DNA of 50,624 nucleotides from Blastocatellia bacterium (GTDB taxonomy: Bacteria; Acidobacteriota; Blastocatellia; Pyrinomonadales; Pyrinomonadaceae), in NCBI GenBank assembly GCA_003168335.1, contig PMSM01000008.1:1-50624 (forward strand), written 5' to 3'. Under the pieces are notes generated by a model that did no database searches, was not told the DNA's origin, and saw nothing but the letters and a program-made list of their open reading frames with translations. The number at the start of each line of letters is the position of its first letter. The stretch's first letter is position 1. This document shows positions 1 through 50,624 of this stretch, one piece after another. The position numbers were made by a program, and so were the translations under genes.

Positions 1-3000
1 AACTGGCCGCGCTGGGAACCAGAGTCGCCGTGCTGTGCACCGGCTGCTGCGTGATACTGAAAGTCAGCGCAAAGTTTTGCGAATAAGTACCCGTAAGCGT
101 AATCACGACCGGCGTGTCTTCGTTGGTCGCAGGCGCGGGCGAGGGTGGCACCGCGAGCGGTAAGCACCCGCCGCCCGTCTGCGTCTCGTAAGCGCCGATG
201 TCCGCACCGTCACCACCTGCGGCATTGGGATAGACACTGTCGGCCAGGTCAAACGGACGAGTGCCGCCGCGCTGGTCTGTCGTCAAGGTGAAGGCCTTGC
301 CTTTATCTATCGCCGGACTCGTACATTGCAGTGCATGCGTCTTTGTTGGCCCGCCATTGTCCAGGAGTGCAAACAGCAGCGGATCCTGACCTGTGATGTT
401 CGTGCCGGCATTGAGCGTCTCAGTGATCGTAGCGCCCGACGTGCTTTGGATCAGGTTGAAACCATCCGATTGAACTGGGCCGTTGATATCTGGTCCCGTG
501 GTGGCCGTGTTGCCTCCGCCAATGATGGTGTTCTTGATAGTGACAGTGCCGCTGGAGATGGAGATGCCGCCGCCCGCGCCAGAGCTCACGGAATTCGCAG
601 TTACGGTCACGCTGGACAGCGTCGTCGTACCCGAACCGTTGAGGATCCCTCCTCCGCCGCTCGTGGTGCCCGTCTGATTGCCGCTGATCGTGCTGTTGTT
701 AATGGTCAGCGTACCGTCGTTCCTTAGGCCACCGCCAAAAGTGCTGGCACCGCCTTGATTGCCGCTGATTGTGCTGTTGTTAATGGTCAGCGTGCCGCTG
801 GTGTAGATGCCGCCGCCGGAACCGCTCCCAATCTGATTTGCGCTGATGGTGCTGTCGTTGAGAGTCAGCGTCCCATTGTTGTTGATGCCGCCTCCGATAC
901 TACTGTTGGGCAAGATGCCCTTGGTTATCGTCAAGCCTGCAATCGTCACGACCGGAACCGGCGGGCCGTTGGTAATATTAAAGATGCGGAAGTTTGTACC
1001 GGCGCCACTGTTGCGCTCAACCGTCAACACATTCGCACCCGGTCCCTGGATCGTCATGTCCGTCGTAATGTTGGGCAGCGCATTCAATAGACTGATCACA
1101 TAGGGTCCGGGCGCTGCGAACACAACCGAATTAAATGTGATCGTCTCTGCTCCCGCATCGGCATTGGCAGCATTGATCGCCTCGCGTAGCGTACAACCAT
1201 TACCCGTCCCGACCGGCGCGCACGGGCCATCGTCAGTGTCCAAAAGCGAGTTGACCTCGAACGTAGTGAAGTCGTCCTTGTTGAAAGTCACCGTCGCAGT
1301 GTTGGTCGGATTCACCGACGTGTTGCCATTGCCCGCCGCGTCCGTGGCCGCCGCAGCCGGGATAGTGATGGTCGCTGCTCCGCTGCTGGTCATGCCTTCG
1401 ACCGCCACGTTGTAAGTTGTTCCCGATCCGCTCACGTTGGCAACGGTCGCGCCTGCGGTTCCCGAGAGGTTCACGTCCGCGGGTATGAATCCCGTGACGG
1501 ATTCGCTGAAGACAACCTTAAAGTTAATCACCGTGCTGGCGGTCGGCCCCGTGACCGGGTTTGCCTGACCGACGTCCACACTGACCGTCACAGTCGGCGC
1601 GGTCGTATCCAGTACCCACGTCTCAGTTGCATCTGACAGCAGCGGGTTGTTCGCGGCATCCTTGATGTTTGAGCCTGAAGCCGTCAGCTTCAAGACGTAA
1701 GTGCCTTCTGCGCCGGTAAGCCCGCTCAAGTTGCCAAGCGTCCACGTGATGTTGTCACCACTCGTCAGCGTCTGCGCGCCGGTCAGCAGGTTGGCGCCAC
1801 CATTAAGCTTCAAGGTCAAGTCAGCGAGATCGAAACCAGTGACCGCTTTATTGAAGACAATTTGAATCGAGCTGACACTCGTGTTGCGCGGATCGGGCGA
1901 GACAGCAGTGATGCTGACCGTGGGACCAGAGGTGTCGAAAGTCCGGTTAAGTTGCGCCGCCGCCGTGTTCAGGTTGCCGGCCGTATCAGTCGCCACGCCC
2001 GCGGCGATATCGACGGAGACGGGACCCTGGCCGGCGGGTGTCACATCAAAACTGTAGTTGGCGCCGCTGCCTAAGAAGCTGGCGCCTACGACTGCGCCGT
2101 TACCCACAGTGATGTCCGAACTCGTGAAGCCCGAGACGGGCTCGTTGAAGGTAACGGTGAATGGGATCGGCGAAGTGCTCGTCGGATTGGACGCCGGTGA
2201 GCCGATCAAGACAGTCGGCGGGGCTGAGTCGAAAGTTCTGGTCACTTGCGTCGCCACCGTGTTCAGGTTGCCGGCCGTATCAGTCGCCACGCCCGTGGCG
2301 ATATCGACGGACACGAGCCCCTGGCCGGCTGGGGTCACGTCAAAGCTATAGCTGGCGCCGCTGCCTGAGAAGTTGCTTTTTACGCCGTTACCCACGGTGA
2401 TGCTCGAGATCGTAAAGCCTGAGACGGACTCGCTGAAGAGAACTGTGAATGGGATCGGCGAAGTGTTCGTCGGATTGGGCGCCGTCGAACTGATCGCGAC
2501 TGTCGGCAACGTCGTGTCTATCGTGACGGGCAAACCGCTTGACTCCGGGCTTAGGGAACCGCCGCTGGGCGTCTGACGCGCCGTGTAAGTATGCGGGATG
2601 TTTGGCGTCGCTCCCGGATCCTGCAGTTGAATGCTGGTGCCGGCTGCGGTCCCGCTTTGGATCGAGACGCTGTCGCGCAGCAACTCGACGAAAGCACCAT
2701 TCAGTACGCCTGTGATGGTAAAAGTTGGAGTCGTATCGTTGGTGATGTTGTCAGTGTTGCTCGTGCCTGAGTCGCTCGCGGCGATGAGGTCGGGCACATC
2801 GGGTGTGGTCTGTATCGTGACAGACAGGGCTGCCGACTGCGGGCTTGCTGAGCCGCCGCTGGGCGTCTGACGCGCAGTATAGAAATAGTTGCCGGCATTT
2901 ACGCCTGGATCAGTAAGTGAAATGCTAGTGCCGGAGGCTGTCCCGCTAACAACCACGACTGCACCGGTGCTCGGGTTGGTGTCGCGCAGCAACTCGACGA

Positions 3001-6000
3001 AAGCACCATTCAGTACGCCTGTGATGGTAAAAGTTGGAGTCGTATCGTTGGTGATGTTGTCAGTGTTGCTCGTGCCAGTGTCACTCGCCGCATCCAGGTC
3101 GGGTGCGTCGGGGGTAGTGTCTATCGTGACGCTGGTGGCATTAGACACGGGGCTTGTGTCACTGCCGAGCGACTGTTGAGCAGTATAAGAATAGACCGTG
3201 CCGGTTGTCAGCGGCCCTGGATCGGTCAGTTGAATGGTGTTGCCGGAGGCAACGCCACTGGCAACTGGAGTTGGATTGGCGTCGCGGAACAGTTGGACCG
3301 TTGCGCCAAGTGTGACGCCTGAGATGTTGAAGACCAGATTGGTTGTATGGTTGGTGCTGTAGGGGGCGCCGACCGGTGCTGAATCGCTCGCCGGATCGAG
3401 GGTCGGCGCACCGGGCTGTGTAGCTGCCGCTTGCCGCTCGAAGGCGCCGATTTCAGATAGGTTAACCGGACGCGGGAAGCCGCGTTGGTCGGTCGTCAAG
3501 CCGAAGGCGTTGCCAGTCTCCAGAGCCGGACTGGAGTTCTTCAGCGCGTGCGTCTTCGTCGGTCCGCCATTGTCGGCAAGCACGTCGAGCAACGGATCCT
3601 GACCCGTGATGTTAGTGCCGGGATTGAGCGTCTCGATGATCGTAGCGCCTGAGGTGCTTTGGATCAGGTTGAACCCGTCCGAGTTTACCGTCCCGAAAAT
3701 GTCACTGGCCGTAGCAGCCACGCCTGGGATCGTGTGGTCGGACGTCCCAGGATCGAGCCCTGAAGCATCGCCGCCCGTGGCAATGTTCATCGTCCCGTCA
3801 TTCGCGGCGGCTGTCTTGACGGTCAAGATGATCTTGTTGTTCGCGCCCGTGACATCGAAGAATCCTCCGACGTCCAGATCGTTAGTCAATTCCGTTCGCA
3901 TCGATGCGGCCGCCTGATCAGCAGTAAAGCCGCTAGTAACCGGCGCATTCACAGTCTTCGTGCCGCCCGGCAAGCCGGCCGCGGTGACCACGACCGTCGC
4001 GTTTCCGGTGGTGCTAACCGTGCCGACTACCGTCCCCGTTTCAACCTGCAGGACGTTCGTTCCTTTGAAGTTCCCGGCGACGATCGTGTTCCGCAGCGTA
4101 ATGCTGTTAGAACTGGTTTGATTAAGACCGCCACCATCGCCAAATCCATCATTGTCTGCGTCAGCTCGGTTGCCGGTGATCGTGACGCTCGTCAAAACGG
4201 CTGTGGTCGATCCGCAATTGAGCAAGCCACCGCCAAACCCATCAGAACTGTTACCGCTGATCGTGCTGTTGTCGATAGTCAGCGTGCCGCCTTCGCTGTC
4301 GAGGCCACCGCCTTCGGAGCCGAAACCGGTCACGCTATTGCCGTTGAAGGTGCTGCCACTGATCGTCAGTGCGGTCGTCCCTGAAGTGCCACTGCTGTAC
4401 ACGCCGCCGCCCGCCGCACCACCAGAAAAGCCCGAAGGGCCCGGAGTAGGATTGGCGCCACCCGCGCCAGCCGCTGCCGTATTCGATGCGATAGTCGATT
4501 TCGTAATCGTCAACGCGCCGGTGGTTAATACCCCAATGTTGTAAACCCCGCCGCCTCGGGCAGATCCTCCCGACCCTGGAGTCGCGTTCGAATCGCCACC
4601 CTTGCCGCCAGTCGCCGTGTTCCCGCTGATGGTTGAGTTCGTCAGCGTCAAGGCGCCGGTATTGAAGATGCCGCCGCCATTCGCGTCGCCACCGCCGCCG
4701 CCATTGTCACCTGCGCCTGTACCTGCACCACCAACGCCCCCGACGACGTGATTACCGCTAACGATCACGTTCAGCAAAGTGAGCGTGCCACTGTCATTCA
4801 GGATGCCGCCGCCCGTCACTGAGTCGCCAGGCAAGCCGGTTGGAGACCCAGCAGGCCCCGCATTTCCAACCAGGTTTCCATTGCTGATCGTCATGCCGGA
4901 GATCGTGACGATAAATGGTGGATTAGGACTATTAGAAGCAATCTCGAACACCCGGAAGTTACTCGCCGCGGCGACGGCTCTCTTAACCGTTAGCACGCTG
5001 GCGCCGGGACCTGTGATCGTCACATTCTTATTGACGAGCAGCTCGCCGTTCGCATCGATTAGTTCAATCGTGTGCGACCCTGGCCCGGCGAACACCACCG
5101 GATCAAACGTGATCGTACCGCCGGCGCACACGCCAGTAGTTATGGCATCGCGCAAGCTGCCTGGACCGCTGTCATTGGTGTTCAGGACAACCACCGAAGC
5201 CGAGCATGACTGAACGGCCTGCAACACAATGTTCGACGCGGGGCTTGCATTAAAGGTTCCGTCGCCGTTGTATACGGCCGTGATGCTGTGCGGTGAACCG
5301 GTGGTGTTCGGATAGGTAAACTTACATGTCGCCACACCGCCGCTAAGCGTCTGCCCGCCCACGTTCTCGCAAACAATCGGGTTCACGCCATCGTTGAAAG
5401 TGACCGTACCAGTTGGCGGGCCGGTAACCGACGTTAAGGAACTGACTGTCGCGGTGTACGTCACCTGTACGGTCGGCGCAGACGGGTTCGATGAAGAGAC
5501 CAGCGCTGTCGTGGTGTTCGACTTATTCACCACCTGCGGATCAGTGTTCAGCGTACCCGTGCTCGTAGTGAAGTTGGTATCACCAGGATAGACGGCAGTG
5601 ATCGAGTGCGGGCCTGCGATGAGCGTAGAGATTTGACAGGTGGCCACGCCGCTGCCATTGAGCGACTGGCCGCCAACGTTCGAGCAAGTGATCGGATTCA
5701 CACCGTCCTTGAAAGTGACCGTCCCAGTTGGCGGCCCGGCAAACCCACTCGTCGAAGTGACCGTGGCCGTGAAGGTCACGTTCTGAGTTACCAGAGACGG
5801 GTTCAGCGAAGACGTAACCGCGGTCGTAGTACCCGACGCATTGACGGCCCCTTGCGACAAAGTATTCGACGTGCTCGGGTTAAAGTTCCCGTCACCGCTG
5901 TAGACCGCCGTGACACTGTGCGCTCCGGAGCCAAACGTCGTCACGCATTGCGCCTGGGCTGAACTCAAAGCCACATTGCTGCAACCTGAGATCGGGTTCA

Positions 6001-9000
6001 CGCCGTCCTTGAAGGTAACTGTGCCGGTAACCGCAGTCGGATTCCCGGCCGGATTCGAGGCGACGGCCGCCGTGAACGTCACTGATTGCCCGGCGTTCCA
6101 GTTCCCGGCGGTCGGCACGGCGCTCAGCGTCGTCGTCGTGTGGAACAGGTCAACCGGCGTTACGGTCGCATCGTTTGCCGCGACCGTGTTGGGATCGTCA
6201 GTCACGATCGGATTGCCGGAGAAGGCGCCCGAGAGCGTGCCTTGCTGCGAGACCTGCGGTGTCGCGGGCGGAACTCCGGACAGGTTGGGCGGATTGTTCA
6301 GCGTCACGCTGAAGGTGATCGTGATCGTCTTGCCGTTGGGCATGCTGAAGCCCGAACCCGTTCCGTTGATCGGGAAGGTACCCGGCGGCGGCGACATCAA
6401 CATCATCGGCGCGACGGCTGCCTTGCTTGCTCTGACCTCTGATCTCTGGCCTCTGACCTCCGTCTTTCGGCTGCGCGCGTGATTCAGCTTGATCTCGCTG
6501 CGATGCGTAACGCTGGCGGTCGGGGCAGTAGCCCGCGCGTAAGCAAGGGCTTTTCTGTTTCTTCCGCTGAGGTCAACGCCCTCCCTGACGGTCGGGCTAC
6601 TACCCCGATCGTTCACGCCGAAGGCGTGAGATTCAATAGCCGGTGGCAACGCCGCCGGAAGGCGATCGACAAATGCCTCCCGAACCTGAAGCGGTCGAAT
6701 CAATTCGACCCTTACCGGGTCGGAAATATTATTTTGCGCAGCGATCCGTGGGCGTTGCCCGCGGCTATTAAATCCATCCCCTGCGGGGATGAGATCCGGC
6801 GGCAGCGATAGGAAATGCGCCGCCACGTTCTGACTCGGAGTCGCGTTGGCAGCCTGACCCTGTGCAGGTAAGCGGCGCTCGCCCACAGTCAGGTAGCCAT
6901 ACATGAGATTGTCTCGATCCTTCTCGGCGTACGTGTCATCAAGTCCCAGCTTGTGACCCATCTCATGCATGATCGCGGTGAGCAGATCCACATGACCCGC
7001 CGGCGCGCTCATCGGATCAGTGTAGCGGCGCGTGCCTGACGCATTACCAAACTCCGAATCATCCTGCGGCGTGGAATCGATGAACCAACCTCTATCCTGA
7101 GCAGCGCGGTCAACGAGGATGTGATTGCCATCGGCCTCCCCGAGATATGAACCTTCCAGGTTAGCCACATCGAACTTGAGGTCGCCCAAAGTGGCAATCT
7201 GTTGGGCCGTCAAACCCGTGGCCGACCAGCGCTGAATTGCGGCAGCGACAATCTCGTTGAGTCCCGGCTGAGTGATCGAGTTGCTGATGATTCCTTTTGG
7301 TCCGCCGGAAATTGAAGCCGGGCCTGACTTGAAGACCGGCGATTCAAATGAGGAAGACAAGAATGCTGAAATCAACGAGGGCGAATTTAACGCCGCCATG
7401 ATTCCACCCTGAGCCAGCAGCAGCGGGCACGACGGTCCGCTTACAGAACCCGCTGCGGGTGCAGTCGCAATTTGCGACGCTGAACCGATGGCATAGCCGG
7501 CGGGCGCGGTGGATCCCGAATTCTGCTGTGCCAGGAAGGTGGCAACGTCGCCTACGTTTCCAGCCCCTCCACCGTCGTAGTCGTTCGCTGGGTTGTAGTT
7601 CGTCAGGCAGAATGTCGTTGTGGTGAACCGCTCGCGGACGCGGATCAAGCTGTGATTGCCCGGTGTGTTCCAGGAGCCAGAACAAATATTGCTGTCAATC
7701 TGCGCCTTGACCGTCGTAGTGTCGCCCGCCACGCTGCCCGACTGCACGAAGATGGCCGTGTTCTGGCTGCCCGAGCCCGCTCCTATAAAGGGATCCCGCA
7801 CGGTGTTCCCGGTGATGGTTGTCTTGATGACGGTACTGTCGCTGCCGCCGCCGCTCTGGACATCGATGCCGGCGCCATTGACTTCATTCACCTCGTTATT
7901 GGTGATGGTTGCAGTGTAGGTGCCGGACGAGTTGAACGCGTCGGCGGTAATACCGTTGCAGGCACTCACGTCGCAGCCCGACCTGGCTACTGTGTTCGTG
8001 CCGATCTTGTTGCCGCTGATCGTGCCGGTCCAGGTTCCGGCGCCGGCTTTGCGGGCGCTGATGACGTTCGTCGCGAAGCCCAGCGGTATGGCAGCGGCCG
8101 TGTTGTTGAAGGTGTTGTTGACAATCGAATAGGTGAAGCCGGTGCTGTTGGTGCCGACGATGACGACGCCCAGACCGGTGTTCGTCACGGTGTTGCCGTT
8201 ACCCGCGCCAGCCTGACCGAACGTCAGGTCCATTGTGCCGTTGCCCGCGGAGTCGGCGTGCAACCCATGCGAGTAGACGCGGTCGATCGTGACTCCCTTA
8301 ATGACCGCGGTGATCTTGGCGGAGTTCGTATTGGCTGTGGCCAGGAAAATGCCGGAGTTGGCCGTAGTATTGTTCGGGCTCGGCGCCGACCCGCTGGCCT
8401 GTGGGTAGTTGGTATTGCCGAAGAAGCCACCGGTGGCCGTGTTGTTACCCGTAATGTTGAGCGTCGGCGTGCCGGTGCCATTTTGCATGCGGAACGCGTT
8501 CGCGGCGTTGTCCTTGAAAATGCCGCGGGTGACTGTGATCGTCCCGGTTGAGTTAACGAGCTGTACGCCGTCTTCATTAATCGCATCGCCGTTTAACGAG
8601 GCCGTCACGTCCGTCAACGTTAGACCATTCACCGCATTGCCGTTGATGCCTACCTGCTTGGAGCTATTGGCCGTGACAGTGTCCAGGACCACCGTCGACG
8701 TCGATTGCAGATGGATGTTGCTCTGGCAGTCTGCATTAGCGTTGCTGCCTACTCCGATGATCACGTTCGACAAATCCGCACAACCGGCGTCCGGACTCGG
8801 AGACCCCAAGCCATTGCCGTTGATGTTCATGTACTTCAGCGTGATGTTGTTCGAAGAAATGAACTCGGCGCCGCGAACGGTGCAGTTCTGTATGCTGCCG
8901 CCGGTACCCGCAGAGCCTGTTCCCAGAACGGTAAAACTCCCGGTGGCGAGGTTGGTTACCGAGATGCCTTTGGCCCCCCCGTTCACGTTAACGCTGATTA

Positions 9001-11023
9001 ACGAAAACACACCTCCGGCGTTGTTCAGGCTCACGCCCATGGCGTTCGATCCGCTTGTGCCGGTGGTGGCGACCGTAACGTCGCTCTGCGTTGCCGACAC
9101 GCCCACCTGCATGCCGGTCATGGCCACTCCGTTCGTCGCCGTCAAACCCTGAGTACCTGCCGGTGGTGCGATGGCCACACCTTGAACGCGCGTGTTGCTG
9201 GCGTTCATCTGGACCCGACCCTGGATCGTCGGTTTCGTTCCATTGACGACTGGCCGGGCGATGGTGTTCGCGGGCGGCGAGATACCCATCAACGTGTCAA
9301 AGTTACTGGTGTTGCCGCTATTAGTAGCGCCCTGTCCGATGAGCCATTGCGACGTAGTAAGGGTCACCCCCACGCCGGACGTCGTCGTTCCTGTAAAGAC
9401 AAAGATTCGCTGGCCGGTGTTGAGGCCCATCGCCGTGTTCGCTGAAGCTAGGAGTTGGAACGGATTACTCAGAGTGCCGGTATGGGTGGTGTCTGGCCCG
9501 GCGCCAGGATTCACAAACCAGATCACGGTGCCGCTGACGGTGACATGAACGGTTACCGGCGCGCTGATGGCCACCCCCGGACAACCCGTGTCGCTCACTG
9601 TATAGGTGAAGGTCACATCACCAGTAACACCGGGCGGCGGATCAAAGTCAAAAGTGCCGGTACTCAGGTTCACGTTCGAGATGATGCCGCCCGCTGGGCT
9701 TGTTGCGCTGATGCTGCCGCTCGTGACCGTAAAGGTAGTTGAGCTGCATCCATTCACTCCATTGTCGGCATTGTCATTCACATTGCCGAGCAGACCAGTA
9801 AGTCCTGTCACCTTCATGTTCGCAAAGGCACTGTAAGCCGCGGGCGCAACTACCACCGGCGGATCATTCACTGCGTTAACTGTGATGATGAAAGTCGCAT
9901 CGGCAGAGTTATCGACGCCGCCGTTCGCCGTGCCCCCGGTGTCGTGCGCGTGATAGGTGATCGTCGCGGTGCCGTTCTGGTTCGCGGCCGAGGTGTATGT
10001 GAGCGTGGCATTTGTCCCGCTGACGTTGAGCGCCGGCGCGGACGAGAAGAGACTTGGATTCGTGTTGCCGGTGATGACGAAACTTACCGTTTGACCCGAT
10101 TCGTTGGCCGGCCCCGGGCTGATGCTGGTACGAAAGTTCGCCACCGACTGGGCTCCGGCATCTTCGTTTACTGCTACCGGATTGCCGCTCCCGCTAAAAG
10201 TCGGCGGATCGTTGACAGCGTTGACTGTGATCGAGACCGCGCCAGTCTGATTGGAGTCTGCCGTTCCGTCGTTGACCTTGAAGGTGAAACTGTCGGCACC
10301 ATTGAAGTTTAAGTTCGGCGTGTAGGTCACATTGGCGGAGCATACACCGGATAAGCAACTGACCGAGCCGATGCTTCCCAGCGAGCCGTTCGTCGGCGGG
10401 GCGACTATGCTGAACGTCAGAGCACTGCCGTCGGGGTCCTGCCCTTGCAGCGTGATAACGGGAGGAACGGCTGGGTCCTCGTTCGTCGTAACGGCGACTG
10501 TGCCGTTGAGGCCATTCTGGTCAAAAGCAACTGGAGTGCTGTTTAGTGAACCCGGAACGATCGTCGTATGCGAGTCTAAGGGAACGTTGAAGTTGAGTCC
10601 GGTGGCCGGCGCTCCGCTGGTGTTGCTCAGTTGAACGGTGTAGTCGACCCTCTCAGTTGTCCCCGCAACTCCCGTCGTCGGATCGAGCTTGGCATCGGCG
10701 TCTTTGTCCACGAGCAGGCCGGTCATCGTGGCCGTCACTGCGGCGGGCGGTGGAGGCGTGGGCGCCAGCGGTTCGGGAGCTGGTTGCGGTTGCGGACCCG
10801 GCAACGCCGAAGCCGGCATCGCACTTGGCGGATTAACGAATAGTTCTGCTGCGGCTGACTTAGCCGGGTCGCGCTTCTTCCCGTCCTTATTCTTTACCGT
10901 CGATGCTTTGGCGATCGAAGGCGCCGCCACGGCGGCGATAGGTGTGATCAGAATCGTGAAAGAGAGTAAGCAGGCAACAAAAACTCTCAGGATTCCGGGC
11001 GAGGGATGGAGGAATTGCGTCAC
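1..11023 (-). CDS. Giant secreted surface protein with Ig-like, beta-helix and metzincin-like domains (3' end outside window)
   Basis: One open frame of about 3674 codons, checked for phase at six sites along its length; the stop lies beyond the left edge. Start GTG at 11023 follows GAGGT at about 10 nt. Residues 1-35 are a signal peptide (hydrophobic LRVFVACLLSFTILITP), then a Pro-rich linker. Approximate order: cadherin-like/tandem-95 repeats (190-470, NDPP and VNEDAGAQS), parallel beta-helix (480-1120, many TISGN-type turns), a metallopeptidase-like region with HEMGHKLGLDD at about 1353 and a Met-turn-like LMYGY near 1373, a repeat-derived insertion (1416-1500), Ig-like repeats of the GTVTFKDG type (1580-1930), CSLREA-like motif GSLRDAI with a second beta-helix, further Ig-like repeats, then CTLREAINAANA with a third beta-helix. 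The family is usually cell-surface or secreted. Protease activity is inferred from the motif only; substrate unknown. Confidence 0.88.
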   Translation of the reverse strand, partial: MTQFLHPSPGILRVFVACLLSFTILITPIAAVAAPSIAKASTVKNKDGKKRDPAKSAAAELFVNPPSAMPASALPGPQPQPAPEPLAPTPPPPAAVTATMTGLLVDKDADAKLDPTTGVAGTTERVDYTVQLSNTSGAPATGLNFNVPLDSHTTIVPGSLNSTPVAFDQNGLNGTVAVTTNEDPAVPPVITLQGQDPDGSALTFSIVAPPTNGSLGSIGSVSCLSGVCSANVTYTPNLNFNGADSFTFKVNDGTADSNQTGAVSITVNAVNDPPTFSGSGNPVAVNEDAGAQSVANFRTSISPGPANESGQTVSFVITGNTNPSLFSSAPALNVSGTNATLTYTSAANQNGTATITYHAHDTGGTANGGVDNSADATFIITVNAVNDPPVVVAPAAYSAFANMKVTGLTGLLGNVNDNADNGVNGCSSTTFTVTSGSISATSPAGGIISNVNLSTGTFDFDPPPGVTGDVTFTYTVSDTGCPGVAISAPVTVHVTVSGTVIWFVNPGAGPDTTHTGTLSNPFQLLASANTAMGLNTGQRIFVFTGTTTSGVGVTLTTSQWLIGQGATNSGNTSNFDTLMGISPPANTIARPVVNGTKPTIQGRVQMNASNTRVQGVAIAPPAGTQGLTATNGVAMTGMQVGVSATQSDVTVATTGTSGSNAMGVSLNNAGGVFSLISVNVNGGAKGISVTNLATGSFTVLGTGSAGTGGSIQNCTVRGAEFISSNNITLKYMNINGNGLGSPSPDAGCADLSNVIIGVGSNANADCQSNIHLQSTSTVVLDTVTANSSKQVGINGNAVNGLTLTDVTASLNGDAINEDGVQLVNSTGTITVTRGIFKDNAANAFRMQNGTGTPTLNITGNNTATGGFFGNTNYPQASGSAPSPNNTTANSGIFLATANTNSAKITAVIKGVTIDRVYSHGLHADSAGNGTMDLTFGQAGAGNGNTVTNTGLGVVIVGTNSTGFTYSIVNNTFNNTAAAIPLGFATNVISARKAGAGTWTGTISGNKIGTNTVARSGCDVSACNGITADAFNSSGTYTATITNNEVNEVNGAGIDVQSGGGSDSTVIKTTITGNTVRDPFIGAGSGSQNTAIFVQSGSVAGDTTTVKAQIDSNICSGSWNTPGNHSLIRVRERFTTTTFCLTNYNPANDYDGGGAGNVGDVATFLAQQNSGSTAPAGYAIGSASQIATAPAAGSVSGPSCPLLLAQGGIMAALNSPSLISAFLSSSFESPVFKSGPASISGGPKGIISNSITQPGLNEIVAAAIQRWSATGLTAQQIATLGDLKFDVANLEGSYLGEADGNHILVDRAAQDRGWFIDSTPQDDSEFGNASGTRRYTDPMSAPAGHVDLLTAIMHEMGHKLGLDDTYAEKDRDNLMYGYLTVGERRLPAQGQAANATPSQNVAAHFLSLPPDLIPAGDGFNSRGQRPRIAAQNNISDPVRVELIRPLQVREAFVDRLPAALPPAIESHAFGVNDRGSSPTVREGVDLSGRNRKALAYARATAPTASVTHRSEIKLNHARSRKTEVRGQRSEVRASKAAVAPMMLMSPPPGTFPINGTGSGFSMPNGKTITITFSVTLNNPPNLSGVPPATPQVSQQGTLSGAFSGNPIVTDDPNTVAANDATVTPVDLFHTTTTLSAVPTAGNWNAGQSVTFTAAVASNPAGNPTAVTGTVTFKDGVNPISGCSNVALSSAQAQCVTTFGSGAHSVTAVYSGDGNFNPSTSNTLSQGAVNASGTTTAVTSSLNPSLVTQNVTFTATVTSTSGFAGPPTGTVTFKDGVNPITCSNVGGQSLNGSGVATCQISTLIAGPHSITAVYPGDTNFTTSTGTLNTDPQVVNKSNTTTALVSSSNPSAPTVQVTYTATVSSLTSVTGPPTGTVTFNDGVNPIVCENVGGQTLSGGVATCKFTYPNTTGSPHSITAVYNGDGTFNASPASNIVLQAVQSCSASVVVLNTNDSGPGSLRDAITTGVCAGGTITFDPVVFAGPGSHTIELIDANGELLVNKNVTITGPGASVLTVKRAVAAASNFRVFEIASNSPNPPFIVTISGMTISNGNLVGNAGPAGSPTGLPGDSVTGGGILNDSGTLTLLNVIVSGNHVVGGVGGAGTGAGDNGGGGGDANGGGIFNTGALTLTNSTISGNTATGGKGGDSNATPGSGGSARGGGVYNIGVLTTGALTITKSTIASNTAAAGAGGANPTPGPSGFSGGAAGGGVYSSGTSGTTALTISGSTFNGNSVTGFGSEGGGLDSEGGTLTIDNSTISGNSSDGFGGGLLNCGSTTAVLTSVTITGNRADADNDGFGDGGGLNQTSSNSITLRNTIVAGNFKGTNVLQVETGTVVGTVSTTGNATVVVTAAGLPGGTKTVNAPVTSGFTADQAAASMRTELTNDLDVGGFFDVTGANNKIILTVKTAAANDGTMNIATGGDASGLDPGTSDHTIPGVAATASDIFGTVNSDGFNLIQSTSGATIIETLNPGTNITGQDPLLDVLADNGGPTKTHALKNSSPALETGNAFGLTTDQRGFPRPVNLSEIGAFERQAAATQPGAPTLDPASDSAPVGAPYSTNHTTNLVFNISGVTLGATVQLFRDANPTPVASGVASGNTIQLTDPGPLTTGTVYSYTAQQSLGSDTSPVSNATSVTIDTTPDAPDLDAASDTGTSNTDNITNDTTPTFTITGVLNGAFVELLRDTNPSTGAVVVVSGTASGTSISLTDPGVNAGNYFYTARQTPSGGSASPQSAALSVTIQTTPDVPDLIAASDSGTSNTDNITNDTTPTFTITGVLNGAFVELLRDSVSIQSGTAAGTSIQLQDPGATPNIPHTYTARQTPSGGSLSPESSGLPVTIDTTLPTVAISSTAPNPTNTSPIPFTVLFSESVSGFTISSITVGNGVKSNFSGSGASYSFDVTPAGQGLVSVDIATGVATDTAGNLNTVATQVTRTFDSAPPTVLIGSPASNPTSTSPIPFTVTFNEPVSGFTSSDITVGNGAVVGASFLGSGANYSFDVTPAGQGPVSVDIAAGVATDTAGNLNTAAAQLNRTFDTSGPTVSITAVSPDPRNTSVSSIQIVFNKAVTGFDLADLTLKLNGGANLLTGAQTLTSGDNITWTLGNLSGLTGAEGTYVLKLTASGSNIKDAANNPLLSDATETWVLDTTAPTVTVSVDVGQANPVTGPTASTVINFKVVFSESVTGFIPADVNLSGTAGATVANVSGSGTTYNVAVEGMTSSGAATITIPAAAATDAAGNGNTSVNPTNTATVTFNKDDFTTFEVNSLLDTDDGPCAPVGTGNGCTLREAINAANADAGAETITFNSVVFAAPGPYVISLLNALPNITTDMTIQGPGANVLTVERNSGAGTNFRIFNITNGPPVPVVTIAGLTITKGILPNSSIGGGINNNGTLTLNDSTISANQIGSGSGGGIYTSGTLTINNSTISGNQGGASTFGGGLRNDGTLTINNSTISGNQTGTTSGGGGILNGSGTTTLSSVTVTANSVSSGAGGGISISSGTVTIKNTIIGGGNTATTGPDINGPVQSDGFNLIQSTSGATITETLNAGTNITGQDPLLFALLDNGGPTKTHALQCTSPAIDKGKAFTLTTDQRGGTRPFDLADSVYPNAAGGDGADIGAYETQTGGGCLPLAVPPSPAPATNEDTPVVITLTGTYSQNFALTFSITQQPVHSTATLVPSAAS
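2672..2767 (-). repeat. 96-bp direct repeat, copy 1, inside the giant gene
   Basis: These 96 bases recur identically at 2981-3076. They encode the same stretch of an Ig-like repeat (TGVLNGAFVELLRD region). Neighbouring parts of the two repeats have diverged, so the identity points to recent duplication or gene conversion. Confidence 0.85.
2981..3076 (-). repeat. 96-bp direct repeat, copy 2, inside the giant gene
   Basis: Identical in sequence to 2672-2767 and in the same reading frame. The distance between copies is 309 bp, a multiple of three, so unequal recombination between them would remove or add one domain without breaking the frame. Confidence 0.85.
6522..6606. repeat. Inverted-repeat cassette A (REPIN-like) within the giant gene
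   Basis: Arms 6522-6550 and 6578-6606 are inverted copies of a 29-nt unit, beginning GGGGCAGTAGCCCG on one side and GGGGTAGTAGCCCG on the other, both ending in AGGGC. A short hairpin (CACGCC/GGCGTG) follows at 6612-6629. The cassette is translated without a stop in the giant protein and encodes low-complexity charged sequence. Confidence 0.8.
6630..6774. repeat. Inverted-repeat cassette B with ATTYAATAGCC motif, within the giant gene
   Basis: Arms 6630-6658 and 6746-6774 are inverted copies starting GATTCAATAGCC and GATTTAATAGCC, each followed by a GC-rich self-complementary stretch (GGCAACGCC type). Between them lies the palindrome GGTCGAATCAATTCGACC (6693-6710). The same ATTYAATAGCC-plus-hairpin design recurs in the intergenic cassette at 12838-13046, so this is a dispersed repeat family that has entered a coding sequence in frame. 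Confidence 0.8.
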
Positions 11024-11394
11024 GACTATTGGTACCTCGAGTGCAGACTTCAGTTATCAGCAGCGAATGGTAATTCTACTTTGAATCAATCGGCCCAGCA
11101 GGAAAGATGACTAAGAGTCAAAATACCAGTTTTACGAACGACTAGAGTAGTACACGTTCGAAAACCCGTCAACGCAAATGTTCTGAGGTCAGGACCATCC
11201 GTGGGAGCGGTACAGTCACTTCCCTTGCTCAGTCAAATAACCCTCGATAAGAGTCTGTCGGCGCTGTTCAGCGGTTTCGTTGGCGTTCGAAGCTGGAATG
11301 GATGATGGGCGCACCAACGCGATGACATGGATTGTCGGCATCCCGCCACACCGTAAGCCTTTCATTGTTTCGCCGTTAAGCTCGCACGTGGGGC
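11024..11394. other. Intergenic region upstream of the giant gene
   Basis: 371 bp between the acyl-CoA dehydrogenase stop and the giant gene start. Apart from the GAGGT ribosome binding site just before the GTG at 11023, I see no convincing promoter, terminator hairpin or small gene. A 67-codon open frame at 11216-11419 on the minus strand has no recognisable features and overlaps the dehydrogenase end. Confidence 0.5.
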
Positions 11395-12618
11395 TTACTG
11401 TGTGCGTGGCTGGCTCCATTTCGCAAGTTCCAGTTTGCCGATGGCTGCGGTGTGCACTTCATCCGGGCCATCGGCTAGTCGCAGCGTGCGCACATTGGCC
11501 CAGGCATCGGCAAGAAACGTGTCTTGCGAAACGCCGGCGGCGCCATGGGCTTGAATCGCTCGATCAAGCACTCGCAACGTAACGTTTGGCGCGACCACTT
11601 TGATCATCGCGATTTCTGCTTGCGCGGCTTTGTTTCCCACAGTATCCATCATGTAAGCAGCTTTCAGCGTTAGCAGGCGAGCTTGTTCAATCTCCATCCG
11701 CGACGTCGCAATGTCAGCCCGAATAGTGCCCTGCTCGGCGAGCGGCTTGCCAAAAGCCACGCGCGATAGCACGCGTTTGCACATTGTTTCCAGAGCTCGC
11801 TCAGCCACGCCGATGCAACGCATGCAGTGATGAATGCGTCCCGGTCCCAGCCGCCCCTGGGCGATCTCGAATCCCCTTCCCTCGCCCAGCAGGATATTCG
11901 AGATCGGGACCCGCACATTTTCAAACGTGATCTCGGCATGGCCGTGTGGCGCGTGATCATAGCCGAACACGGTCAGCATCCGTTCCAACTTAACTCCCGG
12001 CGCGTCCATCGGCACCAGGATCATCGATTGCTGTTCATGACGCCGGGCTTCGGGATTTGTCTTGCCCATGAAAATGATGATCTGACAGCGCGGATCGCCC
12101 GCCCCCGATGCCCACCACTTCCGGCCGTTGATGACGTACTCGTTGCCATCCCGAACGATACTCGCTTCGATGTTCGTGGCGTCCGACGAGGCGACCGCAG
12201 GTTCGGTCATGGCGAAGCACGAGCGAATTTCACCAGCGAGCAGAGGCTGCAACCAACGCACTTTCTGTTCGGGGGTGCCGTAACGAGCCAGCACTTCCAT
12301 GTTTCCGGTGTCCGGCGCGGAGCAGTTGAATACTTCGGGCGCTAGTGGGCTGTGGCCCATGATTTCGCACAACGGCGCATACTCGAAATTGGTTAGCCCC
12401 GCGCCGCGCTCGTCATCAGGCAGGAACAGATTCCACAAACCTTCCGCGCGCGCCTTCGGTTTCAGCTCTTCAACTATCCGCGGCGCTGACCATCGTTGCT
12501 GTTCAACCTCGTCCCCTGCAACATTGTATCGCTGCTCATTCGGATAGATATGCGCCTCCATGAAAGCCGTCAGGCGCTGCTGGAAATCTTTTGCTTTATC
12601 TGAGAATTCAAAGTGCAA
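11395..12618 (-). CDS. Acyl-CoA dehydrogenase, ACAD10/11-like
   Basis: 407 residues, usual length for a single-domain acyl-CoA dehydrogenase; FAD-dependent alpha,beta-dehydrogenation of an acyl-CoA in the cytoplasm. Visible signatures: [17 protein letters not shown] (flavin/substrate loop), GRKWWASGA, the C-terminal helical part [17 protein letters not shown], and [16 protein letters not shown] near the C-terminus. The start is TTG at 12618 because AAAGGAG sits 6 nt upstream; no ATG is nearby. The pattern [10 protein letters not shown] with the adjacent APH-family kinase matches the ACAD10/ACAD11 branch, where the two domains are fused in animals. Same strand as the kinase (13172-14269) and enoyl-CoA hydratase (14424-15209), separated by a hairpin-rich 553-bp gap. 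Confidence 0.9.
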
Positions 12619-13171
12619 GTTTTCTCCTTTATAGGTAGTGTCTCAATTCCTTTTGCGCCTTCCGATACTCTTTGCGCCTTGGCGAGAAATGTACTTTTCG
12701 CTAATGTCTGCTGAAATTCGAAGCGCGCGCACTTACAACTCTCCGGTGCATAAAACGTTTCGATATCTCAGTTCACAACTTCCCGTGATATTTCACGCGA
12801 AGGCGCTAAGGCATATTTTTCGGCCTGTTGCCAGGTAAGGCCCGAAGGCCCGACATTTAATAGCCACGCCCGTAAGGGCGTGGTTGCGATTGTCTCTATG
12901 AATCTTGAGGCCCAAAGGGCCGGCACTCTTGCCCCTCCGATGTTCATCGCTCATCGCTTTGTGCCGCACCTTCGGCGCTCCGTCTTGTTAGAGCTCTGAT
13001 CCACGCCCTTACGGGCGTGGCTATTGAATGTCGGCCCTTCGGGCCTGCGATTTCAGGGAATCGACACAAAGAGTTTCTTTTCGGGCGACTCCCTTTGCAA
13101 CCAACGATCCTTGATCACGAGCTCCTTAAGTCGCAAAGAAAATCAAACTAGGACAATACCCTTTTCTACCT
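12619..13171. other. Repeat-bearing intergenic gap between dehydrogenase and kinase
   Basis: 553 bp without a credible gene. The centre (12838-13046) is a large inverted-repeat cassette. The AAAGGAG ribosome binding site of the dehydrogenase lies at the left edge. The remainder contains no recognisable promoter or coding sequence. Confidence 0.5.
12838..13046. repeat. Inverted-repeat cassette C (REPIN-like)
   Basis: Two 46-bp arms, 12838-12883 and 13001-13046, are inverted copies with only a few mismatches. Each contains AGGCCCGAAGG, ACATTYAATAGCC and the palindrome CCACGCCCGTAAGGGCGTGG, so each arm can also fold on itself. A further GGCCC/GGGCC stem lies in the spacer near 12909. The ATTYAATAGCC core is shared with cassette B inside the giant gene. 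Confidence 0.85.
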
Positions 13172-14269
13172 TCAAGACCTCTCAACCAGCGCCGTGCCAA
13201 TGCGCGCCAGCCACGTTACACGCTCGTCGAGCGTCGCGAAGCGTGGGTCGTCCGTCTGGCCGCGATGGTAACGGAAAAAGATCTGTTGCAGCACCACGGT
13301 AAGTTTGAAGACGGCAAACACTTCATAGAAAGTGATGTTTGTCAGATCAAAGCTCGTCTGTGCAGCATAGCGTTCCAGGATCTCTGCCCGCGTAAACCAA
13401 CCGGGCCGATTCGTTACCGAAGTCAGCGCATCGCGTCGAGACGCCGTCGCAGTATGCACCCAGTAGCAAAGCAGGATGCCCAGATCGACCAGCGGGTCGC
13501 CTACCGCGCTCATCTCCCAATCAAAAACCGCGACGATGCAGCCCAGGTCGTCTTTGTCCAGCATGACGTTGTCCAGTTTGAAGTCGCCGTGGACCAACGT
13601 CGGACGTTTCGGGTCGGACGGAAGATGTGCCGTCAACCAATTCGCGAGCACGTCCATTTCCGGTAGATCGCTGGTTTGCGATTGCTGCCAGCGCTCGCCC
13701 CAACCGCTCACCTGGCGCGCGACGAATCCTGACGGCTTACCTAGTGCCGACAAGTTCGGCGCATTGATCGAAACGTTGTGCAGAGCTGCCAGCGCAGCGA
13801 CCATCGCCTCACTAACGCGGCGTCGCTCAGCCGGCCGATTGGCGAGTTCAGGCGGCTCGTCAGTGCGAATCACCAGTCCGTGCCTGCGCTCCATAATGTA
13901 AAAGGTCGAACCAATAACGCTTTTGTCTTCACAGAGGACAAACGGGCGCGGCGCGAGTGGGAAGACGGTGTGGACGGCTGCGAGAATACGATATTCGCGC
14001 GCCATGTCGTGAGCCTTCAGCGCCAACGGCCCGAAGGGCGGACGGCGCATCACAAATTCCTGTCCGCCGAACCGCAGCAGGTAAGTCAGGTTTGAGTGAC
14101 CTCCGTGAAACTGCTCAACCGTTAATGGCGACGACTGGTCGAACTGGTCGCCGAGTAATGCGGCCAGCTTTGCGCGCGCGTAAGCCGCAAGCGCATCCCA
14201 ATCGAGATGCTCGCTCGCGCGCACAGGTTTTGTGTCAGATGAATCAGGCACCTGCTTCTCGCTGCCCAA
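13172..14269 (-). CDS. Phosphotransferase family protein (APH/ACAD10-11 kinase type)
   Basis: 365 residues in the aminoglycoside-phosphotransferase/choline-kinase fold. The glycine loop region reads FHGGHSNLTYLLRFGGQEFVMRRPP, with the likely ATP-binding Lys replaced by Arg as is common in this branch. The catalytic segment LVHGDFKLDNVMLD carries HGDxxxxN and the metal-binding DWE follows in VAVFDWEMSAVGDPLVDLG. In animals this domain is the N-terminal half of ACAD10/11, which phosphorylates 4-hydroxyacyl-CoA for later removal of the hydroxyl group; here it is a separate gene upstream of the matching dehydrogenase. Start TTG at 14269 is the longest option and has a weak binding site; GTG at codon 17 is an alternative. 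Not expected to be an antibiotic-resistance gene. Confidence 0.85.
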   Translation of the reverse strand: MGSEKQVPDSSDTKPVRASEHLDWDALAAYARAKLAALLGDQFDQSSPLTVEQFHGGHSNLTYLLRFGGQEFVMRRPPFGPLALKAHDMAREYRILAAVHTVFPLAPRPFVLCEDKSVIGSTFYIMERRHGLVIRTDEPPELANRPAERRRVSEAMVAALAALHNVSINAPNLSALGKPSGFVARQVSGWGERWQQSQTSDLPEMDVLANWLTAHLPSDPKRPTLVHGDFKLDNVMLDKDDLGCIVAVFDWEMSAVGDPLVDLGILLCYWVHTATASRRDALTSVTNRPGWFTRAEILERYAAQTSFDLTNITFYEVFAVFKLTVVLQQIFFRYHRGQTDDPRFATLDERVTWLARIGTALVERS

Positions 14270-14314
14270 ATAGTCACTCTCGCGCCGGGTGGTGTCCTGA
14301 TTTCACGGCGTTTA

Positions 14315-14372
14315 GAGTACCAACTTCAGTTGGGCTTTTTTCGCGACTAAGACCCAACTAAAGTTGGTACTC
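14315..14372. repeat. Hairpin repeat between hydratase and kinase genes
   Basis: GAGTACCAACTTCAGTTGGG at 14315-14334 is mirrored by its near-perfect complement at 14353-14372 (19 of 20 positions). Each arm also contains a smaller palindrome (CCAACT/AGTTGG). A run of six T follows the left arm, so it could double as a terminator, but its form is that of a dispersed repeat. Confidence 0.75.
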
Positions 14373-14423
14373 CGTACACCGCTTATCAAAGTAAGACCCC
14401 ACCTGCTTTCGGATTCCTTAATT

Positions 14424-15209
14424 CTAACCAAACACCGCCTTGCGTTTCTGCAGGAACGCAGTCACCCCTTCGATGAAGTCCGTTGAATGGAAGCACGCTT
14501 CCTGGTTGATAGCCTCAAAGTCGAGCGCGCCGGCCAGATCTGATTCAGCGCCACGGTTGAGTCCGGCTTTGATTTTCGCCAGGGCCACGCGCGGAGATGT
14601 GACGAGCCGGGCCGCGAGAGCATCGACCGTAGCATCAAGCTCGGCGAACGGGACGATTCTGTTGACCATGCCCAGTTGATACGCATCTTGGGCGCTGATG
14701 ATATCTCCGGTGGCCATTAGCTCAAACGCCTTCTGATAACCCACCAGTCGGGGCAGGAAAAAGGTGCCGCCCCCATCCGGCATCAAGCCGACACGGACAA
14801 AGACCTGACCAAAGACCGCCTGTTCCGAGGCCACCACAATGTCACAAGCCAACGCGTAGTTGCAGCCCACTCCCACCGCGTGACCATGAACCCGTGCGAT
14901 GATCGGGACCGGCAGAGCCCGCATCGCGAGGATAGTTGGGTTGACGCCCTCGCGCAGGGACTTTGTCACATCGAAATCTGCAATCTCGCGTTCACTGGTA
15001 GCTGCCAGATCCGCGCCGGCACAGAAGGACTCACCCGCTCCCGTCAGAATAACCACTCGCGTGCCATCCTCCGCGGATTGTCCGATCGCATCGCGAATCA
15101 TCGAGACCGTCTCTAGATCGACTGAGTTGCGCCGCGTGGGGCGATTGATGGTGATGCGCTTGATGCCGTCTGCAAGAGTGACGAGCAGGTTCTCTGCATG
15201 GTTTGTCAT
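14424..15209 (-). CDS. Enoyl-CoA hydratase/isomerase family protein
   Basis: 261 residues from ATG at 15209, chosen because AAGGAG lies 9 nt upstream; an in-frame extension to 15389 has no family similarity. Crotonase fold: ITINRPTRRNSVD near the start, oxyanion-hole segment AGESFCAGADLAA, and ALPVPIIARVHGHAVGVGCNYALACDIVVAS. The first catalytic Glu position of classical hydratases reads Asn in VGCNYAL while the second region reads VGLMPDGGGTFFLPR with Asp, so isomerase or another crotonase reaction is possible. Likely acts on the acyl-CoA product of the neighbouring kinase and dehydrogenase. Preceded by a hemerythrin gene 13 bp upstream on the same strand. Confidence 0.88.
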   Translation of the reverse strand: MTNHAENLLVTLADGIKRITINRPTRRNSVDLETVSMIRDAIGQSAEDGTRVVILTGAGESFCAGADLAATSEREIADFDVTKSLREGVNPTILAMRALPVPIIARVHGHAVGVGCNYALACDIVVASEQAVFGQVFVRVGLMPDGGGTFFLPRLVGYQKAFELMATGDIISAQDAYQLGMVNRIVPFAELDATVDALAARLVTSPRVALAKIKAGLNRGAESDLAGALDFEAINQEACFHSTDFIEGVTAFLQKRKAVFG

Positions 15210-15222
15210 TATCTGTAGCTCC

Positions 15223-15786
15223 TTAGTCAGCTTCTTCACGGAATCGCGGTGGCAAATTCCGGAGCTCCTCACGTATTTCCGCTGCCAGCGCGGTCTGCGC
15301 CGCTGGCTCCATGAGTTTCGCCGGCCAGCGATACACCATATCCTCTTCCAACTTGTTATGAACTTCCAAGCGGTCGCGCACCGTGGCAATCAGTTGCCGC
15401 ACACTGTCGATCGCGGCCGTACTATTACCTCCGGCGTTAGTCCGGCAATCGCGCATGATCTTAATAGCAGCGGCCAACTCGTGCATGAAAAAGTCATGGT
15501 CACTGTGGAGTTGCGCGATTACCTCACGCGCCTCAGATACTGTGGGCGTTTCGTCTGCGAGTTCACTGGTGTCGCCGTCGAAAGCGCTGAGGATGGCGGG
15601 AAACAGGTGCAAGTGTTCGCCGCGAATGTGCATGGCCAGGCGCGCCCAGAACAGATCGAGGCGCTTGAATGCGGCCGGCGCGTAGGCCTGGCCAAGCGCT
15701 GCCAGGAGATCGTGCAGCAGTTTGCCCAACGCCTCATGATCCTCGGCGAGTATGCCCTCCGCGTTTTGTGATTTTTCCGATGGCAC
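15223..15786 (-). CDS. Hemerythrin-domain protein (copy 1)
   Basis: 187 residues, four-helix HHE cation-binding fold, expected to bind a non-haem di-iron centre and sense or scavenge O2 or NO. Candidate ligands: His in AEDHEALGKLL, HIRGEHLHLFP, LHSDHDFFMHEL and EVHNKLEEDMVY. The start is GTG at 15786 (GTGCCATCG); no ATG exists nearby. It is a close paralogue of the protein at 43821-44414, with matching sequence throughout and a shared upstream segment. It lies 13 bp before the enoyl-CoA hydratase gene; a functional link to that gene is not obvious. Confidence 0.9.
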   Translation of the reverse strand: MPSEKSQNAEGILAEDHEALGKLLHDLLAALGQAYAPAAFKRLDLFWARLAMHIRGEHLHLFPAILSAFDGDTSELADETPTVSEAREVIAQLHSDHDFFMHELAAAIKIMRDCRTNAGGNSTAAIDSVRQLIATVRDRLEVHNKLEEDMVYRWPAKLMEPAAQTALAAEIREELRNLPPRFREEAD

Positions 15787-15814
15787 GTCGCTAATACATT
15801 AAACTATTGGTTTT

Positions 15815-15845
15815 GTTCGTGCAGTCTCGTGTGATTTCGTGGATC
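15815..15845. repeat. Short dispersed repeat of the TTTCGTGGATC type
   Basis: GTTCGTGCAGTCTCGTGTGA followed by TTTCGTGGATC resembles the inverted pair at 45152-45214. Both sites lie upstream of hemerythrin genes, which may be coincidence because this repeat type is likely common in the genome. Confidence 0.55.
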
Positions 15846-15853
15846 CTCAACGC

Positions 15854-16996
15854 TTACGATTCGAGACCCAGAAACACTCGCATGCGATCCAGCTCAGCTT
15901 CGAGTTCGCGCTTGAAGACGCGATCGCGCGCTGCGGCTCCGGCATACCCGAACTCAGAATTAAGCGCGCCATTTTTCACCGAGAGATTTGCCCAGCCAAT
16001 CACGCGTTCGCGCCAAAGCAAAGGCATAGCGTAGTACCCAAGCTGGCGTTTGGACGCGGGTGTGTAGGCTTCAAAGCGATATACCCAGCCCCACAAACAC
16101 TCGAAACGCGTCCGGTCGCGAACCAGCGGATCGAACGGCGCCAGCAGTCGTACCCTATCCTCCACCGCGTGAAGGCGCGCATTCTCTTTCGCCGGCCAGA
16201 GCCAGTCGACACCATCAACGCGCGCATGCGAGAGCCGCTCTTTGGCTCGCTGCAAAGCGCTCTTCAACTCCGTCTGCCACTGCGGCGCCGCAAAGCGCAA
16301 CCGGCTCACCAGCGACGATAAACTCGGCCCCGGCAACGGCGCGTAAATCCGAACAACCACATCGACCAGCGCATCGATCCGACTACGCCGCTCGAATGGA
16401 TCGGTCAACCCCAAGCCGGAAACGCAGGCATCCCTGCCTGCATTCTCTGGCAGATCGCGCGCGCTATAAACCCGAATCCCCTGCTCTCGCCGCGCCACCC
16501 GCAGCAGCCCGCGATAATGCATCTCGTCCAGCAAATGCGTCGTTGCGTTCGACGACCCGCCCCAATAGTTCGTCACCGTGCCGTGCGAGAAATGTTCATC
16601 CACTTCGCGCGGATGCACTGCGCCTCGTTCACGCACGAACTCGAGCAGGAGTTGCGCTCGCTTCCTTTGTTTAATCGGCCATTTCGATCCTACATCTTCA
16701 GCAGGAACACGTGAGTCCGAGCGCGGATGCATCAGCGCATGTAAGGACTTCGTCACGAAGCCGTAGATGACGAAGAAGTCCTCTTCGATGTCGAGTGTTG
16801 CGTAGCGCCGTTCAAGATCACCGGCATGATAATTCTTGACGCGATGACGAAGAATCAGATCCTGAGCACGCGCTGGTGCGCGAATCGGATCGGCCTGCAC
16901 AAAACCCATGCTGTGAATGGCGCGCTTCAGCGTGGTGGGCTTGGAGAAGTTACGCGCGACAGTAAACCGCCGCAGGTCGTCGAGAGTGATCAGCAT
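15854..16996 (-). CDS. ycaQ: Winged-helix DNA glycosylase, YcaQ/AlkX family
   Basis: 380 residues, typical of the HTH_42/AlkZ-like family that unhooks interstrand crosslinks and removes bulky N-alkylpurines. The catalytic-region signature GFVQADPIRAPARAQDLIL is clear; it has Gln-Ala-Asp, the Q-phi-D form of the YcaQ/AlkX branch rather than the Q-phi-Q of antibiotic-cluster AlkZ. Other conserved parts are YHAGDLERRY, FSHGTVTNYWGGSSNATTHLL, and LLAPFDPLVRDRTRFECLWGW. Start ATG at 16996 begins MLITLDDLRRF, as expected. Monocistronic between a repeat cluster and the hemerythrin gene. Confidence 0.88.
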   Translation of the reverse strand: MLITLDDLRRFTVARNFSKPTTLKRAIHSMGFVQADPIRAPARAQDLILRHRVKNYHAGDLERRYATLDIEEDFFVIYGFVTKSLHALMHPRSDSRVPAEDVGSKWPIKQRKRAQLLLEFVRERGAVHPREVDEHFSHGTVTNYWGGSSNATTHLLDEMHYRGLLRVARREQGIRVYSARDLPENAGRDACVSGLGLTDPFERRSRIDALVDVVVRIYAPLPGPSLSSLVSRLRFAAPQWQTELKSALQRAKERLSHARVDGVDWLWPAKENARLHAVEDRVRLLAPFDPLVRDRTRFECLWGWVYRFEAYTPASKRQLGYYAMPLLWRERVIGWANLSVKNGALNSEFGYAGAAARDRVFKRELEAELDRMRVFLGLES

Positions 16997-17090
16997 GCGC
17001 AGATGTTTTTCAAGGTTCGTAATGTCATGGTGTCTTAATAACCTATCGTGGTTTGTTAAGTAAATGGTTGTAAGAATAACTCGCTAATCC

Positions 17091-17328
17091 CCGCCTGCGA
17101 AGCAGGCGAAAGCATAAAGCCTGGGGCGTGAGCCCTGGGAAAAGGTCGTTTATAAAGTTGGAGCCCGTGATAACGGGCGACAGTAGATTCGATACCGCTG
17201 TCTCCCGTTATCACGGGCTCGGTTGATTTGGTTCTTTGTTCCTGGGGCTCACGCCCAAGGGCGGGGTCCACGTCCGAGCATCTCGGCTGGGGTGCGAGAC
17301 TTTATGCTGTCGCCCGCTTCGCGGGTGG
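17091..17328. repeat. Nested inverted-repeat element, family D copy 1
   Basis: Outer arms: 17091-17136 (contains GGCGAAAGCATAAAGCCTGG and GGCGTGAGCCC) and 17241-17328 (inverted counterpart with GGGCTCACGCCC and TTTATGCTGTCGCCC). Inner arms: 17161-17183 and 17198-17220 form an almost perfect 23-bp inverted pair built on GAGCCCGTGATAACGGG. The same two-level design recurs at 25160-25395. Confidence 0.8.
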
Positions 17329-17330
17329 AG

Positions 17331-17702
17331 CTAGGCGCACGACGCAAGCGCGCCCACCGACGCTCGCCGGCTGCGCGAAACTGCGGGAAAGAATTCAACC
17401 CCAGCTGTAATTTGGAAAACAGAATCCAGACGCGTGACTTCCAGCACCCTGCTTACAAGTTTGGTTACGTTCATGAGTTCGAAGCGGATTCCTTTTGATT
17501 CAGCCTGCTCGCGCAATTCCAACATCACTCCCAAACCGCCGGCATCGACTGTAGTTACCCGCGCCAAATCGAGTATGACCGCGCTGACCTCTGACACGGA
17601 ATGCAAGGCCTTGCGCAGAATCTCCGTCTCACCTTTCACAATTCGCCCCTGCAGGCACAGGACGGCGACAGTTCCCAAATTCCTGGCGTGTACTTTCAAC
17701 AT
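17331..17702 (-). CDS. STAS-domain anti-sigma factor antagonist-like protein
   Basis: 123 residues with a SpoIIAA-type STAS fold. The segment VSAVILDLARVTTVDAGGLGVMLELREQ carries the usual D-(S/T) site region: the phosphoacceptor position is Asp-Ala-Gly-Gly rather than Asp-Ser-Ser-Gly, so a phosphorylatable Ser is missing there and regulation may differ. Known relatives bind an anti-sigma kinase, but none is visible in this window. ATG at 17702 has AGGGAG upstream. A mobile element begins 34 bp upstream of the start codon and separates the gene from its original upstream region, now at 24777 onward. The C-terminal tail runs up to the repeat at 17091-17328. Confidence 0.82.
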   Translation of the reverse strand: MLKVHARNLGTVAVLCLQGRIVKGETEILRKALHSVSEVSAVILDLARVTTVDAGGLGVMLELREQAESKGIRFELMNVTKLVSRVLEVTRLDSVFQITAGVEFFPAVSRSRRASVGALASCA

Positions 17703-17727
17703 AACGATCTCCCTGGTTTGAGTTCAG

Positions 17728-17736
17728 AGTTCAACC
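17728..17736. repeat. Target-site duplication, left copy (AGTTCAACC)
   Basis: The 9 bp AGTTCAACC immediately outside the left terminal inverted repeat recur as the immediate right flank at 24768-24776. The next outer base differs, which fixes the length at nine. Confidence 0.85.
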
Positions 17737-17805
17737 AGCTTTGCCCGAAAGGTCGCTCAACCAATGGACTATTCGGGCAACCACGGTTTCTGCCCGAAAA
17801 GTCAG
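17737..17805. repeat. Transposon left end with three GCCCGAA sites
   Basis: Sites: AGCTTTGCCCGAA at 17737-17749 (forward), ACTATTCGGGCAA at 17768-17780 (inverted), CTGCCCGAAAAGTCAG at 17790-17805 (forward). The shared core is (T/C)TGCCCGAAWAGT. These are probably transposase binding sites; the SWIM finger is a candidate DNA-binding part. Confidence 0.8.
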
Positions 17806-17846
17806 TTTACCTCAAAAAGATTCTAATAGGGCTACCCGGTTGGATG

Positions 17847-17871
17847 TTGTCACTGACGCGGGCGTTAGTGA
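17847..17871. promoter_or_regulatory. Possible promoter with inverted repeat upstream of 17885 gene
   Basis: TTGTCA at 17847-17852 resembles a -35 box. TCACTGACG (17850-17858) and CGTTAGTGA (17863-17871) form an inverted repeat with 8 of 9 matches, 14 bp before the ATG at 17885. It could be an operator; the -10 match (GATAGG) is poor. Confidence 0.4.
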
Positions 17872-17884
17872 TAGGCTGGCGGGC

Positions 17885-18766
17885 ATGCCAAAGCTTCCAC
17901 CTATCACGATTGGCTCTTTCATCCGCGCGGTCTTTCTGCGCAAGTGGGGATCACTCGTGACCGCGCTTTGGAGTCTCGCGGGCGTTCTCGATTATGTCGA
18001 CAACCATAGAGACATCCTCTCGCCGAAATTCAAAGCGTGGTGGGCAACGCTCTATGTCTTACCCTCTTTCGGTTGGCGTACCTGGCTAATGATCGTTATG
18101 GCAATCTTGGCCGTCAGCGCGTTGCAAGGTGCTTATAGCTATGCGCGTAAGTATGATCGGCGCTATCAAGAGCTAATGAAGCATAGACTTACGTTTCAGA
18201 TAGACGAGAAGCGTTCTTTGGCATACGTTCATCAAGAGACGGGAGACCTTACTTGCATTCAGGTCGCGGTCGCGATCCAATTCAAAAATCACGAACAGTA
18301 TCCGATAACATTAGAGGATATTGTCTTAGAACTCTATGAAAAGCCTGACGAAAAGAGCGACGAAAAAGGGTTTGGGACTCTTATGTATGGAGAGCCGTGC
18401 TTTCAAAGACTGGACACACTAGAAGGCCAGGAGTTTAGAGGGCGGACGTTTGATCATGGATTCTCAGATTGGTTTAAGTTTAAGGCGTGGATCGGCATCG
18501 CCAGAGATATAACGCCAGAACAGCTAGACAATTGGAAACACCGTTTGCGCCTTACGATGATAGCGATGAATCAAGAGCCATTGTCAGCAACTCTCTTCTT
18601 TGATTGGGCAAGAACAACTGAGAAGCCAACGAGTTGCTTTCCTGTATGGCCTCGCTCTCTTGCCGTGCCTACGCGACATAACGTCATAGGTTCTTCTAAG
18701 GGCGACGAGGAGGTAGACAGTCAGGGCTTTCAGACTTTCGAAGATAAACCGAAGTCGTTAGACTAA
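17885..18766 (+). CDS. Transposon cargo: membrane protein of unknown function
   Basis: 293 residues from ATG at 17885. The frame is open from 17741, but the upstream part overlaps the transposon end sites and is unlikely to be translated. A hydrophobic stretch at residues 22-38 and a clear transmembrane helix at about 65-86 (WRTWLMIVMAILAVSALQG) are followed by a soluble C-terminal region of about 200 residues rich in beta-type sequence. No catalytic motif is recognised. A membrane anchor with a cytosolic domain is common in defence-system effectors, but nothing here proves that. First gene of the element on the plus strand, facing the minus-strand pair that follows. Confidence 0.65.
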   Translation: MPKLPPITIGSFIRAVFLRKWGSLVTALWSLAGVLDYVDNHRDILSPKFKAWWATLYVLPSFGWRTWLMIVMAILAVSALQGAYSYARKYDRRYQELMKHRLTFQIDEKRSLAYVHQETGDLTCIQVAVAIQFKNHEQYPITLEDIVLELYEKPDEKSDEKGFGTLMYGEPCFQRLDTLEGQEFRGRTFDHGFSDWFKFKAWIGIARDITPEQLDNWKHRLRLTMIAMNQEPLSATLFFDWARTTEKPTSCFPVWPRSLAVPTRHNVIGSSKGDEEVDSQGFQTFEDKPKSLD

Positions 18767-19000
18767 TCGGCGGTGTATTGCTGGCCGGTCGGAAATTTAT
18801 CTGGGCAGTTTTAGATCAACAAGTTTGCGGACGGCTGAGGCCGGGATAGTCATATCACCCATTCCCACTCGACATAGACCAGCCGAAACTTGACTTTCTT
18901 TTTCACTATTTCTTCGGCTTGGTTTGTCGCAAGTCCGACGCGGCCACGCTCTTAACTTTCGGTAGTGCTCCGTTAGAGTGTTGCTGGGAACGGTTCATTC

Positions 19001-19456
19001 TTATTGGAGTTCGCTTGCAGGTTCAATGCCGACTGCGGCGTATCGAGAAAATACGTCTGTGCCGTCCCAATCGCTCGGCATTGTGGAGCGAAGTCCAGAG
19101 GCGTTGAGTCGCGCGTGTTCTTCGTGTGTAACCAGCATGACTCTGAACCACCGAGTCAAAAGTTCGGTTACGGCTGCTTCCGTAAGAGGCTCCATATCCA
19201 TAAGGCGGTTCACAATGGCCATTTGTGGAACTACGTGCTCAACCGCGCACTCTTTCAACGGCTTACCTAAGGCCGCTTTCGAGCGCGGAATCTTGGCCTT
19301 TTGTGACTGGCCATGAAGCCCGAGTGTCTTGTTCTGCCAATACTGGTGCAAGGCGGTTTTTAAGTTGCGGCAGCAGACGTTCCGAGTGAAGCCAAACGCC
19401 TCCGCTTCCTTGGCTTGCTTGACTGCAAATACAATAAACTCGATGTTTGTTTTCAT
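19001..19456 (-). CDS. Transposon cargo: small protein of unknown function
   Basis: 151 residues from ATG at 19456; a TTG at 19468 with AAGGAAA upstream is an alternative start. The sequence has two Cys in VCCRNLKTAL and the segment ECAVEHVVPQMAIVNRL, which faintly recalls the EHxxP of HNH nucleases, but the other HNH residues are not evident. Downstream of the P-loop gene (19514-19981) on the same strand with a 57-bp gap, so the two may be co-transcribed. No function assigned. Confidence 0.6.
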   Translation of the reverse strand: MKTNIEFIVFAVKQAKEAEAFGFTRNVCCRNLKTALHQYWQNKTLGLHGQSQKAKIPRSKAALGKPLKECAVEHVVPQMAIVNRLMDMEPLTEAAVTELLTRWFRVMLVTHEEHARLNASGLRSTMPSDWDGTDVFSRYAAVGIEPASELQ

Positions 19457-19513
19457 CGTTGCAGGCAAAAGAGTTTAGGTTTCCTTACTGCCGTTGCGCT
19501 GTTTAGTGTGTTG

Positions 19514-19981
19514 CTATTTCCATCCGAAATGCGCTCTGACTTTTGCAGCTACCGTATTGGCGGGCATCGCAGGCTCCGTTTCTGAGGCCGTTACTTCCGG
19601 GAACGTATCGATCACGCCTTCTGGTAAAGAGGTAGTAATGCGGGAGGCTGAATCTCCAAGGCAAGCTACTCTGATGATGTGCCAGCCCTTCTTTATGAAA
19701 TACTGCAAGTAAGTGTCAGCGTCTGGATACCCGCGAGCCTTACCGGGCCGAAGCGAAAATATTACGGCTTCGCAATCCTCCGGTTTTACCTTGCCTTCAA
19801 GCTCGGCAGGTGCCGTTTTCTCCTCTTGAAGTGAACTGAGGTGAACGTAGACTCTGATGTTGCTCGAAAGTGTAGCGATTGGTCTTATCCTGCTACTCCC
19901 AGAGCCAGTTAGGCATCGGGTCACAGATGACTTGCCGGAATCGTTTTCGCCGATAATCACGTATGCTTTCATTTCCTGCAT
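19514..19981 (-). CDS. Transposon cargo: small P-loop NTPase-like protein
   Basis: 155 residues from ATG at 19981 (a second ATG at 19972 is equally possible). The Walker A motif GENDSGKSS begins at residue 11 after a beta-strand AYVIIG, as in P-loop kinases and GTPases. A possible Walker B-like strand is AVIFSLRP; no clear Asp-Glu pair follows. About half the length of typical P-loop NTPases, so it may be a minimal nucleotide-binding protein or a compact kinase. It is divergent from the 299-residue gene starting at 20122, with about 140 bp between them for two promoters. Confidence 0.68.
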   Translation of the reverse strand: MQEMKAYVIIGENDSGKSSVTRCLTGSGSSRIRPIATLSSNIRVYVHLSSLQEEKTAPAELEGKVKPEDCEAVIFSLRPGKARGYPDADTYLQYFIKKGWHIIRVACLGDSASRITTSLPEGVIDTFPEVTASETEPAMPANTVAAKVRAHFGWK

Positions 19982-20121
19982 TCTATCATTGATGTAGAAT
20001 CACCTAACACTTTCGGCGCGTCTCAACTCTACCCGGCCAGGTAGAGGACAAGTTGCGATTTCCTGACGCGGCAGACGCGCCGATTACTTTTTCAGGATCA
20101 CGGCTAACAGGAAAGCCGGAC

Positions 20122-21021
20122 ATGCCTAAAGCAAAGAAGACTGATCCCAAGCGCGTCGGGTCTTTACTCCTTCAGTCTCTACAAGAATCCGGGATCGGAG
20201 AGAAACACTCTGAGATCGATTTGCCGTCTACTATTCGGGCCGACACCTTTGCGTACTGGCAGACGATCAATGACGACGATATTGAAGTTGTATTTCTTGC
20301 CGCGCACTGGGCTGGACAGTTGCGTTGTTCGGTCTCCCTGATCTCATTAGCGACTCATGCGGCGCAGATCTTTCGTGATGACGCCAAGGCCGTAAGCGCG
20401 TTAGTGGATGCCCTCAAATACCTCAAGACCACGATGTTTCTGCTCTTGCCTATCACCACTCAAGACATGTTGGTAAGAGCAATCAATCTGCACCCGCTAC
20501 TCAAATCCAGCAAACGAAAGATTGAAGCACTTCGCAAGTTGCGGGAGCTAGTCCAAGATCCAATGATTTCCGATTTTAGGAAGAGGATCACGCGGACGGC
20601 AAAGCAACTTAGAGCGGAAAAGATTTCTTCGGGCGGTAGCGAAACTAGACTGTCGAAAACGGAGCGCCAAATTCTGCACACTAAGTACAACGCGATTTAC
20701 AAGATAGCGAAGGAAATCAGAACCCACCACAACACCACACTTGAAAGGTTTGATCAACGCCATAGGCGAAGCGGCTGGAACTGGGAGGACTGGGAAGAAT
20801 TCTGGGGAAGGTACGCAGGCGATCTGTACGAACATGACGCCGAGTTCCTATTGCTATTTGCGAACCAGGATCGTCCATCTGCCTCTGAAGTTGCTTACAG
20901 GCGACTCGCGGCACAGACCGAGCATACAAGGTCATACGTTGAGCGACTCGTTCTAAAGGCACGCAAAGAAGCCGGAATACCAAAGCGCCGGAAAAAACAA
21001 ACAATCAAACCATCCAAATGA
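20122..21021 (+). CDS. Transposon cargo: alpha-helical protein with basic C-terminus
   Basis: 299 residues from ATG at 20122, chosen for the AGGAAA site 8 nt upstream; an upstream TTG at 20053 is less likely. Largely helical and highly charged. The middle has several basic helices (SSKRKIEALRKLRELV, FRKRITRTAKQLRAEK). The C-terminal region SASEVAYRRLAAQTEHTRSY resembles a helix-turn-helix and ends in a Lys/Arg-rich tail, so nucleic-acid binding is plausible. A Trp-rich segment (SGWNWEDWEEFWGRY) lies at about residue 235. I do not recognise the family. The stop codon abuts the first of two 19-bp direct repeats leading towards the tRNA. Confidence 0.68.
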   Translation: MPKAKKTDPKRVGSLLLQSLQESGIGEKHSEIDLPSTIRADTFAYWQTINDDDIEVVFLAAHWAGQLRCSVSLISLATHAAQIFRDDAKAVSALVDALKYLKTTMFLLLPITTQDMLVRAINLHPLLKSSKRKIEALRKLRELVQDPMISDFRKRITRTAKQLRAEKISSGGSETRLSKTERQILHTKYNAIYKIAKEIRTHHNTTLERFDQRHRRSGWNWEDWEEFWGRYAGDLYEHDAEFLLLFANQDRPSASEVAYRRLAAQTEHTRSYVERLVLKARKEAGIPKRRKKQTIKPSK

Positions 21022-21084
21022 ATGTCAGTTTTTCTCACAGCGTTTTCCCGACAATGAAGCCGCAGAATGAATGTCAGTTTTTCT
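21017..21084. repeat. Pair of 19-bp direct repeats after the 299-residue gene
   Basis: AATGAATGTCAGTTTTTCT occurs at 21017-21035 and again at 21066-21084, 49 bp apart, both followed by a CACAG/GAGAG variant. A degenerate relative (GAATGAAAGTCCGG) follows near 21115. Spacing and number suggest a protein-binding or recombination site; the purpose is unknown. Confidence 0.7.
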
Positions 21085-21294
21085 GAGAGGTAACAGCCCA
21101 TAGTGACCGCAACCGAATGAAAGTCCGGCTATTGGCCTCTGCAAACTCCACACTGAAAATAAGACTGAGAATCCACATACAAATGCGGCGCTTTGGTGTT
21201 TACTTCTGATCATGAGATCGGAGGGCACCGTGAGATGAGAAGAAGAAAAAGTCCTGCTGGGATGCCGACTCGGTAGGGTGTCAAACGTAGTAAA

Positions 21295-21334
21295 GCCTCA
21301 GAGGGCCAAGGCTCGAAACCAAACCCTCTGAGGC
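21295..21334 (+). other. Strong hairpin 21 nt upstream of the tRNA
   Basis: GCCTCAGAGGG at 21295-21305 pairs perfectly with CCCTCTGAGGC at 21324-21334 across an 18-nt loop. No T-run follows, so a simple terminator is unlikely. It would lie in the 5' leader of a tRNA precursor, or could be part of a small RNA. Confidence 0.55.
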
Positions 21335-21355
21335 ACAGGCAAAAACGGAAACTTC

Positions 21356-21439
21356 GGGGACGTGGCGAAACTGGTAAACGCACCGGGCTGTCACCTTGGT
21401 GGTCTTGCGACCTTGTGGGTTCGAGTCCCGCCGTCCCCA
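21356..21439 (+). tRNA. Class II tRNA-like gene with anticodon GUC
   Basis: 84 nt fold into a full cloverleaf. Acceptor GGGGACG/CGTCCCC (7 bp) with discriminator A at 21439. T8 G9, D stem GCG/CGC around AAACTGGTAAA, then A26. Anticodon stem CCGGG/CTTGG (two G-U pairs) with loop CTGTCAC, so anticodon GTC. Variable arm GGTC-TTGC-GACC makes it class II. T stem GTGGG/CCCGC with loop TTCGAGT. The D arm and long variable arm are typical of tRNA-Leu, while the anticodon loop is exactly that of tRNA-Asp, including C38. CCA is not encoded directly after the discriminator. It sits inside the transposon, 98 bp before the RHH-like gene. Confidence 0.8.
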
Positions 21440-21502
21440 AACCATTCTAGCTAAGCGTCGCGAATATGCAAGGGATCGGGCGGCTTTAGAGTCTCTCGCC
21501 AC

Positions 21503-21531
21503 TTGACAACAGATGTACCATATGTTACATT
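21503..21531 (+). promoter_or_regulatory. Promoter with overlapping palindromic operator
   Basis: TTGACA (21503-21508), a 17-bp spacer and TACATT (21526-21531) form a plausible sigma-70 promoter. The imperfect palindrome ATGTACCATATGTTACAT (21513-21530, 16 of 18 symmetric) covers the spacer and -10. The ATG at 21538 lies about 7 nt after the -10 and lacks a ribosome binding site, suggesting a leaderless transcript repressed by its own product. Confidence 0.65.
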
Positions 21532-21537
21532 TGGCAC

Positions 21538-21723
21538 ATGGGAAACAAGGCACTAAACCTAAGAGACCTGCCCGAAGATTTTCTCAGACGGGCGAAGGCT
21601 CAGGCCGCACTAAGCGGAATGACGTTAAAAGACTTCGTGATAGAGGCAATCGAAAAAGCCATGCAGACTAGCGGTCACGAAACGACTCCGAAGGCGCAAA
21701 GCAAGCGCCCGAAGCAGAAATAG
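21538..21723 (+). CDS. Small ribbon-helix-helix-like protein
   Basis: 61 residues. The pattern NKALNLRDLPEDFLRRAKAQ, then AALSGMTLKDFVIEAIEKAM, matches the beta-alpha-alpha layout of Arc/CopG/FitA-type ribbon-helix-helix regulators; the tail is Lys/Arg-rich. Such proteins bind palindromes as dimers of dimers, and a palindrome overlaps the likely promoter just upstream, so autoregulation is inferred. It may also control the transposase and methyltransferase that follow 120 bp downstream on the same strand. No toxin partner with a PIN or RelE fold is visible beside it, so an antitoxin role is not supported. Confidence 0.72.
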   Translation: MGNKALNLRDLPEDFLRRAKAQAALSGMTLKDFVIEAIEKAMQTSGHETTPKAQSKRPKQK

Positions 21724-21843
21724 TTAAGCCCCGCTGATTGCGATAACAACCAGCGAGGCCAATTGAAAACCAAACGCGATTGCTCGCATCGGTCTCAGGT
21801 AAAGATATTGTGAGCCAGTCGCCAACGAAAGGCAAGGATCACA

Positions 21844-23067
21844 ATGGAAATACGCGAACAGAAAGCACTTGAGATAGCAGCGAAATCAAAACTCACGCGC
21901 AAGGGCGACACGTGGTTAGTCCCCTCTCAGGCCGGGCCAAAGAAGTACACGGTCGATCCTAATCCGCAAGAGCCGCATTGCACCTGTCCAGACTTTGAAG
22001 CGCGCCAACTGCGCTGCAAACATATTTTCGCAGTCGAGTACACGATAGAGCGCGAGCAGACCGCAGACGGTCAGACCATCGTGACGGAGAGTGTTAGAGT
22101 CACGCAAAAAACTTACACTCAGGATTGGCCCGCATACAACAAAGCACAGACAAACGAGAAGGCGCACTTTTTAGCTTTCCTTTATGAGCTATGCAGCAAC
22201 GTCGAAGAGCCGGTGCAGACTTTCGGACGCCCGCGCTTGCCGCTTGCGGATATTATTTTCAGCGCGACGTTCAAGACCTATTCGACTGTTAGCGGACGGC
22301 GGCTCATGAGTGATTTGCGCGACGCTAAGGCGAAAGGCTATCTCTCAAAGATGCCGTCTTACAATTCGCTTTTCGATTACCTGAACATGGCATCGCTTAC
22401 CCCGTACCTGAAACAGTTAATCGCGGAAAGCAGCTTGCCTCTGAAGTCTATCGAAACAGACTTCGCGGTTGATTCATCCGGCTTTTCGACTACCAGTTAC
22501 GTGCGATGGTTCGATGTGAAGTATGGCGGCAATGAGGATTGGCACGACTGGATCAAGATGCACCTGATGTGCGGTACGTCAACACATATCGTAACGAGCG
22601 TTGAACTGAGCCGGGCGCGAGCGCATGATAGCCCGTATTACAAACCTCTTGTTGATGCGACCGCAAAGAGCGGTTTCAACATGCAGGAAGTATCAGCCGA
22701 CAAAGCCTATATCAGCGAAGACAATCTTCGCGCGACCGTCGCACATGGCGCAACGCCGTACATTCCCTTCAAGTCAAATATTACGGCTGTGTCAGGTAAT
22801 AAGAAGAAAGATGAACTCTGGAAAAAGCTTTTCCATTTCTATAGCTTCAAGCGTGAGGAATTCTTAGCCCACTACCACAAGCGATCAAACGTCGAAACCA
22901 CGTTCTCTATGATCAAAGCAAAGTTTGGCGAGCGGTTGCGGAGTAAGACTGAGACAGCGCAAATCAACGAGGCTCTATGCAAAGTGTTGTGTCATAATCT
23001 CTGCGTAGTGATTCAATCAATGTACGAGTTGGGCGTTGACCCGACGTTTGGAGTTGCAGCCGCGTGA
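21844..23067 (+). CDS. DDE transposase with N-terminal SWIM zinc finger
   Basis: 407 residues from ATG at 21844 with AAGGA upstream. N-terminal SWIM-type finger C46-x-C48-x9-C58-x-H60 (HCTCPDFEARQLRCKH). The catalytic core is of the IS4/IS5-like DDE_Tnp_1 type: D210 in VDSSGFSTTSYVRWFD, D286 in VSADKAYISEDN, and E351 in RSNVETTFSMIKAKFGERL, all present and well spaced, so probably active. A HDW-rich strand (DWHDWIKMHLMCG) lies between the first two. The stop TGA overlaps the GTG start of the methyltransferase gene (GTGA), so the two are probably translationally coupled. It presumably acts on the TGCCCGAA-type sites at the element ends. Confidence 0.9.
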   Translation: MEIREQKALEIAAKSKLTRKGDTWLVPSQAGPKKYTVDPNPQEPHCTCPDFEARQLRCKHIFAVEYTIEREQTADGQTIVTESVRVTQKTYTQDWPAYNKAQTNEKAHFLAFLYELCSNVEEPVQTFGRPRLPLADIIFSATFKTYSTVSGRRLMSDLRDAKAKGYLSKMPSYNSLFDYLNMASLTPYLKQLIAESSLPLKSIETDFAVDSSGFSTTSYVRWFDVKYGGNEDWHDWIKMHLMCGTSTHIVTSVELSRARAHDSPYYKPLVDATAKSGFNMQEVSADKAYISEDNLRATVAHGATPYIPFKSNITAVSGNKKKDELWKKLFHFYSFKREEFLAHYHKRSNVETTFSMIKAKFGERLRSKTETAQINEALCKVLCHNLCVVIQSMYELGVDPTFGVAAA

Positions 23068-24689
23068 ACACTCTCTACTACGGCGACAATCTTTCAATTC
23101 TGCGCGAGCATATTGCCGATGCTTCCGTAGACCTGATCTATCTTGACCCGCCGTTCAACTCCAAAGCGACCTATAACCTTCTTTTTAGATCGCCAAAGGG
23201 CCAGCAATCAAACGCACAAATTGAAGCGTTTGAGGATACATGGCACTGGGGCGACGAAGCTGAAAAAGAATTTCAGGAGCTAATCCATCAACCGAACACA
23301 GACGTATCAGAAATGATGCAAGCTCTCCGTCGCTTTCTCGGTGAAAACGACATGATGGCGTATCTCACGATGATCGCTAATCGGCTGATAGAGCTGCATC
23401 GCATCCTAAAGAATACAGGGACTCTCTATCTTCATTGTGATCCCACTGCTAGCCATTATCTCAAGATCGTTCTTGACGGAGTATTTGGCAAAGAAAATTT
23501 TCGCAATGAGATTGTCTGGCAACGGACTAACGCGCATAACATGAGAACTAAGGGATATGTTCGCGCCAATGACACGATCTTTATCTACGCCAAAACGGAT
23601 GAGTTTACCTTTAACGAGCAGTATACCGAATACGGCCCGGAACAGATGAGCAGATACAAGCCGGATGAAAATGGCAGGCTCTATAAGGCGGAGAATCTAA
23701 CTTTTTCTAATCCAAATCCCCATCGTCAGTTTACATGGCGCGGAACTACGCCGCCGCCCAACCGTTCCTGGGGCGCTTCACTTGAACAGTTGGAGCAGTT
23801 TTATGCCGATGGCCGCATCCTTCTCAGGAAGGACGGGTCGCCCAGAATGGATGGCCTCAAGGTGTACCTCGATGAAATGAAAGGCAAGCCGCTCACAACT
23901 AACTGGACTGACATCGACCGGATAAGCAATACGTCCGGTGAGCGCCTTGGCTATCCCACGCAAAAACCGCTCGCCCTTCTCGAGCGAATAGTTGCAGTCA
24001 GTAGCAACGAAAACGATATTGTTTTAGATCCGTTCTGCGGATGCGGAACAACAATTCATGCCGCCGAAAAACTAAAGCGGAAATGGATCGGAATCGACAT
24101 AACACACCTTGCGATTAGCTTAATCGAGAAGCGACTGCGAGACGCCTTTCCTAGTATTGTTTTTGAGGTTCACGGAACGCCGAAAGACCTTGAGAGTGCC
24201 CGCGACCTATCACAGCGAGACAAGTATCAGTTTCAATGGTGGGCTTGCTCGCTTGTGAACGCGCAACCATATCAGGGAAAGAAGAAGGGCGCAGACAGTG
24301 GCATTGACGGCTTGATCTTCTTTCAGGATGATAAGAGCGGAGCAAAGAAGATTGTTGTTTCGGTCAAGGGAGGCGAGAACGTGGGCGTGCCTATGATCCG
24401 CGACTTAGGCCACGTCATTGATCGCGAGAAGGCGTCCATCGGTCTATTTGTCACTCTAGCCGATCCAACTAGCCCTATGACGAAAGAAGCGGTCACGGCT
24501 GGCTACTATGAAAGTCCGACGGGTGCCAGTTTTCCTAAAATACAGATACTCACGATCAAGGGACTATTAGACGGATCAGAGCGACCGCGTTATCCAGACT
24601 TGATGCAGGGTGGTTTGATGTTCAAGAAGGCGAAAAAAGAAGTAGCTGAAACTCAACTCACGTTAGGCGATGGTAATGAGAAGCATTAA
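23064..24689 (+). CDS. DNA methyltransferase fused to a PD-(D/E)XK-like nuclease domain
   Basis: 541 residues. Start GTG at 23064 inside the transposase stop. Motif IV DPPFNS at residues 28-33 comes before motif I DPFCGCGTT at 322-330, the beta-class order of N6-adenine or N4-cytosine methyltransferases; a target-recognition region fills the centre. The C-terminal part carries SGIDGLIFF near 412 and IVVSVKGG near 431, an Mrr-like arrangement (D ... x-V-K) of a PD-(D/E)XK restriction nuclease. This would combine modification and cleavage in one chain, as in type IIG or related enzymes, but the nuclease assignment rests on short motifs. It may protect or regulate the element, or serve as a stabilising restriction system. 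Confidence 0.85.
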   Translation: MNTLYYGDNLSILREHIADASVDLIYLDPPFNSKATYNLLFRSPKGQQSNAQIEAFEDTWHWGDEAEKEFQELIHQPNTDVSEMMQALRRFLGENDMMAYLTMIANRLIELHRILKNTGTLYLHCDPTASHYLKIVLDGVFGKENFRNEIVWQRTNAHNMRTKGYVRANDTIFIYAKTDEFTFNEQYTEYGPEQMSRYKPDENGRLYKAENLTFSNPNPHRQFTWRGTTPPPNRSWGASLEQLEQFYADGRILLRKDGSPRMDGLKVYLDEMKGKPLTTNWTDIDRISNTSGERLGYPTQKPLALLERIVAVSSNENDIVLDPFCGCGTTIHAAEKLKRKWIGIDITHLAISLIEKRLRDAFPSIVFEVHGTPKDLESARDLSQRDKYQFQWWACSLVNAQPYQGKKKGADSGIDGLIFFQDDKSGAKKIVVSVKGGENVGVPMIRDLGHVIDREKASIGLFVTLADPTSPMTKEAVTAGYYESPTGASFPKIQILTIKGLLDGSERPRYPDLMQGGLMFKKAKKEVAETQLTLGDGNEKH

Positions 24690-24709
24690 CGCGCGGATCG
24701 CCGAGACGA

Positions 24710-24767
24710 CAGACTTTTCGGGCAGCAGCCTAACTTTTCGGGCAAGAGGCACTATTCGGGCAAAGCT
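24710..24767. repeat. Transposon right end with three GCCCGAA sites
   Basis: Three inverted-orientation sites: GACTTTTCGGGCAG (24712-24725), AACTTTTCGGGCAA (24732-24745) and ACTATTCGGGCAAAGCT (24751-24767). Read inward from the right, the outermost begins AGCTTTGCCCGAA, identical to the left terminus. Confidence 0.82.
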
Positions 24768-24776
24768 AGTTCAACC
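24768..24776. repeat. Target-site duplication, right copy (AGTTCAACC)
   Basis: Direct repeat of 17728-17736, immediately outside the right terminal repeat. Confidence 0.85.
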
Positions 24777-25431
24777 TTTAGCTTGCTGATTACAGACCCA
24801 CACTCTAAGCTGACTGACCCACTACCATCTCCCTGACTTATGACACTGCGATTCCTGACTAGTTAGTGCAAAACCCCTTGGTTTCGTTTCACCTTTATTT
24901 TCTTGTCTATAAAATAAGACGGTTGAATCTGGATTCGGTTAACTCTTATCGAAACATTTTCATTCACGCCTCGCTTCAGGAGGTTAGTCGGGCCTTGCCT
25001 TCAACTAACCTGGCCCTTTCAAGAAGCTACGAGAAAGCCTTCATAAAGGTTGCCAAAGATCTGTGGGGAGCGCGGACGGGCGGGTTCCCCGCGCGGACAG
25101 CCCGCGTGGGGTGCTCGACTCGTCCGCATTGAGCGCGAAGCGTGAACAATAACTTTGTAGCCTGCGGAACAGGCGAAAGCATAAAGCCTGGGCTGGAGCG
25201 CAGCGGAACCCCAGGATTCGGCACGCCGATTGGTGTTGAGCCCGCGAAGCGGGCGGCAGCAACGCATCAAACGGTGATACGAAACGAATGAATCGTCGCC
25301 GCTGTCGCCCGCTTCGCGGGCTCAGCTTAATTCTAATCTTGCTTCCTGGGACTCACGCCTCAGGCTTGATGCTGACACCCGCTCCGCGGGTTGAGACAAA
25401 CTAAGGCTTGTTGAGGTCGTTCAGAACTTCC
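24777..25431. other. Displaced upstream region of the STAS gene plus repeats
   Basis: Before the insertion, the first bases here were contiguous with the STAS gene leader at 17703-17727. No gene is recognisable. The sequence to about 25020 is unremarkable; the rest is occupied by repeat family D. Confidence 0.6.
25160..25395. repeat. Nested inverted-repeat element, family D copy 2
   Basis: Outer arms 25160-25215 (GCCTGCGGAACAGGCGAAAG, then CATAAAGCCTGGG) and 25345-25395 (inverted: CAGGCTTGATGCTGACACCC). Inner arms 25238-25260 and 25301-25323, built on GAGCCCGCGAAGCGGGCG, form a near-perfect inverted pair. Organisation matches copy 1 at 17091-17328. Confidence 0.8.
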
Positions 25432-26139
25432 CTAAGGTTTCGTGATCGTGAGACCGGTCACGATGACCTCGGTGTTATGTGCGAAGCGGATGCCGTACAC
25501 GCCGTCAGTTGACTTGAGTTTACCGGCAGCTACCAGCGCCGACTTGTCATAGCTCGCGACGACTTTGTTGTTGATCGAGCACTCGACCTTGTCACCTCTC
25601 ACTGAAATCGCAATCTCCTGGGTTACCGGTTCGCCCACGGCAGCCGCCTTGTTCACCGCCGGATCCGCAGCGCCACGCCCATTCATTTGAAAGGGAGCTG
25701 GTCCGAAACCGCGAACGATGAAGTTGCCGTTACCATAAGCCGCACAGTACAAGTAGCTCTGCTGGTCCGTTCCCAGATCATTACCCGCAATTACGATCCC
25801 GTACGGGTGTGGGTGACTATTCAGGTTCATGTACTTCGGTTCCTTGAACGTAGCCTTTACGGTGTAGTCTCCGGACGCTTTGTTAGCTGGATTCCAGTAA
25901 GTCACGGCCGGACCGGTAGTGACGTGGAAAGCATCGCCGTCTTTGGCAAACCTTGCGCTGTTGAGGGTCATCCCGGCGGCCTCTTCCCTGGCGTCGATCT
26001 TTCCGATCCAGCCTGGGACCGACACTCCGCCCCCAGCAACTCCGCGGGAAGTCTCTGTCTGACCTCCCTGAGAAAAGGCCGCCGTGGGAATTAAGATGGC
26101 TGCAAGAAGAGCTAGCGCGAAAACGTAAGTGCGTCGCAT
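25432..26139 (-). CDS. Secreted LamG/DUF1080-like beta-sandwich protein
   Basis: 235 residues with a clear signal peptide (RRTYVFALALLAAILIPTAAFSQ) from ATG at 26139, preceded by AGGAGG. The mature part (residues 24-235) shows strands with GDYTVKATFKEP, HPHPYGIVIAGNDLG, YLYCAAYGNGNFIVRGFG, ISVRGDKVECSINNKVVASYDK and GVYGIRFAHNTEVIVTGL, the pattern of concanavalin-like DUF1080 or LamG domains that bind carbohydrate or decorate cell-surface enzymes. No catalytic residues are evident. Monocistronic, between a repeat cluster and a tRNA remnant. Confidence 0.75.
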   Translation of the reverse strand: MRRTYVFALALLAAILIPTAAFSQGGQTETSRGVAGGGVSVPGWIGKIDAREEAAGMTLNSARFAKDGDAFHVTTGPAVTYWNPANKASGDYTVKATFKEPKYMNLNSHPHPYGIVIAGNDLGTDQQSYLYCAAYGNGNFIVRGFGPAPFQMNGRGAADPAVNKAAAVGEPVTQEIAISVRGDKVECSINNKVVASYDKSALVAAGKLKSTDGVYGIRFAHNTEVIVTGLTITKP

Positions 26140-26308
26140 GTTTTGAAATCCTCCTGAAACCGAAGTAAGAATGGACAGAATTTACACGATTGACACGATT
26201 GGCCAGAATAACAGAAGAGCAGGGCAAGTTACTTCTCTAATCAGGTGCTTGCTGTAAATCCTGTCCTCTGGTTCGCGTTGAATGTGAGGGCTGACTCTTT
26301 GAAAAAAA

Positions 26309-26353
26309 TGGTAGGCGCGTGGGGATTTGAACCCCAGACTCCTACCGTGTCAA
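26309..26353 (-). pseudogene. 3' half of tRNA-Val (GAC): attachment-site-like remnant
   Basis: Read on the minus strand: anticodon loop TTGACAC, 3' stem GGTAG, short variable region, T arm GGGGTTCAAATCCCC, acceptor half CGCGCCT, then A and CCA, followed by a T-run. The 5' half (acceptor AGGCGCG, D arm, CTACC) is absent, so it is not a working tRNA. A fragment running from the anticodon loop to CCA is the classic product of tRNA-targeted integrase recombination. Confidence 0.72.
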
Positions 26354-26718
26354 CGCCGTCCCAGCTCAATTCGCATAACGCGTAATCGTTCCTGTCGCCA
26401 TAAACTTGATCAAAGCGGCGAGAGAAGCCACGTCCACGCTCTACGAATCGAATAGAGCGTCAGCTTAGTCTGCCAAAAATGTCGAACTACTCTTCGCCGA
26501 CGAATCAGACAGTTTCCACAAAGCAGTTCCTGGCACAAAAGTTCAGCAGGTTTTGCGCGATCGCTTTGGCGGAGATTTGTCTTACCGAACTGAGTCATGA
26601 TCAATTCGTGAGTGGGATTTGCAGAACGTCGTGGCGTTTAACCATTTGAACGGATGCCGTGAGACATGGCACCAGCAGATTGCAATTCAACTACAAATCA
26701 ACCCTGTCAGAGAATTAA
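26354..26718. other. Gap between tRNA remnant and efflux operon
   Basis: 365 bp with no gene I can support. A 64-codon minus frame at 26410-26604 is rich in Arg, Leu and Trp and shows no family resemblance. No terminator hairpin for the upstream efflux operon was recognised. Confidence 0.45.
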
Positions 26719-28179
26719 TCATTTTTGCCAACCCCCGCCTAGAGCCTTGTATAGTTGGACCAGCGACAATAACTCGTTGCGTCTGGTCTGAGTCAGGCTC
26801 AACTCGGCGCTGAAGAGATCGCGGTCAGCATCCAGTGCGTTCAGCAGCGTATCGACCCCGCCTTGATAGCGCAGGTATGACAACCGCGAGCGATCTCGAA
26901 GTGTGGTCACCAGCAATTCCTGCTGCGCGCGAACCTCTTTCACTTTGCGGTATTGGACCAGCGCATCCGAAACCTCTCGGAAGGCGACCTGTATTGCCTG
27001 CTGATACTGAGCAAGCGCGTATTCGCGCTGCGCCTTCGCAAGTTTCACATTTGATTTCAGCGCGCCCGCCACAAAGAGCGGCTGTGCGATCTGAGGCAGA
27101 AAGTTCCAGGTTGCGCCCGGTCCACTGAACAGATTCGAGAGGTCACCGCTCTGAAATCCGAAGAACCCGGTCAGACTGATTCTCGGAAAGTAGGCCGCCC
27201 TGGCAGCGTAAACAAGCGCATGTTGCGCCTCAAGATTCTCCTCCGCGGAACGGATGTCCGGTCGGCGTTCGAGCAGGGCAGAAGGCAACCCGGCAGGCAG
27301 AGATGGCACTTCCTGCTGCTGAGCCAGCGAAGGACCGCGCAGAATTGCCCCGGGACTATTGCCCAATAAGAGACTAATCTGATTCTCTGTCTGCGCGATC
27401 AACCGCTCGGCGTCGGGGATGGTCTGCGATGCCTGGTAGACCAACTCTTCAGCTTGCCGCACCTCCAACATCGACGCGACGCCACCTTGCTCACGGATCT
27501 TAATGAGTCGCAGCGAATCCTCCCGGGTTGCCAGTGTGTGCCGTGCAATATCCAATTCGCTGTCCAACTCAAGCAGACTGAAATACTCGGTCGCCACATC
27601 GCTCACGATCGTTGTCATCACACCTTTGCGGTCTTCTTCCGAAGCCCGCAGTTCAGCGCGCGCCGCTTTAGTTTGCTGGCGCAGACGTCCCCAAATATCA
27701 ATTTCAAAGGTGAGCAGATTAAGTAAGACGTCGCCAAAGGTGCGGGGTTTTGCTTTTTGACCCGCTCCGACCGCACCGCCGTTATTGGATAAGCGCGTTT
27801 TAGTAAGGTCCGCCGTGGCCACCAACTCCGGGAACTGATTCGAGCGGACCAGCCCGACGTTGGCTCGCTCTGCGTCGATGCGCGCGATGGCCTTACGCAG
27901 ATCGTAATTCTGAACGAAGGCGGTTTGGATTAATTTCTGAAGTTCCGGGTCCTTGAAAACCTCAAACCACTTGAGGTCGCCAATCGAGTTCGGGTCAGGC
28001 GACGTGGTTTCTCCGCGAAAGGTGTCAGGTGTTTTGACCTCCGGCCGCTGATACTTCTTTTGGCCTACAACGCTGCCGCTGCCAAACAGCAGAACTGTGA
28101 TCATCGCCGCGCCTATTGGTCTCTTCATCATTTTTCGTAAGTGCCGACCGCGGTTTTCATCGCAACCCATCTCAATCAC
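26719..28179 (-). CDS. RND efflux outer membrane factor (TolC/OprM-like)
   Basis: 486 residues as opened at GTG 28179, which overlaps the RND gene stop; ATG at 28170 or 28128 are alternatives, the last giving a compact signal peptide (MKRPIGAAMITVLLFGSG). Two OEP repeats: PELQKLIQTAFVQNYDLRKAIARIDAERANVGLVRS in the first half, and LLERRPDIRSAEENLEAQHALVYAARAAYFPRISLTGFFG in the second, a NodT/OprM hallmark. It has no N-terminal Cys lipobox, unlike many OprM proteins. It forms the exit duct of the tripartite pump; last gene of the MFP-RND-OMF operon. Confidence 0.92.
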   Translation of the reverse strand: MIEMGCDENRGRHLRKMMKRPIGAAMITVLLFGSGSVVGQKKYQRPEVKTPDTFRGETTSPDPNSIGDLKWFEVFKDPELQKLIQTAFVQNYDLRKAIARIDAERANVGLVRSNQFPELVATADLTKTRLSNNGGAVGAGQKAKPRTFGDVLLNLLTFEIDIWGRLRQQTKAARAELRASEEDRKGVMTTIVSDVATEYFSLLELDSELDIARHTLATREDSLRLIKIREQGGVASMLEVRQAEELVYQASQTIPDAERLIAQTENQISLLLGNSPGAILRGPSLAQQQEVPSLPAGLPSALLERRPDIRSAEENLEAQHALVYAARAAYFPRISLTGFFGFQSGDLSNLFSGPGATWNFLPQIAQPLFVAGALKSNVKLAKAQREYALAQYQQAIQVAFREVSDALVQYRKVKEVRAQQELLVTTLRDRSRLSYLRYQGGVDTLLNALDADRDLFSAELSLTQTRRNELLSLVQLYKALGGGWQK

Positions 28180-31100
28180 CGGACGCTGGTTCTGGCAGGT
28201 CGGGTGTGGCGTCCGACATATCCGGCACGTGTTTCTTGCCCTTGCCCGACCACTTCTCCACCAGGTAAAAGGTCACCGGAATGACAAAAATCGCAATCGA
28301 AGTGGCCGCCAACATGCCGACGATCACGACCGTCCCAAGAATTCGCCGCGACGCGGCGCCCGAGCCCGACGCGATCCACAGTGGGACGCAGCCGAAAATG
28401 AAAGCGAACGAAGTCATGAGAATCGGCCGCAAACGCAGCCGCGCTCCGATGAGCGCAGCCTCCGCCAGTTCTCGGCCTTTGTCTACCTCAGCTTTTGCGA
28501 ACTCAACGATCAGGACCGCGTTCTTTGCGGCGAGCCCAACGAGCACGATCAAACCGATCTGCGCATAGACATCCAGGTCATAGCCGCGGAGAAGGAGGCC
28601 AACGAAGGCCCCAAAAATCGCGATGGGCACTGTCAGCAATACCGCGAACGGCAGTGACCAACTTTCATAGAGAGCCGCCAGGATTAAAAACACTATGACG
28701 ATCGACAATCCGAAGACCGCCCCGGCGGTGCCCGAAGCTTTTCTTTCCTGATAAGAAAGGTCGGCCCAATCGTAACTCATGTCCGGCGGCAGCACTTGCT
28801 GCGCTACCTCCTCGAGCGCGGCCATGGCTTGCCCCGAACTGTAACCCGGCGCGGCCGCCCCGATGATCTGGGCTGCGCGATAAGCGTTGAAGCGATTTGT
28901 GTACTCCGGGCCGAAGACCCTTCTCGTCGTCACCAACGCAGAAAGGGGCACCATGTTCTGATCGTTGTTACGCACATAAAACCCGCCGATGTTCTGTTCG
29001 GTGAGACGATCTTCTCCTTCTGCTTGCAGGAACACTCGCCACTGTCGACCGAACCGGTTGAACTGATTGAGAAACAGTCCGCCAAGAAACGCCTGCATCG
29101 TCTGATAGACATCGCCGACCGCCACGCCTTGCTTCAACGCTTTGTCACGATCTACATCGGCGTAGATCTGCGGTACCGCGGCCGAGAACTGCGAGTTAAC
29201 GTTCGCGAGTTCCGGACGCTTTCGCGCCGCGTCTAGAAACTTCTGCAGATTTTGAGCGAGGTAGTCCGGTGTACCGCCGCTGCGGTCCTGCAGCCAGAAG
29301 GAAAATCCTCCCGACGCGCCCAGGCCCGGGATCGAAGGCGGCATGAAAGTGGCGGCGGTCGCCTCGGTCACCTGGCTGGCGAGCGCGCCGTTGAGTTTCT
29401 CGAGAATTGCCCGGGCTTCAATGTTGCGCTCGTCCGAGGGCTTCAAGGCGACAAAGAAAAAGGCGTTGTAGCTCGCCGAAACTCGAGTCAGCAGACTGAA
29501 TCCGATAATCGCGTTGTAGTACTGAACCCCATCTGTCTTCGCGAGAATCGCATCAATCTTTTTACACACCTGGTCCGTTCTTTCGAGCGAAGCCGCAGGT
29601 GGTAGCTGCACGTTCAGCAACATGTAGCCATAGTCTTCTTCCGGAAGAAAGCTCGTTGGCAGCTTGCGGCCAATGACCCCATCCAGGACGGCGAAGACGA
29701 GCAGGATCAACCCTCCGACGATCGCTTTGCGGATCAGCCCATGACTCAAGTTGACGTAACCTCGCGTCACTCTGGCAAAGACCCAATTGAAGAGCCAGAA
29801 GAATCGTCCCAGCGGTCCCCGGGTTGCTTTGCGGGGTCGGAGCAGCATGGCCGAAAGCGCCGGCGACAAAGTTAGCGCATTAAACGCCGAGATGAGCACG
29901 GAGATCGCGATCGTCACGGCGAACTGCTTATTCAGACGACCCTGGATTCCGGACACGAAAGCAATCGGCAGGAACACCGATGACAGAATCAGCGCAATCG
30001 CGATCACCGGTCCGGAAACTTCTTCCATCGCCCTGAGCGTCGCATCGCGCGGGCTCATGCCCTCTTCAATGTGGTGCTCCACTGCCTCGACCACCACGAT
30101 GGCGTCGTCTACCACCAGACCGATTGCGAGCACGAGGCCGAACAGTGACAGAGTGTTGATCGAAAAGCCGAGCAGCGGGAAAACGGCGAATGGTCCGATC
30201 AGCGACACCGGAACGGCGATCATCGGGATCAGCGTTGCGCGCCAATTCTGCAGGAACACAAAAACGACGAGGATAACGAGGACGATGGCGATGGATAGCG
30301 TCTTGATGATTTCACTGATGCCCTCGGTGACGGGACGTGTGGTGTCGAGCGAGACTGCATAGTCAAGGTCGGGTGGAAAGCGCTCTTTCAACTGCGCGAT
30401 TGCCTTCTTGACTCCGGCGGCGACTTCGAGTGCGTTCGATCCAGGCGTCTGAAAAACCGCGATGAGACTGCCCGGCTGGCCGTTGAACCTCGTGAGCTGT
30501 TGGTAATTGAGAGCTCCGAGATTGATGCGGGAGATGTCCTTCATCCGCACCACCGAGCCGTCGGGATTGGAGCGCACGACGATCTGTTCAAACTCCTCCG
30601 GCGTCTGCAGGCGCCCCTCCGCGCGCACTGTGTAAGTCTTCTCTTTTCCCTTCGGCCCCGGTTCCGCGCCAACTTGCCCTGCCGGGTTAACGGTACTTTG
30701 CTGCTGGACAGCGCGGGCCAGATCGGGAACCGTCAAACCGAGCTTCGCCAGCGCGTCCGGCTTGACCCAGATGCGCATCGAGTAATCGCTGGCGCCGAAA
30801 AGCCTAACCTCGCCGACACCAGGGACGCGGTAAAGAGCATCGTTGATATTGATGTTCGCGTAGTTGCCGAGAAAAAGGGAGTCGTAAGTCTTGTTGGGAG
30901 AGAACAGCGAGATTATCAGCATCGGCAGCCCCGTCGATTTCCGCATCGTCAAACCGAACTGGTTGACGTCGGCAGGCAGATTCGGCTGCGCCTGGGCCAT
31001 CCGGTTTTGTACGTTGACCTGATCGGTGTTCGGGTTGGTATCAACATCGAAGGTGACGTTCAGCGCCATCGTGCCGTCGTTGGCGTTGGTGGACTGCATG

Positions 31101-31333
31101 TAGAGCATGTTGTCCACGCCGTTCATCTGCTGTTCGAGCGGCGTCGCTACCGACTGCTCGATCGTCAGCGCGTCCGCACCTGTATAGTTAGTGGAAACGA
31201 TGATCTGCGGAGGCACGATCTCGGGAAACTGGGCCACTGGTAATCCCCGCATCGCCACCAGCCCACCGATCATTGTAATAATGGCGATCACGATGGCGAC
31301 GATCGGACGGTTAATGAAAAACCTGGATATCAT
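28172..31333 (-). CDS. RND efflux permease, HAE1 (AcrB/MexB-like)
   Basis: 1053 residues, normal HAE1 length, from ATG at 31333 (MISRFFINRPIVAIVIAI). Proton-driven inner-membrane pump for hydrophobic and amphiphilic compounds. The TM4 acidic pair is in LAIGLVVDDAIVVVEAVEHHIEEGM, the essential TM10 Lys in GLAAKNAVLIVEFAKAEV, and the periplasmic motif LPVAQFPEIVPPQI follows TM1. Docking and pore domains are both present. Upstream MFP ends 106 bp before it, with a hairpin repeat in the gap; the outer membrane gene overlaps the stop. Confidence 0.95.
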   Translation of the reverse strand: MISRFFINRPIVAIVIAIITMIGGLVAMRGLPVAQFPEIVPPQIIVSTNYTGADALTIEQSVATPLEQQMNGVDNMLYMQSTNANDGTMALNVTFDVDTNPNTDQVNVQNRMAQAQPNLPADVNQFGLTMRKSTGLPMLIISLFSPNKTYDSLFLGNYANININDALYRVPGVGEVRLFGASDYSMRIWVKPDALAKLGLTVPDLARAVQQQSTVNPAGQVGAEPGPKGKEKTYTVRAEGRLQTPEEFEQIVVRSNPDGSVVRMKDISRINLGALNYQQLTRFNGQPGSLIAVFQTPGSNALEVAAGVKKAIAQLKERFPPDLDYAVSLDTTRPVTEGISEIIKTLSIAIVLVILVVFVFLQNWRATLIPMIAVPVSLIGPFAVFPLLGFSINTLSLFGLVLAIGLVVDDAIVVVEAVEHHIEEGMSPRDATLRAMEEVSGPVIAIALILSSVFLPIAFVSGIQGRLNKQFAVTIAISVLISAFNALTLSPALSAMLLRPRKATRGPLGRFFWLFNWVFARVTRGYVNLSHGLIRKAIVGGLILLVFAVLDGVIGRKLPTSFLPEEDYGYMLLNVQLPPAASLERTDQVCKKIDAILAKTDGVQYYNAIIGFSLLTRVSASYNAFFFVALKPSDERNIEARAILEKLNGALASQVTEATAATFMPPSIPGLGASGGFSFWLQDRSGGTPDYLAQNLQKFLDAARKRPELANVNSQFSAAVPQIYADVDRDKALKQGVAVGDVYQTMQAFLGGLFLNQFNRFGRQWRVFLQAEGEDRLTEQNIGGFYVRNNDQNMVPLSALVTTRRVFGPEYTNRFNAYRAAQIIGAAAPGYSSGQAMAALEEVAQQVLPPDMSYDWADLSYQERKASGTAGAVFGLSIVIVFLILAALYESWSLPFAVLLTVPIAIFGAFVGLLLRGYDLDVYAQIGLIVLVGLAAKNAVLIVEFAKAEVDKGRELAEAALIGARLRLRPILMTSFAFIFGCVPLWIASGSGAASRRILGTVVIVGMLAATSIAIFVIPVTFYLVEKWSGKGKKHVPDMSDATPDLPEPASGD

Positions 31334-31356
31334 CGATCAGTTCTCTTCATGTCAAA

Positions 31357-31437
31357 ATGTCCGACAAACTCTATTGTGTCGTTGTCTCGGGAAAGAGACT
31401 CGCCAAAGTAAACGACAAACTGAAGTTTGTCGGACAT
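31357..31437. repeat. Inverted repeat between MFP and RND genes
   Basis: ATGTCCGACAAACT at 31357-31370 is perfectly mirrored by AGTTTGTCGGACAT at 31424-31437; the right arm also folds locally (ACAAACTGAAGTTTGT). It is a dispersed-type hairpin within the operon and may reduce or separate transcription of the two genes. Confidence 0.75.
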
Positions 31438-31439
31438 GC

Positions 31440-32732
31440 TTAGCTCCCCTTCTTCTCTGCGGTCCCGCTAACGAACGGCTTCGGGGTCACCACCATGCCG
31501 GCTTTGGCTTTTTGCGTACCTTCGGCGACAACGCGTTCTCCCAGCTTTAGTCCGTCCTCAATAATCCATTGCGACTCGATACGCTCACCAACCTTGACCG
31601 GCCGAATGCTCACCTTGTTATCGCTGCCCACGACGGCGACCTGATAACTGCCCTGCAGTTCGCTGACCGCACGCTGAGGGACCAACAGTGCTCCTTCTTT
31701 CGTGCTGGTTACGGCCCGGACTTTGCCATATTGGCCGGGCCTGAGCATATTGCCCGGATTTGGAAAAACTCCTGCTAACTTGATCGCCCCGGTCTTTTGA
31801 TCCACTTGCCGATCCGCCATAAAGAATCTGCCTTTCTGCGGATAAGTTGAGCCATCGGCCAGGATCAGATCGAGTGAGAGTCTCTTGTTCGCGGCGTCCC
31901 ATTCTGTTTGTGTCGTGCTGATTTTGCCGAAGCCCAGATAGTCCTGCTCGCTCATGGTGAAATAGACCTTGATCGGATCAACTGTCGAAATCGTGGCGAG
32001 GGATCCGCTGGTCGGGTTAACCAGATTGCCGACCTGGGCCTGGGCCAGGCCCACGATACCGTCAATGGGAGCGGTGATTCTGGTGAAGCCGAGATTCAGT
32101 TCCGCGGTTCTCACCGCAGCCTGCGCCGCCTCAACGGTAGCGCGCGCGGAGGTGATAAAGGCCTTCGCGGTCTCGACCGCGGCGCTCGACGATTTGACTT
32201 GCGCTAGGGCGGCCCGATTAGCCTGCACTGCATTATCGAGCTGCTCAGTGCTGATGGCCTTCTCTCTGGCAAGCGGCGTATAGCGATTGACGTCCGCCTG
32301 CGTCTTGCCCTGGTTCGCCTCAGCCTGCGTGAGATTTGCCTGAGCCTGATTGAGTTGCGCGTTCGCCTGTGACAACTGACCTTGAGCCTTCGCGAGATCC
32401 CCTTTGGCCTGATCCAGCATTGCCTGAAGCGGCCGCGGATCAATCTCAAACAACAACTGTCCTTTTCTTACGAAAGAACCTTCCCGGTAATCCTGCTTGA
32501 GCAGATAGCCCGAAACCTGCGCCCTGATATCCGCATTCACCATGCCGTCAAGGGTGCCGATCCATTCGTTGTAGATGGGAACATCCTGCTGCACGACCTG
32601 GACGACTTCGACTTCGGGCGCGGTTGCGGCCTGCGCCGATCTCTTCGAGCAGCCGGCGACCACCAGAAAGGCACAACCTATCAAGCAGAGAGCCGCCCAG
32701 ATCAATACCTTTCGTTTCAATGGAGTATTCAT
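31440..32732 (-). CDS. RND efflux periplasmic adaptor (MFP, AcrA-like)
   Basis: 430 residues from ATG at 32732; an in-frame extension to 32819 lacks a signal peptide and is unlikely. Residues 1-30 form a lipoprotein signal with lipobox VVAGC. Then the lipoyl half-motif VSGYLLKQDYREGSFVRKGQLLFEIDPRP, a long alpha-helical hairpin (repeated AQLNQAQANLTQAEANQ), ITAPIDGIVGLAQAQVGNLV and the beta-barrel (AGVFPNPGNMLRPGQYGKVR). Bridges the permease and the outer membrane factor. First gene of the three-gene operon; no regulator is encoded beside it. Confidence 0.93.
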   Translation of the reverse strand: MNTPLKRKVLIWAALCLIGCAFLVVAGCSKRSAQAATAPEVEVVQVVQQDVPIYNEWIGTLDGMVNADIRAQVSGYLLKQDYREGSFVRKGQLLFEIDPRPLQAMLDQAKGDLAKAQGQLSQANAQLNQAQANLTQAEANQGKTQADVNRYTPLAREKAISTEQLDNAVQANRAALAQVKSSSAAVETAKAFITSARATVEAAQAAVRTAELNLGFTRITAPIDGIVGLAQAQVGNLVNPTSGSLATISTVDPIKVYFTMSEQDYLGFGKISTTQTEWDAANKRLSLDLILADGSTYPQKGRFFMADRQVDQKTGAIKLAGVFPNPGNMLRPGQYGKVRAVTSTKEGALLVPQRAVSELQGSYQVAVVGSDNKVSIRPVKVGERIESQWIIEDGLKLGERVVAEGTQKAKAGMVVTPKPFVSGTAEKKGS

Positions 32733-33008
32733 AATTCTGACTGGGTTTTCGCGAGTGTGCGGCAGCGCCTCCCTGGCTCGTCTGATAATACCCGAACTCC
32801 TCAAGAAACTACGGGGCAACGATCAGAACAGGGCGCCATCCCTCTGCGATGATGAGGGTGGCGGGTCGAATCGTCTTCAGTATATTTTGCTGGGGAAAAA
32901 TACAACCCTATTCTAGTGCGAGCTTGCGGGATCAAGCAAGAGACCTCATTTCGAGTAGATTTATTTGTGCGTCCCAGCGATTTTATCTGTTGCCATAGCA
33001 ATGTTTGT

Positions 33009-33236
33009 CTACCGCCTTAGCTCCATGCGGTAGACATACCAGAGCAGTCCGCCGTTTAGACCAAAGCAAACCAGGCTAACCAACGCCGCGGGCCAGACTA
33101 CTGATTCATCACCGCCGAGGTAAGCATTCATCGTAGCCATCAACAACCACAATTGCAGCATCACGATAATCAACACAATACAGAGAATGCCGTAGACGAT
33201 TGTCAGGCGCTGCTCGCGTGAGAAGCGTCTCCTCAT
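33009..33236 (-). CDS. Small two-helix membrane protein of the molybdoenzyme operon
   Basis: 75 residues, start overlapping the Rieske stop by ATGA. Two transmembrane helices: about residues 12-34 (TIVYGILCIVLIIVMLQLWL) and 46-67. A short Arg-rich tail at each end. Similar in length and layout to small conserved proteins found beside Rieske/molybdopterin genes (possibly DUF6755). Its position as last gene of the operon suggests an accessory role in membrane assembly or quinone access, which is inference. Confidence 0.68.
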   Translation of the reverse strand: MRRRFSREQRLTIVYGILCIVLIIVMLQLWLLMATMNAYLGGDESVVWPAALVSLVCFGLNGGLLWYVYRMELRR

Positions 33237-33781
33237 ATCGTCTTTACCTCCACTCCGGTTGCATAGACGCCGCCGCGGCGCACTTCTAAATTGATTCGAG
33301 GCAAGGGCCTCTGCGGCGGCCCGGCAATCGGCGCTCCCGTGGCGAGGTCGAACGAACCTTCATGGCAAGGGCAATAAAATCGATTCTTGTCCGGTTGAGG
33401 AACAACGGCACAGGATAGGTGCGTACACTTCTGGCTGTAAGCTACAAACGTTTTTTCATCTGTGCGCACGAGAACGCAAGTATCGTGAGCCTCGGGATAG
33501 ATGAACGCGAGGGATCCGCCGATGGGCAGCTGATCGGCAGTCGCGATCTGCCGGATGGGTGCTTCACCACGTCGCTTGCGTAGGAAATTGCGCACTACGA
33601 TCCAAAACTGGCCGGCAGTAAATGCCAGGCTAATCAAGACCATGAACTTGGTAAAGTCGCGGCGAGAGAGGTAATGGGCTTGCGGCCAGTCAATCGGAAA
33701 GTCCTGGCGCCACTTCGGTTGTTCGTCGAGCGATTCACCGTCCGGCGAAATGGTCAATTCTTCCCGATCGCTCCCAATCAT
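33233..33781 (-). CDS. Rieske [2Fe-2S] protein
   Basis: 182 residues from ATG at 33781, overlapping the 4Fe-4S gene stop (ATGA). One N-terminal transmembrane anchor at about 45-66 ([21 protein letters not shown]) preceded by SRRDFTK, a Tat-like twin-Arg signal. The cluster is bound by CTHLSCAVV and CPCHEGSFD. About 180 residues fits a membrane-anchored Rieske subunit. No cytochrome b or c1 gene follows, so it probably works in this molybdoenzyme complex rather than in a bc1 complex. Confidence 0.9.
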
Positions 33782-34422
33782 TGACTTTGTTCCTCGTTGT
33801 ACATTCCATCCAGAATGTTCAGGGAAATCGTTTTGCCGCTACCGCGTTCGCTCATCGCTGCTGTTACATCCACGTACTCGGCCTTACCAGATTTCGGTAA
33901 CATCATGTTTACTTTCGTGGTAATGGTCTGCTCACCAAATCGGAATTGATTCGTCGCCACTGAGCGGGGCCGAAGCAGTTCGATCTCTTCGCGCGTGCCG
34001 AAGAAAAGTGCCTGACTTGGACATACGGTAGCGCACATGGGCTTGAGACCTTCAGAGGTCCGGTCGTAACACATGTCACACTTCATCATCAGTTTGAATT
34101 CCGTCTTCATCTTCGGTACGCCGAATGGACAAGCCAGCACACAGTTATTGCAACCAATACAACGCGGCTTGAGGGCGGTCTGCACGACACCATCAGCAGT
34201 TTTCTTAATCGCATCTGCCGGACACACTTCGGCGCAAGTTGGCGAATCGCAATGCAGACAGACCACCGGGGCGGTCTGGATCGAATGCGCACGGTCGACA
34301 TAGTCGAGATGAATCATCGAGTAGCCCTTGTGCGTTTCACATTCGCTGCACGCCTGCACACATGCCTGGCAGCCAATGCAGCGATTGGGATCCATGAAGA
34401 ATTCATTTTGTTCAGGAACCAT
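33778..34422 (-). CDS. Four-cluster 4Fe-4S electron-transfer subunit (NrfC/HycB-like)
   Basis: 214 residues. Four cysteine groups: [38 protein letters not shown] and [20 protein letters not shown], the ferredoxin-like subunit pattern of DMSO-reductase-family enzymes. No signal peptide, so it probably faces the cytoplasm with the Mo subunit. Its start overlaps the end of the Mo subunit gene by 11 bp and its stop overlaps the Rieske start, showing one transcription unit. Confidence 0.93.
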
Positions 34423-36631
34423 TACCGGTCGCCTTCCTCACGCGCACTGCACACACTTTGTATTCGGGAATCTTGGAAATCGGATCCTGCGCGGAGATTG
34501 TTAATTGATTTATGCTCTTACGTCCGGGCCAATGATAGGGGACGAAAACCGTATCGGGTCGAATTGTTGTCACGACCATCGCCGGCAGGGTTATATCGCC
34601 CCGTCGCGATTCAACCGTCGTCAAATCGCCATTGGCAATGCCTAGCTTCTGTGCGAGCTGCGGATGAATCTCAATCAGCGGTTCGGGATACTGATCCACG
34701 AGCGGGCCGATGCGTCGCGTTTGGGTCCCAGAAAGAAACTGGCTGACTACACGGCCGGTGGTCAGCATCAGCGGATACTCCTCATCTGTGTCTTCTGCAG
34801 GCGGAGTGTAGGGAGCGACGTTGAAGCGCGCTCTTCCATCCGGGAAGTAAAATGGGCCGCTGCCTTTCGCGATTGGATTCAACGATCCTAATTCAAACAG
34901 CCGCGGAGTGCCCGGATGGTCGTCGCTCGGGCATGGCCAAAAGACACCGTACTGCTTTTCAATCTTTTCGTATGTTATTCCTGAGTAATCCGCAATCCCA
35001 CCCTTTGAAGCGATACGCAGCTCATTGAAAATTTCGCGAGGGCTGGAGAAGGTAAAACCCTTTTCACGTTCCAGCGCCTTTGCGATGTCCTGGATGATGC
35101 GCCAGTCCTGCTTAGCATCGCCTGGCGGATCGACAGCCTTATTGATCTTGATTACGCGCCCCTCGATTTGCGTGACCACGCCTTCGTCCTCTTCCTGCAG
35201 TGAACCCGGCAACACAATGTCAGCATGCTCCGCCGTTTCGTTGAGGAAGAAATCGATGGCCACATAGAACTCGAGTTTTTCCAGACACCGCGTAATGAAA
35301 CTATTATCGGGGAGCGAAACCTTTGGATTGAAGCAGATACTCAACAGCCCGCGTATCTCGCCCCGATCGATTAGGCGAAACATCTCGTAAGCATCGACAC
35401 CAGCTTGCGGCATCTCCTCGGGAGTGATTCCCCAAACTCCGGCGACGTATGCGCGGTGTTCAGGATTGCTGATGTCGCGGGCGCCTGGAAGCTGATCACA
35501 TTTTTGTCCGTGCTCGCGGCCGCCTTGTCCATTAGCCTGGCCAGTAATCGTGGCGTAGCCACAATTTTCGCGACCAATCCGGCCTGAGGCGAGCACCATA
35601 TTGATAGCGCCAAGGCAATTCTGAACTCCGTGCGTATGGTGCTCGATGCCGCGTGCGTGCAGCAGAAAACTTGATTTCGCCTGACCCCACCATTCAGCCG
35701 CCTGGCGAATTGCTCGCTCGGAAATTCCGGTAACTTCGGCAGTCTTCTTCGGATTCCATTCGTGCACGTGCTCGGCAACTGCTTCGAAACCCACAGTGTG
35801 TTTAGTAATGAAATCGTGATCCAGCCAGTCGTTTTCGATCATCAAGTGCAGGATGCCGTTGAAGAGGGCAATATCGCGCCCAGGCTTCACCGGCAGAAAT
35901 AGATCGCAGGTGCGGGCGATCGGAGTGATGCGCGGGTCAACAACAATGATCTTCGCGCCATACTCTCGCGCTTGCCACACGTAGTTCGTGGTAATCGGCG
36001 CGCATTCAGCAATGTTTGCTCCGCTGATCCAAACGACTTCCGCCTTGAGTATGTCTGACCAGGGATTCGCGGCGCGATCGATGCCGAACGCCTTTTTGTT
36101 GGCCGCGCCCGCGCTGACCATGCAAAGCCGTCCGTTGTAATCGATGTTCGCGGTCTTCAGACACATGCGCGCAAACTTGCCCATCAGGTAGGCCTTTTCC
36201 GTGGTCAAGCTGGCGCCCGTAAGAACGCCGAACGCATCGTTGCCATGCGTGGATTGGATTCGCTGAATCTCTGCAGCTACCAGTGCGATTGCCTGGTCGT
36301 AAGCCAGCTCGCGAAATCCGCCTTCACTGGCAGGATCGCGTTGATAAGCATGGAGCAATCGATCGGGATGAGAACCTTGCAGGTAACGTTTCACGCCCTT
36401 GGGACAAAGCATGCCGCGATTGAAAGGAAACTCTTCCCACGGCTCGAAGCCGATCACCTCGTTGTCTTTGACCTTGAGTTGAATGCCACACTGCTGGCCA
36501 CAGAAGCAACAGTGGGTCTTCACCAGCTTGTCAGGTTCGACTCCCGTTTCCAGTCGCACGCCAGCAGCGTAAGCCGGATGCGGGCCAAAGTGTTCTATAA
36601 ATTCTAAAGTGTTTTCCGTCGCTTGTGCCAT
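34412..36631 (-). CDS. Molybdopterin oxidoreductase, nitrate-reductase-like catalytic subunit
   Basis: 739 residues. N-terminal [4Fe-4S] site CCFCGQQCG with a distal Cys in GMLCPKG. NYNGRLCM-type segment ([17 protein letters not shown]) places a Cys where Nap/Nas nitrate reductases have the Mo ligand. [21 protein letters not shown] and the C-terminal [19 protein letters not shown] are typical of NarB/Nas-like enzymes. No Tat signal, so cytoplasmic. It lacks the extra C-terminal [2Fe-2S] domain of NasA. Nitrate is the best guess; formate or another oxyanion is possible. Followed by ferredoxin-type, Rieske and small membrane genes, preceded by a membrane subunit 17 bp upstream. Confidence 0.88.
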
Positions 36632-36648
36632 GTGGTTCTTGCCGACCT

Positions 36649-37794
36649 TTACGGATGAAAGTTTGTCCGATCCTCTTCGCCCAATGGCCCCTGATTTGGA
36701 CCCGGATTGCCGAGCACTGGCGTCGGCACCAGGCCTTCCATATCGAGTGACGCGCTCGACTCAGTCCTCCAGAGTTGCCCCTGCGCGAGCGCGAGCATCG
36801 ATCGCCGGCAAGGTGGACAGATCCACTGGTAATGCTCGATTGAGTTATCCTTCATCTCGTATCGGTAACCGAGTTGTCTTTCCACCTTGATCAAATCTTC
36901 CACGTGCATGCGCGACGTAAACGGCGCGCCGCAACGCCGGCAGTTTGCAGGCTCTTCGCGCTGGCCCACGTCTTTATAAAAACTAACTCCCAATTGCGCC
37001 GGGCGCTGAAAGATGTGGAAAAATTTGCCGAACGGCAACCACAATAGTGTGAAGATCACCGTGATCGCGTGGATGATCGCGAGAAAGTCGTAGGCATAGC
37101 CTTTCATCCAAGTGTAACTGGCAGTCAACATTAATCCAGTGACACTGATCGCAAACAAAAGGATCAACGGCAGGAAGTCTTCGCCAAACTGCTGCAACGC
37201 CGCCGCGCCGTGATCCCTCATCCGTCGTCGCATCGCCAGCATCACTCCGGCCGTAACCATAATTGATGCCCAGACCAATCCATGAAAGACCAGGAAACCA
37301 AAGATCGAATGAATCGGAAATGCAAAAGTGGGAAAGCCAAAGAGGTAAGCGCGATACCAGTCGAAATTGTTTGGCAAAGTCTCAAAATGGATCCAGCCAA
37401 ATACGAGTGGAAAAGTGATCGCGATGGCAATCATGCAACCCCACATGAGCAACATATGCGTAGCCCATCGAAGTTTGCCGCGCTGCAGAATGAAGAGATT
37501 CAGACCGAAGTCGCTTGGGACTCTTATGAACCATTCCTTGATATTCTGGACCAGGTGTCGCGGCCGCAAGAAAACCTGCCAACCTCGCTTCCAATAAAGC
37601 GCGGTCGGGGGCCGCTGCAACCACATTGAATATCGATAAGTGATGCCGAAGGTGGCAAAGAGTACGGCAAAGGTGTAGCCGACGAGCGCCGCGTCGAAGT
37701 GGGCGAGGTTTCGTGAGCCCAGCACGATCAGGCCGGCCACGATCAGAGTGAACAGTGTTCCCCAAGCCCCGGCTCTAATTGTTTCCTTACTCAT
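36649..37794 (-). CDS. Membrane subunit (NarI-like) with C-terminal zinc-ribbon-like Cys pairs
   Basis: 381 residues from ATG at 37794; a TTG further upstream is less likely. About six transmembrane helices (for example [76 protein letters not shown]). Membrane His residues in [25 protein letters not shown] and IIHAITVI could ligate haem b and pass quinol electrons to the 4Fe-4S and Mo subunits. After the last helix the cytosolic tail has NCRRCGAPF and WICPPCRR, two CxxC pairs suggesting a zinc ribbon or Fe-S site. This tail is unusual for NarI. Confidence 0.78.
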
Positions 37795-37859
37795 TGTCCG
37801 GATGCCCTTGATTGTTTCGCGGCGCAATCCTTAAGTCAAACCGTATCGCGCGCGCGTAA

Positions 37860-38954
37860 TCAAGCTCGGCGTCTTAGTAAGCTATGAATCAGCCCGATGA
37901 AAGTAATAAGCCAGGCGGCCAGAGCGACAAAGATGAATGCGCGAGGGATGAATAATAGGAAATCCAAATCCAACGCCTTTGATAATTGCAGAGTGCAGAC
38001 TGTGTACATGCCCAGAGGAAACACCATTCCCCAGTACAGCGGATCGTAGACGAGCGGGAAATGCTTGTGAAGATGTCGCCAGATCCCAAGTATGAACAAC
38101 AACGGAATCCACCAGGTACCCGCCGCCCAGAAGAACAAAGTAAATCCTTTTAGGAACGGCAAAATCTCGCCGAGAAAGCCCCACGTGTGCGCTGCAATGA
38201 TCAGTCTTGCGCCTGCCAGAGTCGTAATGGCGACAGCTCCCATGTTAATCCAATAGGGAGGAGTGAGCGTCACAGTTGTGAGGTTAACGAAAGTGACACG
38301 ATAGAAGATGAGTGTGATGAGTATCAGGTAAAGCATACAGCCGAGCAGAAACATACAGAGCGTGAAGAAAAGCAAAGGCTCACGATATGATCCAAAGTCA
38401 TCCGCCAGCAGCGTTCCCAACACGGAAATTGATTGCGTCGCCACTGCCGCAAGCAACCACGCACCGCTGATTCCGGTCTCGAATAAAGGCTTATTCTCTC
38501 GCACTGTGACAGCGGTGAAGAACGTGTACATGACTAGCGCCCACAGTAAGAGGCCTAAGAACCAGAGAACCAGCGCCTCCCGGTGCCGCTCCGTCACGAT
38601 CAGCAACTGGCTGCCCAGCACACAAGTTCCTGCGACCACCGTGAAAAATCCGGGCCCGCGGATGTGATCCGAGATATCCGCTCTGACCCGCGGGAAAAAC
38701 CGTACTAGACGGATAATCAACAAGAACCAAAGGACCGCGTAAGCGACAAGGTTAATAGCCAGCAGCGCCCAGGCCAACCATTTCATTCCCAACAGAAATG
38801 CGGCAGTCGAAACGATCCCAGTGGCCATGACGACAGCAAAGTAGCCTGGAAACAGGTCAGCAGCCGCTTGGATGATTCGATTGTCTTTCACTTCGTTTCT
38901 CGTCAGTCTCTCACAGTCCGAATCCATCACATACCGAAGGTTTCGTTCAGGCAC
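37860..38954 (-). CDS. TDT/SLAC1-type transporter (TehA-like)
   Basis: 364 residues, start GTG at 38954 (ATG at 38927 also possible). About ten hydrophobic segments, beginning [23 protein letters not shown], the first-helix signature of the tellurite-resistance/dicarboxylate transporter family. Members are anion channels or carriers (SLAC1, TehA, Mae1). Beside a nitrate-reductase-like operon an anion such as nitrate or nitrite is a reasonable guess, not shown by sequence. Same strand as that operon with a 65-bp gap. Its start codon overlaps the stop of the phosphoketolase remnant. Confidence 0.85.
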
Positions 38955-39093
38955 GCGCCTCTTTGCCGCCAGCGGTTTCCCTTTCTGCGTTTAGACTCCA
39001 GTTCCGGATTTCCGGCAGGTCTTGGCCGTGCTTGTCGATGTACTGCTTGTGCTCGATGAGCTTGTCGTGAACCATCTCCAGAGTAGTCTTTTC
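38947..39093 (-). pseudogene. C-terminal remnant of phosphoketolase
   Basis: A 48-codon frame directly after the phosphoglucomutase stop reads [13 protein letters not shown] and then [18 protein letters not shown], the highly conserved extreme C-terminus of phosphoketolase (usual ending HxxYIxxHGxDxPEIRxW). The other roughly 740 residues are absent; an in-frame TAG precedes it. Phosphoketolase and phosphoglucomutase genes are often neighbours, so a deletion has probably removed most of the gene. Confidence 0.75.
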
Positions 39094-39097
39094 CTAA

Positions 39098-40783
39098 CTA
39101 CTTCGCTTCTGCTGACGAAGTGCCGACGCTCCGCTTCGGCGCTGCCGCCAAAGCATCGCTGACAATCGTCTGGGCTTCCTCGAGGATGCGGTGCAGCTGA
39201 TCCGCTCCCCGGAAGCTCTCCGCATAGATCTTGTAGATGTTCTCGGTGCCTGATGGACGCGCCGCGAACCATCCGCTCGCGGTCACCACTTTCAAGCCGC
39301 CGATGAGCGCGCCGTTACCCGGCGCATTAGTGAGGACAGTCTGGAGTTTTTCGCCCGCCAACTCGGTGAGCTTTACCTGCTCGGGTGAGAGCTTCGCCAA
39401 CAGTCTTTTTTGATCAGGAGTGGCTGGCGCCTCAACCCGGTCATAGGCCGGCTCACCAAATTCACGCGTGAGGTCGCGGTAAATTTCGCCGGGATCGCGA
39501 TCCATCCGGGCCGTGATCTCTGCCGCCAGCAAAGCCGGAACAATTCCATCTTTGTCCGTCGTCCAAACGGCGCCATCCAGGCGAGCAAACGAGGCCCCGG
39601 CGCTCTCTTCGCCACCGAAGCCAAGCGAGCCGTCAAGCAAGCCATCAACGAACCACTTGAAGCCAACCGGAACCTCGTAAAGCTTCCGGCCAAGCTTCCC
39701 GGCAACGCGATCGATCATCTGGCTGCTCACCACTGTCTTGCCGACCGCAGCATCCTTGCGCCACCGCGGCCGGTGTTGGAAGAGGTAGAAGATGGCGACG
39801 GAAAGATAATGGTTGGGTGGCAGCAATCCTTCGGTCCGGGTAACAATACCGTGCCGGTCATGGTCGGTGTCGCAGGCCCAGGCAATGTCGAAGCGATTCT
39901 TGAGGTCGATCAACCTCTGCATCGCATAGGGTGAGGAAGGGTCCATACGGATCTGGCCGTCCCAATCTACAGTCATGAAACGGAAGGTCGGATCGACGGC
40001 GTCATTCACAACCTTGAGGTTCAATCCGTAGCGCTCGGCAATCGGCCCCCAGTAGTGGACCCCTGCGCCACCGAGCGGATCAACACCCAGGTTGATCTGC
40101 GCGCCGCTAATAGCGTCCATGTCGAGCACATTCGCGAGATCAGCAACGTAGGCATTGAGATAGTCGTGCCGGTGCGTCGTGGAAGCGCGCAGAGCTTTCT
40201 CGAAAGGAATCCTCTTCACACCCAGAAGTTCATTCTCGAGAAACTCGTTTGCCTTCGCCTCGATCCACGCGGTGACGACGGATTCCGCCGGGCCGCCGTT
40301 TGGGGGATTGTATTTGAACCCGCCGTCATGTGGCGGATTGTGTGACGGCGTGATAACGATGCCGTCGGCGAGCCCGGTCTTCCGGGCACGGTTGTAGGTG
40401 AGAATCGCATGCGAAATCACCGGGGTCGGCGTATATTCATCGCCCTCCGCGAGCATGACTTCCACTCCGTTTGCCGCCAGCACTTCAAGCGCGCTCACAA
40501 GAGCCGGCACGGATAGCGCATGCGTGTCCATGCCTAGAAAGAGTGGGCCATCGATCTTCTTCTGCGTCCGGTACAGGCAAATCGCCTGACTGATGGCAAG
40601 AATATGCCATTCGTTGAAGGCCTTATTGAATGCGGAACCGCGATGTCCCGAGGTGCCGAAGGCAACTCGCTGTGCTGGTACTGAAGGGTCAGGCGTCTCG
40701 GAATAATAAGCAGTGATGAGCCTGGGCACATTGACCAGCATGCTGGGCTCGGCTGGCTTTCCGGCGAGGGGACTGTTTTTCAT
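39098..40783 (-). CDS. pgm: Phosphoglucomutase, alpha-D-glucose-specific
   Basis: 561 residues, close to the 546 of E. coli Pgm. Interconverts glucose 1-phosphate and glucose 6-phosphate. Phosphoserine loop GIVITPSHNPPHDGG, metal site CDTDHDRHG, sugar-binding loop FGGEESAGASF, and phosphate-binding SGTENIYKIYAES are all intact. N-terminal VAFGTSGHRGSAFNKAFNE matches the family. ATG at 40783. Same strand as a HAD hydrolase 40 bp upstream; a phosphoketolase fragment follows immediately. Confidence 0.95.
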   Translation of the reverse strand: MKNSPLAGKPAEPSMLVNVPRLITAYYSETPDPSVPAQRVAFGTSGHRGSAFNKAFNEWHILAISQAICLYRTQKKIDGPLFLGMDTHALSVPALVSALEVLAANGVEVMLAEGDEYTPTPVISHAILTYNRARKTGLADGIVITPSHNPPHDGGFKYNPPNGGPAESVVTAWIEAKANEFLENELLGVKRIPFEKALRASTTHRHDYLNAYVADLANVLDMDAISGAQINLGVDPLGGAGVHYWGPIAERYGLNLKVVNDAVDPTFRFMTVDWDGQIRMDPSSPYAMQRLIDLKNRFDIAWACDTDHDRHGIVTRTEGLLPPNHYLSVAIFYLFQHRPRWRKDAAVGKTVVSSQMIDRVAGKLGRKLYEVPVGFKWFVDGLLDGSLGFGGEESAGASFARLDGAVWTTDKDGIVPALLAAEITARMDRDPGEIYRDLTREFGEPAYDRVEAPATPDQKRLLAKLSPEQVKLTELAGEKLQTVLTNAPGNGALIGGLKVVTASGWFAARPSGTENIYKIYAESFRGADQLHRILEEAQTIVSDALAAAPKRSVGTSSAEAK

Positions 40784-40823
40784 GACTTTCTCGTCATCAC
40801 TCGTTTTCGTTCATTGGTCTTCA

Positions 40824-41540
40824 TCACGCGGATGGTAACTCGACTATCGCCGCGGGATCGACGCCGCCCGCGTCGGTGCCGAGCAACGCTGACAAGTCAC
40901 ACGCGACCAGGTCGCCAATACGCCCGATCGTCAGATCTGCCGCAGGATACGCGACGATGTTTTTGGGGTCGAGCGCGTAGTGTCCCTGGCGCGGGAAGAC
41001 GGTGGTCAGTCGCTTCCCCCAAACTTGTTTCATCGCGGCCAGAATGCGCAGCTTGTCATCGATCATAACGTAGTGCCGTGCTGGAAAGCGTTGCGAGACA
41101 TCGGCGAGCATTTGCTCTTTGTGGATGTAGATCAGTACGCGACCCTCAACTGCCTCCCACAGTCCTGAGCGCTGGACTTTGCGCGGCTGAAAGACTACAT
41201 CGCCATCCGATAGGATGACCGTCAGCCCCCATTCGCGAAGATGTTCGATTGCGTCAAGTGATCCGGGATACAGCCGGTTGGCGAACGGATAGTCAATCAG
41301 GAAGGCGGACATCTGCAGTAGCTGAGGATCGTTCATGGCGCCAAGCCGGTAGCGTTGCAATGCTCCCAGATAGTCCGCGTAGCCGAGATCAGCGCGCAAC
41401 GCCTCCAGGATTTCCCAGTATCGATCCCGGTTCCTGGGGCCGAACTCGTGTTCGAGATGAGTTTGTAGATCGGCCTCTACCCGATCGTTGTCGAGCAGCG
41501 TGTTGTCGCAGTCAAACAGGAAGACGACGTCATCTGGCAT
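40824..41540 (-). CDS. HAD-superfamily hydrolase
   Basis: 238 residues. HAD motif I FLFDCDNTLLDND with nucleophile and acid/base Asp, motif II VILSDGD (Ser), motif III Lys in the RKVQRSGLW region, and motif IV YVMIDDKLRIL. A helical cap lies between motifs I and II. Phosphatase on a small metabolite is likely; substrate unknown. Only 40 bp from the phosphoglucomutase start and 18 bp from the CBS segment upstream, so all may be co-transcribed. Confidence 0.88.
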   Translation of the reverse strand: MPDDVVFLFDCDNTLLDNDRVEADLQTHLEHEFGPRNRDRYWEILEALRADLGYADYLGALQRYRLGAMNDPQLLQMSAFLIDYPFANRLYPGSLDAIEHLREWGLTVILSDGDVVFQPRKVQRSGLWEAVEGRVLIYIHKEQMLADVSQRFPARHYVMIDDKLRILAAMKQVWGKRLTTVFPRQGHYALDPKNIVAYPAADLTIGRIGDLVACDLSALLGTDAGGVDPAAIVELPSA

Positions 41541-41558
41541 TTTCAGGCGGTCCCCAGA

Positions 41559-42689
41559 TCAGCCGTGCAATTCGGCGCGCGTCTGTAGCGTGCGCAGGAT
41601 GTGACCGCGCGAGATGATTCCCGCGATACGGCCATCTTTGATTACTGGTAACTGATTCACGTCCTCACGTCCCATTGTTTCCAGCGCCTTCGTGACCGAC
41701 GTGTCTGGCCTGACCGTGTGCAGCCGGTCGAGCGGTTGCATTACCTCATTAACCGTCGTATAGGGCCAACGTGTCCTGGGAACTGCCTTCACCTCATGCG
41801 GCGTGATAATTCCCGCGATGCTACCCTTCTCCTCTACCACGAAGCATCGCTGGCCGGTCCGCAGCAGATGTTCGTCCACTAACGTTTGCAAATTATCGAG
41901 CCCGTCCACTCGGGAACAGTCCTGCGTCATGACGTCACCGACGCGAATGCCCCGCAAAATCTCTGCGATCCTCAAGTGCTCATAACTTGATCGCGCGGCC
42001 CCCAACAAGAACCAACCGATGAACGCCATCCACAATCCGCCAAAGCCTGCGCCGTTGAAAAACCGGAAGACGCCCCAGACGATGAATACGAAGGCCACGA
42101 ACTGGCCTGAAAGTGATGCTATGCGAGTGGCGCGATCGGCATCGCCCGTAACCTACCAGACGATGGCCCGAAATACTCGCCCGCCATCGAGTGGGTAACC
42201 GGGAATCATATTGAAGACGCCAAGGGCAATGTTGATAACACCGAGCCACATCAACATTGCCACCAGCGGCGTTTCCGGCGTCGTCGGCGTTCTCCAGCCG
42301 AACAAACTCGCGAGCCCGAGACAGACAGAGCCAATGATGACGCTGGCAATCGGGCCGACGATCGCCATCCAGAATTCTGTCTTCGGATCGGTGGCGTCTT
42401 TTTCAATCTGCGCCACGCCGCCAAGCGCAAACAGCGTGATCGAGCGCACTGGCAAGCCGCGAGCTTTGGCTACCGCTGCATGCGACAATTCGTGCAGGAT
42501 GATGGACACGAAGAACAATGCCGCGGTGACAATTGCCGTGGCCCAGATCGTGACCTCACCCCACTGAGGATTGGCGGCATGAAACTGGCCGGCAAGCGAA
42601 AGCGCTACCAGCAAAGCGATGATCAGCCAACTGTAGTGCAATCCGATTTGAATACCGAAGATGCGTCCGAGCCTTATTTGTGCTTTCAT
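41559..42689 (-). pseudogene. Site-2 protease (M50) with CBS pair, interrupted by an in-frame TAG
   Basis: Two open segments in one frame, 42689-42156 and 42152-41559, separated only by TAG at 42153-42155; frame and homology continue across it ([12 protein letters not shown], stop, VTGDADRATRIASLSG). Relatives usually have a second Trp at this place, so TGG to TAG is the simplest change. Residues before the stop carry HELSH (HExxH zinc site) and [12 protein letters not shown]; after it come two more membrane helices and two CBS domains (VGDVMTQDC, VNEVMQPL). The full protein would have 376 residues, as expected. Start ATG 42689 has GGAGGAG. Without readthrough, only a truncated membrane protease would be made; a GTG at 42098 could restart the CBS part. 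Confidence 0.85.
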
Positions 42690-43005
42690 AACGCTTCTCC
42701 TCCAGTTCTGGTCGCTCCTGTCCCCAGCGCGTGAGAAGGGAGGGCCGAAAAGGTCAACGCTCTCCGTACCGCCGAACTACTCTCGCCGCATCCCATGCTG
42801 CTTTTAGCGTCAAATAGATTTGACCACTCGGAAGAGCATCAGTCTGTGCGTTAGCTCACATTAGCGAGCGATCTCCATCTTTGCTTAACTTTGAAAATGA
42901 CGCACGACGTGCGAAGTTTTGAGCAGACGATCCTGGCGGAAGACGTCTTCGTCGAACGAACTAAACACGTGGGCAGTAGTTTACGATTCGGCGCGCCGGA
43001 AACAT
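42690..43005. other. Gap between YwiC-like and site-2 protease genes
   Basis: 316 bp. The ribosome binding site of the protease gene lies at the left edge. I see no promoter that stands out, no hairpin and no gene; a plus-strand frame at 42891-43271 mostly runs antisense to the YwiC-like gene and has no recognisable features. Confidence 0.45.
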
Positions 43006-43824
43006 TTACCATCCGACAACGTGGCCCAGGACCACAGCACATACTGTCATGGCGCCGAAGCCAAGTTCGCGCAACCCAAGCCTTTTCGGCGTCACTCGCT
43101 TGCCAGATTCTGAGAAACCAATCAAGGCGCGCACGAGCAGGATCACCAACGCGGCAACTGCCAGAAACGGCGCCACTCCCCCACGCGCAAGCCCAAACAC
43201 GATCAGAATCGCCAGCGCATGCGCAATTATCACCATGCGCGGTGATGCCGGTTTGCGATGCAGGATCCTGAGCCGGGCCCGGAGATATAGAATCGTCGGG
43301 ACTGTGCGTGCCGCTAAGATGATCCACAGTCCGAACGCCGCCGGACGCGGCCAACCACCGGCTATTGCAATCGCGGCCGCGACCGCGCCGATTGAAATCG
43401 ATCCGGCCAATTCAGCAATTAGTGAGCGGCTGCGGCCCAATGAATCATGAAACAACTGGACGATCGTGAAAGGCGCCGCAAATAGCAGCGGCAGCAGGAA
43501 ACCTATACCGGCGGTCTTGATGGCAAGGGCGAGACCCAACGTTGCGATGCAGACATAAAGTACTGCAAAGCGTTCCGCGAGTGGGGTGCGAGGCATTCGT
43601 CGGCCCCGTCGCCAGTCACCAATTGCCAACTTGAAAGGGTGCCGCGACAGAAAGGCTCCCACCGCGCCGACCGAAAGAAATAGCCCTGCCAACGAAGGCG
43701 CCAGCAGCAGCCCGAGTACGATGGGCTCAAACAAAAGGCCCCACCCTCCATGTTCCGCGGGCAAGGCAACGGGCCTGATACGAATGCCACGGCGCGAAGC
43801 TTTGAGATTGCCAGCGGCTATCAA
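43006..43824 (-). CDS. YwiC-like membrane protein
   Basis: 272 residues with about eight transmembrane segments. The N-terminal VALPAEHGGWGLLFEPIVLGLLLAP is the hallmark PxEHGGWG of the YwiC-like family, whose Bacillus founder is encoded beside the nitrate reductase genes. Function unknown; a link to nitrate or nitrite handling is supported here by the molybdoenzyme operon 4 kb away and the hemerythrin/Crp cluster. Start TTG at 43824 overlaps the stop of the hemerythrin gene (TTGA), suggesting translational coupling; no ATG is available near the conserved N-terminus. Confidence 0.82.
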   Translation of the reverse strand: MIAAGNLKASRRGIRIRPVALPAEHGGWGLLFEPIVLGLLLAPSLAGLFLSVGAVGAFLSRHPFKLAIGDWRRGRRMPRTPLAERFAVLYVCIATLGLALAIKTAGIGFLLPLLFAAPFTIVQLFHDSLGRSRSLIAELAGSISIGAVAAAIAIAGGWPRPAAFGLWIILAARTVPTILYLRARLRILHRKPASPRMVIIAHALAILIVFGLARGGVAPFLAVAALVILLVRALIGFSESGKRVTPKRLGLRELGFGAMTVCAVVLGHVVGW

Positions 43825-44414
43825 TTTACCTCCGAGAACCCATTAGTCACCGCCGCTTCATCACGGAATCGTGGCGGCAGATTCTTCAACTCGTCACGTA
43901 TTTCCACCGCGAGCGCGTTCTGCTCCTCTGGTCCGAAGAGTTTTGCCGGCAAACGATAAACCAGTTCTTCTTCCAACTTGTTATGAGATTCGAGGCGGTT
44001 GCGGACCGTCGCTAAGGTTCGCCGCACGCCTTCGATCTCAACCGTGCGATCACCGCCGGCCGTAGTTCGACAATCGCGCATGACCTTAACAGCGCCCGCC
44101 AGCTCGTGCATGAAAGAGTCATGGTCATCGTGGAGTTGCGCGATTGCCTCACGCGCTTCCGCTGAAGAGAGAGTCTCGTCGCCGCCCTTAACAGTGCCTC
44201 CGTCCAAAGCCTCGAGGATGCCGGGAAACAGATGCAAGTGTTCGGCGCGAATGTGCATGGCGAGGCGCGCCCAAAAAAGATCGAGACGCGCGAACGCCTT
44301 CGCGGCGTCGCCTTCGTCAAGCGCTGCCAGAAGCGCGGCCAGGAATTTGCCCAGCGCCTCATGATCCTCGGCGAGCAGTCTCTCCGCGCTTTGTGATTCT
44401 TCCGTCGATGGCAC
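43821..44414 (-). CDS. Hemerythrin-domain protein (copy 2)
   Basis: 197 residues, GTG start at 44414. Same ligand pattern as copy 1 at 15223-15786: AEDHEALGKFL, HIRAEHLHLFPG, LHDDHDSFMHEL and ESHNKLEEELVYRLPAKL. The two proteins align along their full length, and the DNA around the start (TTTAATGTAYTAGCGACGTG) is nearly the same. Di-iron O2 or NO binding is inferred from the family. Second gene of an operon with the hemerythrin gene at 44427-45041 (12-bp gap) and the coupled YwiC-like gene. Confidence 0.9.
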   Translation of the reverse strand: MPSTEESQSAERLLAEDHEALGKFLAALLAALDEGDAAKAFARLDLFWARLAMHIRAEHLHLFPGILEALDGGTVKGGDETLSSAEAREAIAQLHDDHDSFMHELAGAVKVMRDCRTTAGGDRTVEIEGVRRTLATVRNRLESHNKLEEELVYRLPAKLFGPEEQNALAVEIRDELKNLPPRFRDEAAVTNGFSEVN

Positions 44415-44426
44415 GTCGCTAGTACA

Positions 44427-45041
44427 TTAAACCATCCGCCCTGCTTGCGCCGATCGCGAGGCCTCGAGCTTTTGCAAAATGTCCTTGCGACGGGCACGCA
44501 TCTCTTCGCCCAACGCCTGAATCTCGCTGGCGGGCAAGACCTCCGACGCGATCGGAAAGACAAAGTTGTTTTCGAGAAGTATGTGCGGGCGGTAAAGGGT
44601 GGTGAGTTCTGCCACGAGTTCATTGAATCGGTCCAACTCTTTTGCCTCGGCCGAGCCGTCGCGAGGAAGGATTCCAACCAACTCGTCAATTTCTGCGTGC
44701 AGCTGTTCACCTCTGCGGTGCTGCGATTCAAGCTCGGTCATCGCCGCCAGCGCATCCCGGGCAGTTCCGCCTCGCTCGCGCAGACGCGGGAAGAGCGAAA
44801 CTTCTTCGTCTTCCGTGTGCTTGACGCCCGGAATAGCAAAGTGCGCGCACGCGCCGTCTATCGCCGCGAACACCCGAGGTAGTGATTGGGTATCGCCTGC
44901 GCGCAGGATTTCCCCAGCCCGTTCGAGCGCGCTTAACTGCGCTTCTATTCGCTCGTGACAGTGCACCAACAGTCCGAGCGGATTCGTGAAGTCCGGGATA
45001 TGCGGTTGGTTTATGGTTAACACGCTGCTGATAGTCGTCAT
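44427..45041 (-). CDS. Hemerythrin-domain protein (copy 3, divergent)
   Basis: 204 residues from ATG at 45041 with AAAGGA upstream; the frame is open further to 45167 but that part lies in a repeat. HHE motifs: LGLLVHCHERIEAQL, FAIPGVKHTEDEEVSLFPRL, ESQHRRGEQLHAEI and YRPHILLENNFVFPIA. The pattern resembles the YtfE/DUF-type hemerythrins linked to nitrosative stress but without their N-terminal domain. First gene of the operon and divergent from the Crp/Fnr gene; the palindrome at 45310 lies in the shared control region. Confidence 0.9.
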   Translation of the reverse strand: MTTISSVLTINQPHIPDFTNPLGLLVHCHERIEAQLSALERAGEILRAGDTQSLPRVFAAIDGACAHFAIPGVKHTEDEEVSLFPRLRERGGTARDALAAMTELESQHRRGEQLHAEIDELVGILPRDGSAEAKELDRFNELVAELTTLYRPHILLENNFVFPIASEVLPASEIQALGEEMRARRKDILQKLEASRSAQAGRMV

Positions 45042-45151
45042 TTCATTCAATCCTTTCAAATTGCGATTCTCTAGAGTCGCAGACTCTCGATGTCTGATTC
45101 TGGGGTAGTATCTGAGTCTGGTTTCGTGTTCTTTCCCGCTCCACCAGAACA

Positions 45152-45214
45152 ATCCACGAAATAACACGAAACCGCACGAACGAAAGCATTTCCCGTTCGT
45201 GTCTTTTCGTGGAT
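45152..45214. repeat. Inverted repeat of the TTTCGTGGATC family
   Basis: ATCCACGAAATAACACGAAA on the left (45152-45171, continuing in CCGCACGAACG) and TTCGTGTCTTTTCGTGGAT (45196-45214) on the right face each other. A single-arm relative is at 15815-15845. It lies in the leader of the hemerythrin operon. Confidence 0.7.
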
Positions 45215-45309
45215 CGTCTACCTTGAGAGCGCCAATCTCGCGAAACAGGACACTACTGATTCCGGCTCTTCGCTTGAGTCATCATCTGCCTTACCGCGCG
45301 GACGGGAAA

Positions 45310-45321
45310 TGACTTATGTCA
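45310..45321. promoter_or_regulatory. Palindromic operator TGACTTATGTCA, copy 1
   Basis: Perfect dodecamer palindrome except for the two central base pairs, 80 bp upstream of the Crp/Fnr start and about 270 bp upstream of the hemerythrin operon. With flanks it equals GTGACATAAGTCAT on the minus strand, identical over 14 bp to the copy at 46133-46144. Form and context fit a Crp/Fnr-family half-site pair. Confidence 0.68.
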
Positions 45322-45401
45322 CGCCCGGACGCGACTAAACTCGTACGCCGGCTGCCCGGGAGCTTGAATAAGAGCGCCGAAGGGCGTGATGATGTCTCCC
45401 A

Positions 45402-46094
45402 ATGACGCTCGATAAGATTGCCGCGCTCCGGCGCACCAGGCTTTTCGCAGAACTGGATGAGACGACGCTGCGCGTGCTGGCGGAGCGCGCCTTTGATCGA
45501 CGGTTTCAAAAGGATGAAGTGCTATTCGTGGCCGGTGAGGAGGCGCATGGACTGTACGTGATCGTCGCCGGGGCCGTGCGCGCTTTTCGTGTGAGTCTGG
45601 ATGGGCGAGAACAGGTCATTCATGTGGAGCGCGCCGGCGCGACTATTGCCGAAGTGCCGGTCTTTGATGACGGCACTTATCCGTCGACCGCGGCGGCGGA
45701 AGAAGACACGACGGTGCTCTTCATTGATAAGCGCGACGTGCAGCATCTCTGTCTGGAGCACCCGAAGATCACTCTGGCCGCGCTAAAAGTCCTGGCCGGA
45801 CGGTTGCGGCGCTGCGCCGAGCTGGTGGAAGCGCTCTCGCTACGTGAAGTCGGCCAGCGGCTCGCGCGCTTTCTCCTGGCGGAAGCACGTAGAAGCGGCA
45901 CACCGGCAGAGTCTGGCATCAGCATCAATCTCACTCAGACCAACCAACAGATCGCCGCGCGCGTTGGTTCGGTGCGCGAGGTCGTGTCTCGCGCCTTCAC
46001 GCGTCTTCAACACGACGGACTGATCAAAGTCGAAGGGCGCCGGCTCATTATTCCAGATGAAGCAGCGCTGGAGGCGTTCGCCGGCCAGGGTTGA
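45402..46094 (+). CDS. Crp/Fnr-family transcriptional regulator
   Basis: 230 residues. N-terminal cyclic-nucleotide-binding fold (LFAELDETTLRVLAERAF, HGLYVIVAGAVRAFRVSLDGREQVIHV, TIAEVPVFDDGTYPSTAAAEEDT), long dimer helix, then winged helix with recognition segment NQQIAARVGSVREVVSRAFTRLQ. It lacks the N-terminal Cys cluster of FNR, so it is closer to Dnr/NnrR-like or cAMP-independent types. Divergent from the hemerythrin operon, with matching palindromes before it and before the downstream cupin gene, so it probably regulates both and itself. ATG at 45402. Confidence 0.92.
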   Translation: MTLDKIAALRRTRLFAELDETTLRVLAERAFDRRFQKDEVLFVAGEEAHGLYVIVAGAVRAFRVSLDGREQVIHVERAGATIAEVPVFDDGTYPSTAAAEEDTTVLFIDKRDVQHLCLEHPKITLAALKVLAGRLRRCAELVEALSLREVGQRLARFLLAEARRSGTPAESGISINLTQTNQQIAARVGSVREVVSRAFTRLQHDGLIKVEGRRLIIPDEAALEAFAGQG

Positions 46095-46132
46095 TGGAAC
46101 CAGAACTCTTTGGAATTCCTCAAAATGCGGAG

Positions 46133-46144
46133 TGACATAAGTCA
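46133..46144. promoter_or_regulatory. Palindromic operator TGACATAAGTCA, copy 2
   Basis: Same palindrome as 45310-45321 in reverse orientation, with identical flanks (GTGACATAAGTCAT). It lies 83 bp upstream of the cupin start. Confidence 0.68.
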
Positions 46145-46226
46145 TTGTCGTTACCGGCTTCATACCATTAATCTTCCAACCAACGCGAAGGTAATTTTCT
46201 GCTCGTGCGACTGAAAGAAGGATGTT

Positions 46227-46565
46227 ATGAGTGAGAAAGATCAAGTCTCAACAAGAACTGACGAGGTCAAACAACTCGTTGACCTGCTGCAATACCAGGA
46301 TGGCTCTATCGTCAGCCGAGTGTTGCTGAAGAATCAGGGCGGCACGGTAACATTGTTCGCGTTTGATCAGGGCGAGGGCCTAAGCGAGCACACGGCGCCT
46401 TTCGATGCTCTGGTAGTTGTCATCGACGGGGATGCGGACATTGAGATCGCCGGCGAGAGTTTCAAGGTGCGGCAAGGAGAGACCATCACCCTGCCGGCGA
46501 ATCGGCCTCATGCGGTCAAGGCCGCTACCAGATTCAAAATGCTGCTGATCATGATCCGCGCGTAG
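46227..46565 (+). CDS. Small cupin-domain protein
   Basis: 112 residues from ATG at 46227 with AAGGA 6 nt upstream. Single conserved beta-barrel: GEGLSEHTAPFDALVVVIDGDADIEIAG and VRQGETITLPANRPHAVKA. The first cupin motif keeps one His (SEHTAPFD) and the second motif has HAV, so a metal site is possible but incomplete compared with G(X)5HXH. Similar small cupins follow Crp-type regulators in nitrosative-stress loci; precise role unknown. Operator copy 2 sits upstream. Confidence 0.85.
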   Translation: MSEKDQVSTRTDEVKQLVDLLQYQDGSIVSRVLLKNQGGTVTLFAFDQGEGLSEHTAPFDALVVVIDGDADIEIAGESFKVRQGETITLPANRPHAVKAATRFKMLLIMIRA

Positions 46566-46713
46566 CGTGCGGGTGATCTTAACCCCACCCTAAAGCATGA
46601 AGAGTTGGCTCGTCAGCGTCTGGATCCGTACCGCACCCGACTCCAACGGGTTTGGTTCTTTAACGGAGTGGTTATCCACTACTCTTCACGTTCCAAAGTT
46701 GGGCTCAGAGTCG

Positions 46714-49700
46714 TCATTGTCTACCATCAGTCGCGGTGCGGGCAATGATGAATCGTTCAGCTCCGCCTTCTCGCATGTTGAAAACCTTTGGGCGTTGTAT
46801 GCGCTTCTCGTCGGGTTCGATCTCTTCTAGTTGTTTTCCTGACAAGCTTTTTTGTACCGCGATCCGCGGCACTCGCTTAGTGGCGTAGTCAAACCACTCG
46901 TTCAAAAGTATTTGTCCGTTGTGGTCCAAATCGGCCAGGCCGGATTTGATGCCTTCCTCCACGAGAGCATAGGTGAGATAGCTGTGCTGCAATCCCGCCG
47001 ATTCAAACGCCACCTCATCACTTTGCGAAGCCGTAAGGACATACATTCCCTTTTCGTAAGCCAATTGCGCAATTCCTTTGGTATTCATCGGACCTCGCCG
47101 CTCGTCATCGGCCTTAAGTATCTGACCGGAATTGCAAGCATCTATGATCAGGAGCAGTTGACCGACATCCATTGGCTTCAAAACCTCTTCAAGCTCGCGG
47201 TCGGAAATACTGTGGGACAGGATTAGCGTTAACGCCGATTCGTTCAGGGTCGATCTTAGACCCTGGTAACCGAGATCATAGGGGATCAGATAGAAGCGAT
47301 CCTCTTTCGCCGTTCCGTGACCGGAGAAATAAAAAATCACAGCGTCTTCGGGCTGCGCCGCTTTGATTTTCAACAGAGCGGCGGGAACTTCCTTCGGCAG
47401 GGGATTCTTCACACTCCCGGCCAGTAATTTCAAGGCCAAGAGAATGTTTTCCTTGGTGGCATCAGCATTAAACAGCGATATGACTTCGACGGGCCGATAT
47501 TGACGCAGCAGCTCCTGCTGGCTCTTTAACTCTGCACCAATATCGGTGGCGTCAGCGACACTATAATTGAGATTGTACTGTGAATTCGCGTAACTACCGA
47601 CACCTACCACGAGCAGGTAGGCAGTGCCCTCACGTCGCAGCGTCTCCGAACCATGTATCGATAGCTGAGCGTCAGTGGACTTGATGTTCTCTCGGTTGAA
47701 AGCGTACGCGGTAAAATCGTTTTCGCCTGCCACGATCGGTACGCTCGCCTCAATAGTCAGTCGGGGAGAGCCTCGCAAAACATCGCCGGACCAGGTTTGC
47801 ACCAGCAGTCCATTACGAAATAGCCGAAGATCCCGCGCGCCGCTGCCTTCCCCATGTTCGGCGTCTGAAGGGGCTTCGGTGATGTCCATCTTGAGACGAA
47901 CGGTGCGCTTGGCGAGACTCTCAGTCAGCGGATATTCTTCACTTCGCAAGATAATCTGCGGCTGACGCCTGTCTTTTCTTAAGATGTCTTGCTTCGCTTT
48001 AGGATTCTTGTTAGCGAAAATATCAGCGATCAAACCAGGATAGAAAAATTCGTTGAAGAATGACTCGACAGAAGCCACCTTAAACGTGCTCTGATCAAAA
48101 CGCCAGAGCAGAAACTTCCACGCCGCCTGAGAGCCGTCGAACAGCCCGCCCGGGGTAACCACCAGCCAATCATCGCTTTCTGGAATTGAAACCATTAGAG
48201 CGGCCAACGTGCCACTCTCGCAGTTCCACACGATCATACTTCCATCGCCGTGGGCGGATATTAGCCATCGTGAATCATTACTGAAATCAATACCATTAAT
48301 TTCTCCAGACACCCCAAGCAACGTGCGAACTTCTGCTCCGGTTTTGGGATCCCAGAGCCTCACGGTCTGGTCCATGCCACCGGACGCCAGCCAACGTCCA
48401 TCCCGGCTGAACGAAAGCGTGAAGATTTCACCATTGTGCCCACTCATTGTGCGCGCTTCGCCGCCCTTCACGTTGGCGAGGCTGAACAATGCAATCTTGC
48501 TATCAGCCGTTCCTGCCGCCAACATCGTGCCGTCAGGGTTAATGGCGATGGCATTCACCTCATCACTGAGTTGCACAGAGGTTCTTGCAGCAGCTCCCTT
48601 GGTAAGATCCCAGAGTCCGATGGTCTTGTCTGTGCTGCCGGAAGCAATCAACGACGAATTTGGAACGAAAGCGAGGCTGGTGATTTCTCCGGTGTGCCCG
48701 GTCAGAATCCTCTCTTGTTTAGTTACCAGATTCAGCAAATGAACAGTTCGTCCAGTTCCCGCGGCAGCCAACCACTTTCCATCGGGACTGAAAGCGATTG
48801 AATGGATCATCTCCTGGCTATAGGTCCCTGTATAGACTTCACGTCCGCCATTCATATCCCACAGTTTAAATTCGCCGCTGTTGCTGGCGGATGCGAGCCA
48901 ACGACTGTCGGGACTAAAGGCGACCGCTGTCACCCAACCTTTATGTCCGGCAAGTCTCGGCATTTCCCGACCGGTTGCGATTTGCCACACCCTAATGGTC
49001 CGATCATTTGTTCCCGCAGCGAGCCAGCGGCCATCATGGCTGAAGGCGACCGAGAGAAAACTCGCCGCGCGACTCTCCAGTGTTCGCAGCACCTTGCCGT
49101 TGGTTGGGCTGCGTAACTCCACTAATCTATCGCCCATGCTTGACGCCATGAGGCCGCCATCATTACTAAGGCACGCAAATAGGAGCGCTCCCACTTCTGA
49201 ATCGCCGGGCACAGCGCGTTTTTGTTTTCCCGTCTTGGCATCCCAGAAAACCATCATCCCATCGGCGCTGGTCGCCAGGACTTCCTCGTCGCTAGTGAAC
49301 CCAGTGGCCAAAATTGTGCGGGAGCTGTATTTCATTGTGCGGAGATCTCGTCCGCCTGCCAATTCCCAGAGTACGAGCAGTCCATCATCGCTTCCCGACA
49401 ACAAACTCTTGCCGTCCCTGCCAAAGGTCAGGGTGGTAATTTTTTTGAGGTGCTTGTTGAGGGTTCGCAGCGGACTCCAGTTGGCGGTATCCCACAGTTT
49501 GATACTATTATCTCCGCTGCCTGACGCCAGGGTCTTGCCGTCAGGACTGATAGCCAGAGCGGTGATTCCGCTCGCATGGCCTTTAAGGGTTTGCACCTCC
49601 CGGCCCGAACCAGCATCCCAAACCCTGATGGTGTTGTCTGTGCTTCCTGAAATAATCCACCGGTCATCCGGACTAAACAGAACGGCTTCCACAGGGCCCC

Positions 49701-50184
49701 CGTGGCCTCCGAGCGTCTGGATTTCGCGACCCGAAGAGACATTCCAAAGTTTTACCGTGCGATCGTTACTACCAGAAGCCAGGAGTTCGCCGTTCCGATT
49801 GACGGCGAGGGACTTAACCCAATTCTTATGGCCATGCAAAGCGCGAAGCTCGCGACCGGATTCGACGTCCCATAGCCTGATGGTGTTGTCAGCGCTGCCG
49901 GACGCAAGCCAGCGGTGATCTGGCGCAAAGACAGCGCAATTAATTCTCGAGCTGTGCCCGGTCTGAACGACTAATTCAGGCGGCGCATTCTCTGGAGCGG
50001 AGGATTGTGAAGGTGATTGTGTCAGCCCGTAGAACAAGAGAACGACGCCGACGGCGAAGGCCAAACGCCAATAGTGAGAATCGTGGGTTTTCCTGGTTGA
50101 TTGTATTGCGGACGCGCGCATACTCAGATCTCGGTTGTTCGGCTGGTAGTTAGTTGGCCAAGCCCGCGACATCGCGGTAACCAT
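46714..50184 (-). CDS. Membrane-anchored WD40-repeat caspase-like (C14) protein
   Basis: 1156 residues from ATG at 50184; ATG at 50121 (22nd codon) is equally plausible and closer to the membrane helix (LAFAVGVVLLFYGL). Then about 14 WD40 repeats (LASGSADNTIRLWD, LASGSNDRTVKLWN and so on), about residues 80-690. A linker with beta-type sequence leads to a caspase domain from about 855 (LLVVGVGSYANS), with His in FYFSGHGTA near 956 and Cys in IIDACNSGQ near 1016, both catalytic residues present. An EF-hand-like loop DLDHNGQILLNEW follows. Bacterial proteins of this layout are proposed signalling or cell-death proteases. No partner gene is evident. Confidence 0.93.
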   Translation of the reverse strand: MVTAMSRAWPTNYQPNNRDLSMRASAIQSTRKTHDSHYWRLAFAVGVVLLFYGLTQSPSQSSAPENAPPELVVQTGHSSRINCAVFAPDHRWLASGSADNTIRLWDVESGRELRALHGHKNWVKSLAVNRNGELLASGSNDRTVKLWNVSSGREIQTLGGHGGPVEAVLFSPDDRWIISGSTDNTIRVWDAGSGREVQTLKGHASGITALAISPDGKTLASGSGDNSIKLWDTANWSPLRTLNKHLKKITTLTFGRDGKSLLSGSDDGLLVLWELAGGRDLRTMKYSSRTILATGFTSDEEVLATSADGMMVFWDAKTGKQKRAVPGDSEVGALLFACLSNDGGLMASSMGDRLVELRSPTNGKVLRTLESRAASFLSVAFSHDGRWLAAGTNDRTIRVWQIATGREMPRLAGHKGWVTAVAFSPDSRWLASASNSGEFKLWDMNGGREVYTGTYSQEMIHSIAFSPDGKWLAAAGTGRTVHLLNLVTKQERILTGHTGEITSLAFVPNSSLIASGSTDKTIGLWDLTKGAAARTSVQLSDEVNAIAINPDGTMLAAGTADSKIALFSLANVKGGEARTMSGHNGEIFTLSFSRDGRWLASGGMDQTVRLWDPKTGAEVRTLLGVSGEINGIDFSNDSRWLISAHGDGSMIVWNCESGTLAALMVSIPESDDWLVVTPGGLFDGSQAAWKFLLWRFDQSTFKVASVESFFNEFFYPGLIADIFANKNPKAKQDILRKDRRQPQIILRSEEYPLTESLAKRTVRLKMDITEAPSDAEHGEGSGARDLRLFRNGLLVQTWSGDVLRGSPRLTIEASVPIVAGENDFTAYAFNRENIKSTDAQLSIHGSETLRREGTAYLLVVGVGSYANSQYNLNYSVADATDIGAELKSQQELLRQYRPVEVISLFNADATKENILLALKLLAGSVKNPLPKEVPAALLKIKAAQPEDAVIFYFSGHGTAKEDRFYLIPYDLGYQGLRSTLNESALTLILSHSISDRELEEVLKPMDVGQLLLIIDACNSGQILKADDERRGPMNTKGIAQLAYEKGMYVLTASQSDEVAFESAGLQHSYLTYALVEEGIKSGLADLDHNGQILLNEWFDYATKRVPRIAVQKSLSGKQLEEIEPDEKRIQRPKVFNMREGGAERFIIARTATDGRQ

Positions 50185-50202
50185 TGTTCACAGAAGAGAT
50201 TG

Positions 50203-50624
50203 TTATTGAAGGCTCAAGAGAACCAATATACTGCCTTGTCCCTTCGCCAAAGGCTCTAATGCTTTGCCGACAATTGTCCCGGGCCGGTGAATGCGCACGC
50301 CTCTGACGATAATCGGCATTGACTTCATAGCAACGCCTGCCTTATTGCTCGTCACGAGTAGGTCCCCGATTTGGATTGGATGTCGAGTTGCGTCGACCTT
50401 TATTTTCACGCGCCCGGTGGTTGCGACCAGCACTTTCCCTGCGCCAGCTTCGCCGAGTATTAATCCGGGCCGCGGTGAAATGACGCCCGCAACGTGCGTG
50501 TCATACGCGCGGCCGGAAGCGACTACCGCATTGGCGAGTTCCGGGTCAAGAATGACCAGCGTACCCGGCGCGATCGGTTTCCGCGCCTGAACCCACTCAG
50601 CCACGTCCTGATACTTAGCCGCTA
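50203..50624 (-). CDS. Partial gene: C-terminal part of a hypothetical structural protein
   Basis: The frame is open through the right edge, so the 5' end is missing; 139 codons are visible (AKYQDVAEWVQAR at the edge, then PGTLVILDPELANAVVASGRAYDTHVAGVISPRPG). The segment KYQDVAEWV followed by PGTVV-type strands resembles a C-terminal domain seen on secreted beta-helix or tail-fibre-like proteins, often with autocleavage, but that assignment is tentative. Ends 19 bp before the start of the WD40-caspase gene on the same strand. Confidence 0.65.
   Translation of the reverse strand, partial: AAKYQDVAEWVQARKPIAPGTLVILDPELANAVVASGRAYDTHVAGVISPRPGLILGEAGAGKVLVATTGRVKIKVDATRHPIQIGDLLVTSNKAGVAMKSMPIIVRGVRIHRPGTIVGKALEPLAKGQGSILVLLSLQ

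Follow-up and report, generated by a model that had tools for sequence, protein, structure and literature searches.

The locus raises the question of why a bacterial transposon carries a tRNA gene whose body belongs to one amino acid and whose anticodon belongs to another. The window, by which is meant the whole stretch of 50,624 nucleotides that was analysed, contained a single tRNA according to ARAGORN, at positions 21356-21439 of the forward strand with the anticodon GTC. The same span was returned by the Rfam model RF00005 with 53.4 bits (E 9.1e-09), which exceeds the gathering score of 29 and is well above background. Direct reading gave an acceptor stem with 7 of 7 pairs, a D stem of 3 pairs (GCG/CGC), an anticodon stem of 5 in which two adjacent pairs are G-U, a variable stem of 4 (GGTC/GACC) and a T stem of 5 with one G-U pair, all 24 stem pairs being formed. 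The anticodon loop is CTGTCAC, the T loop is TTCGAGT and N73 is A. Because U8 cannot pair with C65, the acceptor branch counts as 7/5 rather than 8/4. The full cloverleaf described in the sequence-only reading, with its 7-bp acceptor, 5-bp T stem, 4-bp variable arm and this anticodon loop, was thus borne out.

A comparison with 87 reference tRNAs, made with the anticodon masked, gave Leu for each of the four closest bodies, the first being the Leu(CAG) tRNA of the host, to which the window tRNA is identical at 55 of 84 aligned positions. By the identity rules, A73 belongs to Leu, G73 to Ser and U73 to Cys. The anticodon loop is identical to that of the ordinary host tRNA-Asp, and the proposed combination of a Leu-like D arm, A73 and an Asp anticodon loop on a class II tRNA held. 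With GUC as its anticodon the molecule is no tRNA-Leu isoacceptor, and with a class II body and A73 it lacks the class I body and G73 of a tRNA-Asp. The host has five ordinary tRNA-Leu genes (anticodons TAG, TAA, CAA, CAG and GAG) and an ordinary tRNA-Asp(GTC) at G000:C8; the window tRNA is therefore an additional tRNA in which body and anticodon are in conflict. CCA is not encoded by the gene, as is also the case for the host tRNA-Leu(GAG). In an alignment of 13 Leu-type tRNAs (the window tRNA, two from other elements and ten ordinary ones), 99.7% of cells were paired and both-side changes occurred at 19 of the 24 pairs, so the fold is not degenerate and is kept by compensatory changes among Leu-type tRNAs. 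The training set of our model R1 includes the tRNAs of the window and of L070, whose R1 scores are thus not independent; the Rfam scores are. A strict Leu-GUC pattern search of 147 genomes of the host's class matched the host genome alone. A similar pattern matched two viral contigs (L075:7686-7791 and L076:3884-3989), where a Leu-like class II tRNA with GUC has G73, compared with A73 in the window.

The tRNA lies within a transposon of 7,031 bp (17737-24767) that has matching ends, a perfect 9-bp target duplication on both sides and TTGCCCGAAAAGT-like motifs repeated at both ends, which confirms the earlier claim that it is transposon-borne. The features of the transposon are the following.

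17728-17736, no strand: left copy of the target-site duplication AGTTCAACC, identical to 24768-24776.
17737-17749, forward: left terminal inverted repeat AGCTTTGCCCGAA, with more TTGCCCGAAAAGT motif copies at about 17768 and about 17790.
17741-18766, forward: open reading frame (ORF), true start uncertain, no family match.
19001-19468, reverse: ORF, no Pfam family match.
19514-19981, reverse: ORF, weak matches to AAA ATPase N-termini only.
20125-21021, forward: ORF 5' of the tRNA and co-directional with it, start uncertain, no family match.
21295-21334, forward: hairpin of 11 perfect pairs (21295-21305 with 21324-21334), ending 21 nt 5' of the tRNA, z -4.4.
21356-21439, forward: class II tRNA with Leu-type body, anticodon GUC (Asp), A73 and 7/5 acceptor branch (ARAGORN, Rfam, body comparison, direct reading).
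21503-21531, forward: sigma-70-like promoter match TTGACA-17-TACATT, 5' of the ribbon-helix-helix gene (1 found, 0.5 expected by chance).
21538-21723, forward: small ribbon-helix-helix protein, ParD/FitA-like, below curated cut-offs.
21844-23067, forward: transposase with SWIM zinc finger and DDE_Tnp_1 (domain matches).
23064-24689, forward: passenger gene for a fusion of an N6/N4 DNA methylase with an Mrr-type nuclease domain (domain matches).
24755-24767, reverse: right terminal inverted repeat, with more motif copies at about 24713 and about 24733.
24768-24776, no strand: right copy of the target-site duplication AGTTCAACC, identical to the left copy.

The ribbon-helix-helix protein is probably a regulator. 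As regards a possible type II toxin-antitoxin pair, the tRNA precedes its gene and the transposase follows it, and the ORF at 20125-21021 matched no known family. When ten proteins of the window and of other elements were compared with a defence library, seven had no match; the methylase matched many methylase models, one window ORF weakly matched AriA/GajA and a protein from locus L282 weakly matched PDC-M34A. In a plasmid search, every relative of the transposase that came up was a distant one with less than 60% identity. The host genome also contains a relic copy (L050), whose ends are the same and which is flanked by a 9/9 target duplication of its own; the only tRNA found there is outside its ends. 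No such Leu-GUC tRNA was present in either of the nearest copies examined (this relic and L049, 66% transposase identity). The transposase leader (window 21728-21843) and those of L069, L077, L078 and L079 have a similar hairpin and TTGAAAACCAAACGCGATTGCTCGC variants, with or without a tRNA. The window also holds a pair of Acido-Lenti-1 RNAs (RF01687), one on each strand and separated by about 120 bp, at 12838-12883 (reverse) and 13001-13046 (forward).

Relatives of the transposon were sampled as the best 80 of 223 confirmed genome loci, together with 22 viral-contig loci, all with a related DDE/SWIM transposase. The loci were searched for tRNAs with ARAGORN and a tRNA covariance model, the latter on all but the viral locus L167. 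A tRNA on the strand of the transposase and within 600 bp upstream of it was found in 18 of these best 80 of 223 genome loci, and none had one there on the opposite strand; at least 600 bp of upstream sequence was present in 76 of the 80. The distance from tRNA start to transposase in the 18 loci was 163-470 bp, with a median of 379 (first tRNA per locus). Within 600 bp downstream, tRNAs were found at one locus among the best 80 of 223 (L079). A tRNA also lies some 3 kb downstream in L148, some 0.9 kb upstream in L112 and 320 bp upstream in the viral-contig locus L162, and two tRNAs stand together in L093, L103 and L273. The tRNA of L132, one of the 18, is a weak match (27 bits) with a poor fold. 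This recurrent slot in a transposon family is beyond what the sequence-only reading had described.

Perfect 9-bp duplications surround the tRNA in nine elements (the window, L080, L093, L103, L109, L110, L131, L143 and L162). L121 and L148 match when shifted by one base, L079 gave an inverted match, and a target duplication was sought in L132 and none was seen; the ten tRNA-bearing loci L098, L112, L117, L120, L125, L126, L127, L136, L147 and L154 had no testable end pair in the available stretch. The family ends, (A/G)GCTTTGC with a 9-bp duplication, were seen in the window and its relic. Candidates for both ends were available at 67 loci, and 43 of these reached at least 8/9, the best-matching pair of candidate ends being chosen per locus. 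Insertion beside host tRNA genes was considered as the origin of the slot and is contradicted by the target duplications, which enclose the tRNAs. The elements of L093 and L103, in different genomes, have the same 9-bp target ACACTTCGT, reflecting either site preference or inheritance.

A tree of 102 transposases, built by a quick method, required 15 changes for the 23 carriers labelled on it, versus 20.9 after shuffling of the labels (0 of 500 as low). One Terriglobia group had a tRNA in 7 of its 8 members, and the nearest named transposases to that of the window were from Acidobacteriota, which points to an acidobacterial host. Carriers made up about a quarter of the relatives studied; as about three quarters of the transposases had no detectable tRNA, the tRNA is dispensable for transposition. 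Elsewhere in the host genome, a divergent tRNA-Asn-like gene with GTT (G000:C10:186949-187020; L268, about 3950-4021, reverse) lies beside a Mu/Tn7-like gene with rve and Mu-transpos_C domains and is possibly another transposon-borne tRNA.

The nearest body, with the anticodon masked, agreed with the anticodon isotype in none of 24 element tRNAs, versus 69 of 87 references across genomes. Four of the 24 (three stop-reading and one Ile anticodon) could not agree by construction because the reference set has no stop or Ile isotype; without them agreement was 0/20 (Fisher p 1.4e-11), and without L147 as well, whose anticodon is unsure, 0/19 (p 4.0e-11). These figures rest on references from two acidobacterial genomes, without Ile, and on a mask that was one base off for L117. 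The whole test comprised 27 rows, the other three being two odd tRNAs of genome G084 and the viral L075, and the only agreeing row was a GUC tRNA of G084 (L258); the tRNA of L132, the second of L079, the first of L121, the first of L131 and the L273 pair stood outside it. The four nearest bodies were unanimous for eleven element tRNAs: Leu with GUC (the window and the Chloroflexi element L120, the second such combination) or UUA (L148), Ser with GCA (L109, L093, L103, L125), UAA (L126) or UAU (L162), Glu with UGC (L093) and Arg with GAC (L143). For ordinary tRNAs taken as controls from beyond the element ends, body and anticodon matched in 14 of 22 cases (4 of 4 on the bacterial contigs L095, L127, L135 and L136; 10 of 18 on the viral contigs L159 and L167).

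The stems of the element tRNAs are largely intact, with 463 of 491 cells paired in the 24 element tRNAs and 1857 of 1885 in 90 others, in an alignment that was fitted to the structure and in which the 90 include a few weak or outside matches. The unpaired share was 5.7% in element tRNAs versus 1.5% in the others, partly owing to members with a 9-bp acceptor and a 3-bp T stem (9/3) being scored on a 7/5 structure. Among 23 element tRNAs checked, 20 had a TTCRA T loop and 10 encoded CCA; L120 has the odd T loop TCCGAGG, and the first tRNA of L103 and that of L110 also lack TTCRA. The tRNA of L121 has G3-U70, which we take to be an Ala identity feature. Further odd tRNAs occur in genome G084 (L249, also L263; L258, also L265; L261, also L267), for example GCG on a Glu-like body, and by eye no transposase ORF adjoins them. 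A viral-contig tRNA within a tRNA array (L167:852-942, reverse) has the anticodon TTT (Lys) and Ser as nearest bodies.

A model built from two 9/3 members had matches in 61 of 399 Terriglobia genomes, and ten of the returned loci were chosen for follow-up. Two of these, L271 (= L103) and L272 (= L126, by coordinates), are within the SWIM/DDE transposon family. The surroundings of L273 looked similar by eye (a winged-helix gene, two tRNAs and a zinc-ribbon-like ORF), and its genome, G419, is absent from those listed with a transposase match. L271, L273, L274 and L282 look like allo-tRNAs, and five of the ten have the Sec-like anticodon UCA. In L274 and L282 (about 1501-1590), UAU allo-tRNAs stand behind other ORFs, one with a weak DUF5343/PDC-M34A match, possibly as a protein-tRNA module outside the SWIM/DDE family.

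Two pairs of related elements differ in their tRNA while sharing the flanking DNA, the upstream hairpin included. L109 (Ser body, GCA) and L117 (Glu-like, UUU) are 76% alike across a stretch that begins about 10 nt past the L109 tRNA and takes in the transposase, and 92% alike over the 52 nt before the tRNA, the tRNAs themselves being outside every alignment. L131 and L147 have 44 nt in common (86%) ahead of differing tRNAs, and the same stretch also precedes the second L131 tRNA. A stem of at least 8 pairs (G-U allowed) ending 4-24 nt before the tRNA was present in 17 of 25 upstream stretches. The fold energy of the 70 nt upstream gave z < -3 for 16 of 25 element tRNAs versus 4 of 62 host tRNAs (Mann-Whitney p 6.6e-09), with shuffles that kept base composition only. 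Upstream stems of at least 8 pairs were found in 20 of 25 versus 24 of 62, which separates the two groups less well than z does, and stems of at least 10 pairs in 12 of 25 versus 5 of 62. This comparison was made without L110 (runs of N) and the second tRNAs of pairs and with the non-family L274 and L282, minus which 14 of 23 had z < -3; L126, L147, L148, L154 and L162 had neither an 8-pair stem nor a low z.

The tRNA starts 29-79 nt past the stop of a co-directional ORF in 14 elements (335 bp in the window), and this ORF often encodes a coiled-coil/winged-helix protein. A profile of that protein gave 11 matches, ten of them in tRNA-bearing loci, seven of those ten being its seeds; three of the four new matches were at loci with a tRNA. 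The window element was not matched by this profile. The predicted structure of the accessory protein had a pLDDT of 85, and a fold search with it returned general winged-helix matches, none reaching E 0.001. No hidden tRNA was found by ARAGORN past the accessory gene of L163 or of L148 (at 2327), loosened settings giving only intron-split or odd calls.

Since different mismatched tRNAs fill the slot across the family, it seems to be the mismatch itself that is retained there rather than any individual tRNA. The fold is conserved, the slot recurs and, most importantly, not a single tRNA agrees, all of which points to element tRNAs that are used and in which the mismatch matters, with charging directed by the body and decoding by the foreign anticodon, here leucine at Asp codons. 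The mismatched tRNAs of the relatives, in the same place, suggest that these transposons carry tRNAs able to misread the genetic code. LeuRS is largely indifferent to the anticodon. The window tRNA would be transcribed together with the upstream hairpin, trimmed by RNase P and given its CCA, and, once charged with leucine by LeuRS, could decode GAC/GAU at some rate. Such a transposon-borne missense suppressor is the explanation that we hold, judging from sequence comparison, to be somewhat probable. The benefit to the element might be, for example, a toxicity that the adjacent regulator restrains, or an advantage when the host is stressed or attacked by phages. Among the three roles suggested from the letters, leucine at Asp codons is thus favoured by the absence of agreement in all 24 tRNAs (20 able to agree), and the retained A73 makes a non-canonical Asp acceptor less likely, since AspRS prefers G73; a regulatory or processing role retains some weight because of the hairpin directly upstream. 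Counted against mistranslation are the absence of the window tRNA from any close copy examined, the 335-bp gap after the preceding ORF, the higher unpaired share, the odd T loop of L120 and the weak L132 match, and the two neighbouring G-U pairs of the window anticodon stem could weaken decoding. Recoding of the transposase itself was not supported: the misread codon is neither avoided nor enriched, there is no Asp where Leu is common and the frame is open, and in the elements with ochre-reading tRNAs (L098, L103, L148) no TAA occurs within the open frame of the transposase.

It is unlikely, though worth weighing, that the unit serves processing or insulation, RNase P cutting a hairpin-tRNA unit so that the upstream mRNA gains a hairpin-protected 3' end and outside transcripts are kept from the transposase, with anticodon and amino acid irrelevant. 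The strong hairpins right before many element tRNAs, the short distance from a co-directional stop codon in 14 elements and the orientation of all 18 upstream tRNAs along the transposase strand fit this, and the explanation owes its standing to two features, the hairpin and the placement behind an ORF. However, if the fold alone mattered, recent captures of ordinary, agreeing tRNAs would be expected, and none of the 20 able to agree does so; the paired tRNAs in L093, L103 and L273 also seem superfluous. An uncharged mimic or decoy, that is, a regulatory RNA that binds the winged-helix accessory protein or uses its anticodon loop to occupy enzymes that cut or modify tRNAs, appears distinctly improbable. 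It would account for the coiled-coil/winged-helix gene ahead of the tRNA in many elements and for the two UAU allo-tRNAs that follow related-looking ORFs outside the family, and in the review PMC7609411 UAU allo-tRNAs are described as unusable for translation in E. coli. The TTCRA T loops and encoded CCA ends of most and many element tRNAs, respectively, speak against it, as do a window anticodon loop that is that of an ordinary tRNA-Asp and a window element unmatched by the winged-helix profile. That the tRNAs are captured or decaying host tRNAs, or host genes beside which a transposon has landed, and have no role is very improbable, since ordinary tRNAs about 160-640 bp outside the ends of L050, L095, L127 and L167 and the somewhat raised unpaired share are set against target duplications around mismatched tRNAs in nine elements, a pair integrity that is still 94% and the agreement of 0/20.

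Returning to mistranslation, a broader proposal, which we put forward tentatively and at somewhat less than even weight, is that this widespread family has an exchangeable slot for deliberately mismatched tRNAs, forming a mobile mistranslation module (hairpin, tRNA and regulator) that would alter the meaning of host codons to the benefit of the transposon, with at least some allo-tRNAs of Acidobacteria as one branch. Such a module might, for example, act as an RNA toxin, respond to stress or phages, or work as a maintenance system. If this is true, a class of bacterial transposons acts as a carrier of missense and nonsense suppressor tRNAs from one host to another, and horizontal change of decoding rules becomes a natural, testable process. 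A genomic home would then be given to at least some irregular tRNAs of soil bacteria that lack an explanation, and many natural identity-swapped tRNAs would be offered to translation research.

A search of the open-access literature with limited terms returned no title or abstract opening describing a family of transposons that has a tRNA slot of this kind. Irregular tRNAs of Acidobacteria with a suspected transposon link are already known from the accessible portion of PMC7609411, which describes allo-tRNAs as class II tRNAs of Acidobacteria and other bacteria with non-cognate anticodons, GUC being among the commonest of the 8/4 kind, and reports one allo-tRNA pseudogene that overlaps a transposon-related ORF. 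The window tRNA is similar to these in its non-cognate anticodon on a class II body, and the slot members L093, L103, L125 and L126 have a 9-bp acceptor and a 3-bp T stem (by alignment or fold). In contrast to allo-tRNAs, with their 12-bp branch (8/4 or 9/3), the window tRNA has a 7/5 branch, a Leu body and A73. Within that same portion, the account contains no transposon family of defined ends and target duplications, no slot of changing tRNAs, no upstream hairpin and no class I members with mismatched anticodons (PMC7609411).

The best NCBIfam match of the window transposase, which shares the DDE_Tnp_1 domain, was to the IS5 group of DDE insertion sequences (NF033579), but at 106.5 bits it is under the curated cut-off of 140, as it is below the cut-offs of all the NCBIfam IS models matched, and it has an extra SWIM zinc finger. 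The family also differs from the IS5 group in its TTGCCC(G/A)AAAAGT repeats at both ends and in the tRNA slot. The host tRNA-Leu genes share with the window tRNA the nearest body, A73, the 3-bp D stem and the layout of the variable arm, whereas GUC and a location on a transposon are particular to the latter. A parallel is offered by laboratory missense suppressor tRNAs, in which the body sets identity and a foreign anticodon decodes; the slot tRNAs would share this combination and, unlike them, are natural, mobile and of many kinds in one genomic slot.
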